Shown piece by piece: positions 1 to 64,000 of a DNA stretch of 64,000 nt (position 1 is its first letter; every line of letters starts with the position of its first letter). Source of the stretch: an uncultured Saccharospirillaceae bacterium (lineage in GTDB: Bacteria > Bacteroidota > Bacteroidia > Flavobacteriales_D > CAJJDF01); assembly GCA_950054195.1 (NCBI GenBank), contig CATLPG010000001.1:1-64000 (forward strand), read 5' to 3'. A program made the translations under genes and the position numbers. The notes under the pieces are model-generated. The model did not search any database, was not told where the DNA came from, and saw nothing but the letters and a program-made list of their open reading frames with translations.

Positions 1-286
1 CATATTTTTGCTTTTTTGGTGCAGCAAAATAATGGATATCTTGAAAATCTGGCTTTTTATAGTTTACATGAGCCCAGTTTGGTTCTTCCATTTTTTGCCA
101 AATTTCAAATGACTTTAAACGGTATTCCAATAACCACTGGGGCTCTTCCTTTTTTAGAGAAATTTGTCTAATAACATCTTCGTTCAGACCTTTCTCTATT
201 TTATCTGATTCGATATTTGTAGTAAAACCAAATTCATATTCTTTGGTTTTTAAATCTTCTCTTAAATCGTCTTCCGTATACTTCAT
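1..286 (-). CDS. sufB: SufB, Fe-S cluster scaffold subunit (5' part only)
   Basis: The first 95 residues of a protein that runs off the left edge. Reading leftward from the ATG at 284-286, the sequence begins MKYTEDDLREDLKTKEYEF, then has GLNEDVIRQISLKKEEPQW and a YFAAPKKQKY block. This is the conserved N-terminus of SufB, which forms the SufBC2D scaffold that assembles Fe-S clusters in the cytoplasm. Full SufB proteins are usually a little under 500 residues, so most of the gene lies outside. It starts 9 nt after the sufA stop and is probably in the same transcript. The partner genes sufC, sufD and sufS are on the opposite strand near 56-59 kb. Confidence 0.93.
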   Translation of the reverse strand, partial: MKYTEDDLREDLKTKEYEFGFTTNIESDKIEKGLNEDVIRQISLKKEEPQWLLEYRLKSFEIWQKMEEPNWAHVNYKKPDFQDIHYFAAPKKQKY

Positions 287-295
287 AAAATATCC

Positions 296-619
296 TTACA
301 ATGAAAAACTTTCTCCACAACCACACGTTCTATTTGCATTGGGATTATTAAACACAAAACCTTTACCGTTTAAGCCTCCAGAGTAGTCCAACTCTGTTCC
401 AACTAAGTAGAGGTAGCTTTTTTTATCTACTACTATTTTAATGTTGTTATCCTCAACAACTTTATCTGCGTCATTAATGGTATTATCAAAATCGAGCTCG
501 TACATAAGTCCAGAGCAACCACCTCCTTTAACTCCTACACGGATGAAGTGATCTTTTTGACCCGATTCTTCCATTAAGCGAAGCGCTTGATTTTTTGCAT
601 TATCTGAAACTTTTATCAT
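296..619 (-). CDS. sufA: SufA/IscA-type A-type Fe-S carrier (HesB family)
   Basis: A 107-residue A-type carrier, the normal family length. The three cluster-binding cysteines are at residue 35 (GGGCSG) and residues 99 and 101 (TCGCGESF, close to the C-terminus). The family accepts Fe-S clusters from the Suf scaffold and passes them to apoproteins. It lies directly upstream of sufB (9 nt gap), which supports a Suf role rather than an ErpA role, although IscA, SufA and ErpA cannot be separated with certainty by sequence alone. The start ATG at 617-619 gives the expected MIKVSDNAK N-terminus. Confidence 0.93.
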   Translation of the reverse strand: MIKVSDNAKNQALRLMEESGQKDHFIRVGVKGGGCSGLMYELDFDNTINDADKVVEDNNIKIVVDKKSYLYLVGTELDYSGGLNGKGFVFNNPNANRTCGCGESFSL

Positions 620-738
620 CTCTTTAAATTTAAATCCTTAAAGGACAGCAAAACCAATAAATGACTTTGCATTTAATATAGGTTTTGGCTTTATATAAAG
701 TTATGGAAAATTTAAACGGCTGTCCAGAAAAAAGAGAT

Positions 739-765
739 AAAAAAAAGCCACCTAATTGGTGGCTT
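739..765 (-). terminator. Rho-independent terminator of the 771-1052 gene
   Basis: An 8-bp perfect stem (AAGCCACC at 745-752 with GGTGGCTT at 758-765, 5-nt loop) lies just after the stop of the minus-strand lipoprotein gene. Read on the minus strand it is followed by a run of T residues (positions 746 down to 739). Confidence 0.8.
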
Positions 766-770
766 CATGT

Positions 771-1052
771 TTAATTTGTTTTTACTTGTCCAGATCCTTC
801 ATCAACATCGTGATCATCATCTTTATCTGGATCGGTTATACCAAGATTAATATTATCATTTAGTCCTTTACCTTCATCCACATCGTGATCATCATCTTTA
901 TCTGGATCAGTTATATTATCATCCGTACTATTAACTCCTGAACCAATAGTGGCATCTGGAGAAAACGGGTTGGCACCTGGAATTAATGGATTTTGCTTAT
1001 CACAACTAGCCAAAAACAGTGCTATAACAGATATGTACAGTAGCTTTTTCAT
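771..1052 (-). CDS. small acidic-repeat lipoprotein
   Basis: A 93-residue lipoprotein of unknown function. I start it at the ATG at 1050-1052, which gives a classic lipoprotein signal (MKKLLYISVIALFLASC, lipobox LASC). A longer reading upstream adds 16 residues ahead of the signal and is unlikely. The mature protein is very acidic and contains two copies of the 15-residue block ITDPDKDDDHDVDEG, 25 residues apart. The Asp-rich spacing resembles calcium-binding thrombospondin type-3 repeats, so a Ca2+-binding surface lipoprotein is possible but only inferred. The two copies are nearly identical in DNA too (805-833 and 880-908), so the duplication looks recent. Confidence 0.72.
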   Translation of the reverse strand: MKKLLYISVIALFLASCDKQNPLIPGANPFSPDATIGSGVNSTDDNITDPDKDDDHDVDEGKGLNDNINLGITDPDKDDDHDVDEGSGQVKTN

Positions 1053-1133
1053 ATAACTATAACTAATATACGACATTTTTAATATCAAGGTTACAATCAA
1101 CCTCTTAAATTATTAATCGGTTTAATCCGTTTT

Positions 1134-1814
<681 letters not shown>

Positions 1815-1862
1815 AAGCGTTCGTTTTTTCTTATGTACACTTTACATGAAGAAAGGTTCAAA

Positions 1863-2240
1863 TTAACCTACAATTTCTTCGTATTGAGTTGAAGTTAACA
1901 AATCTTCCAATTCATTTTCTTCTGATAATTTAACTTTAATCATCCAGCCATCCCCATAAGGATCATTGTTTACTAATTCAGGCTCATCTTCAAGCTTTGC
2001 ATTAAATTCTACAATTTCCCCAGTGATAGGCATAAACAAATCTGAAACTGTTTTAACAGCTTCAACAGTACCAAACACTTCTTCTTTATCAAGTGTTTCT
2101 CCTTCTGTTTCTATTTCAACATAAACAATTTCGCCAAGTTCACCTTGTGCAAAATCGGTAATTCCTATAAAAGCTACATCCCCTTCAACTCTAATCCACT
2201 CGTGATCTTTTGTATACTTTAATTCTGACGGTATATTCAT
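1863..2240 (-). CDS. gcvH: glycine cleavage system H protein
   Basis: A 125-residue H protein, typical length. This lipoyl carrier shuttles the aminomethyl group between the P, T and L proteins of glycine cleavage. The lipoylation site is Lys63 in [13 protein letters not shown], and the N-terminus [14 protein letters not shown] is characteristic. The lipoyl-transfer gene lipB is also in this window (30972-31676) but is not linked. The gene lies 48 nt upstream of tonB on the same strand and has its own TAnnTTTG element upstream. Confidence 0.96.
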
Positions 2241-2264
2241 TATTTGTTTTAATAGCTATTTTCT

Positions 2265-2272
2265 CAAAATTA
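2265..2272 (-). promoter_or_regulatory. -7 promoter element of gcvH
   Basis: On the minus strand the sequence reads TAATTTTG, an exact match to the Bacteroidota -7 consensus TAnnTTTG, 24 nt before the gcvH ATG. The expected -33 TTTG is weak here (TTAG at 2292-2295). Confidence 0.5.
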
Positions 2273-2353
2273 ATCATTTTTGTGAATGTTCCTAACTGAT
2301 GAAAAGATTTATTTAACGGAATTATTTTTCGTTAGGATTTAACAATTAAAGGA

Positions 2354-2382
2354 AAACCCACCAGTAACGTACTGATGGGTTT
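2354..2382 (-). terminator. terminator of the DUF3108 gene
   Basis: A long hairpin (AAACCCA...CAGTA at 2354-2366 against TACTG...TGGGTTT at 2370-2382, one mismatch, 3-nt loop) lies 9 nt past the stop of the gene at 2392. On the minus strand the stem ends in TTTTCCTTT. Confidence 0.7.
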
Positions 2383-2391
2383 ATAGTATGT

Positions 2392-3189
2392 TTAGATTTT
2401 ACTAATATCTGATGTTAAGCCTTCCCAATCTACTAGCGTTGCTTTAATGGAACCTACTAGTATTTTAGTTTTAACTTCAATTGGCACTTTATTTTGATCA
2501 GCTGTAATCCACATGGTCATATCCTCTTCTTGTTCCCATATTCTACCTTTCATTACGATTGGTCGAATTTTATGGCATTTAAATTTGCCTTTTCTAGTTT
2601 TGATAGTTTCGTCTCCAAGGTATTTAATCTTGAATGGATACACTTCGTTATCAATAAACATATCTACTGTAAATTCATCTCCAACAGATGCATCTTTGAG
2701 GTTTAATGTTCTTGCATAGTAGAAAGAAGACAACATATCTTGTATTCCGAAAGGGGCTTCGTAATCTTTTCCTTCTCCATTATCAACCACTTCTTTATCT
2801 TGTCTAAAAATATAATCTTGATTGATTTTAAATCCTCCTTCATCTACTCTACGAACAAACATCCAAGGGAATACTCCTTGTTCATCAATATAGGTTTCAT
2901 ACCTGTCTCTCACTTTAAAGAACCAGTTAAATGACCCTAATGTTCTACCAGTACCTACCATATGTAGTAATGATCTACCTTTTACAGTTTTATCCGTTTT
3001 TTTAACCTCTAGAACAGCTTCTCCAGCATCAATTACTCCGTAGTGAATTCTATACCTTAGTTTTTCACCTGCCTTAAATGCTTTGTGCTTAATTGTTCTA
3101 AACGTTTTTGCTTTTTTTGCTACTATTGATCCGCTATATCCCATTTGAAAAATGGAAACTAACGCTACTATTAATGTTAACTTTTTCAT
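2392..3189 (-). CDS. DUF3108 periplasmic protein
   Basis: A 265-residue exported protein with an N-terminal signal peptide (MKKLTLIVALVSIFQMGYSG). It matches the DUF3108 family: FKAGEKLRYRIHYGVIDAGE near the start, then GTGRTLGSFNWFFKVRDRYE and the VRRVDEGGFKINQDYIF block. DUF3108 proteins are periplasmic beta-rich proteins of unproven function, widespread in Bacteroidota and Proteobacteria. The first ATG gives a good signal peptide. A single gene with its own terminator; no obvious partner. Confidence 0.85.
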   Translation of the reverse strand: MKKLTLIVALVSIFQMGYSGSIVAKKAKTFRTIKHKAFKAGEKLRYRIHYGVIDAGEAVLEVKKTDKTVKGRSLLHMVGTGRTLGSFNWFFKVRDRYETYIDEQGVFPWMFVRRVDEGGFKINQDYIFRQDKEVVDNGEGKDYEAPFGIQDMLSSFYYARTLNLKDASVGDEFTVDMFIDNEVYPFKIKYLGDETIKTRKGKFKCHKIRPIVMKGRIWEQEEDMTMWITADQNKVPIEVKTKILVGSIKATLVDWEGLTSDISKI

Positions 3190-3242
3190 TTTACTAGGTT
3201 TTTGGTTTCTAGTAGATGTAGAGCAAAAGTTATGCCAAACTA

Positions 3243-3476
3243 CTAGCTTAGGAGCTCAAAAACGTGTATTCCCATTAGGTGTAACACATCAAATATGCCT
3301 ATACAGACATTCATTATCAATACAGGTTTACTCTTAATGTAAACGGAATAAATGGCTGTTATAATTGCTCCAGATAAATTAACTGCTAAAAAAATATTTT
3401 CAGCGGGGTTAAATAAAAAAGAGCCTACAACTAGTATCATTCCTAGATACCCTAATATATCAACAGTTTTTTTCAT
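3243..3476 (-). CDS. small inner-membrane protein (3 predicted TM helices)
   Basis: A 77-residue hydrophobic protein with about three membrane segments: ILGYLGMILVVGSFLF, then IFLAVNLSGAIITAIYSVYI, then VLIMNVCIGIFDVLHLMGI. The pattern resembles the small CBU_0592/YgjV-like membrane proteins, which have no established function. The gene follows the 3485-4384 gene with an 8-nt gap and is probably co-transcribed with it. Hydrophobic periodicity, a lysine-rich N-terminus and its tight position support a real gene. Confidence 0.65.
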   Translation of the reverse strand: MKKTVDILGYLGMILVVGSFLFNPAENIFLAVNLSGAIITAIYSVYIKSKPVLIMNVCIGIFDVLHLMGIHVFELLS

Positions 3477-3484
3477 TCTTTATT

Positions 3485-4384
3485 TTAATAATATTCGTAT
3501 TTGTATTTTACTATGTTTATGACGCCTGTACTTTCTGTTTTTTCCAGTGTGGCATCCAACAATCCTTTTTTATATAAAAATTCAACTTTTTTCTCTAGCT
3601 CATTGTTTGCATCAAAATAAGTAATTTCAGAGAGTTGCTCTTTTGCATCGTACCGATAAATTATTTTTTTTTGAAACTTATTATTGAATTCATCTTTATA
3701 CAATTTACTTATTAACTTTCCTTTTTTGTATGCATAAGTTATTGATTGTTGTTTTGAGTCATCGAATATAAATCGGATTTTCTCTTTAATTTTTTTATTA
3801 TTCTCCAGCAACACTTCTTCCTCTTTAAAGCATATTCCTTCCTCGCTGTTTGTGCACCGTATATAGCTGTTTTTATTAACATACTGGTAGGTATACGTTT
3901 GTTTAGCTATTTTTGTTTGGTCTCCAGATAGAAAAATAAGCTTATTTGCTGATAGGTTTTCTATTCTAAACCTAGTTTCACTTGCTATTCTGTCATTATT
4001 ATATTCATAAATATACTTACCAAACCGCCCATATTCTGATTTGATTAATATTGCTAGTTGATTGTTATGGTAGGTATAGAATTCTGCTATTGTATCCAAA
4101 ACATAATTGGTTACTTGATATGTTTTGTAGTATTGGCTTATCTCTCCTTTATCATTAAACTTGTAACAACTCTTTAGGTTAGGCATTTCAACTATTGGTC
4201 TCAACTCTTGTTTTTGACGAGTTTGTGTAGTAATACTTTTTACTCTCTTCTTTTGAATGAATGATGGATTAAAAGAAATTTGAGAAATTTCCTCAATCCC
4301 CACTTCATTTATAATCATTTGAGTTGAAATTTCCGAAGAAAACAAAGTGATTACAGCTAATATGATGATGCTGTTTTTTATCAT
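3485..4384 (-). CDS. secreted Tyr-rich repeat-like protein, unknown function
   Basis: A 299-residue protein with a signal peptide (MIKNSIIILAVITLFSSEIST). The body carries loosely repeated strand-turn units of the kind FNDKGEISQYYKTYQ, YEYNNDRIASETRF, YAYKKGKLISKLY and YDAKEQLSEITYFDANN. They resemble the YD/RHS or MORN-like beta-hairpin repeats often found in Bacteroidota surface proteins. No catalytic motif or sorting domain is visible. It is the first gene of a likely two-gene unit with the small membrane protein downstream. A TAnnTTCG variant element (TATTTTCG on the minus strand) sits about 10 nt before the ATG. Confidence 0.6.
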   Translation of the reverse strand: MIKNSIIILAVITLFSSEISTQMIINEVGIEEISQISFNPSFIQKKRVKSITTQTRQKQELRPIVEMPNLKSCYKFNDKGEISQYYKTYQVTNYVLDTIAEFYTYHNNQLAILIKSEYGRFGKYIYEYNNDRIASETRFRIENLSANKLIFLSGDQTKIAKQTYTYQYVNKNSYIRCTNSEEGICFKEEEVLLENNKKIKEKIRFIFDDSKQQSITYAYKKGKLISKLYKDEFNNKFQKKIIYRYDAKEQLSEITYFDANNELEKKVEFLYKKGLLDATLEKTESTGVINIVKYKYEYY

Positions 4385-4487
4385 TGGGGTCGAAAATAGC
4401 CACTTTTTAGTTTATTAACTCCTTTTGACTAAAAATAGTTCTGTTTTGGGTTGATTTTAACACTATATTAAGCTTTCTGTTTATCTC

Positions 4488-4518
4488 TTTGTTTTTGTTT
4501 GCTTGTTTCATAACTTTA
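4488..4518 (+). promoter_or_regulatory. promoter for the biotin-carrier gene
   Basis: TTTG at 4488-4491, a 19-nt spacer and TAACTTTA at 4511-4518 match the Bacteroidota layout TTTG-N19-TAnnTTTG with one mismatch. Transcription would start about 20 nt before the GTG at 4544. Confidence 0.5.
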
Positions 4519-4543
4519 TAACCATATATAAAGTACTTTAAGT

Positions 4544-5047
4544 GTGTATCAAGCCAAAGTAAACAACAAAACCTTTACGATTACCCAAGAGGGAGACGAA
4601 AACTCTTTTACAGTGAATGACCAAACGGTTGATCTTGATTTAGTCTCGTTAAAGGATGGATCCTATCATGTTATTCAGGATAATCAATCATATAACATTG
4701 AAATTGTATTTGTAGATAAGGTGAAAAAGGAAGTTAGCGTAAAAGTTAACAATCGTATTTACAGTGTAAATGTTAAAGATCAGCTTGATTTGTTGCTATC
4801 AAAGTTAGGCATGGCAGATATGGTTAACAAAAAGGTTAGCAGTATTAAAGCTCCAATGCCTGGTTTAGTTGTAGATGTATTAAAAGCAAAAGGAGATGAG
4901 GTTGTTGAGGGAGAAAACCTGCTTATACTTGAAGCTATGAAAATGGAAAACATCATAAAATCACCTATTAATGGTGTTATAAAATCTATTGGGGTTTCGC
5001 CTAAGGATACCGTTGAAAAAAACCAATTATTAATCTCTTTTGAATAA
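4544..5047 (+). CDS. biotin carboxyl carrier protein subunit
   Basis: A 167-residue biotinyl-domain protein. The C-terminal 70 residues form the domain, starting at APMPGLVVDVLKAKGDEV, with the biotinylation motif EAMKMEN and biotin on Lys133. The N-terminal part is a beta-rich region like that of carriers serving acyl-CoA carboxylases (propionyl-, methylcrotonyl- or acetyl-CoA type). The start is GTG at 4544; no in-frame ATG lies upstream and a promoter sits just before it. Neither a biotin carboxylase nor a carboxyltransferase gene is adjacent, so its partner enzyme is elsewhere and its exact substrate is unknown. Confidence 0.85.
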   Translation: MYQAKVNNKTFTITQEGDENSFTVNDQTVDLDLVSLKDGSYHVIQDNQSYNIEIVFVDKVKKEVSVKVNNRIYSVNVKDQLDLLLSKLGMADMVNKKVSSIKAPMPGLVVDVLKAKGDEVVEGENLLILEAMKMENIIKSPINGVIKSIGVSPKDTVEKNQLLISFE

Positions 5048-5071
5048 ACCTTAACCAAAAACCAATAATTT

Positions 5072-5695
5072 ATGAAAAAAATAATAACTCTTATCGTTGC
5101 CTCAAGCCTCTTAATTGCTTGTGGTAATACTGAAACAAAAAATGACGAGAAAGAAACGGTTGAAAAATCGTACTCGATTAAAAACAACACAACCATATTA
5201 AAATGGACTGCGTATAAAACAACTGAGAAAAAACCAGTTGGAGGTGAATTTACGGAAGTAAGCTTAAAAAGTGTACCTGCTGGAAAAACACCCGAAAAAT
5301 CATTAGAAGGGTTAACATTTGGAATACCTGTTAGTAGTCTTTTTACTGATAATGAAGAAAGAGATGGCAAACTAAAAAGATTATTTTTTGGTGTAATGCT
5401 AAATACTGAAATGATTAGTGGAGAATTTAAAAACATTGATGGTAATGACAAAGAAGGTAAAGGTGTTATTGCTCTTAAAATGAATGACGTTGTATGCGAC
5501 TTACCTTTTAACTATACTATTGAAGGTAACGAGTTTGATATTGTAAGTGAGTTAAATATTAAATCATGGAAAGCAGACTCTGCCTTAAACTCATTAAATG
5601 AAGCTTGCTACGATTTACATAAAGGACCAGACGGTATCAGCTATACCTCTCCTAATGTAAGTATTAATGCTTCTGTAGAATTTCAAGAGAATTAA
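5072..5695 (+). CDS. YceI-family lipoprotein
   Basis: A 207-residue lipoprotein (MKKIITLIVASSLLIAC, lipobox LIAC) with a YceI-like beta-barrel domain from about residue 33: TILKWTAYKTTEKKPVGGEF, then a LEGLTFGIPVSSLFTDNEERDGKL block. YceI proteins bind isoprenoid or other amphiphilic ligands in the periplasm; the ligand here is unknown. The gene is 24 nt after the biotin-carrier gene and is closed by a strong terminator, so the two may form an operon although their functions do not obviously connect. Confidence 0.78.
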   Translation: MKKIITLIVASSLLIACGNTETKNDEKETVEKSYSIKNNTTILKWTAYKTTEKKPVGGEFTEVSLKSVPAGKTPEKSLEGLTFGIPVSSLFTDNEERDGKLKRLFFGVMLNTEMISGEFKNIDGNDKEGKGVIALKMNDVVCDLPFNYTIEGNEFDIVSELNIKSWKADSALNSLNEACYDLHKGPDGISYTSPNVSINASVEFQEN

Positions 5696-5708
5696 TAAAT
5701 CAACATAT

Positions 5709-5716
5709 TAATTTTG
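5709..5716 (+). promoter_or_regulatory. -7 promoter element of tilS
   Basis: TAATTTTG is an exact match to TAnnTTTG and ends 28 nt before the tilS ATG. No clear -33 TTTG is found 19 nt upstream. Its predicted start site falls inside the terminator hairpin of the upstream gene. Confidence 0.45.
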
Positions 5717-5717
5717 A

Positions 5718-5742
5718 GGGAGCTTGTTTGCTCCCTTTTTTT
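5718..5742 (+). terminator. strong terminator after the YceI gene
   Basis: A perfect 6-bp GC-rich stem GGGAGC (5718-5723) / GCTCCC (5730-5735) with a 6-nt loop is followed by seven T residues. It begins 22 nt after the YceI stop. Confidence 0.9.
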
Positions 5743-5744
5743 AT

Positions 5745-7088
5745 ATGGATCAGTTTTTAAAAAATAACTTAAATCTAATTCCTCAATATAAACAGAAGAA
5801 ATTTCTTTTAGCTGTTAGTGGAGGAGTAGACTCTATGGTTTTACTCCATCTTTTCAAAAAACATGATTTATCTTTTGAAGTAGCACATTGTAATTTTCAA
5901 CTAAGAGGCATCGACTCTGACAATGATGAGTTGTTTGTTAAAGAGGTTTGTGAAATAAATAATATTAAGTTTCACATAAAGCATTTTGATACTAAAAGAA
6001 TTGAGTCCTCTTCAAAAGATTCAATACAAATGATTGCTCGAAAGTTAAGGTACAACTGGTTTAAGCATCTCTGTAAGGAGTATACTATTGACTATATTGT
6101 AACGGCACATCATCTTAACGACCAAATTGAAACTTTTTTCCTCAATCTATGCAGAGGAACGGGAATTAACGGATTAAAAGGGATTGAGGTTTTAAAAGAC
6201 AGGTTATTTAGACCATTAATTAATGTTAGCAAAGAAAATATTTTAAGTTATTCCAAACTTAACAGCATTAGTTTTAGAGAGGATGAGAGCAACTTATCCA
6301 CTAAGTACAAAAGAAACTTAATAAGACATAAAATCATCCCTTTGTTTGAAGAATTAAATGCTTCGTTTAGTTCATCAATGGAAAACACATTAGCTCACAT
6401 TAAAGATTCAAACAGCTTTTTAGAGCAAAGCATTAAGGAAAGACTTAAACCTTTAATTAGAGAAGAAAATGAGCAAATACTAATTGACTTAAATGCTTTA
6501 AAAAAGTTTAATCATCTTTCGCTACACTTATTTTATGCATTAACTCCTTTTGGTTACAACAGGTCTCAAATCACTTTAATTGTAGATGGTATTCATAATA
6601 ATAGTGTTGGTAAATGGTTTTATTCTAAATCACATCAATTACTGATTGATAGGTCGATTATTATCATAACCAAAAACATAAAAAATGTTAAAAACGATAC
6701 GGTTGTTATAAAAAAAACAGACACTAGTGTAACCTATCCCGTTCATTTGACGTTTGAAGATATAGATTCATTTAACAAATCTTTAACAAAGCAACACATT
6801 GCTCTATTGGATAAAAGTAAATTAACTTTTCCTTTAACTTTAAGAAATTGGAAACATGGTGACTCATTTGCACCACTGGGAATGGGAAAGAAGAGAAAAA
6901 AGGTTAGTGATTACTTAACAGATGAAAAAATAGACAGTTTTACTAAGCGAAAAGTATTTGTTCTTGAATCTGGAAACGAAATTTGTTGGATAGTTGGTTA
7001 TAGACTTAGCGAGTTGTTTAAAGTAACCTCATCAACAAACAAAATTTTAAAAATTACTTTAACAGATTTGCCTTATGGAAACAATTAA
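5745..7088 (+). CDS. tilS: tRNA(Ile)-lysidine synthase
   Basis: A 447-residue TilS, which converts C34 of the minor tRNA-Ile (CAU anticodon) to lysidine so that it reads AUA codons. The PP-loop motif SGGVDS is at residues 25-30, followed by VAHCNFQLRG and TAHHLNDQIETFFLNLCRG. The C-terminal substrate-binding domain carries LRNWKHGDSFAPLGMGKKRKKVSDYL. I start at ATG 5745 (MDQFLKNN). A TTG at 5724 would place the start in the upstream terminator loop and is rejected. The 3' end overlaps the next gene by 14 nt, suggesting translational coupling. Confidence 0.95.
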   Translation: MDQFLKNNLNLIPQYKQKKFLLAVSGGVDSMVLLHLFKKHDLSFEVAHCNFQLRGIDSDNDELFVKEVCEINNIKFHIKHFDTKRIESSSKDSIQMIARKLRYNWFKHLCKEYTIDYIVTAHHLNDQIETFFLNLCRGTGINGLKGIEVLKDRLFRPLINVSKENILSYSKLNSISFREDESNLSTKYKRNLIRHKIIPLFEELNASFSSSMENTLAHIKDSNSFLEQSIKERLKPLIREENEQILIDLNALKKFNHLSLHLFYALTPFGYNRSQITLIVDGIHNNSVGKWFYSKSHQLLIDRSIIIITKNIKNVKNDTVVIKKTDTSVTYPVHLTFEDIDSFNKSLTKQHIALLDKSKLTFPLTLRNWKHGDSFAPLGMGKKRKKVSDYLTDEKIDSFTKRKVFVLESGNEICWIVGYRLSELFKVTSSTNKILKITLTDLPYGNN

Positions 7089-7365
7089 AACGAAACTTAT
7101 AGAGAAAGAAGAAGTATCCTCATTACATTTCCCTTCTGAACCGATTAGCATTAGAACCGAGCAAGAGCAAAAAGAATTGATTGCTAAATTAAAAACAGCT
7201 ACTACGCTTGGAAATGTTCATCACAACAAGATTAAAATTATCTTCCAAGATGATGAAGGACTAAAGGAAGTTAGGACAACTATTTGGGCAACGGGAGATA
7301 GGCATATCGTTTTGAAAAAAGGTACTTTTATTCCTATTAATAGAATTGTAGATATTGTTTTATAA
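7075..7365 (+). CDS. conserved hypothetical protein coupled to tilS
   Basis: A 96-residue basic soluble protein with no signal peptide. The central part QEQKELIAKLKTATTLGNVH is followed by KIKIIFQDDEGLKEVRTTIW, ATGDRHIVLKKGTFIPINRI and a final VDIVL. It resembles a small family found in many Bacteroidota. The beta-strand pattern of the C-terminal half suggests a compact beta fold. The start ATG overlaps the last 14 nt of tilS, so it is almost certainly translated from the same mRNA. Function unknown. Confidence 0.75.
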   Translation: METIKTKLIEKEEVSSLHFPSEPISIRTEQEQKELIAKLKTATTLGNVHHNKIKIIFQDDEGLKEVRTTIWATGDRHIVLKKGTFIPINRIVDIVL

Positions 7366-7385
7366 CACTTAAACATTAAAGCATA

Positions 7386-7415
7386 AAAAAAGAGGCGAAA
7401 TTCGCCTCTTTTTTG
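7386..7415. terminator. bidirectional terminator
   Basis: A near-perfect palindrome, GAGGCGAA / TTCGCCTC at 7392-7408, is flanked by an A run on the left and a T run on the right. It lies between the convergent genes ending at 7365 (plus) and 7440 (minus) and can serve both. Confidence 0.88.
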
Positions 7416-7439
7416 TTTACTAATAATTTTCTAATTCAA

Positions 7440-7661
7440 CTAATACTCATCTTCATTGAAAAAGAAATCTTCTTTCGTTGGGTAATCTGGCCAAATATCC
7501 TCGATAGATTCGTATACCTCACCATCTTCTTCGATAGCTTGTAAATTTTCAATTACCTCTAAAGGAGCACCTCTTCTCATGCTGTAATCAATCAACTCCT
7601 CTTTAGTGGCTGGCCAAGGAGCATCTTCTAAATATGATGCTAATTCTAATGTCCAATACAT
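7440..7661 (-). CDS. DUF2795 family protein
   Basis: A 73-residue acidic protein, MYWTLELASYLEDAPWPATK then EELIDYSMRRGAPLEVIENL. The pattern of short helices with a PATKEELIDYS block fits the DUF2795 family, small soluble proteins of unknown function. The C-terminus is strongly acidic and aromatic (YPTKEDFFFNEDEY). Unusually for this genome, a strong Shine-Dalgarno sequence (AAGGAGG at 7666-7672) sits 4 nt before the ATG, and an excellent promoter lies further up. Both point to good expression. Confidence 0.85.
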   Translation of the reverse strand: MYWTLELASYLEDAPWPATKEELIDYSMRRGAPLEVIENLQAIEEDGEVYESIEDIWPDYPTKEDFFFNEDEY

Positions 7662-7701
7662 AATTCCTCCTTTTTTAAAATGTTACGTTTCAATATTTAC
7701 G

Positions 7702-7732
7702 CAAAAGTAATTTTTTTGTTGTCATTATCAAG
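7702..7732 (-). promoter_or_regulatory. promoter of the DUF2795 gene
   Basis: On the minus strand, TACTTTTG (7702-7709) is an exact -7 element and CTTG (7729-7732) lies exactly 19 nt upstream, close to the -33 TTTG. The start codon follows about 40 nt downstream. Confidence 0.6.
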
Positions 7733-7765
7733 TAAATCTGCACTTATTTTACTGAAAATTAATAT

Positions 7766-7773
7766 TAAATTTG
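7766..7773 (+). promoter_or_regulatory. -7 promoter element of purD
   Basis: TAAATTTG is an exact TAnnTTTG match ending 17 nt before the purD ATG. The -33 region is not well conserved. Confidence 0.5.
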
Positions 7774-7790
7774 TTGAAAATTAGATTATA

Positions 7791-9065
7791 ATGAATGTTT
7801 TAATACTTGGTTCGGGAGGAAGAGAGCATGCTTTTGCATGGAAAATTGCTCAAAGCTCACTACTTAACACCCTTTATGTTGCGCCAGGAAATGCTGGAAC
7901 TGCATCTGTTGCAAAAAATGTAAATATACCTGTTACCGATTTTGATGCAATCGCTAATTTTTGTTTAGAGAATAACATAAACTATATAATTGTTGGTCCT
8001 GAAGCTCCACTAGTAGAGGGAATTTATGATTATTTCTCTTCGAATGATGAATTAAAGCATATCGCTGTTGTTGGACCAAGCAAAAAAGGGGCACAACTGG
8101 AGGGTAGTAAAAGATTTGCTAAGGAATTCATGATAAAACATAGTATCCCTACGGCTAAGTATAAAGCTTTTACGGCTATCTCGCTTACAGAAGGATATGC
8201 GTTCTTAGAACGTTTAAAACCTCCTTATGTACTTAAAGCTGATGGGTTAGCTGCTGGAAAAGGAGTTTTAATCTTGAATAATCTGGAGGAAGCTAAAAAC
8301 GAATTAAAAGAAATGCTTCAAAACAATAAGTTTGGAGAGGCTAGCAAAGAAGTTGTGATAGAGGAGTTTTTAAAAGGTATTGAACTTTCTGTTTTTGTAC
8401 TCACTGATGGAGAATCGTATAAAATTTTACCTGAAGCCAAAGACTATAAACGAATAGGTGAAGGGGATACGGGGTTGAACACAGGTGGTATGGGAGCGAT
8501 TTCTCCAGTACCTTTTGCTGATGAACTATTTTTAACGCGTGTTGAAAACGATATTGTTATTCCAACCATTAATGGATTAAAAAAGGATAATATTGAATAC
8601 AAAGGATTTGTTTTTATTGGTTTAATGAATGTTGCAGGCGCTCCTTATGTTATTGAATATAATGTTAGGATGGGTGATCCAGAAACTGAGGTTGTTTTGC
8701 CTCGAATAAAATCAGACTTATTAGATTTATTTGAAGGAGTTGCTTCCCAAACATTATCCGAAAGAGACTTAGAAATTACCGATCAAACGGCTTGCACCGT
8801 TATGGCTGTTTCTGGAGGATATCCCGAAGCATACGAAAAAGGAAAAAAGATTAATGGCGTTGATTTAGTTACCGAAAGTATTGCTTTCCACGCAGGAACT
8901 ACCCTACATAAAGAAGATGTTCTAACTAATGGAGGTAGAGTTTTAGCTGTTAGTTCTTATGGTAAAAACAAAAAAGAAGCATTAGAAAAATCATATGCTT
9001 CTTTGAGTAAAATTTCTTTTGAAAATATGTATTACCGAAAAGATATCGGTTTTGATTTAAATTAA
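7791..9065 (+). CDS. purD: phosphoribosylamine-glycine ligase (GAR synthetase)
   Basis: A 424-residue PurD, normal length. It catalyses the ATP-dependent joining of glycine to phosphoribosylamine, the second step of purine synthesis. The N-terminal fold starts MNVLILGSGGREHAFAWKI. The ATP-grasp core contains VLKADGLAAGKGVLI, LNTGGMGAISPVPF and EYNVRMGDPETEVVLPR, all hallmark motifs. purQ lies 1.3 kb downstream on the same strand, and the intervening DUF6427-like pair is a purD neighbour I recall from other flavobacteria. Confidence 0.97.
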   Translation: MNVLILGSGGREHAFAWKIAQSSLLNTLYVAPGNAGTASVAKNVNIPVTDFDAIANFCLENNINYIIVGPEAPLVEGIYDYFSSNDELKHIAVVGPSKKGAQLEGSKRFAKEFMIKHSIPTAKYKAFTAISLTEGYAFLERLKPPYVLKADGLAAGKGVLILNNLEEAKNELKEMLQNNKFGEASKEVVIEEFLKGIELSVFVLTDGESYKILPEAKDYKRIGEGDTGLNTGGMGAISPVPFADELFLTRVENDIVIPTINGLKKDNIEYKGFVFIGLMNVAGAPYVIEYNVRMGDPETEVVLPRIKSDLLDLFEGVASQTLSERDLEITDQTACTVMAVSGGYPEAYEKGKKINGVDLVTESIAFHAGTTLHKEDVLTNGGRVLAVSSYGKNKKEALEKSYASLSKISFENMYYRKDIGFDLN

Positions 9066-9068
9066 ATC

Positions 9069-9254
9069 TTATTTAATTTGATCTGAATCAGCTTCAGCTT
9101 GCTTGTTATATTTTGGTTGCCAGTAGAATGTCCAATACCCTAACCCAAATATAATCAACAAGATAAAGATAGCATTTGGGATACCTTCTCCAGCTTTTAA
9201 GATATCAAAAGTCCATTGAAAAATGTCAACCAACGGTTTTACTAGCCACTGCAT
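9069..9254 (-). CDS. small single-span membrane protein (DUF6341-like)
   Basis: A 61-residue protein with one or two hydrophobic stretches (LVDIFQWTFDILKAGEG and AIFILLIIFGLGYWTFYW) and a charged C-terminal tail. The size, the YWxxxW-type membrane exit and the place between purD and the DUF6427-like gene match small membrane proteins annotated as DUF6341 in flavobacteria; this assignment is from memory and tentative. It ends 3 nt from the purD stop on the opposite strand. Its own TATATTTG promoter element at 9283-9290 supports expression. Confidence 0.6.
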   Translation of the reverse strand: MQWLVKPLVDIFQWTFDILKAGEGIPNAIFILLIIFGLGYWTFYWQPKYNKQAEADSDQIK

Positions 9255-9282
9255 ATTCTAATTATTTAGGTTTGATCTATCA

Positions 9283-9290
9283 CAAATATA
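9283..9290 (-). promoter_or_regulatory. -7 promoter element of the 9069-9254 gene
   Basis: The minus strand reads TATATTTG, an exact TAnnTTTG match ending 28 nt before the ATG at 9254. Confidence 0.5.
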
Positions 9291-9336
9291 ATCAACTTTA
9301 CTTTTCCTACTAGGATTTAAGTAGTAAATTTCGCTT

Positions 9337-10269
9337 ATGGTAAGCTTTTTACTTAGGAATAACCCATATGGAATACTAACTATATTTTTAATTGGTTTAG
9401 GTGCTTGGTTAATGCCAACTGCTAACCATTTAGAATCATATACATTTTTTAATATTGCTATTCCTTACTACACTTCTTTAACTATAGGGTTTATTATCAA
9501 CTTAATAGCAGCTGCTTTTTTCAACCAATCGTTGAGTAGGTATTTCTTTGTAAATGAAAATGCTACTGGTTTTGTGTTTTTTCATTTGCTTATATCTTCC
9601 CTAGCATGTCATTCGCCCGACATGATCAACTTTAGCTTTCTAATTCTCTCTCTTTCATTGTTTATGAGTATGGTAATGAACATGAAAGAGTATGGGAATG
9701 AAGTGACAAACGTTTTTAACTCTGCTTTTTTTCTAGGTATATTATGCCTAGTAAACATCATCTTTTTACCTTTTATTTATTTGATTATTGCAGGTATTAG
9801 TGCTTTAAGAAGAGTTAATGCAAGAGACTTATTAATTATTTTGTTTGGTTTAGCCACTCCTTTGTACGTTGTTTTGGCTCTATCCTATATGAGTGAGAAT
9901 TATTCTTTCTTTAATTCGTATCTAGACACACAACCTAGCACATCATCTTTTAATACTGTTTTATTAATTGCCTTGTTTGTTGTTTTCTCCGTGTCACTAA
10001 CAGGCGTTGTTTTATTTAAACAAAACCGTATTGCTTTTGGAGCTAAAATCATTAAAGCTTACAACATCCTTGTTTTTTTATATGTTATTAGCATTATTTT
10101 GACTGTAGCTGGATTTTTCTTGAGAGACTTTTCGGGTATATTAGCTTGGGGGGCATTTGCTAATGCTGTGTTTATCGCCTCTTTATTTTTAAAGATTGAC
10201 TTTAGATACAAAGACTTAGCATTAGTCCTCTTTATAGCATTTATATTTGGTGTTAAATACTTCTTATAA
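9337..10269 (+). CDS. polytopic membrane protein (DUF6427-like)
   Basis: A 310-residue integral membrane protein with roughly nine hydrophobic segments starting at GILTIFLIGLGAWLMP. The conserved-looking blocks LRNNPYGILT and FFNQSLSRYFFVNENATGF, plus location after purD, fit the DUF6427 family of Bacteroidota, whose function is unknown. No transporter motif is visible. It is divergent from the small membrane protein at 9069-9254, sharing an 82-bp intergenic region that holds start-proximal promoter elements for both. Confidence 0.7.
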   Translation: MVSFLLRNNPYGILTIFLIGLGAWLMPTANHLESYTFFNIAIPYYTSLTIGFIINLIAAAFFNQSLSRYFFVNENATGFVFFHLLISSLACHSPDMINFSFLILSLSLFMSMVMNMKEYGNEVTNVFNSAFFLGILCLVNIIFLPFIYLIIAGISALRRVNARDLLIILFGLATPLYVVLALSYMSENYSFFNSYLDTQPSTSSFNTVLLIALFVVFSVSLTGVVLFKQNRIAFGAKIIKAYNILVFLYVISIILTVAGFFLRDFSGILAWGAFANAVFIASLFLKIDFRYKDLALVLFIAFIFGVKYFL

Positions 10270-10298
10270 TTTCTATATAAATAGATTATACTTTTAAT

Positions 10299-10306
10299 TA
10301 CTTTTG
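10299..10306 (+). promoter_or_regulatory. -7 promoter element of purQ
   Basis: TACTTTTG is an exact TAnnTTTG match ending 21 nt before the purQ ATG at 10328. It also argues against the in-frame TTG at 10304, which falls inside the element. Confidence 0.55.
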
Positions 10307-10327
10307 CTTTACAAATACTTACCTAAC

Positions 10328-11017
10328 ATGAAATTTGGAGTTGTAACTTTTCCTGGATCTAATTGTGATGAAGATATGGTTTATGTGCTTGGCACTCTTT
10401 TAAACCAAAAAGTTGAACGACTTTGGCATAAGGATACGGATTTAAAAGGCGTGGATGTAGTAGTTCTACCTGGTGGATTTTCTTACGGTGATTACTTAAG
10501 AAGTGGTGCTATTGCTAGATTTTCTCCTATTATGGAAAAGGTAATTGAGCATTGCAATAAAGGTGGTTATGCAATAGGTGTTTGTAACGGTTTTCAAATA
10601 CTGTGCGAATCTGGGCTACTACCAGGTACATTGTTACACAATAACAACCAAAAGTTCATTTGTAAAAATGTTTACATAAAACCAGAAAGCAAATCAGCAG
10701 CTATTACGGCTTCTTTAGATAAAAATAAAGGGTATAAAATTCCTATTGCTCATGGAGAGGGAAGATATTTTGCTTCGAAAGAGGTTTTAGAAGAATTAAA
10801 TGCAAATGACCAGATTTTATTTAGGTATTGTAATGAGAATGGTGAAATTGACCCTTCATATAACCCAAACGGAGCTGAGCAAAATATAGCTGGTGTAACA
10901 AACAAAACAAAAAATGTATTTGGTATGATGCCTCATCCAGAAAGAGCATCTGATGAAGAGTTAGGAAACATTGATGGTAAAGCAATGTTTGAGTCTATTA
11001 TTGCTCAATTAAATTAA
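10328..11017 (+). CDS. purQ: FGAM synthase glutaminase subunit PurQ
   Basis: A 229-residue class I glutamine amidotransferase, starting MKFGVVTFPGSNCDEDMV. It supplies ammonia to PurL in the fourth step of purine synthesis. The nucleophile Cys is in GVCNGFQILCE, and the His/Glu pair is in MMPHPERASDEE. PGGFSYGDYLRSGAIA is diagnostic for PurQ. A free-standing PurQ implies a three-part PurS-PurQ-PurL enzyme rather than the single large PurL; neither partner is in the window. The start at 10328 is preferred over an upstream TTG because of the promoter element. Confidence 0.95.
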   Translation: MKFGVVTFPGSNCDEDMVYVLGTLLNQKVERLWHKDTDLKGVDVVVLPGGFSYGDYLRSGAIARFSPIMEKVIEHCNKGGYAIGVCNGFQILCESGLLPGTLLHNNNQKFICKNVYIKPESKSAAITASLDKNKGYKIPIAHGEGRYFASKEVLEELNANDQILFRYCNENGEIDPSYNPNGAEQNIAGVTNKTKNVFGMMPHPERASDEELGNIDGKAMFESIIAQLN

Positions 11018-11034
11018 GCTCCTATATTTTTGAC

Positions 11035-11883
11035 TTAATAATAAGAAAAAGTCATTATAATAACCCATGTAGCTAGGCCTATTAATATTGCTGGGTTTTT
11101 TAATGAGTCTTTTACTGGATCATTAATAACAGATAAAAATGTTGATTTTCTGATGAACTCAAAAATAGCAACTCCTACTGGGATTATGCTTAGGAATAAA
11201 ACTTCTGTTTTTTCTTTTATGTATACTTGATATAAACAAAACCCCATGTATAACAGAACAATACCAACACCATAAAAACTCATAAATTTTTTAAAATTCA
11301 CTTTTTCATAGAAGGGATAGGGGTTGATGGACTGCTTACTTTTATTTTTCCTTTTAATTAATGGGAAAAATATAGCCGTTGCAAAGGTTAGTGCTAATAT
11401 CCAAGAACTCGCATAAACTCCTGCTATGTTAGCACCTACCATTATTCTAAAAATAAAACCAGAGCCTATGCATAACACATCAACTACACCTATTTGCTTA
11501 AGTCTCCATGAGTATAGTAAGTTAACCAATAAATAAGCTATAAAATAAATAACGATATATCCACCAAGATAAAGTGCTAGCAAAAGGGCGATAATCAATA
11601 AAAAAAATGAAACACTCGCTGCTGTTTTTATACCTATTTTGCCAGAGGCTATTGGTCTGTTTTTCTTTTCAGGATCTACTTGATCGACCTCCTTATCAAA
11701 AATATCGTTAACAATATAGATACTACTAGATAAAAAAGAAAATCCTAAAAAACCTAATATTAACGGCAAAATGAGTTCCCCTTTAATAATAGTTAAACCA
11801 AAAAAAGCAGGAAGCAAAATTACAATGTTCTTAATCCAGTTAGAAGCTTTAAGTAAGCTGAATATTTCTGAAAAACTTAACAA
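11035..11883 (-). CDS. UbiA-family prenyltransferase (DPPR-synthase-like)
   Basis: A 282-residue polytopic membrane protein of the UbiA superfamily. The first Asp-rich motif is N59-D60-xx-D63-xxx-D67 (NDIFDKEVD), followed by KKNRPIASGKI; the second active-site region is near YSWRLKQIGVVDVLCIG. The family transfers polyprenyl groups to aromatic or sugar-phosphate acceptors in the inner membrane. The N-terminal LKASNWIKNIVILLPAFFG resembles the decaprenyl-phosphate phosphoribosyltransferase branch, so a polyprenyl-phosphate sugar product is plausible but not proven. It follows the 11885 gene by 1 nt and closes a six-gene minus-strand run. Confidence 0.85.
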   Translation of the reverse strand: MLSFSEIFSLLKASNWIKNIVILLPAFFGLTIIKGELILPLILGFLGFSFLSSSIYIVNDIFDKEVDQVDPEKKNRPIASGKIGIKTAASVSFFLLIIALLLALYLGGYIVIYFIAYLLVNLLYSWRLKQIGVVDVLCIGSGFIFRIMVGANIAGVYASSWILALTFATAIFFPLIKRKNKSKQSINPYPFYEKVNFKKFMSFYGVGIVLLYMGFCLYQVYIKEKTEVLFLSIIPVGVAIFEFIRKSTFLSVINDPVKDSLKNPAILIGLATWVIIMTFSYY

Positions 11884-11884
11884 G

Positions 11885-12649
11885 CTATGGTTTGGTTAGT
11901 TCCCTCATCCCCTTAGAAACCTTTTTCAAATAGTCTCCCATCGCTGTTTCATTTAGTGGAATATCGACTGGAACATCTAATTTTATAGGAATATCTGCTT
12001 GAAAAGGTAAGGTTTCAATGAATGATATTTTTGCTGTAGTTTTTAGCGGTATTTTAACAGGAACCATAACATTAACTGGAATTTTCATGTTTAAGTCTAG
12101 TGGCATACTATCTATAATTTTCATATCTATAGGTATATGTGCCTGCATGCGTAATTGCTCGTCAAAACCTACTCTTAAGTCCTGCTTTAGTGGAATCTCT
12201 GCCTTGGCATTCATATTAATGCCCATCGCCTTGATTTTTTGGTCTAGTGGAATAGTGTCATCTACTTGAATAAGTACTTGTTCTGTAATACTTATTAATG
12301 TATCCACATAAATTGTTTGAGCTACTCCTAACTTTATAGGGATCATCATTTGTTCAGTTACAGGAATATCTGCTTGAAAAGGTATTTCGCTTATTACAGT
12401 TAAGTCAATACCTACATTTACATCATCAGTAATGGTTGCGTTTGTTGTCACTGGAATAGTTTGTTCCACTGTCATATCATATTGGATACGTGAATCAGAC
12501 ATTTTTTCCATTAAATCTCCAAGATCGTTAAGCTTTTTTTCTGACGTTTTTAGGGCAAAGATTAAACCAATAATAATTCCGACTGAAAGCAATAAACTTA
12601 ACCCAGAAATTAACGCAATCCATTTATACTTTTTAGAATCGTTACTCAT
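11885..12649 (-). CDS. membrane-anchored Ile-Pro repeat protein, unknown function
   Basis: A 254-residue protein I do not recognise. It has a basic N-terminus, one membrane anchor at about residues 11-32 and a short helical linker (KTSEKKLNDLGDLMEKMSD). About 190 residues follow in which IP[VLI] recurs roughly every 10-20 residues within amphipathic strands. PFQADIP occurs twice, once near the start of the repeat region and once near the end (EIPFQADIPV and TLPFQADIPI). This predicts a long periplasmic beta structure attached to the inner membrane. No cysteines or catalytic motifs are seen. Gaps of 1 nt to the UbiA gene and 8 nt to nadD show it is part of an operon. Confidence 0.7.
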   Translation of the reverse strand: MSNDSKKYKWIALISGLSLLLSVGIIIGLIFALKTSEKKLNDLGDLMEKMSDSRIQYDMTVEQTIPVTTNATITDDVNVGIDLTVISEIPFQADIPVTEQMMIPIKLGVAQTIYVDTLISITEQVLIQVDDTIPLDQKIKAMGINMNAKAEIPLKQDLRVGFDEQLRMQAHIPIDMKIIDSMPLDLNMKIPVNVMVPVKIPLKTTAKISFIETLPFQADIPIKLDVPVDIPLNETAMGDYLKKVSKGMRELTKP

Positions 12650-12657
12650 TAGATAGA

Positions 12658-13263
12658 TTACTTATAAAAATTCATTTGATCGATGTATTTTCTAACAGGC
12701 TCTGTAACTAAGTACTTGATGCTCTTATTCTCTTTTATGCTGTTCCTGATAAAAGATGCAGAAATACTCATAACAGGTATATCTTCAAGAATCCTAACGT
12801 TTTTATGAGTGATTACTTCTTGATTGGCTTTATTGTTACTCCCCTCGTAAATTCTAGGGTAGACAACCACTTGATAATCTCTTAATATAATTTCATAGTT
12901 TTTCCATTTATGGAAGGATTTTAAGTTATCCTCTCCCATAACAATAGAAAAATGATAGTTCGGGTATTTTTCTTTCAAAAAAGTTAAGCTATCTATTGTG
13001 TAAGATGGTTTAGGTAGATTAAACTCAATATCACAAGATTTTAACTTTGTGTTATCTTCAATAGCTTCGTTAACCATTGCTAATCGATGATAATCTTTGA
13101 GAAGAGAGCTTTTTGTTTTAAAGGGGTTTTGTGGGCTAACAACAAACCAGCACTCATCAATAAAAGCTTGGTTAGCTATGTAATTACCAATAATTAAGTG
13201 ACCAACGTGTATTGGGTTAAATGAGCCAAAAAATAATGCTATTTGTTTTCCTTTAGTCTCCAT
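12658..13263 (-). CDS. nadD: nicotinate-nucleotide adenylyltransferase
   Basis: A 201-residue NadD, which adenylates nicotinate mononucleotide in NAD synthesis. The nucleotidyltransferase motif GSFNPIHVGH is at residues 13-22 and the second motif SISASFIR is near the C-terminus. I use the ATG at 13261-13263; its last-gene junction is TGATG, where the gmk stop overlaps this start, so the two are translationally coupled. A TTG one codon earlier is less likely. nadE, the final step of the pathway, is at 34316-35098. Confidence 0.95.
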   Translation of the reverse strand: METKGKQIALFFGSFNPIHVGHLIIGNYIANQAFIDECWFVVSPQNPFKTKSSLLKDYHRLAMVNEAIEDNTKLKSCDIEFNLPKPSYTIDSLTFLKEKYPNYHFSIVMGEDNLKSFHKWKNYEIILRDYQVVVYPRIYEGSNNKANQEVITHKNVRILEDIPVMSISASFIRNSIKENKSIKYLVTEPVRKYIDQMNFYK

Positions 13264-13835
13264 CAATTACTTACAAATGAAGAAACAATATCTTCAGCCT
13301 CATTTAATGCTAAAGGTAAAGCGTCATTAATTAATACATAATCAAACTGTTCTGAAAAAGCTATTTCTTCTGCTGCTTTATTCAATCGTTTCCTCAGCGT
13401 TTCAACACTCTCTGTTTTTCTACCTTCCAGTCTTTTTCTTAGTAAATCAATACTTGGCGGCATAACAAAAATAGCTAATGCTTTTTCTCCAAATTTCTTT
13501 TTAAGGTTTAGTCCTCCTACCACATCTACATCAAACACTACATGTTTTTTCTCACTCCAGATTCTTTGGATTTCACTTTCGAGGGTGCCATAAAACTGGT
13601 CTTTGTATACCTCTTCCCATTCAATAAACTCTTTGTTTTCTATTTTGCTTTTAAATTCCTCTGCACTTAAAAAATAGTAATCTTTTTTATCTACTTCATA
13701 GGAGCGTTTTTCTCTACTTGTAGCAGATATAGAAAATGAAAGATTTAGGTTTTGTTTCAACAAATGTTGAACAATAGTGGTTTTTCCAGCCCCAGAGGGA
13801 GCAGAGAAGATGATGCATTTTCCTTGAAATTCCAT
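13263..13835 (-). CDS. gmk: guanylate kinase
   Basis: A 190-residue guanylate kinase, phosphorylating GMP to GDP. The P-loop SAPSGAGKTT is at residues 11-20. TSREKRSYEVDKKDYYFLS, EWEEVYKDQFYGTLESEI and the lid-region RKRLEGRKTES are family hallmarks. The stop codon overlaps the nadD start by 1 nt. A TAnnTTCG-type element (TATTTTCG) lies only 3 nt before the ATG, so either the mRNA is nearly leaderless or the gene is read from the 13870 gene 34 nt upstream. Confidence 0.96.
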   Translation of the reverse strand: MEFQGKCIIFSAPSGAGKTTIVQHLLKQNLNLSFSISATSREKRSYEVDKKDYYFLSAEEFKSKIENKEFIEWEEVYKDQFYGTLESEIQRIWSEKKHVVFDVDVVGGLNLKKKFGEKALAIFVMPPSIDLLRKRLEGRKTESVETLRKRLNKAAEEIAFSEQFDYVLINDALPLALNEAEDIVSSFVSN

Positions 13836-13869
13836 TTGCGAAAATAAAAAATATAATCTGTATCACAGA

Positions 13870-15462
13870 TTATTTTAAAGAAAAGCGTTCTTTAACTTCC
13901 CAATTACTTCGTATCTCTATGGATTTTTCAAACCTAACAATACGTTCAGGCTGTTTTAATTGATAATAATTTCCTGTATCCCAAGAGCCATTTTTGTTTT
14001 CATCTACCAATACTTTCACCATATATTTTCCGGGTATCATTTCATTAAAAACAACTTCATTTGTGTAACGTACTCTTTTAATTGTATTGTCTTTCTGAAC
14101 AATTTCTAAATATATATCCGCTTCTTCTGGCAAACTATCTAAGGCTACAGATAACGTTCCATAGAATCCTTCCTCATATGTTTTTACACGTACAAAAGCA
14201 GTGTCCTCATTTTGTCTGCCATAAATATCTGTAATGGCTTTTGGCAAAAACAATATTCTGTAATTTGCTTCAGAAGATTTATTGAAATCTATTGTTAGTT
14301 TTCTGGTGTCGATTGAATCTATTTTTAAGCCATTAATATTAATTAAAGAAGAGTCTTTTTTAACTTCAATTTTAGTTGTATCTACTGCTAGTATTGGAGT
14401 TACAAAAGTCAAGTTCACTTTGTCATTTACATCCATTGACAAACTTGTCTTTTTAATTTTTAGTGTTGTATCCTTTGGTTTTTTAAATGGATAGATAGTG
14501 ATCGTGTCGATTATAGAATCTAGCGGAAGCTCAATTTTAAACTTTTCTTCCTTGGGATTATTTAGCCATAAAATTAATGAGTCATTTGCTTCGTTTAATA
14601 CTTGTTTCTTTACCTCAATCGTAGAATTAAGTAACCTGTAGATGGCACTGTCTATTGGTTTATTGTAAACAAGCATTAATTTCCCTGGATATTCATAACT
14701 TTTACTTACGATCGACTGCTTTTTAAAGTTTTGCTCAAACAATTTGATCTCAATATCTTTCTTTTTACTTGTATCTATTCTTATGGTTGAATCTAAAAAC
14801 CCTACTTTTTCGTTGGGTAAGTCAAAAAGGTAATTTCTATTTTCATCTTTCAAAGCAAAAACTTTATACCTCCCTCCTTTTAAATTTTGAAAACTAAACC
14901 TCCCTGATTTATCTGTTTGTGCAAAATAAATTGGCATTTCTTTAGAAACAATGGAATCATCAAACGAGTTATATAGCCCTACTGTTATTCCTTCTGAGGG
15001 ACTTCCAGACTTAGCATCTGTTACTTTTCCAAAAGCAAAAAGAGAATCAATGTAATCGCCCGTAGAAAACACATAAGTAAAGTTTGTTAAAATGTTGTTT
15101 GCATTTAAATCCTTGATAGCATCACCAAAATTTATCGTGTAAGTTGTATTGGGAGCAAGTGTATTGTTTAAATCAATAATTAATGATTTACCCCTCACTT
15201 TGTAATCGGGATCTTTAGTGAGTGAGGGTGAAACAAATACCTTTTGTTGAGGGTTACTTAACGTAAAATATTCATCAAAACGCAGCTCTATTCTACTTGA
15301 TGAAAAGTTCGTTGATTTGTTTTTAGGAAATGTTTTCTCTTCAATTAACCGAGGTGGGGTAGTATCTGCTGTTCCTCCACTGATATTCGTAAACTGTGCA
15401 CAACCAAACAGAAGTGTTAATCCAAGAATTAAAAAAAAATAATGTTTAGCAGTTATAGCCAA
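13870..15462 (-). CDS. Ig-like (Big_5) domain lipoprotein
   Basis: A 530-residue lipoprotein (lipobox LFGC at residues 18-21). Near the start, GGTADTTPPRLIEEKTFPKN then SSRIELRFDEYF and APNTTYTINFGDAIKD fit a bacterial Ig-like Big_5 (SbsA-like) domain. A later segment (FAFGKVTDAKSGSPSEGITV, FSFQNLKGGRYKVFALKDEN) looks like a carboxypeptidase-regulatory-type beta sandwich, repeated near the C-terminus (PGKYMVKVLVDENKNGSWDT). Such proteins are common in Bacteroidota envelopes; function is unknown. The only plausible start is a TTG lying directly after the TAA of the upstream gene (zero spacing), which implies re-initiation coupling. Confidence 0.8.
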   Translation of the reverse strand: MAITAKHYFFLILGLTLLFGCAQFTNISGGTADTTPPRLIEEKTFPKNKSTNFSSSRIELRFDEYFTLSNPQQKVFVSPSLTKDPDYKVRGKSLIIDLNNTLAPNTTYTINFGDAIKDLNANNILTNFTYVFSTGDYIDSLFAFGKVTDAKSGSPSEGITVGLYNSFDDSIVSKEMPIYFAQTDKSGRFSFQNLKGGRYKVFALKDENRNYLFDLPNEKVGFLDSTIRIDTSKKKDIEIKLFEQNFKKQSIVSKSYEYPGKLMLVYNKPIDSAIYRLLNSTIEVKKQVLNEANDSLILWLNNPKEEKFKIELPLDSIIDTITIYPFKKPKDTTLKIKKTSLSMDVNDKVNLTFVTPILAVDTTKIEVKKDSSLININGLKIDSIDTRKLTIDFNKSSEANYRILFLPKAITDIYGRQNEDTAFVRVKTYEEGFYGTLSVALDSLPEEADIYLEIVQKDNTIKRVRYTNEVVFNEMIPGKYMVKVLVDENKNGSWDTGNYYQLKQPERIVRFEKSIEIRSNWEVKERFSLK

Positions 15463-15933
15463 TTATAATAAGTTTAGTAATTGAGTTAGGTATTTTTCGT
15501 CTATTTCGTCAAAGGTATTTAATTCAAAACTATCTATATCCAATACACCAATAATTTCACCGTCTTTTTTAAGAGGTAAAACAATTTCTGATTTAGAAAG
15601 AGAGCTACAAGCTATATGACCAGGGAACGCATCGACATTAGGTACAATAAACGTTTTTTGTTGCTCCCAGGCACTTCCACAAACTCCTTTTCCTTTAGCT
15701 ATTCTAGCACAAGCCACTGGTCCTTGAAAGGGGCCTAACACCAACTCATTTTTATCTACCAAATAAAAGCCAACCCATAAAAACTTAAACGTTTCCATGA
15801 TAGCTGCAGATAAATTAGCCAAGTTCGCTATTAAATTATTTTCTCCTTCAACAAGTCCTTTAACCTGTGGGATTAAGTGCTTGTATTGCTCTTCTTTATT
15901 ATCTGTTTGTACTAGACTTAAATCTTCTGCCAA
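15463..15933 (-). CDS. msrC: free methionine-(R)-sulfoxide reductase (GAF domain)
   Basis: A 156-residue single GAF-domain enzyme that reduces free methionine-R-sulfoxide. The three redox cysteines are at residues 75, 85 and 109 (VACARI, GVCGSAW, HIACSS). Their spacing of 10 and 24 is the same as in E. coli fRMsr (YebR/MsrC). ETFKFLWVGFYLVDKNELVL and GVLDIDSFELNTFDEID are also typical. It begins with TTG at 15933; no ATG is available that would keep the conserved N-terminus. A protein-bound methionine sulfoxide reductase, MsrB, lies at 60607-61050. Confidence 0.92.
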   Translation of the reverse strand: MAEDLSLVQTDNKEEQYKHLIPQVKGLVEGENNLIANLANLSAAIMETFKFLWVGFYLVDKNELVLGPFQGPVACARIAKGKGVCGSAWEQQKTFIVPNVDAFPGHIACSSLSKSEIVLPLKKDGEIIGVLDIDSFELNTFDEIDEKYLTQLLNLL

Positions 15934-15948
15934 TTGTTTTATTGTTTA

Positions 15949-15979
15949 TTGAATCCTAAATAAAAATAGGGTAATTTTG
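15949..15979 (+). promoter_or_regulatory. promoter of the secreted esterase gene
   Basis: TTG at 15949-15951, a 20-nt spacer and TAATTTTG at 15972-15979 (exact -7 match) precede the ATG at 15995 by 15 nt. Confidence 0.6.
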
Positions 15980-15994
15980 TAAAAAATCTTTTAT

Positions 15995-17125
15995 ATGAAA
16001 TTTATTTTATTCTTCTTTTTGGCTCTTACAAGCTATTCGTTTTCGCAACAAACGATCAATGGGTCAATCATGCATGATGGACAAACAAGAACTTATATTT
16101 TATATGTTCCAGCGAGTTATAACTCCAGTACAGATGTTCCTTTGGTATTTAATCTACATGGTTATACCAGTAACGCAAATGAACAAATGAATTACGGTGA
16201 TTTTAGATCAATAGCAGACACAGCTAATTTTATAGTAGTCCACCCGATGGGGTTAAATGATGTTAATAGTCAACCACACTGGAATGTGGAAAACGGGAAC
16301 AGTTCTGTTGATGATTTAGGTTTTATTAATGCTCTTTTGGATGATTTGATCGCTAATTATGCTATTGATACGAACAGAGTATACAGCACTGGTATGTCGA
16401 ACGGTGGGTATATGAGTTTTTATTTAGCTTGCAAAGCTAGCAATCGTTTTGCAGCTGTTGCTTCTGTAACTGGAGCAATGAGTCAACTTAACATTAATAC
16501 ATGTAATGTACAACACCCTACTCCTATTATGCAAATACATGGAACAAATGACAATACGGTAGCTTATAATGGAACTGCATTTACACCATCAGTTCCTGAT
16601 GTTGTTAATTTTTGGGTAGCTGAAAACAATTGTAACACTACTCCAACCATAACAAACGTTCCTAACACAAATACTAATGATGGTAGTACAGTTGAGCACT
16701 ATGTTTATACAGGTGGAGATTTAGGAAGTACAGTTGAGCATTACAAAGTAATTAATGGAGGACATACATGGCCGGGGTCTGCGGTTCCTTTAGTAGGAAT
16801 GAATACAAATTATGATTTTGATGCATCTATTGAAATTTGGAGGTTTTTCTCTCAATACAACTTAGCCGATTTGAGACAAACTACGTCATTAAACGAAGTT
16901 GAGGGAACTAGTTTTAATGTATATCCTAATCCTGTTAATGGGGAAATTATTAATGTGTCTTTAAAAAATAATGAGCCGGCTTTATTAGCTATTTACAATG
17001 CTATTGGTAAAGAAGTTTTAAGAAAAAACATTACTAGCTCCGCAAGTTTTTCAATGGCTACTGTTGATGATGGAATGTACTTTTTTAAGATTGGAGAGCA
17101 AACCCTTAAGGTTATTAAACAGTAG
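15995..17125 (+). CDS. secreted PHB-depolymerase-like esterase with T9SS sorting domain
   Basis: A 376-residue secreted alpha/beta hydrolase. A signal peptide (MKFILFFFLALTSYSFSQ) is followed by a polyhydroxybutyrate-depolymerase/LpqC-like catalytic domain. The oxyanion region is VFNLHGYTSNANEQMNYGDF, the nucleophile is Ser135 in GMSNGG, and the catalytic His is likely in GGHTWPG. The last 75 residues (FNVYPNPVNGEIINVSL to FKIGEQTLKVIKQ) are a T9SS type-A sorting domain, so the enzyme is exported across the outer membrane. Natural substrate unknown; feruloyl or short-chain esters are alternatives. Confidence 0.88.
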   Translation: MKFILFFFLALTSYSFSQQTINGSIMHDGQTRTYILYVPASYNSSTDVPLVFNLHGYTSNANEQMNYGDFRSIADTANFIVVHPMGLNDVNSQPHWNVENGNSSVDDLGFINALLDDLIANYAIDTNRVYSTGMSNGGYMSFYLACKASNRFAAVASVTGAMSQLNINTCNVQHPTPIMQIHGTNDNTVAYNGTAFTPSVPDVVNFWVAENNCNTTPTITNVPNTNTNDGSTVEHYVYTGGDLGSTVEHYKVINGGHTWPGSAVPLVGMNTNYDFDASIEIWRFFSQYNLADLRQTTSLNEVEGTSFNVYPNPVNGEIINVSLKNNEPALLAIYNAIGKEVLRKNITSSASFSMATVDDGMYFFKIGEQTLKVIKQ

Positions 17126-17130
17126 TTTAT

Positions 17131-17421
17131 TTACTTATTTAAAACTTTAGGAATTTTGAAGTAATCAGAATCTTTTTGAGGAGCATTTTTCAATGCTTCT
17201 TCTTGCGTTAGTGTTTCAATGGCTTCGTCTTCACGCAGTACATTAACCGATTCATTGATGTGAGTAAGTGGTTCAACACCATCAGTATCGATTTCATTTA
17301 TCTTTTCTACAAAATCAATGATTTTAGAAAGGTCTTGTTGAATTTTTTCTTTTTCAGTATCTGTAAATGAAAGTTTCGCTAATGTTGCTACTTGATCAAC
17401 TGTTTCTTTTGTGATTTTCAT
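17131..17421 (-). CDS. gatC: Asp/Glu-tRNA amidotransferase subunit C
   Basis: A 96-residue GatC, the small stabilising subunit of GatCAB, which makes Gln-tRNA and Asn-tRNA by transamidation. MKITKETVDQVATLAKLSFT, then DLSKIIDFVEKINEIDTDGV and EPLTHINESVNVLREDE, are diagnostic. Its start overlaps the plsC stop by 4 nt (ATGA), indicating coupling. gatA and gatB are not in the window. It ends 5 nt from the convergent esterase gene with no terminator between them. Confidence 0.95.
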   Translation of the reverse strand: MKITKETVDQVATLAKLSFTDTEKEKIQQDLSKIIDFVEKINEIDTDGVEPLTHINESVNVLREDEAIETLTQEEALKNAPQKDSDYFKIPKVLNK

Positions 17422-18179
17422 GAATAATACTTTTTAAGAGGTTCTTCAATTATTTCTTTGGTTAAATCTTTTATACGCTCAGCTTCCTGTTTAACTGTCA
17501 TATTTGTTGTGTGTATAGCTGGATGAATAATTGTTCTAGCAATACCCGGCATTCCTACTTCTAATAAATTATGATGATCCCTTAATAGCTTCCAACTTGT
17601 TTCATAGGTAACAGGCATAATTGGAGCTTCTTTAGTTATCGCTAAATTAAATGCGCCAAACTTAAAAGGATAAACTTTAGGCGTGTGGTAATCTGGGATT
17701 TTACCCTCAGGGAATATCGCCACATTAAATCCTTTTTCTAATGCTTTTTTTGTTAGTTGAAGCGACTGTGCTGCTTTCATTTTGTTTCCTCTTTCTACAG
17801 GGATGTTCATGTTTTTGAAAAAAGCTCCTATAATAGGCCAATTTAAAATTTCTGCTTTACCTAAAAACACGGTTGTCTTTTTCATCATGTAAAAAATGAT
17901 TAGGATATCTAAGTAAGAGGTATGATTAGCACAAATAACAGCTGGTTCCTTTGGTATATTTTGTTTTCCTTTTAATACAACTATAATTCCTGATAGGATT
18001 AAAATAGAACTAGCCCAAACTCTTTTGATTTTATATACTAAATGAACATTATTAACATTACGAACAAGAATTGCTGCTGGAGGAAAGAAAATTATAGATG
18101 TAACTAAAAATATACCAGCAAAGTAAAACTTGTAAAGAATTCTAAAAGGAAGGGTTATATACCAAAAAAAGTTTCTCAT
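17418..18179 (-). CDS. plsC: 1-acyl-glycerol-3-phosphate acyltransferase (PlsC family)
   Basis: A 253-residue membrane-associated acyltransferase. The catalytic HX4D motif is H86 to D91 (NHTSYLD), and the phosphate-binding motif is FPEGKIPDYHTPKVYPFKFG. Two hydrophobic segments are near the N-terminus. The family acylates lysophosphatidic acid in phospholipid synthesis. It overlaps gatC by 4 nt. The start ATG lies immediately after the T run of the upstream gene's terminator, so how its transcript starts is unclear; read-through or an embedded promoter is possible. Confidence 0.9.
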   Translation of the reverse strand: MRNFFWYITLPFRILYKFYFAGIFLVTSIIFFPPAAILVRNVNNVHLVYKIKRVWASSILILSGIIVVLKGKQNIPKEPAVICANHTSYLDILIIFYMMKKTTVFLGKAEILNWPIIGAFFKNMNIPVERGNKMKAAQSLQLTKKALEKGFNVAIFPEGKIPDYHTPKVYPFKFGAFNLAITKEAPIMPVTYETSWKLLRDHHNLLEVGMPGIARTIIHPAIHTTNMTVKQEAERIKDLTKEIIEEPLKKYYS

Positions 18180-18183
18180 TAAA

Positions 18184-18214
18184 AAAACAAAGCACCTTAC
18201 GCAAGCAAGGTGCT
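18184..18214 (-). terminator. terminator of the 18235-18762 gene
   Basis: A perfect 8-bp stem AGCACCTT (18191-18198) / AAGGTGCT (18207-18214) with an 8-nt loop; on the minus strand it is followed by TTGTTTTTTT. It lies 20 nt after the lipoprotein stop and abuts the plsC start. Confidence 0.85.
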
Positions 18215-18234
18215 AAATTAAAATATATTGTTTA

Positions 18235-18762
18235 CTATAGTTTCCTACCCTTAACTGTTTTTTGGGTGCTTCTTCTACGTGTACTGTTTTTAAGCTTGTA
18301 CATTAAGTATGCCTTTAAGCTTGTTGTTGAAATGTAATATTCTTCACCTCCATAATTAACAATTGCTCTTCCGTTAGATCCAGTCCTTGCTTTTTCTAAA
18401 CGGTATTTACCATCAATATTGCTTGCTTCAAATTTTAAATTTTTTCCTTCTTCGAACGATACATAAAGTGCTTTATCTTCTACAACCTCAACCACACCTC
18501 TTGTTCCATTAGGAATGATAATTTTGTTAAGATTTTGCTCATCTTTAATTACTAACTCCCCACCTTCTGTTTGTGTTGTACCATCTCTACTACCGTTATA
18601 CAAGGTAATATCACCAGCAAGATAAAACTGTAACAACTTAATCTCTTGCTCTCCTAAATTATATTTATCTTTATCTGTAGTGGTAAATGGTCTTTTAGTA
18701 GCACAAGATGCTATCGTTAAAGCAACCACACCTAAAACTAAAATATATTGTAAACGTTTCAT
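18235..18762 (-). CDS. conserved lipoprotein, unknown function
   Basis: A 175-residue lipoprotein (MKRLQYILVLGVVALTIASC, lipobox IASC). The middle has a beta-rich region (LLQFYLAGDITLYNGSRDGT and IIIPNGTRGVVEVVEDKALY) that looks like a small barrel, followed by YGGEEYYISTTSLKAYLMYK and a strongly basic tail (RRRSTQKTVKGRKL). I do not recognise the family, although similar lipoproteins occur in other flavobacteria. It is monocistronic with its own terminator. Confidence 0.72.
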   Translation of the reverse strand: MKRLQYILVLGVVALTIASCATKRPFTTTDKDKYNLGEQEIKLLQFYLAGDITLYNGSRDGTTQTEGGELVIKDEQNLNKIIIPNGTRGVVEVVEDKALYVSFEEGKNLKFEASNIDGKYRLEKARTGSNGRAIVNYGGEEYYISTTSLKAYLMYKLKNSTRRRSTQKTVKGRKL

Positions 18763-18862
18763 AATTGTATCTTTTGAAGTTTAGTAAAGCAAATCTTATG
18801 CCATCGGGAAGCAAAAATAAAAATAATAATATTTAAAACGAACGAGTAAGTAATAATATCTG

Positions 18863-19852
18863 TTATTGAACCAATAAATTACATCCTCGTGTATCGGCAT
18901 AATCGTACCTTCCCAATACTTGAAATGTACCATCAACGTTTAATCTACCAACATCATCAGTAGCTATAAAAGAGCAACTATATACATTTGCTAGGTCAAT
19001 GACGTTTATTAAACCTGATGTTTTGTTAACCTCTAAAGGATCTGATGTAGAACGCATTACAACCTTCATCCATGGTGGAGTTTGAAATGCATTTCCTGAT
19101 AGGCTATAGGCTTGCGATAAAAGTTCGGTCATTCCATATTCTGAACAGATTGTATTTCTTCCAAAACCTTTTTCCAATTTAAGATGCAATTGGGTTTTCG
19201 TTAATTCTTTTCTCCTTCCTTTCATCCCCCCAGTTTCTATTACCTTTCCATAGGTTAGTTGATGTGAAAACTGATCAACATAATCGAGTAAGGAGTACGC
19301 AACACCAAACAATACAAAAGGTTTCGTTTCTTTTTCAAGTATGTTTATGATGTTATGGAGTTCTTTACCATTTTCTAAGTAATAACCGCTTCTAGCATCA
19401 TTAGACTTCCTTATTAAATGATCAGTCATGTAAATAAGTGAAGAGTCGCCTTGCTCTTGGTAAGAAGGTAACAAGCAAAGAATCGTAAGATCCTCTGTTT
19501 TTCCAAAAAACAACTCAAAACAAGTTAAAAATGATTGCTCATAAGTATTTAAATCATGGACATGATGTTTACTCCTAGTAGTTAAACTGGTTCCACTACT
19601 TAGAAACGTTTTTTGAGCAGGGGCTTTAGCTGTATTTACATCATGTGTTTTAAAAAAGGAAATCGGTAGAAATGGAATTTTTTCAAGCTTATCAACACGT
19701 TTAACATCAAGATCAAGGTGATTTACAAATTCGTGATAAACAGGATTGTTTTCATACTGAAAATGAAAAACACGAAGGGCTTGTAATAAAAAATCTTTTT
19801 CGTTTTTTATCTTGAAAATTTCATCGGTATCTAGAGGACTTAAATCTCCCAT
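18863..19852 (-). CDS. LuxE-like acyl-protein synthetase / acyltransferase
   Basis: A 329-residue protein of the LuxE (acyl-protein synthetase) branch of the adenylate-forming superfamily. Recognisable parts are KIPFLPISFFKTHDV, TFLSSGTSLTTRSKHHV (the nucleotide-binding T/S/G loop), VIETGGMKGRRKELTK and SEYGMTELLSQAYS (the A5-like motif). The end, DDVGRLNVDGTFQVLGRYDYA, is the Y/FDP-like hinge region. LuxE activates fatty acids in bioluminescence operons, but no lux genes are near, and homologues in Bacteroidota have unproven acyl substrates. Confidence 0.82.
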   Translation of the reverse strand: MGDLSPLDTDEIFKIKNEKDFLLQALRVFHFQYENNPVYHEFVNHLDLDVKRVDKLEKIPFLPISFFKTHDVNTAKAPAQKTFLSSGTSLTTRSKHHVHDLNTYEQSFLTCFELFFGKTEDLTILCLLPSYQEQGDSSLIYMTDHLIRKSNDARSGYYLENGKELHNIINILEKETKPFVLFGVAYSLLDYVDQFSHQLTYGKVIETGGMKGRRKELTKTQLHLKLEKGFGRNTICSEYGMTELLSQAYSLSGNAFQTPPWMKVVMRSTSDPLEVNKTSGLINVIDLANVYSCSFIATDDVGRLNVDGTFQVLGRYDYADTRGCNLLVQ

Positions 19853-19914
19853 AATTGATAAAGTTATAGCAAGAGTTTAAAAAAAGACGTATTTTTAGAT
19901 GATATAATTAAAAT

Positions 19915-20409
19915 TTGAATAAATATATTTTCATATTATTTCTAGGAGCGCTGACTATTGGTTGTTTAAAACCAGAGGAATATCCTAATGAACCTATTAT
20001 TGCTTTTGAAAGTTTTACTCAGCTTAGTGATTCGGGTATTTTGTTGGTTTCTTTTACCGATGGTGATGGAAATGTTGGTTTGGCTGAGGGCGATACAATG
20101 AATGAGTTTAGTCCCGGGAATAAATATCATCATAATTATTTTGTTGAGTATTGGGAAAAAGTTGACGGTGTTGGTTGGCAAAGAGGAAAGGATATTAATG
20201 GAGATGACATTAGCTTTTTGTATCGTATCCCTGTACTTACACCTACTGGAAAAAACAAAGCTTTAAAAGGAAATATCTCAGTTACTATTGAGCCTTCTTA
20301 TTACAATCCAATTTCGCCTGATAGCGACACGATTAAGTACATTATCACTTTGGTTGACCGAGATTTTAATGAAAGTAACACTGTAGAAAGCCCTGAAATT
20401 ACTCGTTAG
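19915..20409 (+). CDS. lipoprotein, unknown function
   Basis: A 164-residue lipoprotein ([17 protein letters not shown], lipobox TIGC). The mature part reads like a single beta-sandwich of the type seen beside Bacteroidota surface proteins ([20 protein letters not shown], then [10 protein letters not shown]). It ends [18 protein letters not shown]. The start is TTG at 19915, since no ATG would keep the signal sequence. Its last 11 nt overlap the convergent queG gene. Confidence 0.7.
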
Positions 20410-21337
20410 TATCACTTAAAAAATCAATATTTCTTTTAAGTCCTTTGAATTTTGTTCGCTTAACTGCCGATTTTCTAAATATTTCTTGAAAAACTTCTTC
20501 TGTTAAGTCTTCCCAATCGTTTTTAGTTAGTGATAGTAAGTCTGGATGCGGATTAAATAATGGTTCGTTATGCTTTTTTGAAAAACGATTCCAAGGACAA
20601 ACATCTTGACAAACATCACATCCAAACATCCAGCTATCCATTTTACCTTTAAATTCCTTCGGGAGGATTTCGTCTTTTAATTCGATGGTTAAATAAGATA
20701 TGCATTTTGACCCATCCACTACATAAGGTTCAACAATAGCTTCTGTAGGGCAATTATCAATACATGCTGTGCATGTTCCACAAAAATCTTTAATTGGTCC
20801 ATCATACTCTAGCTCAAGATCAATAATTAACTCTGCTATAAAAAAGAAAGAGCCTGCTTTTGGATGAATTAAATTGGTGTTTTTACCTATCCAGCCTAAC
20901 CCACTTTTTTTTGCCCAAGCTTTATCCATTACTGGAGCTGAATCTACAAAAACTCTACCTCCTACTTCACCAATGGAATCCTGTATGTATTGAAATAACT
21001 CTTTGAGTTTATCTTTAATTACCCAGTGATAATCCTTACCATAGGCATATTTAGATATTTTAGGAGCATTTGAATCTTTCTGCTGATTATCTGGAAAATA
21101 ATTTAGCGCTAAAGAAACAATAGATTTTGCTCCATCAACCAGTAGGCGGGGGTCTAGGCGTTTATCAAAATGATTTGCCATGTAGCTCATCTCTCCTTGA
21201 TAATTTCTGTTGAGCCATTCTTCTAATCTAGGGGCTTCTTCTTCCAAAAAGTCTGCCTTAGAAACACCACAAAACATAAAGCCTAGATCATACGCTTTTT
21301 GTTTTATTAGTTGGGTATTTAGTTGTTTGGGATTCAA
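20399..21337 (-). CDS. queG: epoxyqueuosine reductase
   Basis: A 312-residue QueG, the cobalamin-dependent enzyme that reduces epoxyqueuosine to queuosine at tRNA position 34. The N-terminal half has [20 protein letters not shown] and the conserved [20 protein letters not shown]. Two 4Fe-4S clusters are signalled by [12 protein letters not shown] and [11 protein letters not shown]. The start appears to be TTG, 1 nt after the ruvB TAA stop, because the conserved N-terminus needs an upstream start and no ATG is available. It is co-transcribed with ruvB. Confidence 0.95.
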
Positions 21338-21338
21338 T

Positions 21339-22358
21339 TTAAAATAGTCCTCCTTGAGTAAATCCCTTATCTCTGCCTAAATGTTTATATGCTTTTTCTG
21401 TTACTTGCCTACCACGAGAGGTTCGCATAAGGTAACCTTCTTTTATCAAAAAGGGTTCGTAAACCTCTTCAATCGTTCCATCCTGTTCTCCAACGGCTGT
21501 GGCAATTGTTTTTAAACCAACAGGACCACCTTTAAACTTATCAATAATGGCAAAAAGGATACGGTTATCCATTTCATCTAAACCATTTGCATCTACATTT
21601 AAGGCTTCTAAACTATATGTAGTAATTGCTTTATCAATATTACCAGTTCCTTTAACTTGAGCAAAGTCTCTCACTCTTCGTAAAAGTGCGTTGGCGATAC
21701 GAGGAGTTCCTCTGCTTCTTGAGGCTATTTCATAAGCTGCTTCATGTTCAATTGGAATATTAAGAATACCTGCCGAACGCTGAACAATATCTGTTAATAA
21801 TTTAGAATCATAATATTCTAACCGAGCATTGATACCAAAACGAGCTCTTAATGGTGCTGTAAGCAAACCACTCCTAGTTGTAGCTCCAACCAAGGTAAAT
21901 TTACTAAGCTCTATTTGAACAGATCGTGCGTTTGGACCTGTATCAATAACAATATCTATTTTAAAATCTTCCATTGCAGAGTACAAGTACTCTTCTATTA
22001 CTGGGCTTAGACGGTGGATTTCATCAATAAAAAGTACGTCTCCATCTTCTAAATTGGTGAGTAAACCTGCTAAGTCACCAGGCTTATCCAAAACAGGGCC
22101 TGAGGTTACTTTAAAACCAACCCCTAACTCATTTGCGATAATACTTGACAGTGTTGTTTTCCCTAAACCTGGAGGTCCATGCAGTAACACATGATCAAGT
22201 GCTTCGTCTCTCAATTTTGCAGCCTGTACAAATACCTGTAAGTTATCTGTGACTTTTTTTTGTCCTGCAAAATCATCAAATGACTTCGGACGCAAAGCTT
22301 TCTCTATTTCCTGCTCTGGTTGCTGGTATTGCTCGTTATGAAAATCGAAATCTTCCAT
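21339..22358 (-). CDS. ruvB: Holliday junction branch migration helicase RuvB
   Basis: A 339-residue AAA+ ATPase that drives Holliday junction branch migration with RuvA. Walker [10 protein letters not shown] is at residues 61-69 and Walker B is [10 protein letters not shown]; the sensor [17 protein letters not shown] and the C-terminal winged helix [20 protein letters not shown] are all present. I start at the ATG 22356-22358, since a TTG three codons upstream falls inside the promoter element. That element (TATATTTG) ends only 6 nt from the ATG, so the mRNA may be leaderless. Confidence 0.97.
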
Positions 22359-22364
22359 TGAGTA

Positions 22365-22372
22365 CAAATATA
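22365..22372 (-). promoter_or_regulatory. -7 promoter element abutting the ruvB start
   Basis: The minus strand reads TATATTTG, an exact TAnnTTTG match with 6 nt between it and the ruvB ATG. Transcription would begin at or within a few bases of the start codon. Confidence 0.5.
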
Positions 22373-22462
22373 CTTATTAGTTTGATGAGTAATACTTACA
22401 GCATACACATATTTAATATTATGCTTCCAATTAACTATATTTAATTATACTAAAAAACAACC

Positions 22463-23350
22463 ATGAAATTCGGAAAAGTTGAAGACCCCTCAGTAATAGA
22501 TTTCACATTACCTCCTGATCATCCAGGCACAGAGGTTATATTAAATAAATACGCCTCAAAAGATAAACCAAGCATAGAGGTTGGTTGTGCTAAATGGAAC
22601 AAAACAGATTTAAAGGGTTTCTATCCCAGAGGTACGAAAGATGAATTAGCTTATTATTCTACACAGTTTCGGTCGATTGAATTAAACGCTACTTTTTACC
22701 GTATTTTCCCGCCAGAGCAAGTAGAAAAATGGTATGATAAAACACCTGATGATTTTAAATTCTTTCCTAAAGTACCTCAATTGATCAGTCAGTTTAGAAG
22801 GTTAAAAGACTGTGAGAATATTGTAGAGGAATATTTAACCTCTATGGCTGCTTTTAAAGAAAAGCTAGGAATGATTTTTTTACAAATGCCTCAAAATTTT
22901 GCTCCAAAATCTTTTCCTGATCTAGAAAACTTTATTGAACAATGGCCAAAAGAATTTCCATTAACACTAGAACTTAGACATACGAATTGGTATAACCAAG
23001 GGGATGTTGCTGAGCAATTGTATCACTTACTCGAGAGCCATGGAATATCTCATGTTATAACTGATACAGCTGGAAGAAGAGATTTAATGCACATGCGTTT
23101 AACTACTCCTTATGCATTTATTCGTTACACTGGTGCTAATCATGAAAGTGATTATTCACGAATGGATGATTGGTTAGACAGAATAGCTGTTTGGATAGAT
23201 CAAGGAATACAAGGTATTTACTTTTTCGTTCATCAAAACCTAGAAAAAGCATCTCCTTTGCTTTCTGCTTACTTTATTGAAAAACTAAATACTAGGTTTG
23301 GCTATGAGCTACAAATCCCAGAAACTCAAAGTCAAAAATCACTTTTTTGA
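22463..23350 (+). CDS. DUF72 family TIM-barrel protein
   Basis: A 295-residue DUF72 protein. The pattern IEVGCAKWNKTDLKGFYPRG, YYSTQFRSIELNATFYRIFP, FKFFPKVPQLISQFRRL and FFVHQNLEKASPLL is the family signature. DUF72 proteins have a TIM-barrel fold and unknown chemistry. The stop overlaps the start of ogt by 3 nt within TTGA, so the two are translationally coupled, a hint that DUF72 may be linked with DNA or nucleotide repair here. Confidence 0.92.
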   Translation: MKFGKVEDPSVIDFTLPPDHPGTEVILNKYASKDKPSIEVGCAKWNKTDLKGFYPRGTKDELAYYSTQFRSIELNATFYRIFPPEQVEKWYDKTPDDFKFFPKVPQLISQFRRLKDCENIVEEYLTSMAAFKEKLGMIFLQMPQNFAPKSFPDLENFIEQWPKEFPLTLELRHTNWYNQGDVAEQLYHLLESHGISHVITDTAGRRDLMHMRLTTPYAFIRYTGANHESDYSRMDDWLDRIAVWIDQGIQGIYFFVHQNLEKASPLLSAYFIEKLNTRFGYELQIPETQSQKSLF

Positions 23351-23838
23351 TTTTGAAAAGCACATATTATTCTCCTTTTGGAAAGTTACTTATTGAAGCA
23401 AATGAGGAATTTTTGTTAACAGTTATTTTTGATGATTCAAAAGAAAACGACTTTAAGGATAAAAATTCTATTATTGATAACTGCTCACAACAGCTAGATG
23501 AATACTTTAAGGGAAAAAGAGTTTCTTTTGACCTCCCGTTAAAATTAGCTGGAACTGATTTTCAAAAGGAGGTTTGGGGCATCGTATCAAATATTCCAAA
23601 AGGGAAAACAGTTTCATATAAGAACATTGCTCAAGAGCTTGATAATATAGGTGCTATTCGAGCAATTGGCAAGGCTAACGGTGATAATAAATTTCATTTA
23701 ATTATCCCTTGTCATCGAGTTATTGGTTCAGACGGTAGTTTAACCGGGTATGCTGGAGGACTAGCTATTAAAGAAAGACTTTTGATTTTTGAAGAAGCTA
23801 TTGCTAATCATCAATTGAGTTTTTCTTTTTCGAAGTAA
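23347..23838 (+). CDS. ogt: methylated-DNA-protein-cysteine methyltransferase
   Basis: A 163-residue O6-alkylguanine DNA alkyltransferase. The acceptor is Cys122 in the invariant PCHRVIG motif. FQKEVWGIVSNIPKGKTVSY and AIRAIGKANGDN (the DNA-binding helix-turn-helix with the arginine finger) are typical. It begins at a TTG overlapping the DUF72 stop. The 3' end overlaps the convergent uvrC gene by 28 nt, with both reading frames apparently complete. Confidence 0.95.
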   Translation: MILKSTYYSPFGKLLIEANEEFLLTVIFDDSKENDFKDKNSIIDNCSQQLDEYFKGKRVSFDLPLKLAGTDFQKEVWGIVSNIPKGKTVSYKNIAQELDNIGAIRAIGKANGDNKFHLIIPCHRVIGSDGSLTGYAGGLAIKERLLIFEEAIANHQLSFSFSK

Positions 23839-25628
23839 GCTGCAATTGCTTTTGCCTGTTTAAGGTTTACCACCTTTGTTAAATCCTCCATACTTGCAGC
23901 CCTAATTTTTGATACTGTTTTAAAATGGTTCAGTAACTTTTCTATTGATTTTTCTCCGATTCCGTTAATATAACTTAACTCCGATTGAATAGCATTTTTA
24001 CTTCGTTTATTCCGATGGTGTGTAATACCAAAACGGTGTGCTTCGTTCCTTAGCTGTTGAATTGTTTTGAGTGATTCGCTTCTTTTATCTATATAAATGG
24101 GTATTGAATCGTTTGGAAAATAAATCTCTTCCAGTTTTTTTGCAATTCCTACTACAGCTATTTTACCAAACACATTTAACTCTTTGAGTGCTGCAACAGC
24201 TGAACTCAGCTGCCCTTTTCCTCCATCAATAATGATTAGTTGTGGTAAAGGTTCATTCTCGTTGATTAATCTGCTGTATCTTCTAAAAACAACTTCCTTC
24301 ATTGAAGCAAAATCATCTGGACCTTCAACTGTTTTGATATTAAAATGGCGGTAGTCTTTTTTTGATGGCTTAGCATTTTTAAACACCACACAAGCAGCCA
24401 CTGCGTTTGTTCCTTGAAAATTTGAGTTATCGAAACACTCAATATGGTAAGGAGGTTCTTTTAATCTTAAATCCTTTTGAATTTGCTTTACTACCCTATC
24501 TGCATGCTCTTGAGGGTTGGTAATTTTTATGTTTTTGTACTTGTCGAATTTATATTGACGAACATTAGCTAATGAAAAATCTATCAGCTTCTTTTTGTCT
24601 CCAATTTGAGGAACATGTAGTTTAACTGATTCTTCAAAGTTAAACTCTATAGGAATTGATGTGTAAATATCTTTTGATTTACTATTGAATTTATTACGCA
24701 ATTCAACTAATGTAGTAGCTAAAATATCATGGTCTGACTCTTCTATTTTCTTCTTTACCTCTGTTGTGTAGGACTGAACAATTGCTCCGTTAACTATTTT
24801 AATGAAGTTGACATATGCAGTATCAATATCTGAAATAATAGAAAAAACATCAACATTATTAATTTTTGAATTAACTACCGTTGATTTTGATTGATAATTT
24901 TCTAGTAGAAGCAGTTTTTCTTTTAGTTCTTGTGCTTTTTCAAATTGTAAATTCTCTGCATAGGATTTCATTTGATTCTTAACAAAAGCTATTACTTCAT
25001 GGATATTTCCTTTAAGAATTTTTCTTATTTGATCTATACTTGCTTGATAATCTTTTTGAGTTTGATAGCCCTCACAAGGCCCTAAGCATTTTTTTATATG
25101 ATAGTCTAGACAAACTTTGTATTTCCCCTCTTGAATTTGAAGCTTAGTCATATAAGGGCGGCAACTTCTAATTTGATAGATCTCTTTAACAAAGTCCAGC
25201 AATGTGTGCATTGTTCTAACACTGGAATACGGACCAATATATTCTGATTTTTTTATGCTCGTGTTTCTCGTTGGAAAAATTCTTGGAAAAGGTTCTTTTG
25301 TTATGCAAATCCAAGGATACGTTTTATCGTCTCTTAGCTGAATATTATACTTTGGCTTATGCTTTTTTATAAGTGAATTTTCAAGCAATAATGCATCATA
25401 TTCGGTTGGTGTAATGATATATTTGATATCATCAATTTGTTTAACAAGGACTTTTGTTTTAGCGCTATCAGTTCTATTATCGTTAAAATAGGATCGAACT
25501 CTATTTTTAAGGTTTTTGGCTTTGCCTACATATATAATTTCTTTTTTACTATTGTAATACCTATACACCCCTGGCTTGGAGGGTATTGTAGATAATATTT
25601 TTTTTATATGTTCCTTAATTGTAGGCAT
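23811..25628 (-). CDS. uvrC: UvrABC excinuclease subunit C
   Basis: A 605-residue UvrC, normal length. The N-terminal GIY-YIG nuclease domain includes GVYRYYNSKKEIIYVGKAKN. The UVR (UvrB-binding) motif lies around residues 200-240 (KNQMKSYAENLQFEKAQELK). The C-terminal RNase H-like nuclease has CFDNSNFQGTNAVAACVVF and PQLIIIDGGKGQLSSA, and two helix-hairpin-helix units close the protein (ELSYINGIGEKSIEKLLNHF). It makes the 3' and 5' incisions of nucleotide excision repair. The C-terminal codons overlap ogt antisense by 28 nt. Confidence 0.97.
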   Translation of the reverse strand: MPTIKEHIKKILSTIPSKPGVYRYYNSKKEIIYVGKAKNLKNRVRSYFNDNRTDSAKTKVLVKQIDDIKYIITPTEYDALLLENSLIKKHKPKYNIQLRDDKTYPWICITKEPFPRIFPTRNTSIKKSEYIGPYSSVRTMHTLLDFVKEIYQIRSCRPYMTKLQIQEGKYKVCLDYHIKKCLGPCEGYQTQKDYQASIDQIRKILKGNIHEVIAFVKNQMKSYAENLQFEKAQELKEKLLLLENYQSKSTVVNSKINNVDVFSIISDIDTAYVNFIKIVNGAIVQSYTTEVKKKIEESDHDILATTLVELRNKFNSKSKDIYTSIPIEFNFEESVKLHVPQIGDKKKLIDFSLANVRQYKFDKYKNIKITNPQEHADRVVKQIQKDLRLKEPPYHIECFDNSNFQGTNAVAACVVFKNAKPSKKDYRHFNIKTVEGPDDFASMKEVVFRRYSRLINENEPLPQLIIIDGGKGQLSSAVAALKELNVFGKIAVVGIAKKLEEIYFPNDSIPIYIDKRSESLKTIQQLRNEAHRFGITHHRNKRSKNAIQSELSYINGIGEKSIEKLLNHFKTVSKIRAASMEDLTKVVNLKQAKAIAAYFEKEKLN

Positions 25629-25674
25629 AGAAAATAAAAAATTGCTAAAAAGATGGTAGTTATTTATTTATAAT

Positions 25675-25682
25675 TATTTTTG
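25675..25682 (+). promoter_or_regulatory. -7 promoter element of the universal stress protein gene
   Basis: TATTTTTG matches TAnnTTTG exactly and lies 48 nt before the ATG at 25731, leaving a leader of about 40 nt. No good -33 box is visible. Confidence 0.5.
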
Positions 25683-25730
25683 TAGCAATTTAGAATACAT
25701 TTTTACGTTAAGTAAATTTAAACTTTTATT

Positions 25731-26549
25731 ATGAAAATTAATAAGATTCTTGTTGCTACTGACTTTACTGAAGTTGCTGATAATGCCTTAGCTCACGCTG
25801 TTAAATTATCAAATGCTACTCACGGTAAAATATTTGCTTTGCATGTAGTTAAGAAAGATGATGAAATCGAAAAGGCAAAAGCAAAAATAGCTAAACAAGC
25901 TAAAAAGTTTCCTGAAATTGAAATAGCTCCTTTGGTACGTATAGGTAATATCATTAATGAAATTGGTGATGCTGCTGCTGAAGTACAAGCTCAACTAATT
26001 GTTATGGGTACTCATGGACCTGTAGGGTTTAGACAAGTGGTTACAGGAGGAGATGCAATGAAAGTTATTACGCATTCAACAAAGCCTTTTATTGTAACCC
26101 AGAAGAAAGGTATTTCTGATCATGGATATAAAAATGTAGTTGTTCCTTTAGATATGTCTGATGATTCAAAGCAAAAGCTTGATGAGGTGGCAGATATTGC
26201 TAGGTATTTCAATTCAGATATTCACATTTTTGCTAGAAAAGAAAAAGATAGTTCTTTAGCTGTTCGTTTAAGAAACAACATCCTTTTTGCGAAAAAATAT
26301 TACGAAAGCAAAAACATTAACTTACATGTAACGATTTCTGAAAACAAAAAGTCATTCGATCAAGAAATGTTAGATTTTGCAGAGCGTATTGATGCTGATT
26401 TAATCGCTATTGTTAACACGCTTAAATGGAATATGTTTGGAGGGGTTTTCTCTAGCAGGCGAGAGGAAAGCATTATTACAAACGAATTACAGATTCCGGT
26501 GCTTTGTGTTAACCCAATTGAAGTTAATACTACTAGCTACACGATGTAA
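25731..26549 (+). CDS. universal stress protein, tandem UspA domains
   Basis: A 272-residue protein with two UspA folds. Domain 1 (residues 1 to about 125) starts MKINKILVATDFTEVADNAL and has the ATP-binding-type signature VMGTHGPVGFRQVVTGGDAM. Domain 2 starts at YKNVVVPLDMSDDSKQKLDE and ends with AIVNTLKWNMFGGVFSSRRE, a degenerate G-2x-G-9x-G motif. Such proteins are cytoplasmic and rise under stress or growth arrest. It is monocistronic, divergent from uvrC, and followed by a strong hairpin terminator. Confidence 0.93.
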   Translation: MKINKILVATDFTEVADNALAHAVKLSNATHGKIFALHVVKKDDEIEKAKAKIAKQAKKFPEIEIAPLVRIGNIINEIGDAAAEVQAQLIVMGTHGPVGFRQVVTGGDAMKVITHSTKPFIVTQKKGISDHGYKNVVVPLDMSDDSKQKLDEVADIARYFNSDIHIFARKEKDSSLAVRLRNNILFAKKYYESKNINLHVTISENKKSFDQEMLDFAERIDADLIAIVNTLKWNMFGGVFSSRREESIITNELQIPVLCVNPIEVNTTSYTM

Positions 26550-26574
26550 TTCAGCTACAACGCTTTATTGATTT

Positions 26575-26606
26575 AAAACTCACAAGATTACTTGTGAGTT
26601 TTTTTA
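26575..26606. terminator. terminator shared with the end of the ABC ATPase gene
   Basis: A perfect 11-bp stem AAACTCACAAG (26576-26586) / CTTGTGAGTTT (26591-26601), 4-nt loop, followed by T residues on the plus strand. On the minus strand the stem contains the last codons of the ABC ATPase gene, whose TAA stop lies in the loop. Confidence 0.9.
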
Positions 26607-27220
26607 TAATCTGTAATTGCTAATTCTTGATTACAAAAAAAAGACTCTTCATCTTTTTTGTTTGACGCAACAAGTATTATTCGGTTTTCTTTGTTGTTGT
26701 CTATAAGGTTTTGATACCATTGGATTCCTTTTACATCTAAATTTGATGTTGGTTCATCCATTAACAAGATGGTTGTGTCTGATAGAATAGCTAGGGCTAA
26801 CTTAACTCTTTGCCTCATGCCAGAAGAAAAATCTTTCAGTTTTTTGTTTTTGGTATTTCCTAAGTCTATAACTTCACAAAACTGGTTATAATCAATTCCC
26901 TTTTTCAAGGGTTTTAAAGGGGTATAGAACTGGAACAATTCTTTTATCGTGTATTGCTCAAAAACATCTATGTAGGGAGCACAGTAAGATAATTGCTTAT
27001 AAACAACGTCAGGACTTATTATTAATCCTTTATTTGTGTAACTAATTTGACCTTTGGTTGGGGTTAAAAATGCCGATATAGTTTTTAAAAAGGTTGATTT
27101 ACCGGATCCATTTCCTCCTAATACCGCACAATGATCGCCTAATACAAAATCCTTATTGATTTCTTTAAAAATCCACTCTCTATTATATCTCTTGCCAAGG
27201 TTTTTACAAGATATTTCCAT
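26588..27220 (-). CDS. orphan ABC-type ATPase in the lipid A gene run
   Basis: A 210-residue ABC ATP-binding protein. Walker A is GGNGSGKST, the signature is FSSGMRQRV, and Walker B is ILLMDEPTSNLD. The Q-loop region reads LSYCAPYIDVFEQ and lacks the usual Gln directly after the strand. The H-loop position reads VASNKKDEES, with Asn where His is normal. No membrane subunit is encoded nearby. It starts 2 nt after lpxA ends, so it is transcribed with the lipid A genes. A role in lipid A export or another envelope process is inferred from context only. Confidence 0.88.
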   Translation of the reverse strand: MEISCKNLGKRYNREWIFKEINKDFVLGDHCAVLGGNGSGKSTFLKTISAFLTPTKGQISYTNKGLIISPDVVYKQLSYCAPYIDVFEQYTIKELFQFYTPLKPLKKGIDYNQFCEVIDLGNTKNKKLKDFSSGMRQRVKLALAILSDTTILLMDEPTSNLDVKGIQWYQNLIDNNKENRIILVASNKKDEESFFCNQELAITDYKKTHK

Positions 27221-27222
27221 AA

Positions 27223-27996
27223 TTAGCTAAATCCTCTCATAATACCTTTCGTAGAGGCATTAATAAAATCTATGATTTCATCTTTTTCTTTTGATGGCGG
27301 AAGTTCAAGATCAACAATTTTAAGTGCTTGAGTCATATTTTTATTGTGAACATAAATAACGCGATAAACATCTTCTATTGCTGCTACTTGCTCATCTGAA
27401 TAGCCTCTTCTTTTTAAACCAACTGTGTTTACACCTACATATGAAATTGGCTCTCTAGCTGCTTTAACAAAAGGAGGCACACTTTTTCTTACAGCTGTTT
27501 TCCCTCCAATAAAGGAGTGCTTACCAATGGTTATAAACTGCTGAACAGCTACCATTCCCTCTAGAATTGACCAATCTTGAATAGTTACGTGTCCAGCTAT
27601 ATTAACAGCATTTGCTAAAATACAGTTATTACCTATAAAGCAATCGTGAGCTACATGAACATAGGCCATAACCAAACAATTGTCTCCAATTTTGGTTTTC
27701 ATACGATCAATAGTTCCTCTATTTACCGTAACACACTCTCGTATGGTAGTATTATTGCCTATTTCAACAGTAGTTTTTTCTCCATCAAACTTGAGGTCTT
27801 GTGGAATAGCAGATATTACTGCCCCTGGGAAAATTTTGCAATTATTACCTATCCTTGCACCATCCATAATTACAGCATTAGGACCAATCCAGGTTCCGCT
27901 ACCAATTTCAACATCTCCGTATATTGTAGCAAAGGGCTCAATAATAGCATCTGGTGCTATTTTCGCATCGGGATGAATATACGGTTGTGGTTTCAT
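27223..27996 (-). CDS. lpxA: UDP-N-acetylglucosamine acyltransferase
   Basis: A 257-residue LpxA, the first enzyme of lipid A synthesis, which transfers a 3-hydroxyacyl chain from ACP to UDP-GlcNAc. The left-handed beta-helix hexapeptide repeats fill residues 1-170. The catalytic His is H117 in AYVHVAHDC, and the acyl-chain region GNNTTIRECVTVNRGT is conserved. It sits directly after the lpxC/fabZ stop with no gap. Confidence 0.96.
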   Translation of the reverse strand: MKPQPYIHPDAKIAPDAIIEPFATIYGDVEIGSGTWIGPNAVIMDGARIGNNCKIFPGAVISAIPQDLKFDGEKTTVEIGNNTTIRECVTVNRGTIDRMKTKIGDNCLVMAYVHVAHDCFIGNNCILANAVNIAGHVTIQDWSILEGMVAVQQFITIGKHSFIGGKTAVRKSVPPFVKAAREPISYVGVNTVGLKRRGYSDEQVAAIEDVYRVIYVHNKNMTQALKIVDLELPPSKEKDEIIDFINASTKGIMRGFS

Positions 27997-29400
27997 TTAA
28001 TTATGATTTTCTTTTACTACTTGTGCTAACATTTCTGCTTCTGATGCTAATTCTCCATTAACATACGCTTTTCCTTTCATGTTTACTAAACCTCTTCGAA
28101 TCGGTCTTAAAAGTTTAAGCTCAAAAACTAAGGTATCACCTGGAATAACTTTTCTCTTGTACTTAACGTTGTCAATTTTTAAAAAGTATGTAGAATAATT
28201 TTCTGGATCTTCTTTTTCGTGAAGAGCAAATACTCCTCCACACTGAGCCATTGCTTCAATCTGAAGAACTCCAGGCATCACTGGGTTTCCGGGAAAATGA
28301 CCAGTAAAATAAGGTTCGTTTAAGGTTACATTTTTGATACCTATTATTCCTTCATCTAATACTTCCGTAATACGATCTATTAATAAAAACGGATATCTAT
28401 GTGGTATAATTCCAGCGATTTGATTTACATCATACACCGTTGTTGAAATATCAAACTTTTTTATTTTACTTTTCTTCTTTTTGTCGGCAAGGTCCTTGAT
28501 TATTTTCGCAAACTCTGTGTTTCCGTGATGGCCTGGTCTTGCACTTAAAATATGACCTTTAATCCTTACACCAGCTAGTGCTAAATCACCAACTATATCT
28601 AGCAGTTTATGTCTAGCTGGCTCATTTTCATAATGAAGTTTAGTGTTATTTAAAACACCCATACCATCTATTTTAACATCTAGGTTTTCTTTCCCTAGGA
28701 GCTTTCTTAGATTATCAATTTCATCTTGCGAAACTTCTGGGCGGTCAACTAAAACTATTGCATTATCAATATCTCCTCCTTTGATAAGATTGTTTTTTGC
28801 TAAGTACTCTAGCTCTCTAAGAAAAACAAACGTTCTACTTTTAGCAATTTCATCGTTAAAACTTTTAATATTTAACATGGATGCATGCTGAGTACCTAAA
28901 ACTGGAGAATTATAATCAACCATTACAGTTACTCTGTAATTATCATCAGGTACAGCTAATATTTCTATCCCTTTTTCTTCAATTTCAAATTTAATATTCT
29001 CTTCGAATTCGAAATACTCTCTATCAGCTTCTTGCTCTTCTATTCCTGCTTTTTGTATTGCGTCTACAAAAGGCCAAGCACTCCCATCCATAATAGGAAT
29101 CTCGGGGCCATCAATTTGTATCAATGCATTATCTACTCCTGAACCATATAAAGCTGCTAATACATGCTCTGTTGTATGTACCTTAACTCCGTCTTTTTCT
29201 AGTGTTGTACCTCTTTGAGTATCTGATACTAATGATACATCTGCATTAATAATAGGTTCTCCTTCAACATCTACTCGCTGGAATTTAAATCCATGATTTA
29301 CTGGTGCTGGAGTTATATTAATATTTGTTTTTTTTCCTGTATGCAAGCCAACTCCTGAAAGCTTTATAGCGTACTTTAATGTAAGTTGTTTATCTGCCAT
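27997..29400 (-). CDS. lpxC/fabZ: bifunctional LpxC deacetylase / FabZ dehydratase
   Basis: A 467-residue fusion typical of Bacteroidota. Residues 1-300 are LpxC, the zinc deacetylase that commits UDP-GlcNAc to lipid A. It shows KLSGVGLHTGKKTNINITPA, the zinc ligand region VHTTEHVLAAL and ARHKLLDIVGDLALAG. Residues about 320-467 are FabZ, the 3-hydroxyacyl-ACP dehydratase, with the active-site HRYPFLLIDR and GHFPGNPVMPGVLQIEAMAQ. One polypeptide thus links lipid A commitment and fatty acid elongation. It ends where lpxA begins and starts 9 nt after lpxD. Confidence 0.97.
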   Translation of the reverse strand: MADKQLTLKYAIKLSGVGLHTGKKTNINITPAPVNHGFKFQRVDVEGEPIINADVSLVSDTQRGTTLEKDGVKVHTTEHVLAALYGSGVDNALIQIDGPEIPIMDGSAWPFVDAIQKAGIEEQEADREYFEFEENIKFEIEEKGIEILAVPDDNYRVTVMVDYNSPVLGTQHASMLNIKSFNDEIAKSRTFVFLRELEYLAKNNLIKGGDIDNAIVLVDRPEVSQDEIDNLRKLLGKENLDVKIDGMGVLNNTKLHYENEPARHKLLDIVGDLALAGVRIKGHILSARPGHHGNTEFAKIIKDLADKKKKSKIKKFDISTTVYDVNQIAGIIPHRYPFLLIDRITEVLDEGIIGIKNVTLNEPYFTGHFPGNPVMPGVLQIEAMAQCGGVFALHEKEDPENYSTYFLKIDNVKYKRKVIPGDTLVFELKLLRPIRRGLVNMKGKAYVNGELASEAEMLAQVVKENHN

Positions 29401-29409
29401 AATTATGTG

Positions 29410-30471
29410 TTAGGAATTTTTTTTGTCTATTGATTTAACAATTGTAGAAAGTTCCTTTTTTAATTGGTCTATTTGTTGTTTAAGTTTTGGCAACCCTCTA
29501 AAAAGCACGTAAGACCTCTTATAATCACCTATACTAAATGCTGGAGATCCTTGCCAAATTGAATTTTCTTCAAGTACACTTTGTCCTATGCCTGATTGAG
29601 CAGCTATTTTAACTCCATCAGCTATAGTTAAGTGTCCTACTATTCCAACTTGTCCCCCAATCATACAGTTTTTCCCAATTTTAGTTGATCCAGCAACTCC
29701 TGTTTGAGCTGCTATTACTGTATTTTCTCCAACCTCAACATTGTGAGCAATTTGTATTAAATTATCTAGTTTTACACCTTTACGAATAATTGTAGACCCT
29801 AATGTAGCTCTATCAATAGTAGTGTTTGCTCCCACTTCAACATGATCTTCAAGTATGGTATTACCTATTTGAGGCACTTTATGGTAATTATTCTCACTGT
29901 TTGGAACAAAACCAAACCCATCCCCTCCAATGATTACTCCAGAGTGTAATGTGCAATGTTTTCCTATTATACAAGCTGTATAAACATTTACATTTGCAAA
30001 TAACGTTGTATGATTTCCTATAGCTACATCATTGCCTATATAGGTTCCTGGATATATTTTACAATTATTCCCAACTACTGTATTTTTGCCTATATAAACA
30101 TTGGCTCCAACATAAACATTAGCTCCTATTTTTGCAGTACTATCAATAACAGCTTGAGGGTGTATGGTTAATGGCTCTTGCTTTATTTCGTTATAAACAT
30201 CCAATAACTTAGCAAAAGCTGCCTGAGCATTATTAACTTTTACTAAGGTTAGCGTTGACGGTAATTTATCTTGAGGGATAAATGTATCGTTAACAATAAC
30301 TATTGATGCTTCAGTTTGGTATATATAGGATTCATACTTAGGGTTTGAAAGAAAGGAAAGAGACCCTTTTTTCCCTTCCTCAATTTTTGAAAGTGTATTT
30401 ACAGTAGTCTCTTGTGAACCCTGTACTTCTCCTTCTAGTATATGAGCTATTTGTGACGCAGAAAATTCCAT
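29410..30471 (-). CDS. lpxD: UDP-3-O-(3-hydroxyacyl)glucosamine N-acyltransferase
   Basis: A 353-residue LpxD, the third lipid A enzyme. The N-terminal uridine-binding domain starts MEFSASQIAHILEGEVQGSQ. Many hexapeptide repeats follow, with the catalytic His in QIAHNVEVGENTVIAAQTG; the C-terminal helices end KKELSTIVKSIDKKNS. It is the first gene of the lpxD-lpxC/fabZ-lpxA-ABC run. An exact TAnnTTTG element ends only 5 nt before the ATG, so its transcript may start at the start codon. Confidence 0.96.
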   Translation of the reverse strand: MEFSASQIAHILEGEVQGSQETTVNTLSKIEEGKKGSLSFLSNPKYESYIYQTEASIVIVNDTFIPQDKLPSTLTLVKVNNAQAAFAKLLDVYNEIKQEPLTIHPQAVIDSTAKIGANVYVGANVYIGKNTVVGNNCKIYPGTYIGNDVAIGNHTTLFANVNVYTACIIGKHCTLHSGVIIGGDGFGFVPNSENNYHKVPQIGNTILEDHVEVGANTTIDRATLGSTIIRKGVKLDNLIQIAHNVEVGENTVIAAQTGVAGSTKIGKNCMIGGQVGIVGHLTIADGVKIAAQSGIGQSVLEENSIWQGSPAFSIGDYKRSYVLFRGLPKLKQQIDQLKKELSTIVKSIDKKNS

Positions 30472-30476
30472 TTAGG

Positions 30477-30484
30477 CAAAAATA
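30477..30484 (-). promoter_or_regulatory. -7 promoter element abutting the lpxD start
   Basis: The minus strand reads TATTTTTG, an exact TAnnTTTG match with 5 nt between it and the lpxD ATG, placing transcription initiation at or beside the start codon of the lipid A operon. Confidence 0.5.
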
Positions 30485-30555
30485 AAAATATTATCGGTTT
30501 GTGAGCACCCTTTAAACGTTTATAATTATAACGATGGATTTGTCAATAAGTAAGT

Positions 30556-30957
30556 TTATTTAATCATAACCCCTCTTTTTTCTATTATAGGAACGGTTAT
30601 CATATTGTTTTTAGTTACAGATTCAGCAACAAAAATATATTTTTTATCATACATTTTACCATCTAAAAAAAAGCTTACCCAAAACTCATTGCTAAGCGCT
30701 AAAACCTCTGGAGCTATTGGCTCAATTTTTTTTGCAGAACTGCTTGGTAGAGTATCCAAAAAATGTCTAAAAAGTGTTGTTTTTTTCTTTTCTCCTTTTA
30801 TTTCTCCATACCCTTGGGTGGAAACAATAACACCTTCTATTGTTGATTTTTTTAAATTAATTAGATAGGAGTTCCATTCGTGATTTTCTTCATCACCTTC
30901 TTGAACTATAGCTAAAGCTATATCTTCCACTATTGGAGGGTTAATATCCTTTTTCAT
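30556..30957 (-). CDS. conserved hypothetical protein of Bacteroidota
   Basis: A 133-residue soluble protein (MKKDINPPIVEDIALAIVQE). Other blocks are EWNSYLINLKKSTIEGVIVS, STQGYGEIKGEKKKTTLFRH and LSNEFWVSFFLDGKMYDKKY. It is beta-rich and without a signal. Similar proteins are widespread in flavobacteria, sometimes mislabelled as a phenylalanyl-tRNA synthetase subunit, which this clearly is not. It follows lipB by 14 nt on the same strand, so co-transcription is likely. Function unknown. Confidence 0.75.
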   Translation of the reverse strand: MKKDINPPIVEDIALAIVQEGDEENHEWNSYLINLKKSTIEGVIVSTQGYGEIKGEKKKTTLFRHFLDTLPSSSAKKIEPIAPEVLALSNEFWVSFFLDGKMYDKKYIFVAESVTKNNMITVPIIEKRGVMIK

Positions 30958-30971
30958 TTCTTGTTCTCTAT

Positions 30972-31676
30972 TTATGAAACGATGGGTTCAAAATCAAAAA
31001 TATTGGCTAAGTTGATAAGTAATCGATTTTTTACTTCTTGAAAGTTAATTTCCCTTCCTAACTCCTTTTTCATAGAAGTAACTGCTTTATCTGAAATTCC
31101 GCAAGGAACGATATTATCAAATAAATTTAAATCTGTATTTACATTAAAAGCAAAACCATGCATCGTTACCCAACGACTACATTTAATACCTAAAGCACAA
31201 ATTTTTCTAGGGTTTTCTCCATCCACATCTATCCAAACTCCAGTCAAACCATCTATTCTATCTCCTTTAATTTTATATTCTTCTAATGTTAATATTACTG
31301 CCTCTTCAATGTATCTTAGGAACTTATGTATATCGGTAAAAAAATGATCCAAATCGAAAATAGGATAACCAACAATTTGACCCGGACCATGATAAGTAAT
31401 ATCTCCTCCTCTATTAATTTTATAGTAGGAAATATCATTAGTCTTGAGCTCTTCTTTATTCAAAAGTAAATGATCTTCTTGTCCACTTTTCCCCAAAGTA
31501 TATACATGAGGGTGCTCACAAAAAATCAAATGATTAGTTGTTGGCATTGATTCACTTGGATTGTTTCTATTATGAATTTTTTGACTAATTGTTTTCTCAA
31601 AAATTTCTGTTTGATAATCCCAAGTTTTCTTGTAATCAGTTAACCCTATATCTTCAAAAAAGACTTCCTTAGTCAT
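30972..31676 (-). CDS. lipB: lipoyl(octanoyl) transferase
   Basis: A 234-residue LipB, which moves octanoate from ACP to lipoyl domains such as GcvH (Lys63 at 1863-2240). The signature RGGDITYHGPGQIVGYPIFD, the substrate region CALGIKCSRWVTMHGFAFNV and the catalytic Cys/Lys pair in IVPCGISDKAVTS are all present. The gene overlaps the end of the isomerase gene upstream by 8 nt. Confidence 0.96.
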   Translation of the reverse strand: MTKEVFFEDIGLTDYKKTWDYQTEIFEKTISQKIHNRNNPSESMPTTNHLIFCEHPHVYTLGKSGQEDHLLLNKEELKTNDISYYKINRGGDITYHGPGQIVGYPIFDLDHFFTDIHKFLRYIEEAVILTLEEYKIKGDRIDGLTGVWIDVDGENPRKICALGIKCSRWVTMHGFAFNVNTDLNLFDNIVPCGISDKAVTSMKKELGREINFQEVKNRLLINLANIFDFEPIVS

Positions 31677-32658
31677 TAAACCTACTTAGTTCTTCTTTTA
31701 AACCTGTAATTACATCAACCTCTATGGTATCTACTTTTTTGATGTTTCCAAGATATACACTTACCCAATCAGTTAAATGAATTAAATATAATGCTCGTTG
31801 AATAATTGAGTCTCCTTTGCTATTAATTTCTACAACTGTATTGGAATATTTACTTATAATTTCTTTAGAAACTCTTTGACGAACTCTATTCCTCGTGTAA
31901 TCGGTTTCGTTTAAGAGAAATATAGCGGCATAATCAGTTGATCCACCTGCCCAGCCAACAAGTTCATTGTGGTTCATCTCTGGAATTACATGATCCCAGC
32001 AAAGCTCTTTAGCGTTTTCATTAATTTGCTGTTTAAAACGAGTAGCTACTCCACTCATATAATCTTCTATGTAAATTACGGGTATTTTACCATGAATTTT
32101 ATTTGCTATTTCTTCTGCTTCTACTTTAATGCTGTTTTCATTAGCATCTAGCAAATCGATGGATTTAGTTAGTTCCTCTTTAAAATCACTTGATATTAAA
32201 TTATAGTTATTTAATAAAAATAACTGTTGTACAAGTGAGTATGCAAGCATTGATCTCGGTGGGTTTCCTCCAGGAACAACTATATAATTGTAGTTATTAC
32301 TTTTAGCCGTTTCTAACACTTCTCCTCCTGAGGTTATACATGCAATCTCACATGAAGCATTAATTGCTTGCTTCATTGCGGATACCGTTTCTTCAGTATT
32401 TCCCGAGTATGAAGAAACAATAACCAGTGTGTTTTTCGATGCAAATTTTGGTATAAAATAGCTGTTATTTATAATTACCGGCACCTTAATTTCATCAGCT
32501 ATTAACTCACTAACAATTTTTCCTCCAATACCAGATCCTCCTAAACCAGTTATTATAACATTATCAATTTTTTTATTGGGATTATGCAGGTTAGCATTTT
32601 CTCCTATTTTTACTGCTTCTTTAATCTGATTTGTAAAATCAGCAACAAATTGATCCAT
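31669..32658 (-). CDS. phosphoglucose/phosphomannose isomerase (SIS domain)
   Basis: A 329-residue PGI/PMI-family enzyme with two sugar isomerase folds. IITGLGGSGIGGKIVSELI and IVSSYSGNTEETVSAMKQA are the sugar-phosphate binding loops. WDHVIPEMNHNELVGWAGG holds the catalytic Glu/His region, and YLIHLTDWVSVYLG closes the protein. The family interconverts glucose-6-P, fructose-6-P and mannose-6-P. Whether both activities are present cannot be read from sequence. It overlaps lipB by 8 nt, a functional link not otherwise obvious. Confidence 0.9.
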   Translation of the reverse strand: MDQFVADFTNQIKEAVKIGENANLHNPNKKIDNVIITGLGGSGIGGKIVSELIADEIKVPVIINNSYFIPKFASKNTLVIVSSYSGNTEETVSAMKQAINASCEIACITSGGEVLETAKSNNYNYIVVPGGNPPRSMLAYSLVQQLFLLNNYNLISSDFKEELTKSIDLLDANENSIKVEAEEIANKIHGKIPVIYIEDYMSGVATRFKQQINENAKELCWDHVIPEMNHNELVGWAGGSTDYAAIFLLNETDYTRNRVRQRVSKEIISKYSNTVVEINSKGDSIIQRALYLIHLTDWVSVYLGNIKKVDTIEVDVITGLKEELSRFND

Positions 32659-32701
32659 AAACTACATTTTAGAGACTACTAAACTAAGAAAATTTAACAT
32701 T

Positions 32702-33286
32702 TTAGTTAGCACAATCACAACTATTAGACATGTATATCTTTGTATCAGGCAATAATTCTATAAGTCGTTGCTGTTGTGTATCTGATAATTGAATAAGTCT
32801 TAAATCCATTTTTTTTAAGTTTTTGAGGTTTTTCAACTCATCAGGAAAATCATCTAACTCGTTACTCCATAAGTCAAGATATTCTAAAAAACTTAATCTT
32901 TGTATTTCTTTAGGGATTTTAGTTAAACTATTATTGTTTAACCCAAGCTCCTTTAGACTATCTAAATTACAAACAGCTTTAGGAAATACATTAAACTTAT
33001 TCTTATTCAATTTTAAAACTCTTAAGTTTTTCAAAGAGTCGATTTCGTATGGCAGATAGGAAAGCTTATTCTTACTTAAATCCAAACTTATTAAATTCTG
33101 AAACTGTAAAATTTCATTAGGAAACTCTTTAAATCTCTTTCTAGTTAACTTAAGATGAAATACTTCTTCTGGTTTTTCTAAAGCTTCGGATATACTTTTA
33201 AAAACCTTAGTAGAATCTATTTTTAAGTTTTGTGCAGATAAAATCGCAAGATTTAATGATAACGCTATAAATAAAAACACTCTCAT
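32702..33286 (-). CDS. secreted leucine-rich repeat protein
   Basis: A 194-residue protein with a signal peptide (MRVFLFIALSLNLAILSAQ). Five to six leucine-rich repeats of about 23 residues follow, each of the form LxxLxxLxLxxNxLxxxPxxI: LQFQNLISLDLSKNKLSYLP, then LKNLRVLKLNKNKFNVFP, LDSLKELGLNNNSLTKIP, LSFLEYLDLWSNELDDFP and LKNLKKMDLRLIQLSD. It ends with a CDCAN cysteine pair. LRR proteins bind other proteins; the partner here is unknown. It is monocistronic. Confidence 0.85.
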   Translation of the reverse strand: MRVFLFIALSLNLAILSAQNLKIDSTKVFKSISEALEKPEEVFHLKLTRKRFKEFPNEILQFQNLISLDLSKNKLSYLPYEIDSLKNLRVLKLNKNKFNVFPKAVCNLDSLKELGLNNNSLTKIPKEIQRLSFLEYLDLWSNELDDFPDELKNLKNLKKMDLRLIQLSDTQQQRLIELLPDTKIYMSNSCDCAN

Positions 33287-33361
33287 ACGTTTAATTTACT
33301 GATTTTAATTTCAAAAAAAGCAGTCTCAATCAAATTCATCTTGTTACCAGATGAAAAAAAA

Positions 33362-33399
33362 TTTAATTTATTAACTTCGTTAGTGATTAATAAATTAAA
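33362..33399. repeat. 13-bp perfect inverted repeat before the beta-barrel gene
   Basis: TTTAATTTATTAA (33362-33374) and TTAATAAATTAAA (33387-33399) are perfect reverse complements separated by 12 nt, ending 6 nt before the ATG at 33406. It could be an operator or a leader hairpin that occludes ribosome entry. Confidence 0.6.
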
Positions 33400-33405
33400 A
33401 CGTAA

Positions 33406-34245
33406 ATGAAAGCAAAATATTTAATTCTAACACTTACCTCTCTATTATTTGTGGGTAAAAGCATTGCGCAAGATGGAAGTACAAATGAATCTAAAAAATG
33501 GAGGTTTGGATTAAAAATTGCTCCATCACTTAATTGGCTTACTCCCGTTGATAAAAGAGAATTTAATGGAGGAACAGGTGTAGGTTTTAATTGGGGGCTT
33601 GTAATAGAAAAAAAATTAGCTGAAAGAATTAGTATTAGTACTGGTTTTGAAGTTAATCACGAAGGCGGTAAAATTGACTTTGTAGGAACTAATGATCAAG
33701 GTGACATTGATTTCTTCTACTATATAGATGAAAACTATGATTTTGTTGAAACTGAGCAAAATTCAAACGGAAATTATGTTCCTTCAGACACCTCAAACAT
33801 AGGAAGAATAAACTTAACTAAGAGAAGATATTCAAACACTTATGTTACTATTCCTTTCGGAATAAAAATGAAATCTAGTGAAATTGGCTATATCACTTAT
33901 TTTGGTGAATTTGGAGGGAATTTTTCACTTTTATGGAATTCAAGAGTAAGAGATGAAGCTGACGCTAGTCTTTCTTTAACACCAAACGGTGTTGACCAAA
34001 ACGACTTAAAAAAACTTTCTAACTATAGCGATATGCAAATAGGTAGAATTCAGTTATTATTTGGTGGAGGTTTAGAATACAACCTTTCTGGAACAACATC
34101 ATTATTTGGAGCCCTTCACTATAACTTAGGCTTTACTAATGTAGCCAGAAAAAACTCTAAATATTTAGTAAATAGTAGTAATGAAAGAGTTAGTCAAAAC
34201 TTTTCAGCTCATGGTATTCGATTAACCGTTGGTGTTTTATTCTAA
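33406..34245 (+). CDS. outer-membrane beta-barrel protein (PorT/OMP_b-brl-like)
   Basis: A 279-residue protein with a signal peptide (MKAKYLILTLTSLLFVGKSIAQ) and alternating strands of an outer-membrane barrel: WRFGLKIAPSLNWLTPVDK, VGFNWGLVIEKKLAERISIS, TGFEVNHEGGKIDF, ITYFGEFGGNFSLLW, LFGGGLEYNLSGTTSLFGAL and the final RLTVGVLF strand with a C-terminal Phe. It belongs to the porin-like outer membrane beta-barrel family common in Bacteroidota, some members of which (PorT, SprT) work in T9SS. Which subgroup this is cannot be decided here. A terminator follows. Confidence 0.82.
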   Translation: MKAKYLILTLTSLLFVGKSIAQDGSTNESKKWRFGLKIAPSLNWLTPVDKREFNGGTGVGFNWGLVIEKKLAERISISTGFEVNHEGGKIDFVGTNDQGDIDFFYYIDENYDFVETEQNSNGNYVPSDTSNIGRINLTKRRYSNTYVTIPFGIKMKSSEIGYITYFGEFGGNFSLLWNSRVRDEADASLSLTPNGVDQNDLKKLSNYSDMQIGRIQLLFGGGLEYNLSGTTSLFGALHYNLGFTNVARKNSKYLVNSSNERVSQNFSAHGIRLTVGVLF

Positions 34246-34275
34246 AAAAACAAAAATTATACTTAAATCTCTTTA

Positions 34276-34307
34276 ACACCTAGGGTACTCTCTAGGTGTT
34301 TTTTTTA
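34276..34307 (+). terminator. terminator of the beta-barrel gene
   Basis: A perfect 8-bp stem ACACCTAG (34276-34283) / CTAGGTGT (34292-34299) with an 8-nt loop is followed by eight further T residues, 31 nt after the stop. Confidence 0.9.
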
Positions 34308-34315
34308 CCAAATTT

Positions 34316-35098
34316 ATGGATACAATTAAAGTTATTGATTATATAGTTAACTGGATAAATGACTATGCTAACAAAGCTAATATTAATGGTTTTGTAATTG
34401 GAGTTTCTGGAGGGATAGACTCAGCAGTAACATCCACCCTTTGCGCTAAAACAGGCAAGGAGGTTTTGTGTTTAAACATGCCCATACACCAAGCAAAGAG
34501 CCAATTTGATAGAAGCAATGAGCATATTGATTGGCTAAAAACTAATTTTGGAAACCCTATAAAGTCTCACACCGTTGATTTAACCCGCACATTTGACCAA
34601 ACATGTATTGATTTCCCAAAAGAAATTCAAGATGATCTTACCATGGCTAATGTTCGTGCTCGTTTAAGGATGACTACATTATATGCTTTTGCCTCACATC
34701 ACAAATATATTGTTGCTGGTACTGGAAACAAAGTAGAAGATTTTGGTGTTGGTTTCTTCACAAAATATGGAGATGGAGGTGTTGATATATCACCCATAGC
34801 CGACCTAATGAAAACTCAGGTTTATGCTATAGCAAATGAATTAAACATTGTTGAGTCTATCCAAAAAGCTAAACCTACAGATGGGTTATGGGGTGATGAC
34901 CGCTCCGATGAAGACCAAATAGGGGCTACTTATCCTGAACTGGAGTGGGCCATGGATTATATTTCTGCCAACTCTTCGGATAAATTATCTTCAAGAGAAG
35001 AGGAAGTGCTAGCCATCTACAAAAAGCTCCATAAAGCTAATAAACACAAGATGATTCCTATTCCTGTTTGTGAAATTCCAAAAGAATATATTAAATAA
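34316..35098 (+). CDS. nadE: NAD+ synthetase (ammonia-dependent)
   Basis: A 260-residue NadE without the N-terminal nitrilase domain, so it uses ammonia. It amidates nicotinate adenine dinucleotide to NAD+. The PP-loop SGGIDS is at residues 31-36. The regions AGTGNKVEDFGVGFFTKYGD and VDISPIADLMKTQVYAIANE are conserved, as is KPTDGLWGDDRSDEDQIGAT. The ATG is 8 nt after the upstream terminator's T run. Confidence 0.96.
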   Translation: MDTIKVIDYIVNWINDYANKANINGFVIGVSGGIDSAVTSTLCAKTGKEVLCLNMPIHQAKSQFDRSNEHIDWLKTNFGNPIKSHTVDLTRTFDQTCIDFPKEIQDDLTMANVRARLRMTTLYAFASHHKYIVAGTGNKVEDFGVGFFTKYGDGGVDISPIADLMKTQVYAIANELNIVESIQKAKPTDGLWGDDRSDEDQIGATYPELEWAMDYISANSSDKLSSREEEVLAIYKKLHKANKHKMIPIPVCEIPKEYIK

Positions 35099-35112
35099 AC
35101 AAAATAGAGACT

Positions 35113-35120
35113 TATATTTG
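35113..35120 (+). promoter_or_regulatory. -7 promoter element of the GT2/pyrC operon
   Basis: TATATTTG matches TAnnTTTG exactly, 22 nt before the TTG start at 35143. It would drive the glycosyltransferase, pyrC, DUF4296 and folB genes. Confidence 0.5.
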
Positions 35121-35142
35121 TTTTCAACAATAATTAAAAGAC

Positions 35143-35874
35143 TTGTCTGATAGTTTAGTTATCATACCTACCTACAACGAAAAAGAAAACGCAGAAAATA
35201 TAATTCGTGCAGTTTTTTCTTTGGATAAGGATTTTCATGTGTTAATTGTTGATGATGGCTCTCCTGATGGTACTGCTGATATCGTTAAAAATCTTCAAAA
35301 AGAATTTCCAAGCCAACTTCATATTCAAGAAAGAAAAGGAAAGCTTGGATTAGGCACAGCATACATTCATGGGTTCAAGTGGGGATTAAATAAAGGCTAC
35401 AATTACCTCTTTGAAATGGATGCCGATTTTTCTCATCCATATAAAAAACTACCTGAGCTTTATAAGGCTTGTGCTGTAGATGGTGCTGATTTAAGCATTG
35501 GCTCTCGTTATGTAAAAGGAGGAGGAATAGAAAACTGGCCTTGGAACAGGTTGTTTTTATCTTATTTTGCTTCCTTATACGTTCGTTTAATTTTTTGGTG
35601 GGGTATAAAAGATACTACAGCTGGCTTTATGTGTTACACCCGAAAAGTTTTAGAAACTATAGATTTAGATAACATTGAATTTGTTGGTTATGCTTTTCAA
35701 ATTGAAATGAAATACACGGCAAAAAAACTAGGGTTTAAACTCGTTGAAGTACCAATAATTTTTACTGATAGACTTCATGGCCAATCGAAAATGAATGGCT
35801 CTATAATTAAAGAAGCTCTTTTTGGAGTTTTAAAACTTAGGTTTAAAAAGTATATTCCTGTAAAGTCAAAATAA
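35143..35874 (+). CDS. GT2 polyprenol-phosphate mannosyltransferase-like
   Basis: A 243-residue family 2 glycosyltransferase. MSDSLVIIPTYNEKENAENI and VLIVDDGSPDGTADIVKNL form the nucleotide-sugar site. EMDADFSHPYKKLPELYKAC contains the DxD metal site (DAD), and WGIKDTTAGFMCYTRKVLET and VEVPIIFTDRLHGQSKMNGS fit the DPM1/polyprenol-monophosphomannose synthase branch. It would transfer mannose or another sugar to a lipid carrier at the membrane. It has no membrane domain. It starts with TTG; the next gene begins directly after its stop codon. Confidence 0.9.
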   Translation: MSDSLVIIPTYNEKENAENIIRAVFSLDKDFHVLIVDDGSPDGTADIVKNLQKEFPSQLHIQERKGKLGLGTAYIHGFKWGLNKGYNYLFEMDADFSHPYKKLPELYKACAVDGADLSIGSRYVKGGGIENWPWNRLFLSYFASLYVRLIFWWGIKDTTAGFMCYTRKVLETIDLDNIEFVGYAFQIEMKYTAKKLGFKLVEVPIIFTDRLHGQSKMNGSIIKEALFGVLKLRFKKYIPVKSK

Positions 35875-37212
35875 ATGTCTAAATTTTTAATAAAAGGCGG
35901 TTTAGTTGTTAATGAAGGACAAATTCAACAACTAGACATTCTTATAGAAAATAAAAAAATAATTAAGGTTGACTCTAATGTTTCTGATGAAAGTGCAGAA
36001 ATTATAAATGCTGATGGAAAACACATTCTACCAGGGTTAATTGATGATCAAGTACATTTTAGAGAACCAGGATTAACCCATAAGGCAAATATCTACACTG
36101 AATCAAAAGCTGCAGTTGCTGGTGGAATCACCTCCTTTATGGAAATGCCTAACACGGTGCCTAACACATTAACCCAAGAATTACTAGCTGATAAGTACGA
36201 AATAGGAAAAAAAACCTCTTTAGCTAACTACTCTTTTTTTATGGGAGCTAGTAACGATAATATTGAGGAAGTTTTAAAAACAGATCCTAACAATGTATGT
36301 GGCGTTAAAGTTTTCATGGGGTCCTCTACAGGTAACATGTTAGTAGATAATGAAACTACTTTAAATAATATTTTTTCTAATTGTGAAATGCTTATTGCTA
36401 CTCACTGCGAAGACGAACAAACCATCAGAAGAAATATGGCTCACTATACAAAAAAGTATGGTGATGATATACCTATTGAACTTCATCCAGTAATTAGAGA
36501 TGTTGAAGCATGCTACAAATCGTCTTCTTTAGCTGTTGAATTAGCTAAAAAGCATAACAGCAGATTACATATATTACATATATCCACAGCAAAGGAGCTC
36601 GCTTTATTTAACAACTTAATTCCGTTAAAAGAAAAAAGAATTACTGCCGAGGCTTGTATTCATCATTTGTGGTTTGATGATAGCTTCTATAAAGAAAAAG
36701 GAACGAAAATAAAATGGAACCCAGCTGTAAAATCAACATCAGACAGAGAAGCAATTTTGCAAGCCGTAAATAATAATGTTATTGACGTTATTGCTACTGA
36801 CCATGCACCTCATACCATTGAAGAAAAAACAAATCCTTATACTAAAGCACCATCTGGCGGACCATTAGTTCAGCATGCTCTTTTAGCTCTTTTAGAACTT
36901 TATAAAAATGGAAAAATAACATTAGAGCACATCGTTCAAAAAACAAGTCATGATGTAGCTACTTGTTTCCAAATTAAAGAAAGAGGGTATATTAAAGAGG
37001 GGTACTATGCTGATTTAGTAATTGTTAATCTAAAAGAAAAACAAGAAGTAAAAAAAGAAAACATTCTTTATAAGTGTGGTTGGTCTCCATTTGAGGGAAC
37101 TACATTTCACTCTTCCATTGAAAAAACATTAGTTAGCGGGCAATTAGTTTACAGTCAAGGCGTTTTTAATGAAACTATAAAAGGAGAACGACTAGTATTT
37201 GATCGAGTTTAA
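35875..37212 (+). CDS. pyrC: dihydroorotase
   Basis: A 445-residue amidohydrolase of the long dihydroorotase type, which closes carbamoyl-aspartate to dihydroorotate in pyrimidine synthesis. ILPGLIDDQVHFREPGLTHK, FMEMPNTVPNTL, GVKVFMGSSTGNMLV (candidate carbamylated Lys), ATHCEDE, LHILHIST and ATDHAPHT supply the metal and substrate residues. The usual D-x-H-x-H-x-R motif reads D57-x-Q59-x-H61-x-R63, so the first His is Gln. I believe this variant is seen in other Bacteroidota dihydroorotases. It follows the GT2 gene with no gap. Confidence 0.93.
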   Translation: MSKFLIKGGLVVNEGQIQQLDILIENKKIIKVDSNVSDESAEIINADGKHILPGLIDDQVHFREPGLTHKANIYTESKAAVAGGITSFMEMPNTVPNTLTQELLADKYEIGKKTSLANYSFFMGASNDNIEEVLKTDPNNVCGVKVFMGSSTGNMLVDNETTLNNIFSNCEMLIATHCEDEQTIRRNMAHYTKKYGDDIPIELHPVIRDVEACYKSSSLAVELAKKHNSRLHILHISTAKELALFNNLIPLKEKRITAEACIHHLWFDDSFYKEKGTKIKWNPAVKSTSDREAILQAVNNNVIDVIATDHAPHTIEEKTNPYTKAPSGGPLVQHALLALLELYKNGKITLEHIVQKTSHDVATCFQIKERGYIKEGYYADLVIVNLKEKQEVKKENILYKCGWSPFEGTTFHSSIEKTLVSGQLVYSQGVFNETIKGERLVFDRV

Positions 37213-37215
37213 AAA

Positions 37216-37815
37216 ATGAAACGATACCTAATTTTTATTGTACTCGTTTGGAGTTGTAAATCAAATACTCCTTCCACCTCCAAACCTAACAACCTCATCG
37301 AAAGAAACACTTTTACAGAGTTATTGGTTGAAACTTCATTGCTAGAAGGTCACTTAGCTAGCATCAACACTAATGTTCCTGACGTAAGGGATGAGGCTTT
37401 AGGAAAATATAAAGGTGTTTTTAAAAAATTCAACATCACAAATAAACAATATCAAGACAGTTACGGATATTATGTTCAACAAAAATACTTTAAGGATATG
37501 ATACAAGAGGCTATAGATAAAGTTTCAAAAAAAGAAGACCAAATGAAGGACCTTCCTGAAATTAATCAAATGTCTTTTGAACAATTAAAAACACTTTTAA
37601 GACAAGATGGGTTTGATGCTTTCCTACAAAAAGATTCAACATTATCTCATGAAGAAAAAATAGACACTATAGCTAATTACTACCGATTAAACCCAGATAA
37701 GCTAGAAATTATAAATTTAGATTCTCTCTCTTTTCAATATAGCTTAAATCGATTTAAAGAAGGAAAACAATTATTCAAGACGTTAGAAAAATCACTGAAA
37801 ATTAAAAATGATTAA
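37216..37815 (+). CDS. DUF4296 lipoprotein
   Basis: A 199-residue lipoprotein (MKRYLIFIVLVWSC, lipobox VWSC). The block ERNTFTELLVETSLLEGHLA, followed by KYKGVFKKFNITNKQYQDSY and YYVQQKYFKDMIQEAIDKVS, is the DUF4296 helical signature known from Bacteroidota. Function unknown; members are small periplasm-facing lipoproteins. It starts 3 nt after pyrC and overlaps folB by 8 nt, so it is locked into this operon. Confidence 0.85.
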   Translation: MKRYLIFIVLVWSCKSNTPSTSKPNNLIERNTFTELLVETSLLEGHLASINTNVPDVRDEALGKYKGVFKKFNITNKQYQDSYGYYVQQKYFKDMIQEAIDKVSKKEDQMKDLPEINQMSFEQLKTLLRQDGFDAFLQKDSTLSHEEKIDTIANYYRLNPDKLEIINLDSLSFQYSLNRFKEGKQLFKTLEKSLKIKND

Positions 37816-38161
37816 TAAAATAGCTGTAAAAGGAATTCGAGTATACGCCTACCATGGGTGCTTAACAGAAGAAACATCAGTTGGAGGAGAGTTTTTAGTA
37901 GATGTTGAAATTCCTTGCTCATTTAAAGATGCTGCAGAAAAGGATGACTTATCACTAACCGTTGATTATGTTGAAATTAATCAAATAGTGATACAGGAAA
38001 TGGCAAAAAGTGCCAAACTTATTGAAACCATAGGCTACAATATGCTTAATAGAATTAAAAAAATAAACGCTACGATAACTTCTGTTTTCATTGAAATAAA
38101 AAAAATAAATCCGCCTATAAATGGAGATGTTAGCTATGTTTCAATTTCAGTTGAAGGCTAA
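37808..38161 (+). CDS. folB: dihydroneopterin aldolase
   Basis: A 117-residue FolB, which cleaves dihydroneopterin to the pterin precursor of folate. VKGIRVYAYHGCLTEETSVG contains the conserved YHG region. The other hallmarks are DLSLTVDYVEINQIVIQEMA, KLIETIGYNML and the final FIEIKKINPPINGDVSYVSI. The 8-nt overlap with the DUF4296 gene marks it as the last gene of the operon. Confidence 0.95.
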   Translation: MINKIAVKGIRVYAYHGCLTEETSVGGEFLVDVEIPCSFKDAAEKDDLSLTVDYVEINQIVIQEMAKSAKLIETIGYNMLNRIKKINATITSVFIEIKKINPPINGDVSYVSISVEG

Positions 38162-38246
38162 ACCCCTCTTCTTTTTTAATTAACTTTAAGTCTTAAGGGG
38201 CTATGTAAAAACATTTATTGTAATTATATCAAAAAAACTTAATACG

Positions 38247-39320
38247 ATGAGTTATCTACTAAAAACAACACCTATTTTATTCATTCTCTTTTTTGTTACC
38301 AAAAACTCATCTTGCCAAAACTTAATTTTAAACAATAGCTTTGAACTCAATAATGGCTCTACCTTTCCTCCTCCAGATTTTTCTAATGGTGATATTGACA
38401 ATTGGACTGCTCCAACCTCTGGAACTCCAGACTATTTAAATACTGCAAATACTGGTTTATTTGCTATTTTAGGTGCCCCTAGCAACTCTTTTGGAAACCA
38501 GCCCCCCAATACAGGTAACGCTTATGCTGGATTTATTGCCTATGAGGCAAGTGGGGGAGAATATAGAGAATATGTACAAGGTCAATTATCTCAACCTTTA
38601 AATACTGGAGATACTGTTTGTGTAGAGTTTTATATTTCATTAGCTGAAAATGGCACTGAAAAAGTAGATGAATTAGGAATTTATATTAGTGATACAGCTA
38701 TTGGGGACGCAAGTTCAGATTTTTTACCATACAACCCACAAATTACAGCTAATGCTTCTCAATTAAATGATTTTAATAACTGGATATTAGTTTCTGGCTC
38801 ATATATTGCTGCAGGAGGAGAGCAATACGTAACTGTAGGAAATTTTAACAGTAATGCTAATACAACCGTAACATCAAACCCTGCAACTCCTACAGGTTTA
38901 GCATTAAGTGGAATTGCTTACTACTATGTTGATGATATTTCCCTCACAATATGTAGTACTGTGGATTCAAACACAGTTAATAACGACACTACAAACCAAG
39001 ACAGCACTAATAATGATACAACAATAACGACAACCCCTTTAGACTCGTTACCATCTTTATCCATACCAAATATTATCACCCCAAATAATGATGGTAAAAA
39101 TGAAGTGTTTCTAGTAAAGAATTTGATTTACTATCCAAATACATCATTACAAATATTCAATCGGTGGGGGAAACTTGTTTTTGAAACAAGCAATTATTTA
39201 AATGATTGGAAAGGAAAAGACAACAAGGGAAACATCCTTTCTGAAGGAGTTTATTATTATATTTTAACTAATGAGCAATTTTCTGTAATTAAAAAAGGTA
39301 CAATAACTATTAACTACTAG
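38247..39320 (+). CDS. T9SS type-B surface protein with jelly-roll domain
   Basis: A 357-residue secreted protein. After the signal region (MSYLLKTTPILFILFFVTK) comes a beta-sandwich resembling carbohydrate-binding or choice-of-anchor domains: NLILNNSFELNNGS, PPNTGNAYAGFIAYEASGGE, and SGIAYYYVDDISLTIC. A short Asn/Thr/Asp-rich linker (NNDTTNQDSTNNDTT) leads to a C-terminal gliding-motility-associated (type-B) sorting domain: PNIITPNNDGKNEVFLVKNL, NRWGKLVFETSNYLNDWKGK and GVYYYIL. This targets it to the cell surface by T9SS. Ligand unknown. Confidence 0.85.
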   Translation: MSYLLKTTPILFILFFVTKNSSCQNLILNNSFELNNGSTFPPPDFSNGDIDNWTAPTSGTPDYLNTANTGLFAILGAPSNSFGNQPPNTGNAYAGFIAYEASGGEYREYVQGQLSQPLNTGDTVCVEFYISLAENGTEKVDELGIYISDTAIGDASSDFLPYNPQITANASQLNDFNNWILVSGSYIAAGGEQYVTVGNFNSNANTTVTSNPATPTGLALSGIAYYYVDDISLTICSTVDSNTVNNDTTNQDSTNNDTTITTTPLDSLPSLSIPNIITPNNDGKNEVFLVKNLIYYPNTSLQIFNRWGKLVFETSNYLNDWKGKDNKGNILSEGVYYYILTNEQFSVIKKGTITINY

Positions 39321-39394
39321 TTAAAAAGATTAAACTTACATCAACATTTTATATGTTGTTGGTTTTTAAACGTTAAACAAAACGAAATTTTCTT

Positions 39395-39402
39395 TAGTTT
39401 TG
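39395..39402 (+). promoter_or_regulatory. -7 promoter element of the 39421 gene
   Basis: TAGTTTTG matches TAnnTTTG exactly and ends 18 nt before the ATG at 39421. An in-frame TTG at 39400 lies inside the element, which argues for the later start. Confidence 0.55.
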
Positions 39403-39420
39403 CTTAACATTAGTTTACTT

Positions 39421-41271
39421 ATGAAAAAATTACTTACACTTTTAGTTTTATCTATAATTCCTTTTATTAACAAATCGCAACAATGCGAAATAAATGCTTT
39501 TGCATCAGTTGACACGGCACTATGTGGCAAATGTTTTACGTTAAGTGCATTTGGCGTAGGAAGCTTTGCTTTTCAAGAAGATTTTAATAGCGGCTCTCCT
39601 CAAGGTTGGCAATTTACTCAAAATGTTACTATAGCAAATAATACTTGCGGTATACCTTCTCCAGATGGCTCAAACTTTATGTGGATGGGGGATGCTTCTC
39701 AAAATCCAAGAGACATGACTACTGTTGATTTAGATTTAACATTAGGCGGAACCATTTGTTTTGAAATGAGATATGCTGTGCAAGGTGGAGCCTCTCCTTG
39801 TGAAGGTCCAGATGAACCTTCAGAAGGTGTTTATGTCCAGTACTCAACCAATAACGGAGCAACATGGGTAGATATACAGTATTGGGATCCTAATGGTGGA
39901 AACGATCCTCAACTTACCTCATGGAATCAATACTGCGTTACAATACCAGCAGCAGCACAAACAACAAATACTATGATACGTTGGCATCAAGATGCTGTTA
40001 CAGGTCCTGACTATGATCACTGGGGGATAGATAATGTAGTTGTAAGTCTTAACGATCCAAATTCGGTCATAACTTGGCAACATGACAATTACACATACCC
40101 AGCAGGGTCTGGTGGTGGTGATAATCCAACTCAAGCATGTATTACTCAAGAAACAACTTACGTTGTGTCTATTACAACTGGAGCTAATACTTGTTATGAT
40201 ACCGTAACAGTTCCTGTTAACTACCCTACCATAACAGTTAATGCTGGTATAGATACAAATGTTTGTGAGTCTTCATGTGTGGACTTAAGTGGTTCTGCAT
40301 TTGTGGTACAGAGTCCTGCTAAAACACCAACCTATGTCAACGCAGAACAAAGCGAAATAAGCGGTAATCCTTCGATACCTCCCTTTATAAATGGTGATTT
40401 TTCCACAGATATGAATTTGAATATTACCACACTCAATACCAACTCTATTGATACGGGACAAATTACCAGAGTATGTATTACTGGCTTTGATTTAACTTCT
40501 CTTTTTGGTATTGGCGGTATAAGCTTGGCAAATGCAGATATTATACTCTCTTGCCCTGGTGGACAAAGTATAAACTTAGTAAATGCTGGTCAGCTAGCTG
40601 GAAGTAGCATACAAGACATGTGTTTTGAAGTTGGGGGAGCAGCTATTAGTTCAGGTTCTGAGCCATATACTGGAACCTTTGAGCCAGCAGAGCCATTTAC
40701 AAACCTAAACGGTTGCGATGGTAATGGTTTGTGGAATATCGAAATTAGTGGAGATCATAATGCTTTATCTTTTCCTCCTTCTGGAGGAGTTGAGGGCTGG
40801 AGCATCACATTTGATGATCCAGAAATAAGTTATGAAGCTTTTTACTCATGGTCACCAACCACAGGTTTATCTGGTGCTAACTCTTTAAATCCATCAGTTT
40901 GTCCAGATCAAACAACAACTTACACATTAACAGCAGTAGATTCTAATAATTGTTTTACAGTAAATGATCAAGTTGTAGTTAGCGTTTGTGATGATATTGT
41001 TCCTGATATTGAAAGACCAAACATAATATCAATAAATGGAGACGGTAAAAACGATTCATTCATCATCAAAAGACTAGAGAATTATCCAAATACAACCTTA
41101 GTTATATTTAATAGATGGGGTAAAAAGGTTTACGAAAATTCCAATTATCAAAACGATTGGAAAGGAACCAATAATAGTGGTGCTGAAGTTTCTGCTGGAG
41201 TATATTATTATGTATTATCCAACGATACCTGGAAAGATGCAATTAAGGGTAATTTAACCATTACGAAGTAA
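39421..41271 (+). CDS. T9SS type-B surface protein with reelin-like and P-like domains
   Basis: A 616-residue secreted protein from ATG 39421 (MKKLLTLLVLSIIPFINKSQ signal). The first domain (FQEDFNSGSPQGWQF, GVYVQYSTNNGATWVDIQYW, DYDHWGIDNVVVSL) is like reelin-repeat or MAM-type jelly rolls. A second beta domain (ITRVCITGFDLTSLFGIGGI, ADIILSCPGGQSINL, NGLWNIEISGDHNALSFPPS) resembles a proprotein-convertase P domain. The protein ends in a type-B sorting domain (NIISINGDGKNDSFIIKRLE, NRWGKKVYENSNYQNDWKG). Domain names are by motif memory, not by search. It overlaps the convergent aminotransferase gene by 11 nt. Confidence 0.82.
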   Translation: MKKLLTLLVLSIIPFINKSQQCEINAFASVDTALCGKCFTLSAFGVGSFAFQEDFNSGSPQGWQFTQNVTIANNTCGIPSPDGSNFMWMGDASQNPRDMTTVDLDLTLGGTICFEMRYAVQGGASPCEGPDEPSEGVYVQYSTNNGATWVDIQYWDPNGGNDPQLTSWNQYCVTIPAAAQTTNTMIRWHQDAVTGPDYDHWGIDNVVVSLNDPNSVITWQHDNYTYPAGSGGGDNPTQACITQETTYVVSITTGANTCYDTVTVPVNYPTITVNAGIDTNVCESSCVDLSGSAFVVQSPAKTPTYVNAEQSEISGNPSIPPFINGDFSTDMNLNITTLNTNSIDTGQITRVCITGFDLTSLFGIGGISLANADIILSCPGGQSINLVNAGQLAGSSIQDMCFEVGGAAISSGSEPYTGTFEPAEPFTNLNGCDGNGLWNIEISGDHNALSFPPSGGVEGWSITFDDPEISYEAFYSWSPTTGLSGANSLNPSVCPDQTTTYTLTAVDSNNCFTVNDQVVVSVCDDIVPDIERPNIISINGDGKNDSFIIKRLENYPNTTLVIFNRWGKKVYENSNYQNDWKGTNNSGAEVSAGVYYYVLSNDTWKDAIKGNLTITK

Positions 41272-42445
41272 CCTCATCAAAAACAGTTAAAATAACTCCT
41301 ATTGATTCTTTAATTTCATTAATAGTAATTGTTAAAGGTGGTGCTAACCTAAAACTTGCAGGGCATGATAAAAACCAAAAAGTAATAACTCCTTTTTCAA
41401 GGCATTTATGTACTACCTGCTGTGTTATTTCTTGAGAGGGTAAATCAATAGCTAACATTAAACCAATTTGTCTAATCTCCTTAACCAGTTTGTGTGTTGA
41501 TAGCATTTCTTTTATCAATACACCTTTTTCCTTAACCCGTGGTAAATGCTCTTGAATAATATCAATTGTTTCATAAGCAGCTATACAACTAACTGGATGT
41601 CCTCCAAAAGTTGTAATATGACCTAACATTGGGTCATGCGATAAACAACTCATCATGGATTTGCTTGATACAAATGCTCCCATGGGCATACCTCCTGCCA
41701 TTGCTTTAGCAATACATAAAATATCTGGTACTATATTGTATTGTTCAAAAGCAAAAAAAGTTCCCGTTCTTCCATAACCCGTTTGAATTTCATCAAGAAT
41801 TAATAACGCACCAACCTCAGTACATCTTTCCCTTAATTTTAGCATATACTGCTTGTCAGGAATTCGAACCCCTGCATCTCCTTGAATCGTTTCCACAATT
41901 ACAGCAGCTGTAAATTCATCTATGCTATCTAAGTCACTTATTTCATTGAAACTTATAAATGAAATATTAGGCAAAAAGTCGCCATACCCCTTTCTTTTTG
42001 TATCATTTCCAGTAACACTTAAAGCTCCATGCGTGCTTCCATGATACGATTTATTACAAGCAACATTTTTTTTTCTACCTGTATATCTTTTAGCAAGTTT
42101 TAATGCACCTTCAACAGCTTCTGCTCCAGAGTTAACAAAATAACTCGAACTTAATGTTGATGGTAAAATATGAGCTAATTTCTCTGCCAACTTTATTTGA
42201 GGTTCTTGAATAAATTCTCCGTAAGGCATTACATGCATAAATTTTTCTGCCTGATTTTTTACAGCCTCAACAATTTTAGGGTGAGAATGACCTACATTAT
42301 TAACTGCCAATCCCGAAATCAAATCAAAATACCTCTTTCCGCTTTCATCATATAAATAAACCCCTTCTGCTTTCGTAATTTGAATTGCTATTGGATGCGG
42401 ACTTGTTTGTGCTTGATGCACAAAAAAAATGTTCTTGTTAACCAT
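41261..42445 (-). CDS. class III PLP aminotransferase (acetylornithine-type)
   Basis: A 394-residue class III aminotransferase. SSSYFVNSGAEAVEGALKLA binds PLP phosphate, ALLILDEIQTGYGRTGTFFA holds the PLP-ring Asp, and the Schiff-base lysine is K247 in CIAKAMAGGMPMGAF. The likely family is acetylornithine/ornithine-type or a general omega-amino-acid aminotransferase; substrate is not decidable here, and no arginine genes are adjacent. The C-terminal codons overlap the surface protein on the other strand. Confidence 0.9.
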   Translation of the reverse strand: MVNKNIFFVHQAQTSPHPIAIQITKAEGVYLYDESGKRYFDLISGLAVNNVGHSHPKIVEAVKNQAEKFMHVMPYGEFIQEPQIKLAEKLAHILPSTLSSSYFVNSGAEAVEGALKLAKRYTGRKKNVACNKSYHGSTHGALSVTGNDTKRKGYGDFLPNISFISFNEISDLDSIDEFTAAVIVETIQGDAGVRIPDKQYMLKLRERCTEVGALLILDEIQTGYGRTGTFFAFEQYNIVPDILCIAKAMAGGMPMGAFVSSKSMMSCLSHDPMLGHITTFGGHPVSCIAAYETIDIIQEHLPRVKEKGVLIKEMLSTHKLVKEIRQIGLMLAIDLPSQEITQQVVHKCLEKGVITFWFLSCPASFRLAPPLTITINEIKESIGVILTVFDEVTS

Positions 42446-42471
42446 TCTTAAAAAATAAACGCTATTGACTA

Positions 42472-42479
42472 CAAAAATA
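42472..42479 (-). promoter_or_regulatory. -7 promoter element of the aminotransferase gene
   Basis: The minus strand reads TATTTTTG, an exact TAnnTTTG match 26 nt before the ATG at 42445, in the divergent region shared with acs. Confidence 0.5.
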
Positions 42480-42552
42480 AGAAGGCTAGATCAAGCGGAG
42501 TGGATTCAAGTAAAAACTTTTTAGTAAATTCAAAAACAATCAACTGTTTACT

Positions 42553-44451
42553 ATGAGTTTTCAAATTAAATCTTTTCAAGAATACAAAGACAATTACAAA
42601 AAAAGCATTGAAAACCCAGAGAGTTTTTGGGAAGAAATTGCTAATAATTTTGTTTGGAAGAAAAAATGGAACAACGTACTAAGTTGGGATTTCTCTAAAC
42701 CAGAAATCAAATGGTTTGAAGGGGCGACACTAAACATTACAGAAAACTGCTTGGATAGACACCTAGAGACTCGTGGAGACAAAACCGCTATTCTTTGGGA
42801 ACCAAACGATCCAAAAGAAGGTGTAATAAAACTAACATACAAAGAATTGCATAGCAAGGTTTGTGCTTTTGCCAATGTATTAAAAAATAATGGTGTTAAA
42901 AAAGGCGATAGAGTTTGTATTTATCTGCCTATGATTCCAGAGCTTGCTATAGCAACATTAGCCTGCGCTAGAATTGGTGCTATCCACTCAATTGTATTTG
43001 CAGGCTTTTCCGCTACTGCCTTGGCGAGTAGAATTAATGATGCTCAATGTAATGTAGTAATAACTTCTGATGGAAGCTACAGAGGAAACAAAACAATCGA
43101 TTTAAAAGGAATTGTTGATGATGCTTTAGAGTCAACCCCATCAATTCAAACATCTATTGTTTATAAACGAACAGGTGCTGCTATTGAAATGAAGGCAAAT
43201 CGTGATGTATGGTGGCATGAAGAATTAGAAAAAGTAAATGATCAATGCGAAGCTGAAGAAATGAATGCAGAGGATATGCTATTTATACTTTACACTTCTG
43301 GTTCAACTGGTAAACCTAAAGGCATGGTTCACACCTGTGGAGGATACATGGTTTACACAGCATACTCATTTAAAAATGTTTTTCAATACGAAGAAAACGA
43401 TGTGTATTGGTGTACTGCAGACATAGGGTGGATAACAGGACATTCCTACATTTTATACGGACCACTAGCCAATGGAGCTACAACTATTATGTTTGAAGGT
43501 GTGCCAACCTATCCAGATGGTGGACGCTTTTGGGAAGTAGTTGAAAAGCACAAAGTCAATCAGTTTTATACCGCTCCTACAGCTATCAGAGCACTTGAAA
43601 AGCAACCAATAGAATTAGTAAACAAATATAATTTAAGCTCGTTAAAGGTTTTAGGAAGTGTTGGTGAACCAATTAATGCAGAAGCTTGGCACTGGTACGA
43701 TGATAATATCGGTAAAAACAATGCTCCTATTGCCGATACTTGGTGGCAAACAGAAACTGGAGGAATTATGATTTCTTCATTGGCTGGAGTTACCCCCCAA
43801 AAACCAACCTTTGCAACACTCCCTCTTCCTGGAATCCAACCTGTATTAATGGATGCTGAAGGGAAAGAAATTGAAACCACTGAAGCAGAAGGAAGGTTAG
43901 CCATTAAATTCCCATGGCCCTCAATTGCACGAAGCGTATATGGCGATCACCAGAGATATAAAGACACTTATTTTTCTGCTTACGAAAACAAATACTTTAC
44001 AGGCGATGGTGCATTAAGAAACAAAGAAGGTCAATACAGGATAACCGGTAGAGTTGATGACGTAATTATTGTTTCGGGACATAACTTGGGTACTGCTCCT
44101 ATTGAGGATGTAATAAACGAACACGACAAAGTAGTGGAATCAGCCATTGTCGGCTTCCCTCATGATATTAAAGGAAATGCATTATATGCTTACGTTATTT
44201 TACATGACGGTGTTGAAGGCAATGATACACTTCGTTTAGAAATAAACAGTCAAATTGCTGATAGTATTGGACCTATCGCCAAACTAGATAAAATTCAATT
44301 TGTAAGTGGATTACCAAAAACAAGATCTGGAAAAATCATGAGAAGAATTTTACGAAAAGTAGCTGCCGGTGAACATAAAAGCCTAGGAGATATCTCTACT
44401 TTACTCAATCCGGAGGTGGTTGATGAAATAATTAATGGAGTTTTAGTGTAA
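42553..44451 (+). CDS. acs: acetyl-CoA synthetase (AMP-forming)
   Basis: A 632-residue AMP-forming acetyl-CoA synthetase, activating acetate through acetyl-AMP. The phosphate-binding loop is YTSGSTGKPKG; the acetate and adenine pockets contain VYWCTADIGWITGHSYILYG and DTWWQTETGGIMI; and the acetylatable C-terminal lysine is in PKTRSGKIMRRILRK. Length and motif order are those of Acs rather than of propionyl- or acyl-CoA synthetases. It is divergent from the aminotransferase gene and followed directly by tRNA-Phe. Confidence 0.96.
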   Translation: MSFQIKSFQEYKDNYKKSIENPESFWEEIANNFVWKKKWNNVLSWDFSKPEIKWFEGATLNITENCLDRHLETRGDKTAILWEPNDPKEGVIKLTYKELHSKVCAFANVLKNNGVKKGDRVCIYLPMIPELAIATLACARIGAIHSIVFAGFSATALASRINDAQCNVVITSDGSYRGNKTIDLKGIVDDALESTPSIQTSIVYKRTGAAIEMKANRDVWWHEELEKVNDQCEAEEMNAEDMLFILYTSGSTGKPKGMVHTCGGYMVYTAYSFKNVFQYEENDVYWCTADIGWITGHSYILYGPLANGATTIMFEGVPTYPDGGRFWEVVEKHKVNQFYTAPTAIRALEKQPIELVNKYNLSSLKVLGSVGEPINAEAWHWYDDNIGKNNAPIADTWWQTETGGIMISSLAGVTPQKPTFATLPLPGIQPVLMDAEGKEIETTEAEGRLAIKFPWPSIARSVYGDHQRYKDTYFSAYENKYFTGDGALRNKEGQYRITGRVDDVIIVSGHNLGTAPIEDVINEHDKVVESAIVGFPHDIKGNALYAYVILHDGVEGNDTLRLEINSQIADSIGPIAKLDKIQFVSGLPKTRSGKIMRRILRKVAAGEHKSLGDISTLLNPEVVDEIINGVLV

Positions 44452-44478
44452 TTTTTTTTTCAGTTAAAGAAAATAAAT

Positions 44479-44486
44479 TATATTTG
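44479..44486 (+). promoter_or_regulatory. -7 promoter element of tRNA-Phe
   Basis: TATATTTG matches TAnnTTTG exactly, 15 nt before the first base of the tRNA. The region 19 nt upstream is a T run. Confidence 0.6.
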
Positions 44487-44501
44487 TTGCCCAATAAGGC
44501 T

Positions 44502-44574
44502 GGTGCCTTAGCTCAGTTGGTAGAGCAAAGGACTGAAAATCCTTGTGTCCCTGGTTCGATTCCTGGAGGCACCA
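44502..44574 (+). tRNA. tRNA-Phe (anticodon GAA)
   Basis: A 73-nt cloverleaf. The acceptor is GGTGCCT / AGGCACC with discriminator A; the D stem is GCTC/GAGC; the anticodon stem is AAGGA/TCCTT with loop CTGAAAA (anticodon GAA); the variable loop is GTGTC; and the T loop is TTCGATT. The T stem is CCTGG/CCTGG, giving a T-T mismatch at the middle pair. The 3' CCA is not encoded. Confidence 0.97.
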
Positions 44575-44589
44575 CTAGCTTAAAAAGAA

Positions 44590-44627
44590 AAACCCTTAGC
44601 TATTAAAGTAAAGTTGAGGGTTTTTTT
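44590..44627 (+). terminator. terminator after tRNA-Phe
   Basis: AAACCCTTA pairs with TGAGGGTTT (one G-T pair) across a loop of about 18 nt, followed by seven T residues. It ends the tRNA transcript and isolates it from the surface locus downstream. Confidence 0.8.
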
Positions 44628-44915
44628 GTTTTCCACTCAAGCAATACAACTATTTAACTATAATACCTAGCAAATTTATAAACCTTACTAATTTTGTTGG
44701 CATAATAATTTCAATAAGGGACTTTTAATATTAAAACATTGTAAAAATTGGTAATAATTCATTATTATTAGTAATGGAATTGTGTTTAATTTTAACAAAT
44801 CTAATTTGATATGCAACTCTAAAGAAAGGCTGAGTTTTTTATGCTAAGTACAATTAGAAGGTTTAAGTCTTTATCACAAAAAAAAACAAATTTAAAGATG
44901 AGTAAATACTAGCTA
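44628..44915. other. AT-rich intergenic region upstream of the surface locus
   Basis: No gene is supported here. It holds an exact TAATTTTG (-7-like, plus strand) at 44689-44696, about 220 nt before the next gene, a TAAATTTG on the minus strand at 44671-44678, and a small palindrome TAATAAT-TC-ATTATTA at 44752-44767. A 23-codon open frame at 44841-44912 ends 3 nt before the next start, but has no independent support. A long 5' leader for the surface locus is possible. Confidence 0.4.
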
Positions 44916-45644
44916 ATGAAGAACCTTTGTATATATATAATTATTTTTCTTTTTGCTTTTTCAGCGAAGAGTCAATATTATACAAATACTCAAATCAACA
45001 CTATCAGAAATAGTAAAACAGCTTATGAGGGAGACATGTACCTGGACACTATTAACAATCAGTTTTTTATAGGGCTTTCAAATGGCTCTCTTGCTAAAAT
45101 TGGCGACACCATTGATGAAAGAATTGATACTATCCTTTCGATTGGAGATTCTATTGCGTTTGTTGAAGGGTTAGATACTTTATATTCTACTATCTTAAAA
45201 GACAATGACTGGTACAAACAAGGCACCAACTCTACTTCTCAAAACATTAATGATAGTATTTATACTAATGGTGATATTCAGCTAACCAATTATCCTGAAA
45301 CTAGAGCTGATGATACTACTGCCCACCTAAACACACTCTACACAGATAATACTGGTAATGTAAAAAGTGCCCGAAGAGAAATTATTCCCCCTCCAATTGA
45401 CTTAGATGTATCTTCAACCTCTACAGGTAATACATTCAACTACTACAATCATTATGCAACTCAACTTACTAATGTTGGGTTAACTCCTATCCCGCTTGCT
45501 AACCTAGATTTTTATTTAATGTATTATGATAACGCAGTATTTAACAATGTAACTGTATCAACTACAGGAGTATTAACTTATGATGTAATTTCAACTTCTC
45601 CCAACCAAAACCGGTCCATATATGTTATTTTCTATACTAAATAG
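44916..45644 (+). CDS. secreted protein of unknown function, first gene of the surface pair
   Basis: A 242-residue exported protein (signal MKNLCIYIIIFLFAFSAKS). It reads YYTNTQINTIRNSKTAYEGD and MYLDTINNQFFIGLSNGSLA, which resembles the stalk-attachment or tail-fibre-like start of Bacteroidota surface proteins. A Thr/Asp-rich helical segment follows, then a beta-rich end (NRSIYVIFYTK). No sorting domain is visible. Its last 23 nt overlap the start of the next gene in another frame, so the two are probably co-translated. I do not recognise a family. Confidence 0.65.
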   Translation: MKNLCIYIIIFLFAFSAKSQYYTNTQINTIRNSKTAYEGDMYLDTINNQFFIGLSNGSLAKIGDTIDERIDTILSIGDSIAFVEGLDTLYSTILKDNDWYKQGTNSTSQNINDSIYTNGDIQLTNYPETRADDTTAHLNTLYTDNTGNVKSARREIIPPPIDLDVSSTSTGNTFNYYNHYATQLTNVGLTPIPLANLDFYLMYYDNAVFNNVTVSTTGVLTYDVISTSPNQNRSIYVIFYTK

Positions 45645-48051
45645 AATACATATATTTTCCCTCCTGCTTTTAAGCTTTTACGCAGGATACTCACAAAACT
45701 CTGCTCATATTTTTGTTGATTCATTAGATACACAAGTGGCTTCATTTTCAACATTCGATTGTAATTTTGGGCTAACCTATAAGGTATGGAATCAAACAGG
45801 GTTAAATTCATGTAATGCTTTTTTTGGAGGAAGTCCTGGAACTGCTCCAGCAGGATTTACAGACTCTGCCGGCTCCAGTAATACTCAATATGGAGACTTT
45901 TCCATTAGTCCGAGTTGGAATGGACAAGACGACATGATTCAACTAAAGGGTTTTATTATCATTCCCGAAACAGGAAATTATAGGTTCAGAACTTTTTCAG
46001 ATGATGGATCTAGACTATACATAAATAACACACTAGTTGTGGATAATGATGGAACACACGCTCCTGCAACTGTTACATCAGGTAATATATTCTACACTGC
46101 AGGTATTTATCCTTTTGAATGCCAATACTTTGAAAGAGGAGGAGAAGATATACTTGTAGTAAGTTGGCAAACTCCATCTTCTGCAGGCTTTGATATTATG
46201 CCTAATGAAATCTTTATACGAAATGCATCATCTGTTTGTACAAATTTCTGGTTAAATCCAGGCAAACCATTTACATTATACAGTTGCCCAAAAGAGTTAC
46301 AAGATTTAAACTTACCTAGTGGAGTTTACCTTTTTGATCCCGATGGGGATGGATTAAACCCCATAAAAGGATATTATGATAATGGCTTAGGAGGTGGATG
46401 GCTCATGGTTTTAAATTATGTCCACAGAGGAGGAACAGATCCTGCTTTAAATATAAGAACAAACAGCCTGCCATTACTTGGTTCATCCTCTTTAGGAGTC
46501 GATGAATCTGGCACACAGTTTTGGGGACATGCATCAAACAGCTTACTTAATCAATTTAATATAACAGAAATTCGTTTTTTTGGAGTTACTTCTAGCCATC
46601 AACGAGTACTTCATTTTAGCACAACCAATGCAAATGCTATCAACTACATTAGAACAGGTACGGGAAGCATGAATGGTATACAAACCGGATTCAGCAACTA
46701 TGCTGGTTCTGGTGGCGGAACTGCAAATTTACCAGGAAGTGCAAATACATTTAGATCTAACCAAGGAGATAACGCCCTAACCTACACTCCTTTTTATAAT
46801 GGGAATTACGAATGGGAAATAAGAAGAGGAAATGACTGGAACATGGACGATAGAGCAAATGATGAAGATGAAAACACTATTCATCGAGTTTGGATAAGAA
46901 CAACAGATTGTGCAGTTAACACAGCTTTTTATGCTGATGGAGATAACGTTGATATTGCTGAAAGCATAACAAAAGGAAATGCTGAATCCATTCTAACACA
47001 AACTAACGGTGCAGAACAACCTGTATTTAGAGATAATATTATTGATAATATTAATTTCAATCCCGTTTTTGATATAGATGGTAATGATGAACTAATATCT
47101 GAATCAATTATTGGTCTTGAAAATTCTGAACTTACATTTTTTATTGTCGCCAAAGAACGAACAAGAACAACTAATAGAGTCGTTAAATTTAAAGACGATG
47201 AATCTGGATCAAACAGATACTTTATCCATTTTCCGTGGACGGATGGAAATGTTTACTGGGATGCTGGAACTGCCAGTGCTCCAAATCGTATACAAGGACC
47301 AATTGCTAACCCTGTAGGGCAACCTTCCATTGGATGCTTCTCAAATTCTCTTTCTAGCGGCATACAAAACATAAATGTTGATGGAACATCAGTAGGAAGC
47401 GATATAACTGGTCATCAAGTTTTAAACTTAGACTTTACCACTTTAGGGAAAGATTATAATGGTTGGATTGGAGATTTTATAGTAATAGATAAATTGCTAT
47501 CAAACATCCAGATAGAACGAATAGAAAGCTACTTAGCGATAAAATATGGAGTAACATTAGGACATAACTATTATTCATCTTTGGACCAAGAAGTATACAA
47601 TGTTTCTAACGGATACGGTAATGATATTTTTGGAGTCGGTAGAGATGAAGTACATGGACTATACCAAACAAGATCACATACTGAAAATATAAATACCAGT
47701 GATATTTTATTTGAGCTTACACAAGATGTAAGTGATCACCAGTTCTTAATCTCCGGACACAATGGAGGTGCATTAACCAGAAGAAACCTAGCAGGTGAAA
47801 GCAATGTTTTAACAAGAGAATGGTTTGCTGAAATGAGTGGAAACCTTGGTACTATTAATATAGAAGTTGATCTAGCATCAATCGGAGGTAACACAACCCC
47901 TGCTCCTTCTGATGTTAAAATAATAATAGCTAATAACCCAGCATTTAATAATGCCTACACAATTGAGGCTACTTCAATAACTGGAGGTATAGCAAATTTT
48001 GAAGGCATACCTCTATACGACAAGTATTACACATTTGTTAGTCCTCCTTAA
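45622..48051 (+). CDS. large surface protein with PA14, fibrinogen-like and LamG-like domains
   Basis: An 809-residue exported protein with a signal near the N-terminus (IFSLLLLSFYAGYSQ). Residues about 55-190 look like PA14 (GFIIIPETGNYRFRTFSDDG, SRLYINNTLVVDNDG). Residues about 210-420 resemble a fibrinogen C-terminal domain (CPKELQDLNLPSGVYLFDPD, then GGGWLMVLNYVHRGG). Residues about 420-680 hold a concanavalin/LamG-like domain ending in IERIESYLAIKYGVTLG, a motif shared by many Bacteroidota surface proteins. It stops at YDKYYTFVSPP with no T9SS sorting domain, which is odd for this architecture. Domain boundaries are approximate. Confidence 0.8.
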   Translation: MLFSILNRIHIFSLLLLSFYAGYSQNSAHIFVDSLDTQVASFSTFDCNFGLTYKVWNQTGLNSCNAFFGGSPGTAPAGFTDSAGSSNTQYGDFSISPSWNGQDDMIQLKGFIIIPETGNYRFRTFSDDGSRLYINNTLVVDNDGTHAPATVTSGNIFYTAGIYPFECQYFERGGEDILVVSWQTPSSAGFDIMPNEIFIRNASSVCTNFWLNPGKPFTLYSCPKELQDLNLPSGVYLFDPDGDGLNPIKGYYDNGLGGGWLMVLNYVHRGGTDPALNIRTNSLPLLGSSSLGVDESGTQFWGHASNSLLNQFNITEIRFFGVTSSHQRVLHFSTTNANAINYIRTGTGSMNGIQTGFSNYAGSGGGTANLPGSANTFRSNQGDNALTYTPFYNGNYEWEIRRGNDWNMDDRANDEDENTIHRVWIRTTDCAVNTAFYADGDNVDIAESITKGNAESILTQTNGAEQPVFRDNIIDNINFNPVFDIDGNDELISESIIGLENSELTFFIVAKERTRTTNRVVKFKDDESGSNRYFIHFPWTDGNVYWDAGTASAPNRIQGPIANPVGQPSIGCFSNSLSSGIQNINVDGTSVGSDITGHQVLNLDFTTLGKDYNGWIGDFIVIDKLLSNIQIERIESYLAIKYGVTLGHNYYSSLDQEVYNVSNGYGNDIFGVGRDEVHGLYQTRSHTENINTSDILFELTQDVSDHQFLISGHNGGALTRRNLAGESNVLTREWFAEMSGNLGTINIEVDLASIGGNTTPAPSDVKIIIANNPAFNNAYTIEATSITGGIANFEGIPLYDKYYTFVSPP

Positions 48052-48052
48052 C

Positions 48053-48084
48053 AAAAGAGGCGATTCAGTTGAATCGCCTCTTTT
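48053..48084. terminator. bidirectional terminator between the surface gene and rpoD
   Basis: A perfect 14-bp stem (48053-48066 with 48071-48084, loop AGTT) of the form AAAAGAGGCGATTC / GAATCGCCTCTTTT, with A and T tracts on the two arms. It separates the convergent genes ending at 48051 and 48091. Confidence 0.93.
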
Positions 48085-48090
48085 GTATTA

Positions 48091-48960
48091 TTAACCTAAA
48101 TAGTCTTTAAGAAGTTTACTTCTTGACCTTTGTTTTAATTTCCTAAGTGCTTTTTCTTTTACTTGTCTAACTCTTTCACGAGTTAAACCAAATTTTTCAC
48201 CAATTTCTTCAAGCGTTAATGGATATCTTTCATCAATTCCATAATATAGTTTGATAACATCAGCTTCTCTAGGCAATAATGTTGCTAACGAACGCTCAAT
48301 TTCTTCCTTTAATGATTCCTGCATAATTTCTTCATCTGGCTCAGCCACATGATCTGATGCAAATACCTCATACATATTATTTGAGCTTTCATCATCGCTC
48401 TTTAATGGAGCATCCATGGAAATGTGTCTACCAGCTATCTTCAATGAACGGTCTACATCTTTTACGCTAGTTTCCAATTCATCCGCTAGCTCCTCGTTAG
48501 AAGGTGTTCGTTCAAACTCTTGTTCTAATCTTGAAAAAGCTTTGTTCACTTTATTAATAGAACCAATTTTGTTTAATGGTAAACGAACAATCCTAGCGTG
48601 TTCAGCAATAGCCTGTAAAATAGACTGCCTAATCCACCAAACCGCATAGGAAATAAACTTAAAACCCCTTGTTTCATCAAAACGTTGGGCTGCTTTGATT
48701 AATCCTAAATTTCCTTCGTTAATTAAATCGGATAAGGATAATCCTTGATTTTGATATTGTTTAGATACTGATATCACAAAACGTAAATTCGCTTTGGTTA
48801 ATCTATTCAATGCCCTTTGATCTCCCTCTCTAACTCTCCTTGCTAATTCAACCTCCTCTTCTGCTGTGATTAAATCAAACTTGCTTATTTCTTGTAAATA
48901 TTTATCTAGAGACTCTGTCTCTCGATTTGTAATTTGTTTTGTTATTTTTAACTGCCTCAT
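48091..48960 (-). CDS. rpoD: principal sigma-70 factor (short RpoD)
   Basis: A 289-residue sigma-70 factor. Region 1.2 begins [20 protein letters not shown]. Region 2 carries [20 protein letters not shown] and [22 protein letters not shown]. The -7 recognition helix is [20 protein letters not shown], region 3 follows, and region 4 is [20 protein letters not shown] with a [18 protein letters not shown] helix. Region 1.1 is absent, which is normal for the primary sigma factor of Bacteroidota. It should read the TAnnTTTG promoters seen throughout this window. It is convergent to the surface gene via a shared terminator. Confidence 0.95.
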
Positions 48961-49278
48961 ATCAATTTTTCTTATTTTAAAGAAACTCCTCTTTATATAT
49001 ATAACGTTTTCAAAATGTAAATGGTTTGCTCCTCTACTATTAAAAACGTGTAAAACAGCTAGATGTTACTGCTCTTTAAGATTTTTTAACAAATCAATTA
49101 TTTAACGTGGCTATCAAATTATTTAACGGTAATCATCTTATGACCTCCTTTTTAGGGTAGACGTTTGGGTAGACAAATAGGTGTATAACCGCCATATTTA
49201 AAACCTATTCAGTAATTTAAAATTCATTTGATTTAACTTTAATCATACTTTCTTTTCAGATTCAGAATCAAAAAACAA
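48961..49278. other. divergent region between rpoD and the SBBP gene, with direct repeats
   Basis: No gene is supported here. It holds two copies of ATTATTTAACG 21 bp apart (49097-49107 and 49118-49128), and two copies of GGGTAGAC 12 bp apart (49155-49162 and 49167-49174). The rpoD and SBBP promoters must lie in it; I find only near-matches (TAACTTTA at 49234-49241 for the SBBP gene). The repeats could be operator sites. Confidence 0.45.
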
Positions 49279-51717
49279 ATGAAAAAAACGCTATTTATTA
49301 TATTTTGTTTAATCTCAACTTTATTAGTGGGACAAAAAGGAGTTAGAAACGAAGGCATTTCCTTTATGGAAAACAAAGGGCAATTAGCCTATAAAAATGG
49401 TCGAAAAGCCAAGGATGTTTTCTTTCAATTATCAGCAAACGGCATAGAGTTATTTTTAACAAACAAAGGATTAACTTATTACTTTATTAAACCCGATGAT
49501 GAAACCAATCAAGAAGAATTAGTTGTTAATAGCAAACAAAAACTGAAACAAAAATATTTTTCATGGGAAAAAATGGATGTTCACTTATTAGGAGCTAATA
49601 TTATTCAAGAAAACATCGTTAAAGAAGGAGAAAGTCTAGCTTATGACAATTTTTATTACCCACATTGTCCTGAAGGTATCTTAGGAGTTAAATCTTATAA
49701 AAGAATTACCATTAAAGATGTTTACCCTAACATTGACTGGGTATTGTACGTAAACGAAAAAGAATCATCTCCTATTAAGTATGATTTTATTGTTCATCCG
49801 TCAGGTAATCCAAAAGACATAAAACTCCACTATAAAGGCTCTGAAAATCTCAAAATAGAATTTTCTCCAAAACAAATGGTGCTCAAAAACAGCATAGGGC
49901 AGCTGGAGGATAAAGAAATTGTTTCTTTTTCCAAAAGGAAAAGAATCAACACAAATTTCATTAAAATTAGTGACAACACATTTGGTTTTGAGCTTATTGA
50001 TGAGTGGGACAAATCATCTGATTTAATTATTGATCCTGCATTAATTTGGGCGACATATTATGGATGGCAAAATGATGATGAATTTTATGGTGTACATAGT
50101 GATGGAGATTCTGTTTACTTTGTTGGAGTAAGTAACGCCAATTTTGGAGGCATATTAAACCCAGGAGGAGGAGCATACACACAAATGGGTAATGGTTTGG
50201 CTTCTGATGGCCATATCGCTCGTTTCGATACTGCTGGTGCTAGGCAATGGTCTACACATTACGGGAGTAGTGCAGTAGAAGCTTTTTGGAATGTGCATTC
50301 AAATGGCACAGATGTTTGTGTAGTTGGTTGGGCAGGAGCAGCAGATATGCCCACATTTAACCCAGGAGGTGGTGCTTATTTTGATAACACACTATCAGGG
50401 GGTAAAGATGCTTTTATTGCTCGTTTTAACTCATTAGGAGTTAGGGAATGGGCGACCTTTTTTGGTGGTACAGCTGGTGAAGAATTTATTGATGTGGAGT
50501 TTGACGGAACTAATTGGTGGGTAGTTGGAACGGGAAGTTCTGGGTTCCCAACTTTAGCTCTAGGAGGAGCTTATAATGATGCTACAGTTGGCGGATCTAG
50601 TGATGGGAGTATCCTAAAATTTAGCCCTACAGGCGTGTTACTTTGGTCTACTTTCTATGGAGGCTCAGGAACTAGTGATGGTATTTTAGATTTAAATTTT
50701 GACGGTACAAACATGTGGATTGCTGCAAATACAAATTCTGCTGATTACCCTACGTTAAACCCTGGTGGAGGGGCTTATTTTGATGGAACATTTAACGGGG
50801 GCACCACTGATGGAGCAATCTCAAAATTCTCTATAGGCGGTGCTCGTTTATGGTCTACATATATTGGAGGATCTGATATTGATAGACTAACCAGCGTTTT
50901 TAGTAATGGAACAGATGTTTGGTTATTAGGCAGCACTCGATCTACTAATTTCCCTACATTAAACCCAGGAGGAACGGCTTTTTATGATGGCACAAAAAAC
51001 ACAGGAGCAGCCAACTACTCTATGGTTGTTACTCGTTTTAATACAGCAGGCGTTAGACAGTGGGGAAGTTATTTAGAAGGATCAGGAGGAGAAGCTCTTC
51101 AATGCGGTATATCCGGAGATGCTAACAATGCAATTATAGCAGCGAGAACTTCATCTGCTGATTTTCCAATTCAAGCTAAGGCTGGAGCTTTTAACGATAA
51201 TACTTATGGCGGATCTAACGATGCGGTAATGGTGCAGTTTAATACCTCTGATGAACTGGAATGGTCAACTTACTTAGGAAGCACAGATGTTGATGAACTT
51301 AAAGCTGTGCATTATGATGGTACAAACATTTGGGCTTGTGGTTGGTCTTGGAGTAATTTCCCTACGGTTGATCCAGGAGGAACAACTTACCATAAAGGAA
51401 TTGCAACAAGCTTCTCTGATGCTATAATTGTTAAATTTGCTTCTTTGGGTGGTCCTTGTGGAGCATGTGCCTTAAGTGGATCGGGATCACTATGGACTTG
51501 GACAGGTTGTATCGATACCGATTGGTTTGACCCTTGTAACTGGGATAGACAATCAGTTCCTACAACAACTTCTGATGTATTAGTTCCTAACACAACCAAT
51601 AAGCCAATAATTACAGGCGCTTTTGGAAACTGTAGAACAATAGAGGTACAAAGTAGTACTGGTGCTACCCTAGAAGTTCAGACAACATTGGGAGGTGGGC
51701 TAAATGTGACTTTTTAA
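49279..51717 (+). CDS. SBBP-repeat beta-propeller surface protein
   Basis: An 812-residue exported protein (signal MKKTLFIIFCLISTLLVGQ). The N-terminal part (about residues 20-255: GISFMENKGQLAYKNGRKAK, SYKRITIKDVYPNIDWVLY, DFIVHPSGNPKDIKLHYKG) is the conserved domain that precedes SBBP repeats. Seven propeller units follow, each with a tag like NPGGGAYFD after an ARFN/KFS-type strand. The C-terminus (WTGCIDTDWFDPCNWDRQSV) begins the usual post-propeller region but ends at LGGGLNVTF without a T9SS sorting domain, so it may be truncated or the tail may be lost. Ligand unknown. Confidence 0.83.
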   Translation: MKKTLFIIFCLISTLLVGQKGVRNEGISFMENKGQLAYKNGRKAKDVFFQLSANGIELFLTNKGLTYYFIKPDDETNQEELVVNSKQKLKQKYFSWEKMDVHLLGANIIQENIVKEGESLAYDNFYYPHCPEGILGVKSYKRITIKDVYPNIDWVLYVNEKESSPIKYDFIVHPSGNPKDIKLHYKGSENLKIEFSPKQMVLKNSIGQLEDKEIVSFSKRKRINTNFIKISDNTFGFELIDEWDKSSDLIIDPALIWATYYGWQNDDEFYGVHSDGDSVYFVGVSNANFGGILNPGGGAYTQMGNGLASDGHIARFDTAGARQWSTHYGSSAVEAFWNVHSNGTDVCVVGWAGAADMPTFNPGGGAYFDNTLSGGKDAFIARFNSLGVREWATFFGGTAGEEFIDVEFDGTNWWVVGTGSSGFPTLALGGAYNDATVGGSSDGSILKFSPTGVLLWSTFYGGSGTSDGILDLNFDGTNMWIAANTNSADYPTLNPGGGAYFDGTFNGGTTDGAISKFSIGGARLWSTYIGGSDIDRLTSVFSNGTDVWLLGSTRSTNFPTLNPGGTAFYDGTKNTGAANYSMVVTRFNTAGVRQWGSYLEGSGGEALQCGISGDANNAIIAARTSSADFPIQAKAGAFNDNTYGGSNDAVMVQFNTSDELEWSTYLGSTDVDELKAVHYDGTNIWACGWSWSNFPTVDPGGTTYHKGIATSFSDAIIVKFASLGGPCGACALSGSGSLWTWTGCIDTDWFDPCNWDRQSVPTTTSDVLVPNTTNKPIITGAFGNCRTIEVQSSTGATLEVQTTLGGGLNVTF

Positions 51718-51752
51718 TTATACCTTTACCGAGACCACTAAATCGATTTATT

Positions 51753-53219
51753 TTGCAAATTGTTGTTAAACAAATTGTCCTTGTATTATTTATTTTTGCC
51801 CTAACTAATAACGCTCTTTGTTTTTCTCAGTCTTTAAACAAAGGCAATGATCTATACAACAAAGGGGTAGAATTAGCTCAACTAAAAAAGTTCGAAAAAG
51901 CACTAGAAGCTTTTTTTCAATGCATAGAATTTACTGAGGGTGATCCTGTTTTAAAAGCTCGGGTATACAATAGAATTGGTGTTGTTTATGGACGAATAAA
52001 TGACAATACAACTGCTTATGATTTTTTTATAAAATCAATTCACCTATCCAAAGAAAACAACCTTCATGGTATTGAAATGTCTGCAAAAAACAACCTAGCA
52101 AACACACTACTTATGCTAGGAAAATCAGATTCTGCCTTGCAGTTAAAAGAAGAAGTATATGAATATTCAAAAACCCATCCAGCTGAAATATCAGCAGATC
52201 TTATAAAAGTTAACTTAGCCACTTCATATGCCGAAAGAGGGGAATATTCAAAAGCTGAAAAGTATTTTTTAAATTTTCTAGCGAGTCAAAACTCTGATAG
52301 TCTTGCGAAACTTCAAGGGGTAGCACAAATGAATTTATCGAAGCTTTATGGCTTAACTAATAAATGGAATAAAGCTATTAAATATGGAAAACTGGCAGAG
52401 CAAACATTTATAAAAACGAATAACAAAAAGGATTTAGTACAAGTATATAAAAACCTAAAGTGGTATTACGAAAATATAAATCAGACCAAACAAGCTTTAG
52501 CATACTCGAACAAATTTATTGAATTACAAGATGAAATAAATAGCAATTACAACCTTGCTGACTTAAGGCAAATAAAAAATAATTATGAGACTAAACTTAA
52601 GGAAGAAGAACTGAAAAACAAATCTTTAATGTTAGAAATAACAAAAAAAGAAAAACAACTAATCTCTAGGAAGCTTACCTTAATTATATCCATATCAGTA
52701 TTAATAACGGTATTGGCTATTGTCATTTATTTCTTCCAAAGAAGAAAAATAAAAACCAATCTCAATATAATAAATGACATTGCTGAAAGAGTTAGTAACC
52801 AAAGCAAAAAAAACAAGTTAAATCAGCAAAAAATAGAAGAATTAGAAAAAGATTTAACCCTTAAAGAAGAGAAATTAAAATCTTTCGAAAATCATGTTAC
52901 ATACAAGCAAAAAAAGCAGGTTAACTCGCTTGCAGATATGATTCAAAAAGGTTTAAAAACAGAAGAAGATTGGACAGTTTTTTTAACAGAGTTTAGTTTA
53001 GAGTATAAATCATTTATTGATAAAATCTCCTCCAAAACTTCTCTCTCTAAAAACGATATAAAAATTCTTGCTTTACAAAAACTCAATTTAACCACTAACG
53101 AAATGGCTTTGGTTATGAATATCACACTGGGTGGTGTTAAAAAAGCTCGTAACAGACTACGAGAAAAGCTAAACTTATCAGAAGAAATAACATTAAACGA
53201 ATTTGTCTCAAAAATATAA
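51753..53219 (+). CDS. membrane-anchored TPR protein with C-terminal HTH
   Basis: A 488-residue protein. A signal or anchor at the N-terminus (IVLVLFIFALTNNALCFSQ) is followed by about five to six TPR-like repeats (residues 30-270: KGNDLYNKGVELAQLKKFEK, RIGVVYGRINDNTTAYDFF). Next come a coiled-coil helix (TKLKEEELKNKSLMLEITKK), one strong membrane segment at about 308-330 (LTLIISISVLITVLAIVIYF), a long cytoplasmic coiled coil, and a LuxR-like helix-turn-helix at the end (LSKNDIKILALQKLNLTTNE, VMNITLGGVKKARNRLREKL). It has no kinase domain. It looks like a one-component membrane regulator. TTG start, 35 nt after the SBBP gene. Confidence 0.82.
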   Translation: MQIVVKQIVLVLFIFALTNNALCFSQSLNKGNDLYNKGVELAQLKKFEKALEAFFQCIEFTEGDPVLKARVYNRIGVVYGRINDNTTAYDFFIKSIHLSKENNLHGIEMSAKNNLANTLLMLGKSDSALQLKEEVYEYSKTHPAEISADLIKVNLATSYAERGEYSKAEKYFLNFLASQNSDSLAKLQGVAQMNLSKLYGLTNKWNKAIKYGKLAEQTFIKTNNKKDLVQVYKNLKWYYENINQTKQALAYSNKFIELQDEINSNYNLADLRQIKNNYETKLKEEELKNKSLMLEITKKEKQLISRKLTLIISISVLITVLAIVIYFFQRRKIKTNLNIINDIAERVSNQSKKNKLNQQKIEELEKDLTLKEEKLKSFENHVTYKQKKQVNSLADMIQKGLKTEEDWTVFLTEFSLEYKSFIDKISSKTSLSKNDIKILALQKLNLTTNEMALVMNITLGGVKKARNRLREKLNLSEEITLNEFVSKI

Positions 53220-53237
53220 ACCTTTGATTTACAGACT

Positions 53238-53277
53238 TATTCTATTGAATGTTTTTAAAGAAATATTCAATAGAATA
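53238..53277. repeat. 13-bp inverted repeat between the regulator gene and frr
   Basis: TATTCTATTGAAT (53238-53250) and ATTCAATAGAATA (53265-53277) are perfect reverse complements with a 14-nt loop. It lies 19 nt after the regulator stop and ends 43 nt before frr. No T run follows, so an operator or mRNA hairpin is as likely as a terminator. Confidence 0.6.
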
Positions 53278-53320
53278 TAAATCCATTATATTTACATAAA
53301 TTTTTTAAAATTAGTTAGCC

Positions 53321-53884
53321 ATGACAGAGGAAATTCAAATGGGAATAGATGAAGCTAAAGCAGGAATGGATAGTGCTGTTGATCATTTAACAGCTGAGCT
53401 ACTCAAAATTAGAGCGGGTAAAGCTAGTCCATCCATGTTGAGTGGTGTTATGGTTGAATATTATGGTTCTATGACTCCTCTTAATCAGGTGGCTAACGTA
53501 AACACAACTGATGCTAGAACAATTACTGTTCAGCCTTGGGAAAAAGCAATGCTTGATGAAATTGCAAAAGGAATTATCAATTCAAATGTTGGCTTAAATC
53601 CTCAAAGCAATGGTGAAATGATCATTATTAATGTACCACCATTAACTGAAGAAAGAAGAAAAGATTTAGTTAAGAGAGCTAAGGCTGAAGGTGAAAAAGC
53701 TAAAGTAAGTATCCGTAACCAACGTAAAGATGCTAACGATTATATCAAAGGTTTAAAAAATGATGGTCTTTCAGAAGATTTAGCGAAAGATGCTGAAGCG
53801 AGAGTTCAAAAAATTGTTGATGATTACACGAACAAAATTGATGAAGTAATCGATGCAAAAGAAAAAGACATCATGACTGTTTAG
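53321..53884 (+). CDS. frr: ribosome recycling factor
   Basis: A 187-residue RRF, which splits post-termination ribosomes with EF-G. LLKIRAGKASPSMLSGVMVE, then YYGSMTPLNQVANVNTTDAR, PWEKAMLDEIAKGIINSNVG and the C-terminal helix YTNKIDEVIDAKEKDIMTV are diagnostic. A TATATTTA near-match to the -7 element is at 53287-53294. pyrH, its common neighbour, is not adjacent. Confidence 0.97.
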   Translation: MTEEIQMGIDEAKAGMDSAVDHLTAELLKIRAGKASPSMLSGVMVEYYGSMTPLNQVANVNTTDARTITVQPWEKAMLDEIAKGIINSNVGLNPQSNGEMIIINVPPLTEERRKDLVKRAKAEGEKAKVSIRNQRKDANDYIKGLKNDGLSEDLAKDAEARVQKIVDDYTNKIDEVIDAKEKDIMTV

Positions 53885-53929
53885 GTTCTCAAAAACCCAA
53901 ACAGCTAAAGTCTCATCTTTTATAAAATT

Positions 53930-55720
53930 TTAATCAAGCTTTAAAACAGCTAAAAATGCAGATTGTGGAACCTCTACGTTTCCAATTTGACGCATTCTCT
54001 TTTTACCTTTCTTTTGCTTTTCTAGTAGCTTACGCTTTCTCGAAATATCTCCTCCGTAACATTTTGCAGTCACATCTTTTCGAACAGCTTTTACAGTTTC
54101 TCTCGAAATAATTTTAGCTCCAATTGCTCCTTGAATAGCAATATCAAACTGTTGTCTTGGTATTAACTCACGTAACTTAGCACAAATCTTTTTACCTAAA
54201 TTATATGCGTTGTCTTGGTGCACTAACGCAGAAAGAGCATCTACTTGATCTCCATTAAGTAAAATATCCAACTTAACTAGTTTTGATGTTTTATACCCAA
54301 TTGGTTGATAATCAAAAGAAGCATATCCTTTAGAAATTGTTTTTAGTTTGTCATAAAAATCAAAAACGATTTCCGTCATTGGTATATCAAAGGTTAATTC
54401 TACTCTTTCAGATGTTAAATAAACTTGGTTTTTAAGCTCTCCCCTCTTTTCAATACATAACGTCATAATAGCTCCAACATAATCTGATTTTGTAATGATT
54501 TGAGCCTTAATAAACGGCTCCTCAACATAATCAATTCTAGAAGGATCTGGTAAATCTGATGGGTTATTTATTATTAATAGTTCATCATCTTTCTTAAGAT
54601 AAGCTCTATAGGATACGTTAGGAACTGTAGTGATAACAGTCATATCAAACTCACGCTCTAACCGTTCTTGAATAATCTCCATATGAAGCATACCCAAGAA
54701 CCCACATCTAAATCCAAAACCTAGAGCAGCGGAACTTTCTGGAGCAAAAACCAACGAAGCGTCATTCAGTTGTAATCGACCCATGGCATCTCTTAACTCC
54801 TCATAATCCTCTGTATCTACAGGATATATTCCCGCAAAAACCATAGGTTTAACATCTTCGAAACCTTTAACAGCAGTAGTACAAGGGTTAGCAACAGTGG
54901 TGATTGTATCTCCTACCTTAACTTCTTTAGCCTCTTTAATTCCAGAAATAATATAACCAACATCTCCAGCTCTCACCTCTTTCTTAGGAACTAAATCCAA
55001 CCCTAAAACACCTATTTCATCTGCAAAATACTCCTTTCGAGTATTCATGAATTTTACTTTATCTCCTTTCTTAATTACACCATTTAACACACGGTAATAG
55101 GCAATAATTCCTCTGTATGAGTTAAAAACAGAATCAAAAACCATCGCCTGTAACGGACTATCAACCTCTCCTTTTGGTGCTGAAACTCTTTTAACTACAG
55201 CCTCCAAAATTTGATCAACACCAAGCCCAGTTTTACCACTTGCTGGAATAATATCATCTTGACTACAACCAATTAAATCAATGATTTGATCTGAAACCTC
55301 CTCGGGCATAGCACCAGGCAAATCCATTTTATTTAAAACTGGAATAATCTCTAAATCATGCTCTAGTGCTAGGTATAAATTCGAAATTGTCTGTGCTTCA
55401 ATACCTTGTGAAGCATCAACAATTAAAAGTGCCCCTTCACAAGCAGCAATAGATCGTGAAACCTCATATGAAAAATCTACGTGACCCGGTGTGTCAATTA
55501 AATTTAACACATACTCCTCTCCTTCAAACTGATAATTCATTTGAATAGCATGACTCTTAATGGTTATCCCTCTTTCTCTCTCCAGGTCCATATCATCAAG
55601 CGTTTGCTCCTGAAGCTGTCTTTCGGTAATAGCTCCAGTGGTTTGCAGCAATCTATCGGCCAAGGTACTTTTACCATGATCGATGTGCGCAATGATACAG
55701 AAGTTTCTAATGTTCTTCAT
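53930..55720 (-). CDS. lepA: elongation factor 4 (LepA)
   Basis: A 596-residue translational GTPase. G1 is [16 protein letters not shown]2/G3 have [16 protein letters not shown] and [17 protein letters not shown], and G4 is LNKMDLP. The LepA-specific C-terminal region ends [20 protein letters not shown] and [20 protein letters not shown]4 back-translocates stalled ribosomes. It starts 28 nt after an exact -7 element and lies convergent to frr. Confidence 0.97.
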
Positions 55721-55748
55721 TAATTAATAACTATCGTTGTTAAGAAAA

Positions 55749-55756
55749 CAAAAATA
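55749..55756 (-). promoter_or_regulatory. -7 promoter element of lepA
   Basis: The minus strand reads TATTTTTG, an exact TAnnTTTG match ending 28 nt before the lepA ATG. Confidence 0.5.
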
Positions 55757-55814
55757 CGAGAAAAAGTCATGAGAATAGCTAATATATCTTTAATTTTAAG
55801 CTAAAGCATAAATT

Positions 55815-56042
55815 ATGAGACTAGCACTTATTTTTGGAACTATTTTATTGCTTTCATGCAACAAAAATAAATACTCATGTAAATGTAACGTCAATACCTC
55901 TAGCGAATCATATGTGACAGAAGAAAAGTACCCTTCTTTAAATAAAGCAACGGAAGCATGTGATGAAAAACTAGAGAAAATTGAGGAACGTCATGAAAAC
56001 GAAGCAAACAAATCAATTATTTGTCAAGTTTCCAAAAACTAA
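55815..56042 (+). CDS. small Cys-containing lipoprotein
   Basis: A 75-residue lipoprotein (MRLALIFGTILLLSC, lipobox LLSC). The short mature part has CKCNVNTSSESYVTEE and a helical end (EACDEKLEKIEERHENEANK) with four more cysteines (SCKC, EAC, IIC). It probably folds as a disulfide-stabilised mini-domain. I do not recognise it; it is divergent from lepA and upstream of the suf operon promoter. Confidence 0.65.
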   Translation: MRLALIFGTILLLSCNKNKYSCKCNVNTSSESYVTEEKYPSLNKATEACDEKLEKIEERHENEANKSIICQVSKN

Positions 56043-56099
56043 ATCTTAACACAAAAACAAACCTTTAGCGGTTTTCCTGCTTATTTGATTCCCTTTTTC

Positions 56100-56107
56100 T
56101 ATCTTTG
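56100..56107 (+). promoter_or_regulatory. -7 promoter element of the sufCDS operon
   Basis: TATCTTTG matches TAnnTTTG exactly, 45 nt before the sufC ATG, giving a leader of about 40 nt. The leader contains a clear Shine-Dalgarno AAGGAG at 56138-56143. Confidence 0.6.
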
Positions 56108-56152
56108 AAAGACCATCTATTTAATTAAATTAAAAATAAGGAGTCAAACGAT

Positions 56153-56908
56153 ATGCTTTCTATAAAAAATCTACACGCATCCATTGAGGATAAAGAAATT
56201 ATCAAGGGGCTTAACTTAGAAGTTAAGGCTGGTGAAGTTCATGCCATTATGGGACCAAACGGTGCTGGTAAAAGTACACTTTCATCTATTTTGGCAGGTA
56301 ATGAGGATTATGAAGTTACCAAAGGTGAAATGTTATTTGATGGAAAAGACTTATCAGAATTAGGAACCGAAGAACGTGCGGCTGAGGGATTATTTCTTGC
56401 TTTTCAGTACCCAGTTGAAATACCTGGAGTAAGTAATATGAACTTTCTTAAAACAGCGATCAACGAGATTCGATCATATAGAGGAGAAGCCCCTATTGCT
56501 GCTAAAGAATTTTTAAAAATGGTTAAAGAAAAATCTAAACTTGTTGAATTAAACCCAGATTTGCTTAAAAGATATGTGAATGAAGGATTTTCTGGTGGGG
56601 AGAAAAAAAGAAATGAGATTTTTCAAATGGCTATGCTTGAGCCTAAATTAGCAATTCTTGATGAAACTGATTCTGGTTTAGATATTGATGCTTTACGAGT
56701 TGTATCAAACGGTGTAAATGCACTAAAATCTCCAAGCAATGCAACTGTAGTTATTACTCACTATCAACGGTTACTAGATTATATTATTCCTGATTTTGTT
56801 CATGTACTGTATGATGGACGTATTGTAAAGTCTGGCACAAAAGAGTTAGCGTTAGAATTGGAAGAAAAAGGCTACGACTGGATTAAAGAAGAATTAGCAA
56901 CAGCTTAA
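56153..56908 (+). CDS. sufC: Fe-S assembly ATPase SufC
   Basis: A 251-residue ABC-type ATPase. Walker A is GPNGAGKST, the signature is FSGGEKKRNEIFQM and Walker B is LAILDETDSGLD. The region LFLAFQYPVEIPGVSNMNFL is characteristic of SufC. With SufB and SufD it forms the SufBC2D scaffold in the cytoplasm. A well-spaced Shine-Dalgarno (AAGGAG) 9 nt upstream is uncommon in this genome and implies strong translation. It is followed by sufD after 3 nt. Confidence 0.97.
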   Translation: MLSIKNLHASIEDKEIIKGLNLEVKAGEVHAIMGPNGAGKSTLSSILAGNEDYEVTKGEMLFDGKDLSELGTEERAAEGLFLAFQYPVEIPGVSNMNFLKTAINEIRSYRGEAPIAAKEFLKMVKEKSKLVELNPDLLKRYVNEGFSGGEKKRNEIFQMAMLEPKLAILDETDSGLDIDALRVVSNGVNALKSPSNATVVITHYQRLLDYIIPDFVHVLYDGRIVKSGTKELALELEEKGYDWIKEELATA

Positions 56909-56911
56909 TTT

Positions 56912-58156
56912 ATGATTGATACATTGGAAAAAACAAACGTATTCACAAAATCTATAGAGGAAGCTTCATATGAGCTATGGGACAAGTTTGAAAAACTTAG
57001 AGCTCCATTTTTAGAGCTATTAAATAAAACCAGCTTTCCTACAACTAGAGACGAGTATTGGAAATATACCCGAACAACTAAAATTTCTAAATCATCTTTT
57101 AATTTTCCAAAAAAAGGAAACTCAATTGATGTTGAAATTCCTGTTAACGCTTACGTTATTTACTTAAACAATGGTTTATTGGATGAGTTTTCAGTAATAG
57201 AAAGTGAATTACTCTCTATAAAATCTTTTGAAACTATAACTCCAGATCAAATTGCTAAGTATTTTGGTCATGAGCAAGACAATGAACGAAATATTTTTAA
57301 CCTTTTAAATAGTGCCTATTTTTCAAGTGGCTTGTTTATAGAAGTTAAAAAAGAGTTGGATAAACCCGTTTACATTGTAAACCAACTTAATGGTGAAAAC
57401 ATTTTTGCTCAACCACGTAAAATAATTGTAGGAAATAAATTTTCTAAAGCAACAATTATTGAGCATACGGTTTCTAATAATTGTAACAATGTACTTTCTA
57501 ACAATGTAACAGAGGTGTTTGTTGGTGAAAATAGTAACATCAATTATACTTCTATTCAAAACGAAGGTTCAGGTGTTTTTCATTTAGATAATATTCAAGC
57601 ACATCAAGATAAAGACTCCATTTTTACCAATCACACCTATTCTTTTCAAGGAGATTGGATAAGAAACAATATTAATACTTGGGTTAACGGTGAAAACTGC
57701 GAAACAAATATGTTTGGCGCTTATAACGCAAAAAACAAACAGCTTATTGATAACCATACGACATTAGATCACCGTGTAGCTAATTGTTTGAGCAACGAGT
57801 TGTACAAGGGTACTGCTTCTGATAAAGCAACCGTTACTTTTAACGGCAAAGTGTTTGTTAGAAAGGATGCTCAAAAAATTAATGCTTTTCAGAGTAATAA
57901 CAACATTCTATTATCGGATGATGCAACAATAAACTCTAAACCAGAGCTTGAAATTTATGCAGATGACGTAAAATGTAGTCATGGGTCTACTACTGGTCAG
58001 TTAGATGAAGAAGCATTATTTTATTTGCGTTCAAGAGGACTTAGTGAAGCAAGTGCGAACAATATGCTTGTAGGTGCATTTGTTGGAGAAGTTATCGAAC
58101 ATGTTGAAATCCCCGAACTAAGAGATTACATAAAATCACTTTACGGATTAGAATGA
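56912..58156 (+). CDS. sufD: Fe-S assembly protein SufD
   Basis: A 414-residue SufD with the right-handed beta-helix core. FQGDWIRNNINTWVNGENCE then TNMFGAYNAKNKQLIDNHTT, the FQSNNNILLSDDATINSKPE block and EIYADDVKCSHGSTTGQLDE are conserved with SufB-type paralogues; RSRGLSEASANNMLVGAFVG is near the end. It partners SufB in the SufBC2D complex. Its stop overlaps the sufS start by 4 nt (ATGA), so the two are co-translated. Confidence 0.96.
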   Translation: MIDTLEKTNVFTKSIEEASYELWDKFEKLRAPFLELLNKTSFPTTRDEYWKYTRTTKISKSSFNFPKKGNSIDVEIPVNAYVIYLNNGLLDEFSVIESELLSIKSFETITPDQIAKYFGHEQDNERNIFNLLNSAYFSSGLFIEVKKELDKPVYIVNQLNGENIFAQPRKIIVGNKFSKATIIEHTVSNNCNNVLSNNVTEVFVGENSNINYTSIQNEGSGVFHLDNIQAHQDKDSIFTNHTYSFQGDWIRNNINTWVNGENCETNMFGAYNAKNKQLIDNHTTLDHRVANCLSNELYKGTASDKATVTFNGKVFVRKDAQKINAFQSNNNILLSDDATINSKPELEIYADDVKCSHGSTTGQLDEEALFYLRSRGLSEASANNMLVGAFVGEVIEHVEIPELRDYIKSLYGLE

Positions 58157-59382
58157 TTGAATTAAAAGCCCATATCGACTCAATAAGAAAAGATTTTCCT
58201 ACGCTTCAGCAAGAAGTAAATGGTAAACCTTTGGTTTATTTTGATAACGGAGCTACCACTCACAAGCCAAGGCGAGTAATTGACACTATAAATACGTATT
58301 ACGTTCAACAGAATAGTAATATTCATCGTGGCGTACATACCTTAAGTCAAAATGCTACATCTCTATATGAAGAATCAAGAAACACTGTTCAGCAGTTTTT
58401 AAATGCTTCTTCAATCAATGAAATTATTTATACCTCTGGCACAACTGGAAGTATTAATTTGTTAGCATCAATCCTAAAAAAAGGACATTTTAAAAAAGGA
58501 GATGAAATTATCATTTCCGAAATGGAGCACCACTCAAACATTGTTCCTTGGCAAATGGTTTGCGAAGAAATTGGAACTGTTTTAAAGGTAATTCCTGTAA
58601 ACGAAAAAGGAGAGCTTGTTTTTGAAACATTTAAAGAGCTTTTATCCGAAAAAACTGCCTTAATTTCTATTGTTCATGTTTCAAATGCACTTGGAACAAT
58701 TAATCCAATTAAAGATTATATTGCTGAAGCAAAGAAACACAATAGTCTTATTCATATTGATGGCGCTCAAGGCGTATCTCATGGTGTAGTTGATGTTCAA
58801 GCATTGGATGTAGATTTTTATAGCTTTTCAGCTCACAAATTATTTGGACCAACTGGTGTTGGTATACTTTATGGAAAGGAGCACTTATTAGAAAAACTTC
58901 CTCCTTATCAAGGTGGAGGTGACATGATTAAAACCGTTACGTTAGAAAAAACAACGTATAACGATTTACCTCATAAGTTTGAAGCCGGAACCCCTAATAT
59001 TGCTGGAGGTATTGCTTTAAAAGCTGCTATTGATTATGTACAATCCATTGGTTTTGATTTTATTCAAGAACAAGAACGTATTCTTTTAGATTATTTAACC
59101 TCTGAATTAAGGAAGGTTGATGGCTTAAGAATTATAGGGGATAACGATCATAAAACATCGGTAGTTTCTTTTATTATTGATGGTGTTCACCCTTATGATA
59201 TTGGAGTAATTGTAGATAAAATGGGAATTGCTGTTCGTACAGGGCATCATTGCACACAACCTCTTATGGATAAATTTAATGTTCCTGGTACAGTTAGAGC
59301 ATCCCTGTCTTTCTACAACACAATTGAAGAAATTGATATTTTTATTAAAGCATTAGAAAGGTCTTTAAACATGCTTCGTTAA
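58153..59382 (+). CDS. sufS: cysteine desulfurase SufS
   Basis: A 409-residue class V PLP enzyme, which removes sulfur from cysteine for the Suf system. PLP-binding Lys is in FYSFSAHKLFGPTG, the ring-stacking His is in EMEHHSNIVPWQM, and the catalytic Cys is in AVRTGHHCTQPLMDKF. The group II loop around Cys is that of SufS (not IscS). sufE, which normally carries the sulfur away, is not found after it; a phosphatase gene follows 7 nt downstream. Confidence 0.97.
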   Translation: MIELKAHIDSIRKDFPTLQQEVNGKPLVYFDNGATTHKPRRVIDTINTYYVQQNSNIHRGVHTLSQNATSLYEESRNTVQQFLNASSINEIIYTSGTTGSINLLASILKKGHFKKGDEIIISEMEHHSNIVPWQMVCEEIGTVLKVIPVNEKGELVFETFKELLSEKTALISIVHVSNALGTINPIKDYIAEAKKHNSLIHIDGAQGVSHGVVDVQALDVDFYSFSAHKLFGPTGVGILYGKEHLLEKLPPYQGGGDMIKTVTLEKTTYNDLPHKFEAGTPNIAGGIALKAAIDYVQSIGFDFIQEQERILLDYLTSELRKVDGLRIIGDNDHKTSVVSFIIDGVHPYDIGVIVDKMGIAVRTGHHCTQPLMDKFNVPGTVRASLSFYNTIEEIDIFIKALERSLNMLR

Positions 59383-59389
59383 AGTAACT

Positions 59390-60610
59390 ATGTCAAAACT
59401 TAAGCACATACAAGACGAGTTAGAAATTGAAAGAGAAAAACTTCGTTTTCTGCTTGATTTAACAAATGCTATTAATGAAAACGCTAAAGTCAATGAACTT
59501 TTAGCAAGCTTCAAGGTTATTTTAGCCGATAAAATTGGCGTAAAACAATTTGCCTTTTTTAATCATCATAACAACTGGGAGTGTATTTTGAAGCACGGTG
59601 TTGATGAGGTTAGTGATCATTATGATTTTTTGAGCTTAAAGGTTGATAAAATAATCATTGTTCGTGATCGCCCAGAAGAAATTTTTCAAGGAGTAGATGT
59701 GCTAATTCCGGTTTTCCACAAAGATAAACCGTTATCTTTTTTAATGCTCGGTAGCTTAGGAGATAATGACAATGACTTTTCCCATTACCACTTGGGCTTT
59801 GTACAAACAATTGCTAACATGGTTTCTGTATCCATAGAAAACAAAATGTTTGCTAACGAAATTATGGAACGTAAGTTAGCCGATCACGACTTAGAACTAG
59901 CAGCAGAAATGCAATCCATGCTTTTCCCTACCAAATTGCCAAGTAACGATAAAGTAGATGTAGCTGCCACATATATTCCAAAACAACTGGTTGGAGGAGA
60001 TTACTACGATTTTATTCGATTTAGCGAGGATGAGTATGTTTTTTGTATTGCTGATGTTTCTGGAAAAGGTATTTCAGCAGCGTTACTAATGAGCAATTTC
60101 CAAGCGAATGTTCGTGCAAATGTTAAGTATAACCACAAAAACTTAACACTAAAAGAACTCGTTGTAGAACTCAACAAAAACGTAATGGATGCTGCAAAAG
60201 GCGAAAAATTCGTAACAGCATTTATTGGCTATTATAATGAAAAAACGAGGAAGCTTAAATACATTAACGCAGGACATAATTACCCAGTAATCATCAAAAA
60301 CAGAGAAGCTAAAATGCTCAAAGTTGGTTGCGTTGGTTTAGGTATGCTTGATGAAATCCCAACGCTTGAAGAGGAAATCGTACACATTGAGCCAAACACC
60401 GTTATCGTTTGCTATACGGATGGTGTAGTAGAAACCGAAAACACTAAGGGCGAACAATTCGACATGGAGCGTTTAGTTAATGTAGTTGCCAGTAATTTTG
60501 ACGCCAAAATGAAAACCATCAACAAAATTATCATTGATGCAATGGATGATTTTAAAGGTGACATGCCTTATTTGGATGACACAGCAATTCTAAGTTTGCG
60601 AATTAGCTAA
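59390..60610 (+). CDS. GAF-PP2C (SpoIIE/RsbU-type) serine phosphatase
   Basis: A 406-residue protein. A coiled-coil N-terminus (HIQDELEIEREKLRFLLDLT) is followed by a GAF-like domain (about residues 20-160) and then a SpoIIE/PP2C phosphatase domain from about residue 170: LAAEMQSMLFPTKLPSNDKV, IPKQLVGGDYYDF (metal-binding Asp), IADVSGKGISAALLMS, NAGHNYPVII and VCYTDGVVETEN. Such phosphatases usually act on anti-sigma antagonist proteins. Placement 7 nt after sufS suggests it is read with the Fe-S operon. Its last 4 nt overlap msrB. Target unknown. Confidence 0.9.
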   Translation: MSKLKHIQDELEIEREKLRFLLDLTNAINENAKVNELLASFKVILADKIGVKQFAFFNHHNNWECILKHGVDEVSDHYDFLSLKVDKIIIVRDRPEEIFQGVDVLIPVFHKDKPLSFLMLGSLGDNDNDFSHYHLGFVQTIANMVSVSIENKMFANEIMERKLADHDLELAAEMQSMLFPTKLPSNDKVDVAATYIPKQLVGGDYYDFIRFSEDEYVFCIADVSGKGISAALLMSNFQANVRANVKYNHKNLTLKELVVELNKNVMDAAKGEKFVTAFIGYYNEKTRKLKYINAGHNYPVIIKNREAKMLKVGCVGLGMLDEIPTLEEEIVHIEPNTVIVCYTDGVVETENTKGEQFDMERLVNVVASNFDAKMKTINKIIIDAMDDFKGDMPYLDDTAILSLRIS

Positions 60611-61050
60611 TCCCTCTTTTTTAACGATAAATCATTAATACAATACCTCAACCCACTTGGAGGAGGCCCGTCAGGAAAAACATGTCCTAAGTGTGCATCG
60701 CATACATTGCAAGTGACCTCAACCCTTACCATTCCAAATGAGCGGTCTTTATGATAGGCTATGGCGTTTTCTTTTGCTGGCTGGGTAAAAGATGGCCAAC
60801 CTGATCCTGATTCAAATTTTTCATTTGCATCAAACAAAAGCTCTTTGCAACAAGCACATTCATACTCACCAGGAGTAAACACCGAACACGACTCTCCACT
60901 AAACGGTTTTTCTGTTCCTTTTTCTCTGGTTATGTAGTAAACATCAGAAGATAGCTCTTGCTTCCATTCTTCTTTTGTTTTCTCTACTCTTCTATCTGGT
61001 TTAAAATTTCCCTTATTTGAGAGCTTTATAATGTCTATCCATTTTATCAT
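60607..61050 (-). CDS. msrB: peptide methionine-(R)-S-oxide reductase MsrB
   Basis: A 147-residue MsrB. Zinc-binding CxxC pairs are at residues 65-68 and 114-117 (ECACC and CNVC), FESGSGWPSFTQPAKENAIA is conserved, and the catalytic Cys137 is in GLRYCINDLSL. It reduces methionine-R-sulfoxide in proteins. An N-terminal stretch of about 25 residues (MIKWIDIIKLSNKGNFKPDR) precedes the core; no lipobox. It converges on the phosphatase gene with a 4-nt overlap. Confidence 0.95.
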   Translation of the reverse strand: MIKWIDIIKLSNKGNFKPDRRVEKTKEEWKQELSSDVYYITREKGTEKPFSGESCSVFTPGEYECACCKELLFDANEKFESGSGWPSFTQPAKENAIAYHKDRSFGMVRVEVTCNVCDAHLGHVFPDGPPPSGLRYCINDLSLKKRD

Positions 61051-61098
61051 ACCTAAAAATACATATAAGTTGATTAAAAAGCCTTTTTGAAAAAGCAG

Positions 61099-61106
61099 TA
61101 TCTTTG
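61099..61106 (+). promoter_or_regulatory. -7 promoter element abutting the CBS-like gene
   Basis: TATCTTTG matches TAnnTTTG exactly and ends 4 nt before the ATG at 61111, so transcription would start at or just after the start codon's first base. Confidence 0.5.
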
Positions 61107-61110
61107 TACT

Positions 61111-62127
61111 ATGAGTTTAAATAGTCAATCATCGATATTAGCATCAATTGGCAATACGCCTCTTGTTAAGCTCCAAGGAATAAGTAAATCACTTAACGCA
61201 AATGTTTATGCAAAACTTGAAGGGCTGAATCCTGGAATGAGTATTAAAGACCGAACGGTACTTTGTATGATTGAGCAGGCTGAAAGTGAAGGATTAATTA
61301 CTCCTGGTGTTTCTACCATCGTTGAAGCATCTTCTGGAAATACGGGCTATAGCCTAGCTATGATTTGCGGAATAAAAGGTTATAAATGTATTGTTACTGT
61401 TAAAGACAAAGCCTCCAAAGAAAAAATAAACATGATTAAAGCCATGGGGGCAGAAGTTGTTCTTTGTCCTTCTGGAGCTAAACCTGATGATCCAGACTCC
61501 TACTACGAAAAGGCAAAATCAATAAGTGAAAGCATTGAACATGCATTTTACATTAATCAAAACTTTAATCTATACAATCAAAAAGCGCATTATAAAACTA
61601 CAGGGCCAGAAATTTGGGAACAAACTGATGGTAAAATCACCTATTTAATCTCTCCTGCAAGTACTGGTGGAACGATTTCTGGAATTGCTAAATTTTTAAA
61701 AGAGAAAAACCCTGCAATTAAAGTGATTTCTGCTGATAGTGAAGGATCTGTTTTGAAGAAATATCATGAAACCAACGAATACGATAAATCATTAAAGAAA
61801 AAAACGTGGTTAGAGGGTGTTGGTAAAGATATTATCCCTCCTAATATCTCTATGGATCATATCGATGAATTTTTAATTGTTAATGATGAACGAAGTGTTG
61901 AAAACATTATTCACCTAGCAAAAACAGAAGGCATCATGGCTGGTGGATCAAGTGGCGCAGCTATGGAAGCTCTTTGTCAAGTTAAAGACCGTTTAACCTC
62001 TGATGATACAGTAGTGCTTATTTTCTCTGATCATGGAAGCAAATACCTAAGCAAATTTTACGATACAGAATGGCAAGTAGACAATGGTTTGGAAACTATT
62101 GAAAATGTTATTCGGGTTACTGAATAA
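61111..62127 (+). CDS. CBS/cysteine-synthase-like PLP enzyme
   Basis: A 338-residue fold type II PLP enzyme from ATG 61111 (MSLNSQSSILASIGNTPLVK). PLP-binding Lys is in NPGMSIKDRTVLCM, the substrate loop is EASSGNTGYSLAMI, and the phosphate loop is SPASTGGTISGI. The tail GGSSGAAMEALCQV is typical. It lacks the heme domain and CBS regulatory pair of full cystathionine beta-synthases, so it may be a cystathionine beta-synthase or an O-acetylserine sulfhydrylase (CysK). A start eight codons upstream would lie over the promoter, so it is rejected. It is divergent from msrB. Confidence 0.9.
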   Translation: MSLNSQSSILASIGNTPLVKLQGISKSLNANVYAKLEGLNPGMSIKDRTVLCMIEQAESEGLITPGVSTIVEASSGNTGYSLAMICGIKGYKCIVTVKDKASKEKINMIKAMGAEVVLCPSGAKPDDPDSYYEKAKSISESIEHAFYINQNFNLYNQKAHYKTTGPEIWEQTDGKITYLISPASTGGTISGIAKFLKEKNPAIKVISADSEGSVLKKYHETNEYDKSLKKKTWLEGVGKDIIPPNISMDHIDEFLIVNDERSVENIIHLAKTEGIMAGGSSGAAMEALCQVKDRLTSDDTVVLIFSDHGSKYLSKFYDTEWQVDNGLETIENVIRVTE

Positions 62128-62167
62128 AGAGAATCAACCATTTATTAATAGGTTAAATTAAAAACTA

Positions 62168-64000
62168 CTACTGTTTAAGTATCTGTTTAGTAAACTCAAA
62201 ACCATCTCCTTTAATTTTCAATAGATAAACCCCTTTCTCTTGGTTTAAAGGTATATTGATTATGTTTTTATTCTTTTCCTTCATATAGGATTTGATGAAT
62301 CGTCCCTTACTATCATAAATGATTATTGTAGCCTCCCCTTTTACATCCCCCATATTAGCTTGAAAGTAATCGGTAAATGGATTAGGGTAAATAGTAATTA
62401 AATCACTTATTGATTCTTCTATGCTGGAACAATTATCTACAGTAACCAAAACAGTATCCTTATCTGAGCATCCTTCTGGAAGATTAAATACCTCAACAAT
62501 AAATGTAGAGACTCCAACAGGTAAATTACGACCTACAATTACTGAGCTAGTTTCTCCAGTGTTCCATTGGTAAGCATCATAGCTATTTCCAGCAAATAGT
62601 ATTACAGAATCAAAATCACAAATTAATATATCCGAACCTAAGTTGACCGGAATAACAGCAGGAGCTTCAATTACATGAATATCGATTAAGCTATCACAGC
62701 CATCAACAGTTGTTAACGTATCAAAAATAACTGTATCCGATAGATACCAATTTCCTTTTACCAGTACACTATCTCCAACACATATGTAAGCGGTATCATT
62801 TGTATTAATAGAATTATTAATTGTTATATCATAAATAAAAATGGAGTCGCAACCTTGTTGGGTTGCTACGGTGTCTCTGTAAAAGCCAGAAGCATAAATT
62901 ATCTCGCCATTTAAATTAAAACTATCACAGGCTTGAATCATTAATGAATCTGTTAAGGAGTTCACTATTAAAACATCATATACAATTATAGAGTCACATC
63001 CTGCTTGAGACAAAATCGTATCAATATAAAACCCTGATGAATCAATCGTTTGCCCGTTAATTACGGTTATATTACATGAAGTATCTTTAACAGTATCTAA
63101 CGATGAGTAATTAACAACAACCTCATAAATATAGATAGAGTCACAGCCATTTGAACGAACTAAGGTATCGTAAAAAGTACCTGTTGTGGTAATTACATTG
63201 CCTAAAACCGTAAGTAAGCTATCACATACTATTTGGCTAACCGTATCATAAGATGATTTTTTAATAAATAGATCATAGACAATGACCGAGTCACAACCCT
63301 CAATCGTTGGTACAGTATCTAAATATATTCCAGAGCTATCATATGTTTTTCCGCTTACCGAGATATAAGTGTCACAAACCGTATCCACTATAGTATCTAA
63401 ATAGCTTGGGTAAATGGTAACATGTGTAACAACAACACTATCACAACCTGTTAAAGTTGTTAATGTATCATTATAAAACCCACTCGTATCAACCCATAAA
63501 CCAGAAGCAATTTGAACAGAATCACATCCATTGGCAACTACTGAATCTAATGTAGCATTATTAACCACTAGATCATATACAATTACCGAATCACAATCCA
63601 TTGCATTTAGAATAGTGTCGTTATAGATTCCTGAGACAATAATAGTTTTTCCACTAGCAGTTATTAAACTATCGCATACCGTATCAATTACTGTATCAGT
63701 TGTGGCATAATTTACTGTGATATTATACACAATTACCGAATCACAGCCCATACTGTTTAAAATAGTATCGAAATATATTCCTGTTGCATTAATTAGTTTA
63801 CTATTAACCGTCAATAGGCTATCGCAAACTGTTTCTATAAGAGTATCGGTACTCGCATAGTTGATCCTTATATCAGTATATACAATGGAATCACATCCAA
63901 ATTGACTATTTAAACTATCAACTAAAAGTGTATCGGCATAATACCAGCCACTGTTAAACAGTAAACTATCGCATGAAGTAAGTGTATTCGTATCATTATA
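62168..64000 (-). CDS. large T9SS type-A surface protein with Cys-paired repeats (3' part)
   Basis: The frame is open to the right edge, so the start is outside. The visible 611 residues carry nine repeats of about 50 residues, each with a CDSL-type and a GCDSIIVYD-type cysteine motif. A PKD/Ig-like segment (ILICDFDSVILFAGNSYDAY, then QWNTGETSSVIVG) follows, and then a T9SS type-A sorting domain (LITIYPNPFTDYFQANMGD to YLLKIKGDGFEFTKQILKQ). It is an outer-surface adhesin-like protein; ligand unknown. A TTG at 63814 has been read as its start, but the upstream frame keeps the same repeat pattern, so that is internal. Confidence 0.88.
   Translation of the reverse strand, partial: YNDTNTLTSCDSLLFNSGWYYADTLLVDSLNSQFGCDSIVYTDIRINYASTDTLIETVCDSLLTVNSKLINATGIYFDTILNSMGCDSVIVYNITVNYATTDTVIDTVCDSLITASGKTIIVSGIYNDTILNAMDCDSVIVYDLVVNNATLDSVVANGCDSVQIASGLWVDTSGFYNDTLTTLTGCDSVVVTHVTIYPSYLDTIVDTVCDTYISVSGKTYDSSGIYLDTVPTIEGCDSVIVYDLFIKKSSYDTVSQIVCDSLLTVLGNVITTTGTFYDTLVRSNGCDSIYIYEVVVNYSSLDTVKDTSCNITVINGQTIDSSGFYIDTILSQAGCDSIIVYDVLIVNSLTDSLMIQACDSFNLNGEIIYASGFYRDTVATQQGCDSIFIYDITINNSINTNDTAYICVGDSVLVKGNWYLSDTVIFDTLTTVDGCDSLIDIHVIEAPAVIPVNLGSDILICDFDSVILFAGNSYDAYQWNTGETSSVIVGRNLPVGVSTFIVEVFNLPEGCSDKDTVLVTVDNCSSIEESISDLITIYPNPFTDYFQANMGDVKGEATIIIYDSKGRFIKSYMKEKNKNIINIPLNQEKGVYLLKIKGDGFEFTKQILKQ
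62657..64000 (-). repeat. coding tandem repeat, period about 150 bp
   Basis: Nine units of about 50 codons lie within the surface protein gene. Cysteines alternate at spacings of 23 and 27 residues, and the consensus is roughly CDSLxxxSGxxxxxSGxYxDTxxxxxGCDSVIVYDxxVN. The units differ at many positions, so it is an ageing array rather than a fresh expansion. It continues past the right edge. Confidence 0.85.

Follow-up and report, generated by a model that had tools for sequence, protein, structure and literature searches.

Among described systems, those closest to the gene pair analysed here are the T9SS type B CTD surface adhesins, whose localisation needs a specific partner that is often encoded next door (PMC12618676; PMC9143113). 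Our locus is alike in that a putative surface adhesin (P0002) would have a specific linked partner (P0001), whereas the parts differ: type B cargo bears TIGR04131 and relies on an outer-membrane barrel of the PorP/SprF-like kind, while P0002 matches no T9SS model and is linked to a fibre-like protein. P0001 does not resemble a PorP/SprF-like barrel, having no Pfam or NCBIfam match and a structure model that is not a barrel. In the literature searched, as far as its text was available, we recognised no description of such a pair of stalk and cargo.

Three further groups invite comparison. The C-terminal domain (CTD) of P0002 has relatives among Flavobacteriales T9SS proteins, the related domain occurring in 83 of 399 genomes, those with pairs included, and two CTD-related proteins from within the family additionally align with the final portion of the LamG-like stretch of P0002; unlike P0002, the CTD-related proteins that are readable to their end continue into TIGR04183 or TIGR04131. 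Phage and pyocin fibres, including the major tropism determinant (Mtd), come to mind because the model of the N-terminal module of P0001 (the N-module) is Mtd-like and sister proteins contain an S74 chaperone or YadA-head repeats, although signal peptides are present here, P0001 has no match in phage records, and neither head nor N-module has one in viral contigs. Lastly, 45-48 residues of the N-module cover most of the 53-56-residue collagen XV/XVIII domain in structural superposition (Z 4.1-4.3; 3n3f, 3hon, 3hsh), yet identity is 12-16% and the PDB sequence profile misses the collagen domain, so the relation may be one of form only.

Architecture of the gene pair

The window (the whole 64,000-nt stretch of DNA that was analysed, from the source genome G000) contains the two overlapping genes for secreted proteins that the first-pass annotation had described, both ORFs being present with 242 and 809 codons and 23 nt in common. 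The features of the locus are as follows.

44916..45644, + strand: gene 1 (ORF), P0001, 242 aa, predicted secreted fibre-like protein with leader, N-module, stalk and head
44973..45164, + strand: N-module, immediately following the leader (from Q20); found 27 times, in the six family genomes
45201..45641, + strand: stalk end and type-A head, present six times in 399 genomes and always in a cluster with a close P0002-type CTD
45622..45644, + strand: gene overlap of 23 nt, from the ATG of gene 2 to the stop of gene 1
45622..48051, + strand: gene 2 (ORF), P0002, 809 aa, putative partner and cargo, with leader and without T9SS domain
45907..46191, + strand: PA14 domain, P0002 residues 96-190 (E 1.5e-16)
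46303..46410, + strand: fibrinogen-like GGGW motif region, residues 228-263 (GGGWT match E 0.0036, sub-threshold)
46993..47577, + strand: LamG-like stretch, residues 458-652 (phrog_10356 only, E 3.3e-9)
47593..48048, + strand: type-A CTD, residues 658-809, about 150 residues, conserved in six copies
48051..48086, no strand: 16-bp hairpin resembling a terminator, lying between gene 2 and the convergently oriented sigma-factor gene (-25.9 kcal/mol, z -9)

Both proteins begin with hydrophobic stretches of the signal-peptide type, judged by hydropathy and by eye, as is expected of the Sec signal of a T9SS substrate. Upstream of the pair lies a tRNA-Phe gene (44502-44575), followed by a leader region (44576-44915) with a GC content of 24% compared to 33% for the whole window. 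A scan for consensus sigma-70 promoters returned 15 where 17.6 were expected, and the same scan did not flag the strong hairpin. The promoter motif TAnnTTTG occurs at 44479 before the tRNA and at 44689 in the leader region; a TTG at the expected spacing is absent from both sites. Downstream, only 39 nt, which contain the strong hairpin, separate the stop of gene 2 from the convergent sigma-factor gene (48091-48960, - strand).

The PA14 domain of P0002 is a clear Pfam match (PF07691, 60.9 bits against a gathering score of 24). The fibrinogen-like region stays below the cut-off, as it does in the homologue on G002:C50 (E 6.1e-5). Searched against phage records, P0002 gave one match (residues 106-182), and against plasmid records 27, with 10 of 10 among the matches listed overlapping the PA14 region. 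None of the T9SS models TIGR04183, TIGR04131/PF13585 and NF033708 matched P0001 or P0002 at E <= 1 in Pfam and NCBIfam. Elsewhere in the window, TIGR04183 (NCBIfam) was found at 15995-17122 and CHU_C (Pfam) at 39400-41268, and these positive controls indicate that the T9SS search works on the source genome.

Linkage of head and CTD across genomes

A second pair is encoded on contig C21 of the source genome (262 and 691 aa), with the same gene order and an overlap of identical length, 23 nt. Further type-A loci were found in the same-genus genome G005 (three) and in the same-family genome G002 (one), and alignment of all six gives 51-66% identity for the gene-1 head and 41-63% for the gene-2 CTD. 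The head profile identifies six places in 3 of the 399 genomes of the order. The CTD profile reaches many more genomes, and its six strongest matches (236-258 bits) coincide with the six head clusters: each of these close CTDs shares a tight cluster, and its strand, with one head (6/6). Because head and CTD recur together in five loci besides the window, their linkage is more than chance. Type A is confined to three genomes, at least two of which are MAGs, and a pattern-limited scan for heads in wider genome contigs returned four loci, all from G005 or G002.

No intact exception to the linkage was found. Below the top six CTD matches comes a headless fragment at 116 bits, after which there are distant relatives that do not exceed 71 bits. 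This fragment (G002:C22, L054 1118-1369) is broken, with one stop, lacks a head match on its contig and is probably a decayed copy.

While head and CTD stay together, cargo and stalk vary. At G005:C37 and G005:C33 the CTD stands alone as a 189-aa protein that has its own leader, and its gene comes behind an intervening one that encodes 1803 or 1345 aa. The 1345-aa protein has an additional related domain internally, and the 1803-aa protein has a sub-threshold Laminin_G_3 match at 1718-1782; by eye, the latter ends just past the LamG-like part, where fused proteins run into the CTD. The G000:C21 pair has a HU/SPOR-like gene, recognised by eye, in its vicinity, as does the G005:C33 triplet, which suggests that fused and split forms share one site. 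The N-module is missing from two of the six type-A stalks, and the head/CTD linkage still holds. The parts before the CTD include PA14 in P0002, an IgGFc-binding domain in the 1345-aa protein and NHL repeats plus ice-binding domains in the type-B partners described below, all of them domains expected outside the cell; P0002 and the cargo protein of G002:C50, however, resemble each other over residues 207-809.

A second head type is found in N-module proteins at G000:C7 and G003:C34, beside proteins of 1078 and 700 aa that bear another C-terminal tail. The full-length type-B head is present in 2 of 384 genomes, and so is the full-length tail; the two genomes are identical for both, and there head and tail are adjacent, with the gene order reversed in G003. 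The other listed matches to the type-B head profile end by position 83, mostly within 50-68, which corresponds to a common stalk motif, and the remaining tail-profile matches listed do not extend beyond position 230, short of the terminal tail.

The loci are patchy and sometimes decaying. In G005, other genes, and no pair, come after the acs gene and tRNA-Phe, the sigma-factor gene being on a separate contig, and it is this absence after tRNA-Phe in a genome of the same genus that marks the pair as patchy. In G001, only an N-module fragment remains at the site matching G002:C50. The impression of an accessory locus beside a tRNA gene thus stands as regards patchiness, but the fetched surroundings of the other five type-A loci yielded no tRNA, for which reason we rejected a tRNA-borne island; the tRNA-Phe beside the pair looks incidental. 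One type-B locus has three tRNAs. An origin from a phage or plasmid was likewise rejected, as P0001 has no match in phage records and pattern-limited scans of viral contigs gave none for head or N-module.

The N-module family and structure models

Neither Pfam (at E <= 1) nor NCBIfam gives a match for P0001, so that its earlier description as a protein of no known family holds for these collections; by its N-module, however, it has eight relatives in its own genome. Of 399 genomes, six contain the N-module (68 positions), at 27 places in total; these are all six genomes of the family and none outside it, and the module is fused to varied C-termini. Compared with Pfam and PHROGs, its members show no consistent family, a weak match being common to at most 2 of 16 and at most 4 of 16 of them, respectively. 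Going by sequence, the N-module is a unit that the Pfam copy used does not recognise and that is defined here by 27 places with diverse C-termini.

A Pfam search of ten N-module proteins revealed Peptidase_S74 in one (L058) and YadA-head/beta-roll repeats in another; P0001 itself lacks the Peptidase_S74 chaperone in Pfam. By eye only, the C-termini of other N-module proteins appear C1q-like or tail-collar-like, and one protein (L172 5114-6013) ends in an apparent PA14-type domain. In this family PA14 may serve as a stalk head as well as cargo. At L013 336-5531 and L060 1400-8918, which represent both genomes of the genus, we observed two tandem N-module proteins beside a protein of 1250 or 1273 aa whose end is type B T9SS-like by eye, with the orientation differing between the loci.

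A type-A or type-B head with a partner is present at 6 of the 27 N-module places. Among the matches listed, no CTD lies on the contigs of the remaining 21 (one a fragment), which indicates that pairing goes with the head. T9SS domains were found in none of six N-module proteins with NCBIfam and none of ten with Pfam; among those with other heads, seven (Pfam) and two (NCBIfam) gave no T9SS match. For P0001, Pfam and NCBIfam also did not reveal a barrel domain of the FhaC type, as used in two-partner secretion (TpsA/TpsB).

The structural comparisons are based on models of single chains, for P0001 as for the CTD. The P0001 model has a mean pLDDT of 56, with block means of 61-73 in the N-module (residues 21-60) and 74-90 in the head (161-240), and its stalk is disordered in the monomer. 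Residues 16-65 superpose on the N-terminal domain of Mtd (Z 4.2-4.4, rmsd 2.4-2.5, 44 aligned) and on the collagen XV/XVIII trimerisation domains (Z 3.6-4.3, rmsd 2.9-4.5), and together these account for 10 of the first 14 rows, designed collagen-domain fusions included. Mtd is trimeric, and trimerisation by collagen XV/XVIII is named in the structure titles; since two trimerising domains fill most of the first rows, the idea of trimerisation is worth keeping despite the low Z, and the modelled N-module shows a weak resemblance to such domains. The best Z for P0001 as a whole is 4.7 (phage SU10 tail, to the head), which is below a secure fold assignment and too weak to name a known fold for the type-A head. 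Foldseek gave no P0001 match at E <= 0.001 in PDB or viral models; the best viral model was a collagen-repeat protein (2.1e-3, low probability), and a protein with the Mtd N-terminal domain ranked 15 (E 0.06). Sequence searches of the PDB returned antibody and ribosomal chains only for the head profile (E 0.03-1), one chain at 0.45 for the N-module and none for the CTD. The CTD model has low confidence overall (mean pLDDT 33; residues 691-809 reach about 52-81), and its top rows, GAIN, NLRP1 and ZU5 domains at Z 7.0-6.1 and rmsd 3.8-4.7, are a lead only. Some domains of these three kinds cut themselves.

Sorting domain or stalk gene

Paired and unpaired CTD proteins follow an either/or pattern. 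A T9SS domain was found in 0 of 8 paired CTD proteins (searched at E <= 1 for P0002 and E <= 0.1 for the others) and in all 12 of the unpaired relatives whose end could be read. Ten of the latter derive from L067-L096, a set of 30 CTD-profile loci (3 type A, 10 unpaired and readable to the stop, 14 running off the locus, 3 uncounted), and all ten end in TIGR04183 above the cut-off. Within the family, both unpaired relatives scanned end in TIGR04131; the twelve exclude G003:C19, which was read only, and G005:C118, which runs off both contig ends. The two large intervening proteins (1803 and 1345 aa) have no T9SS match, and the genomes and contigs of the T9SS-bearing CTD relatives have no head match. 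For the resulting table (12:0 vs 0:8), Fisher p is 8e-6, to be used as a guide only because the proteins are related and ten were picked for having their ends in hand. The counts bear out the first-pass view that this architecture usually ends in a T9SS domain, and they agree with its suggestion that P0002 is retained by the product of gene 1, as all eight intact CTD proteins without a T9SS domain have a partner gene in the cluster. An intact homologue with neither sorting domain nor partner was not found; the broken G002:C22 fragment lacks both.

We lean towards the explanation that the two genes encode one surface complex, in which a fibre-like stalk docks the CTD of the cargo and thereby replaces the T9SS domain as the tether. 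P0001 would be exported by Sec, and its N-module, probably a trimerisation and/or anchoring unit, would start the trimer. The stalk would carry the trimer outward and present the C-terminal head as a docking site. P0002 would be the displayed cargo, consisting of exchangeable binding domains (PA14, fibrinogen-like, LamG-like) followed by the CTD, which would dock on its cognate head; this docking would stand in for the sorting domain and keep the cargo at the surface. Counting against such a complex, head and CTD distances are uncorrelated (details below), the structural matches are weak, a headless CTD fragment exists, type A is limited to three genomes, and no outer-membrane anchor was identified in P0001. 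More tentatively, one Flavobacteriales family might possess a display system whose trimeric, phage-fibre-like stalks have mutually orthogonal heads, of types A and B at least, and capture exchangeable adhesins by their matching CTDs, to carry them to, or hold them at, the surface with a T9SS signal on neither protein.

An alternative that we regard as unlikely is that the CTD is itself an unrecognised T9SS signal and the stalk its cognate receptor after secretion, in the manner of PorP/SprF-like proteins for type B. The CTD is indeed the last domain in 8 of 8 paired proteins, the partner gene is linked as are PorP/SprF genes for type B CTDs (PMC12618676), and two head/CTD types would fit specific pairs of signal and partner. 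However, in all twelve unpaired relatives that were readable to the end an ordinary T9SS domain comes after the related domain, which for that reason seems not to be the signal there. Judging by its model, P0001 is also unlike an outer-membrane barrel, and a separate CTD of 189 aa would be an odd signal.

We consider it improbable, too, that an operon was duplicated as a unit and that both proteins are secreted without touching. Head and CTD pairwise distances in the six type-A pairs are uncorrelated (r 0.24, with 165 of 720 relabellings as good), as this explanation would allow, and hence give no signal of co-evolution; moreover, the pairs descend from few ancestors and represent few independent lineages, so the linkage is partly inherited. 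Yet it has outlived loss of the N-module, change of cargo and the splitting off of the CTD by a large gene, and the second type is linked as well, in reversed order in one of two loci. Duplication would also leave the T9SS either/or pattern unexplained. Finally, loss of a P0002 sorting domain by frameshift or deletion, as the first-pass annotation had considered, is hardly credible even though related proteins end in T9SS domains, because the C-terminus of P0002 (YDKYYTFVSPP) has the ending shared by all six aligned CTD copies and the 39 nt with the terminator before the convergent sigma-factor gene leave no room for a frameshifted domain.

If docking on a stalk does replace the sorting domain, a fibre gene in the same cluster would explain why a class of large adhesins in Bacteroidota has no T9SS domain, and annotation could follow the rule that either a sorting domain or a stalk gene is to be expected. 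The two head/CTD couples would be testable in vitro and could offer a modular display scaffold, and N-module proteins raise the question of how the outer membrane is crossed.

Two other proteins of the window were noted in passing. An 812-aa secreted protein (49279-51717) with repeated beta-propeller-like units seemingly ends, by eye, without a typical sorting domain, and a small putative lipoprotein (771-1100) contains a repeated acidic DPDKDDDHDVDEG unit.
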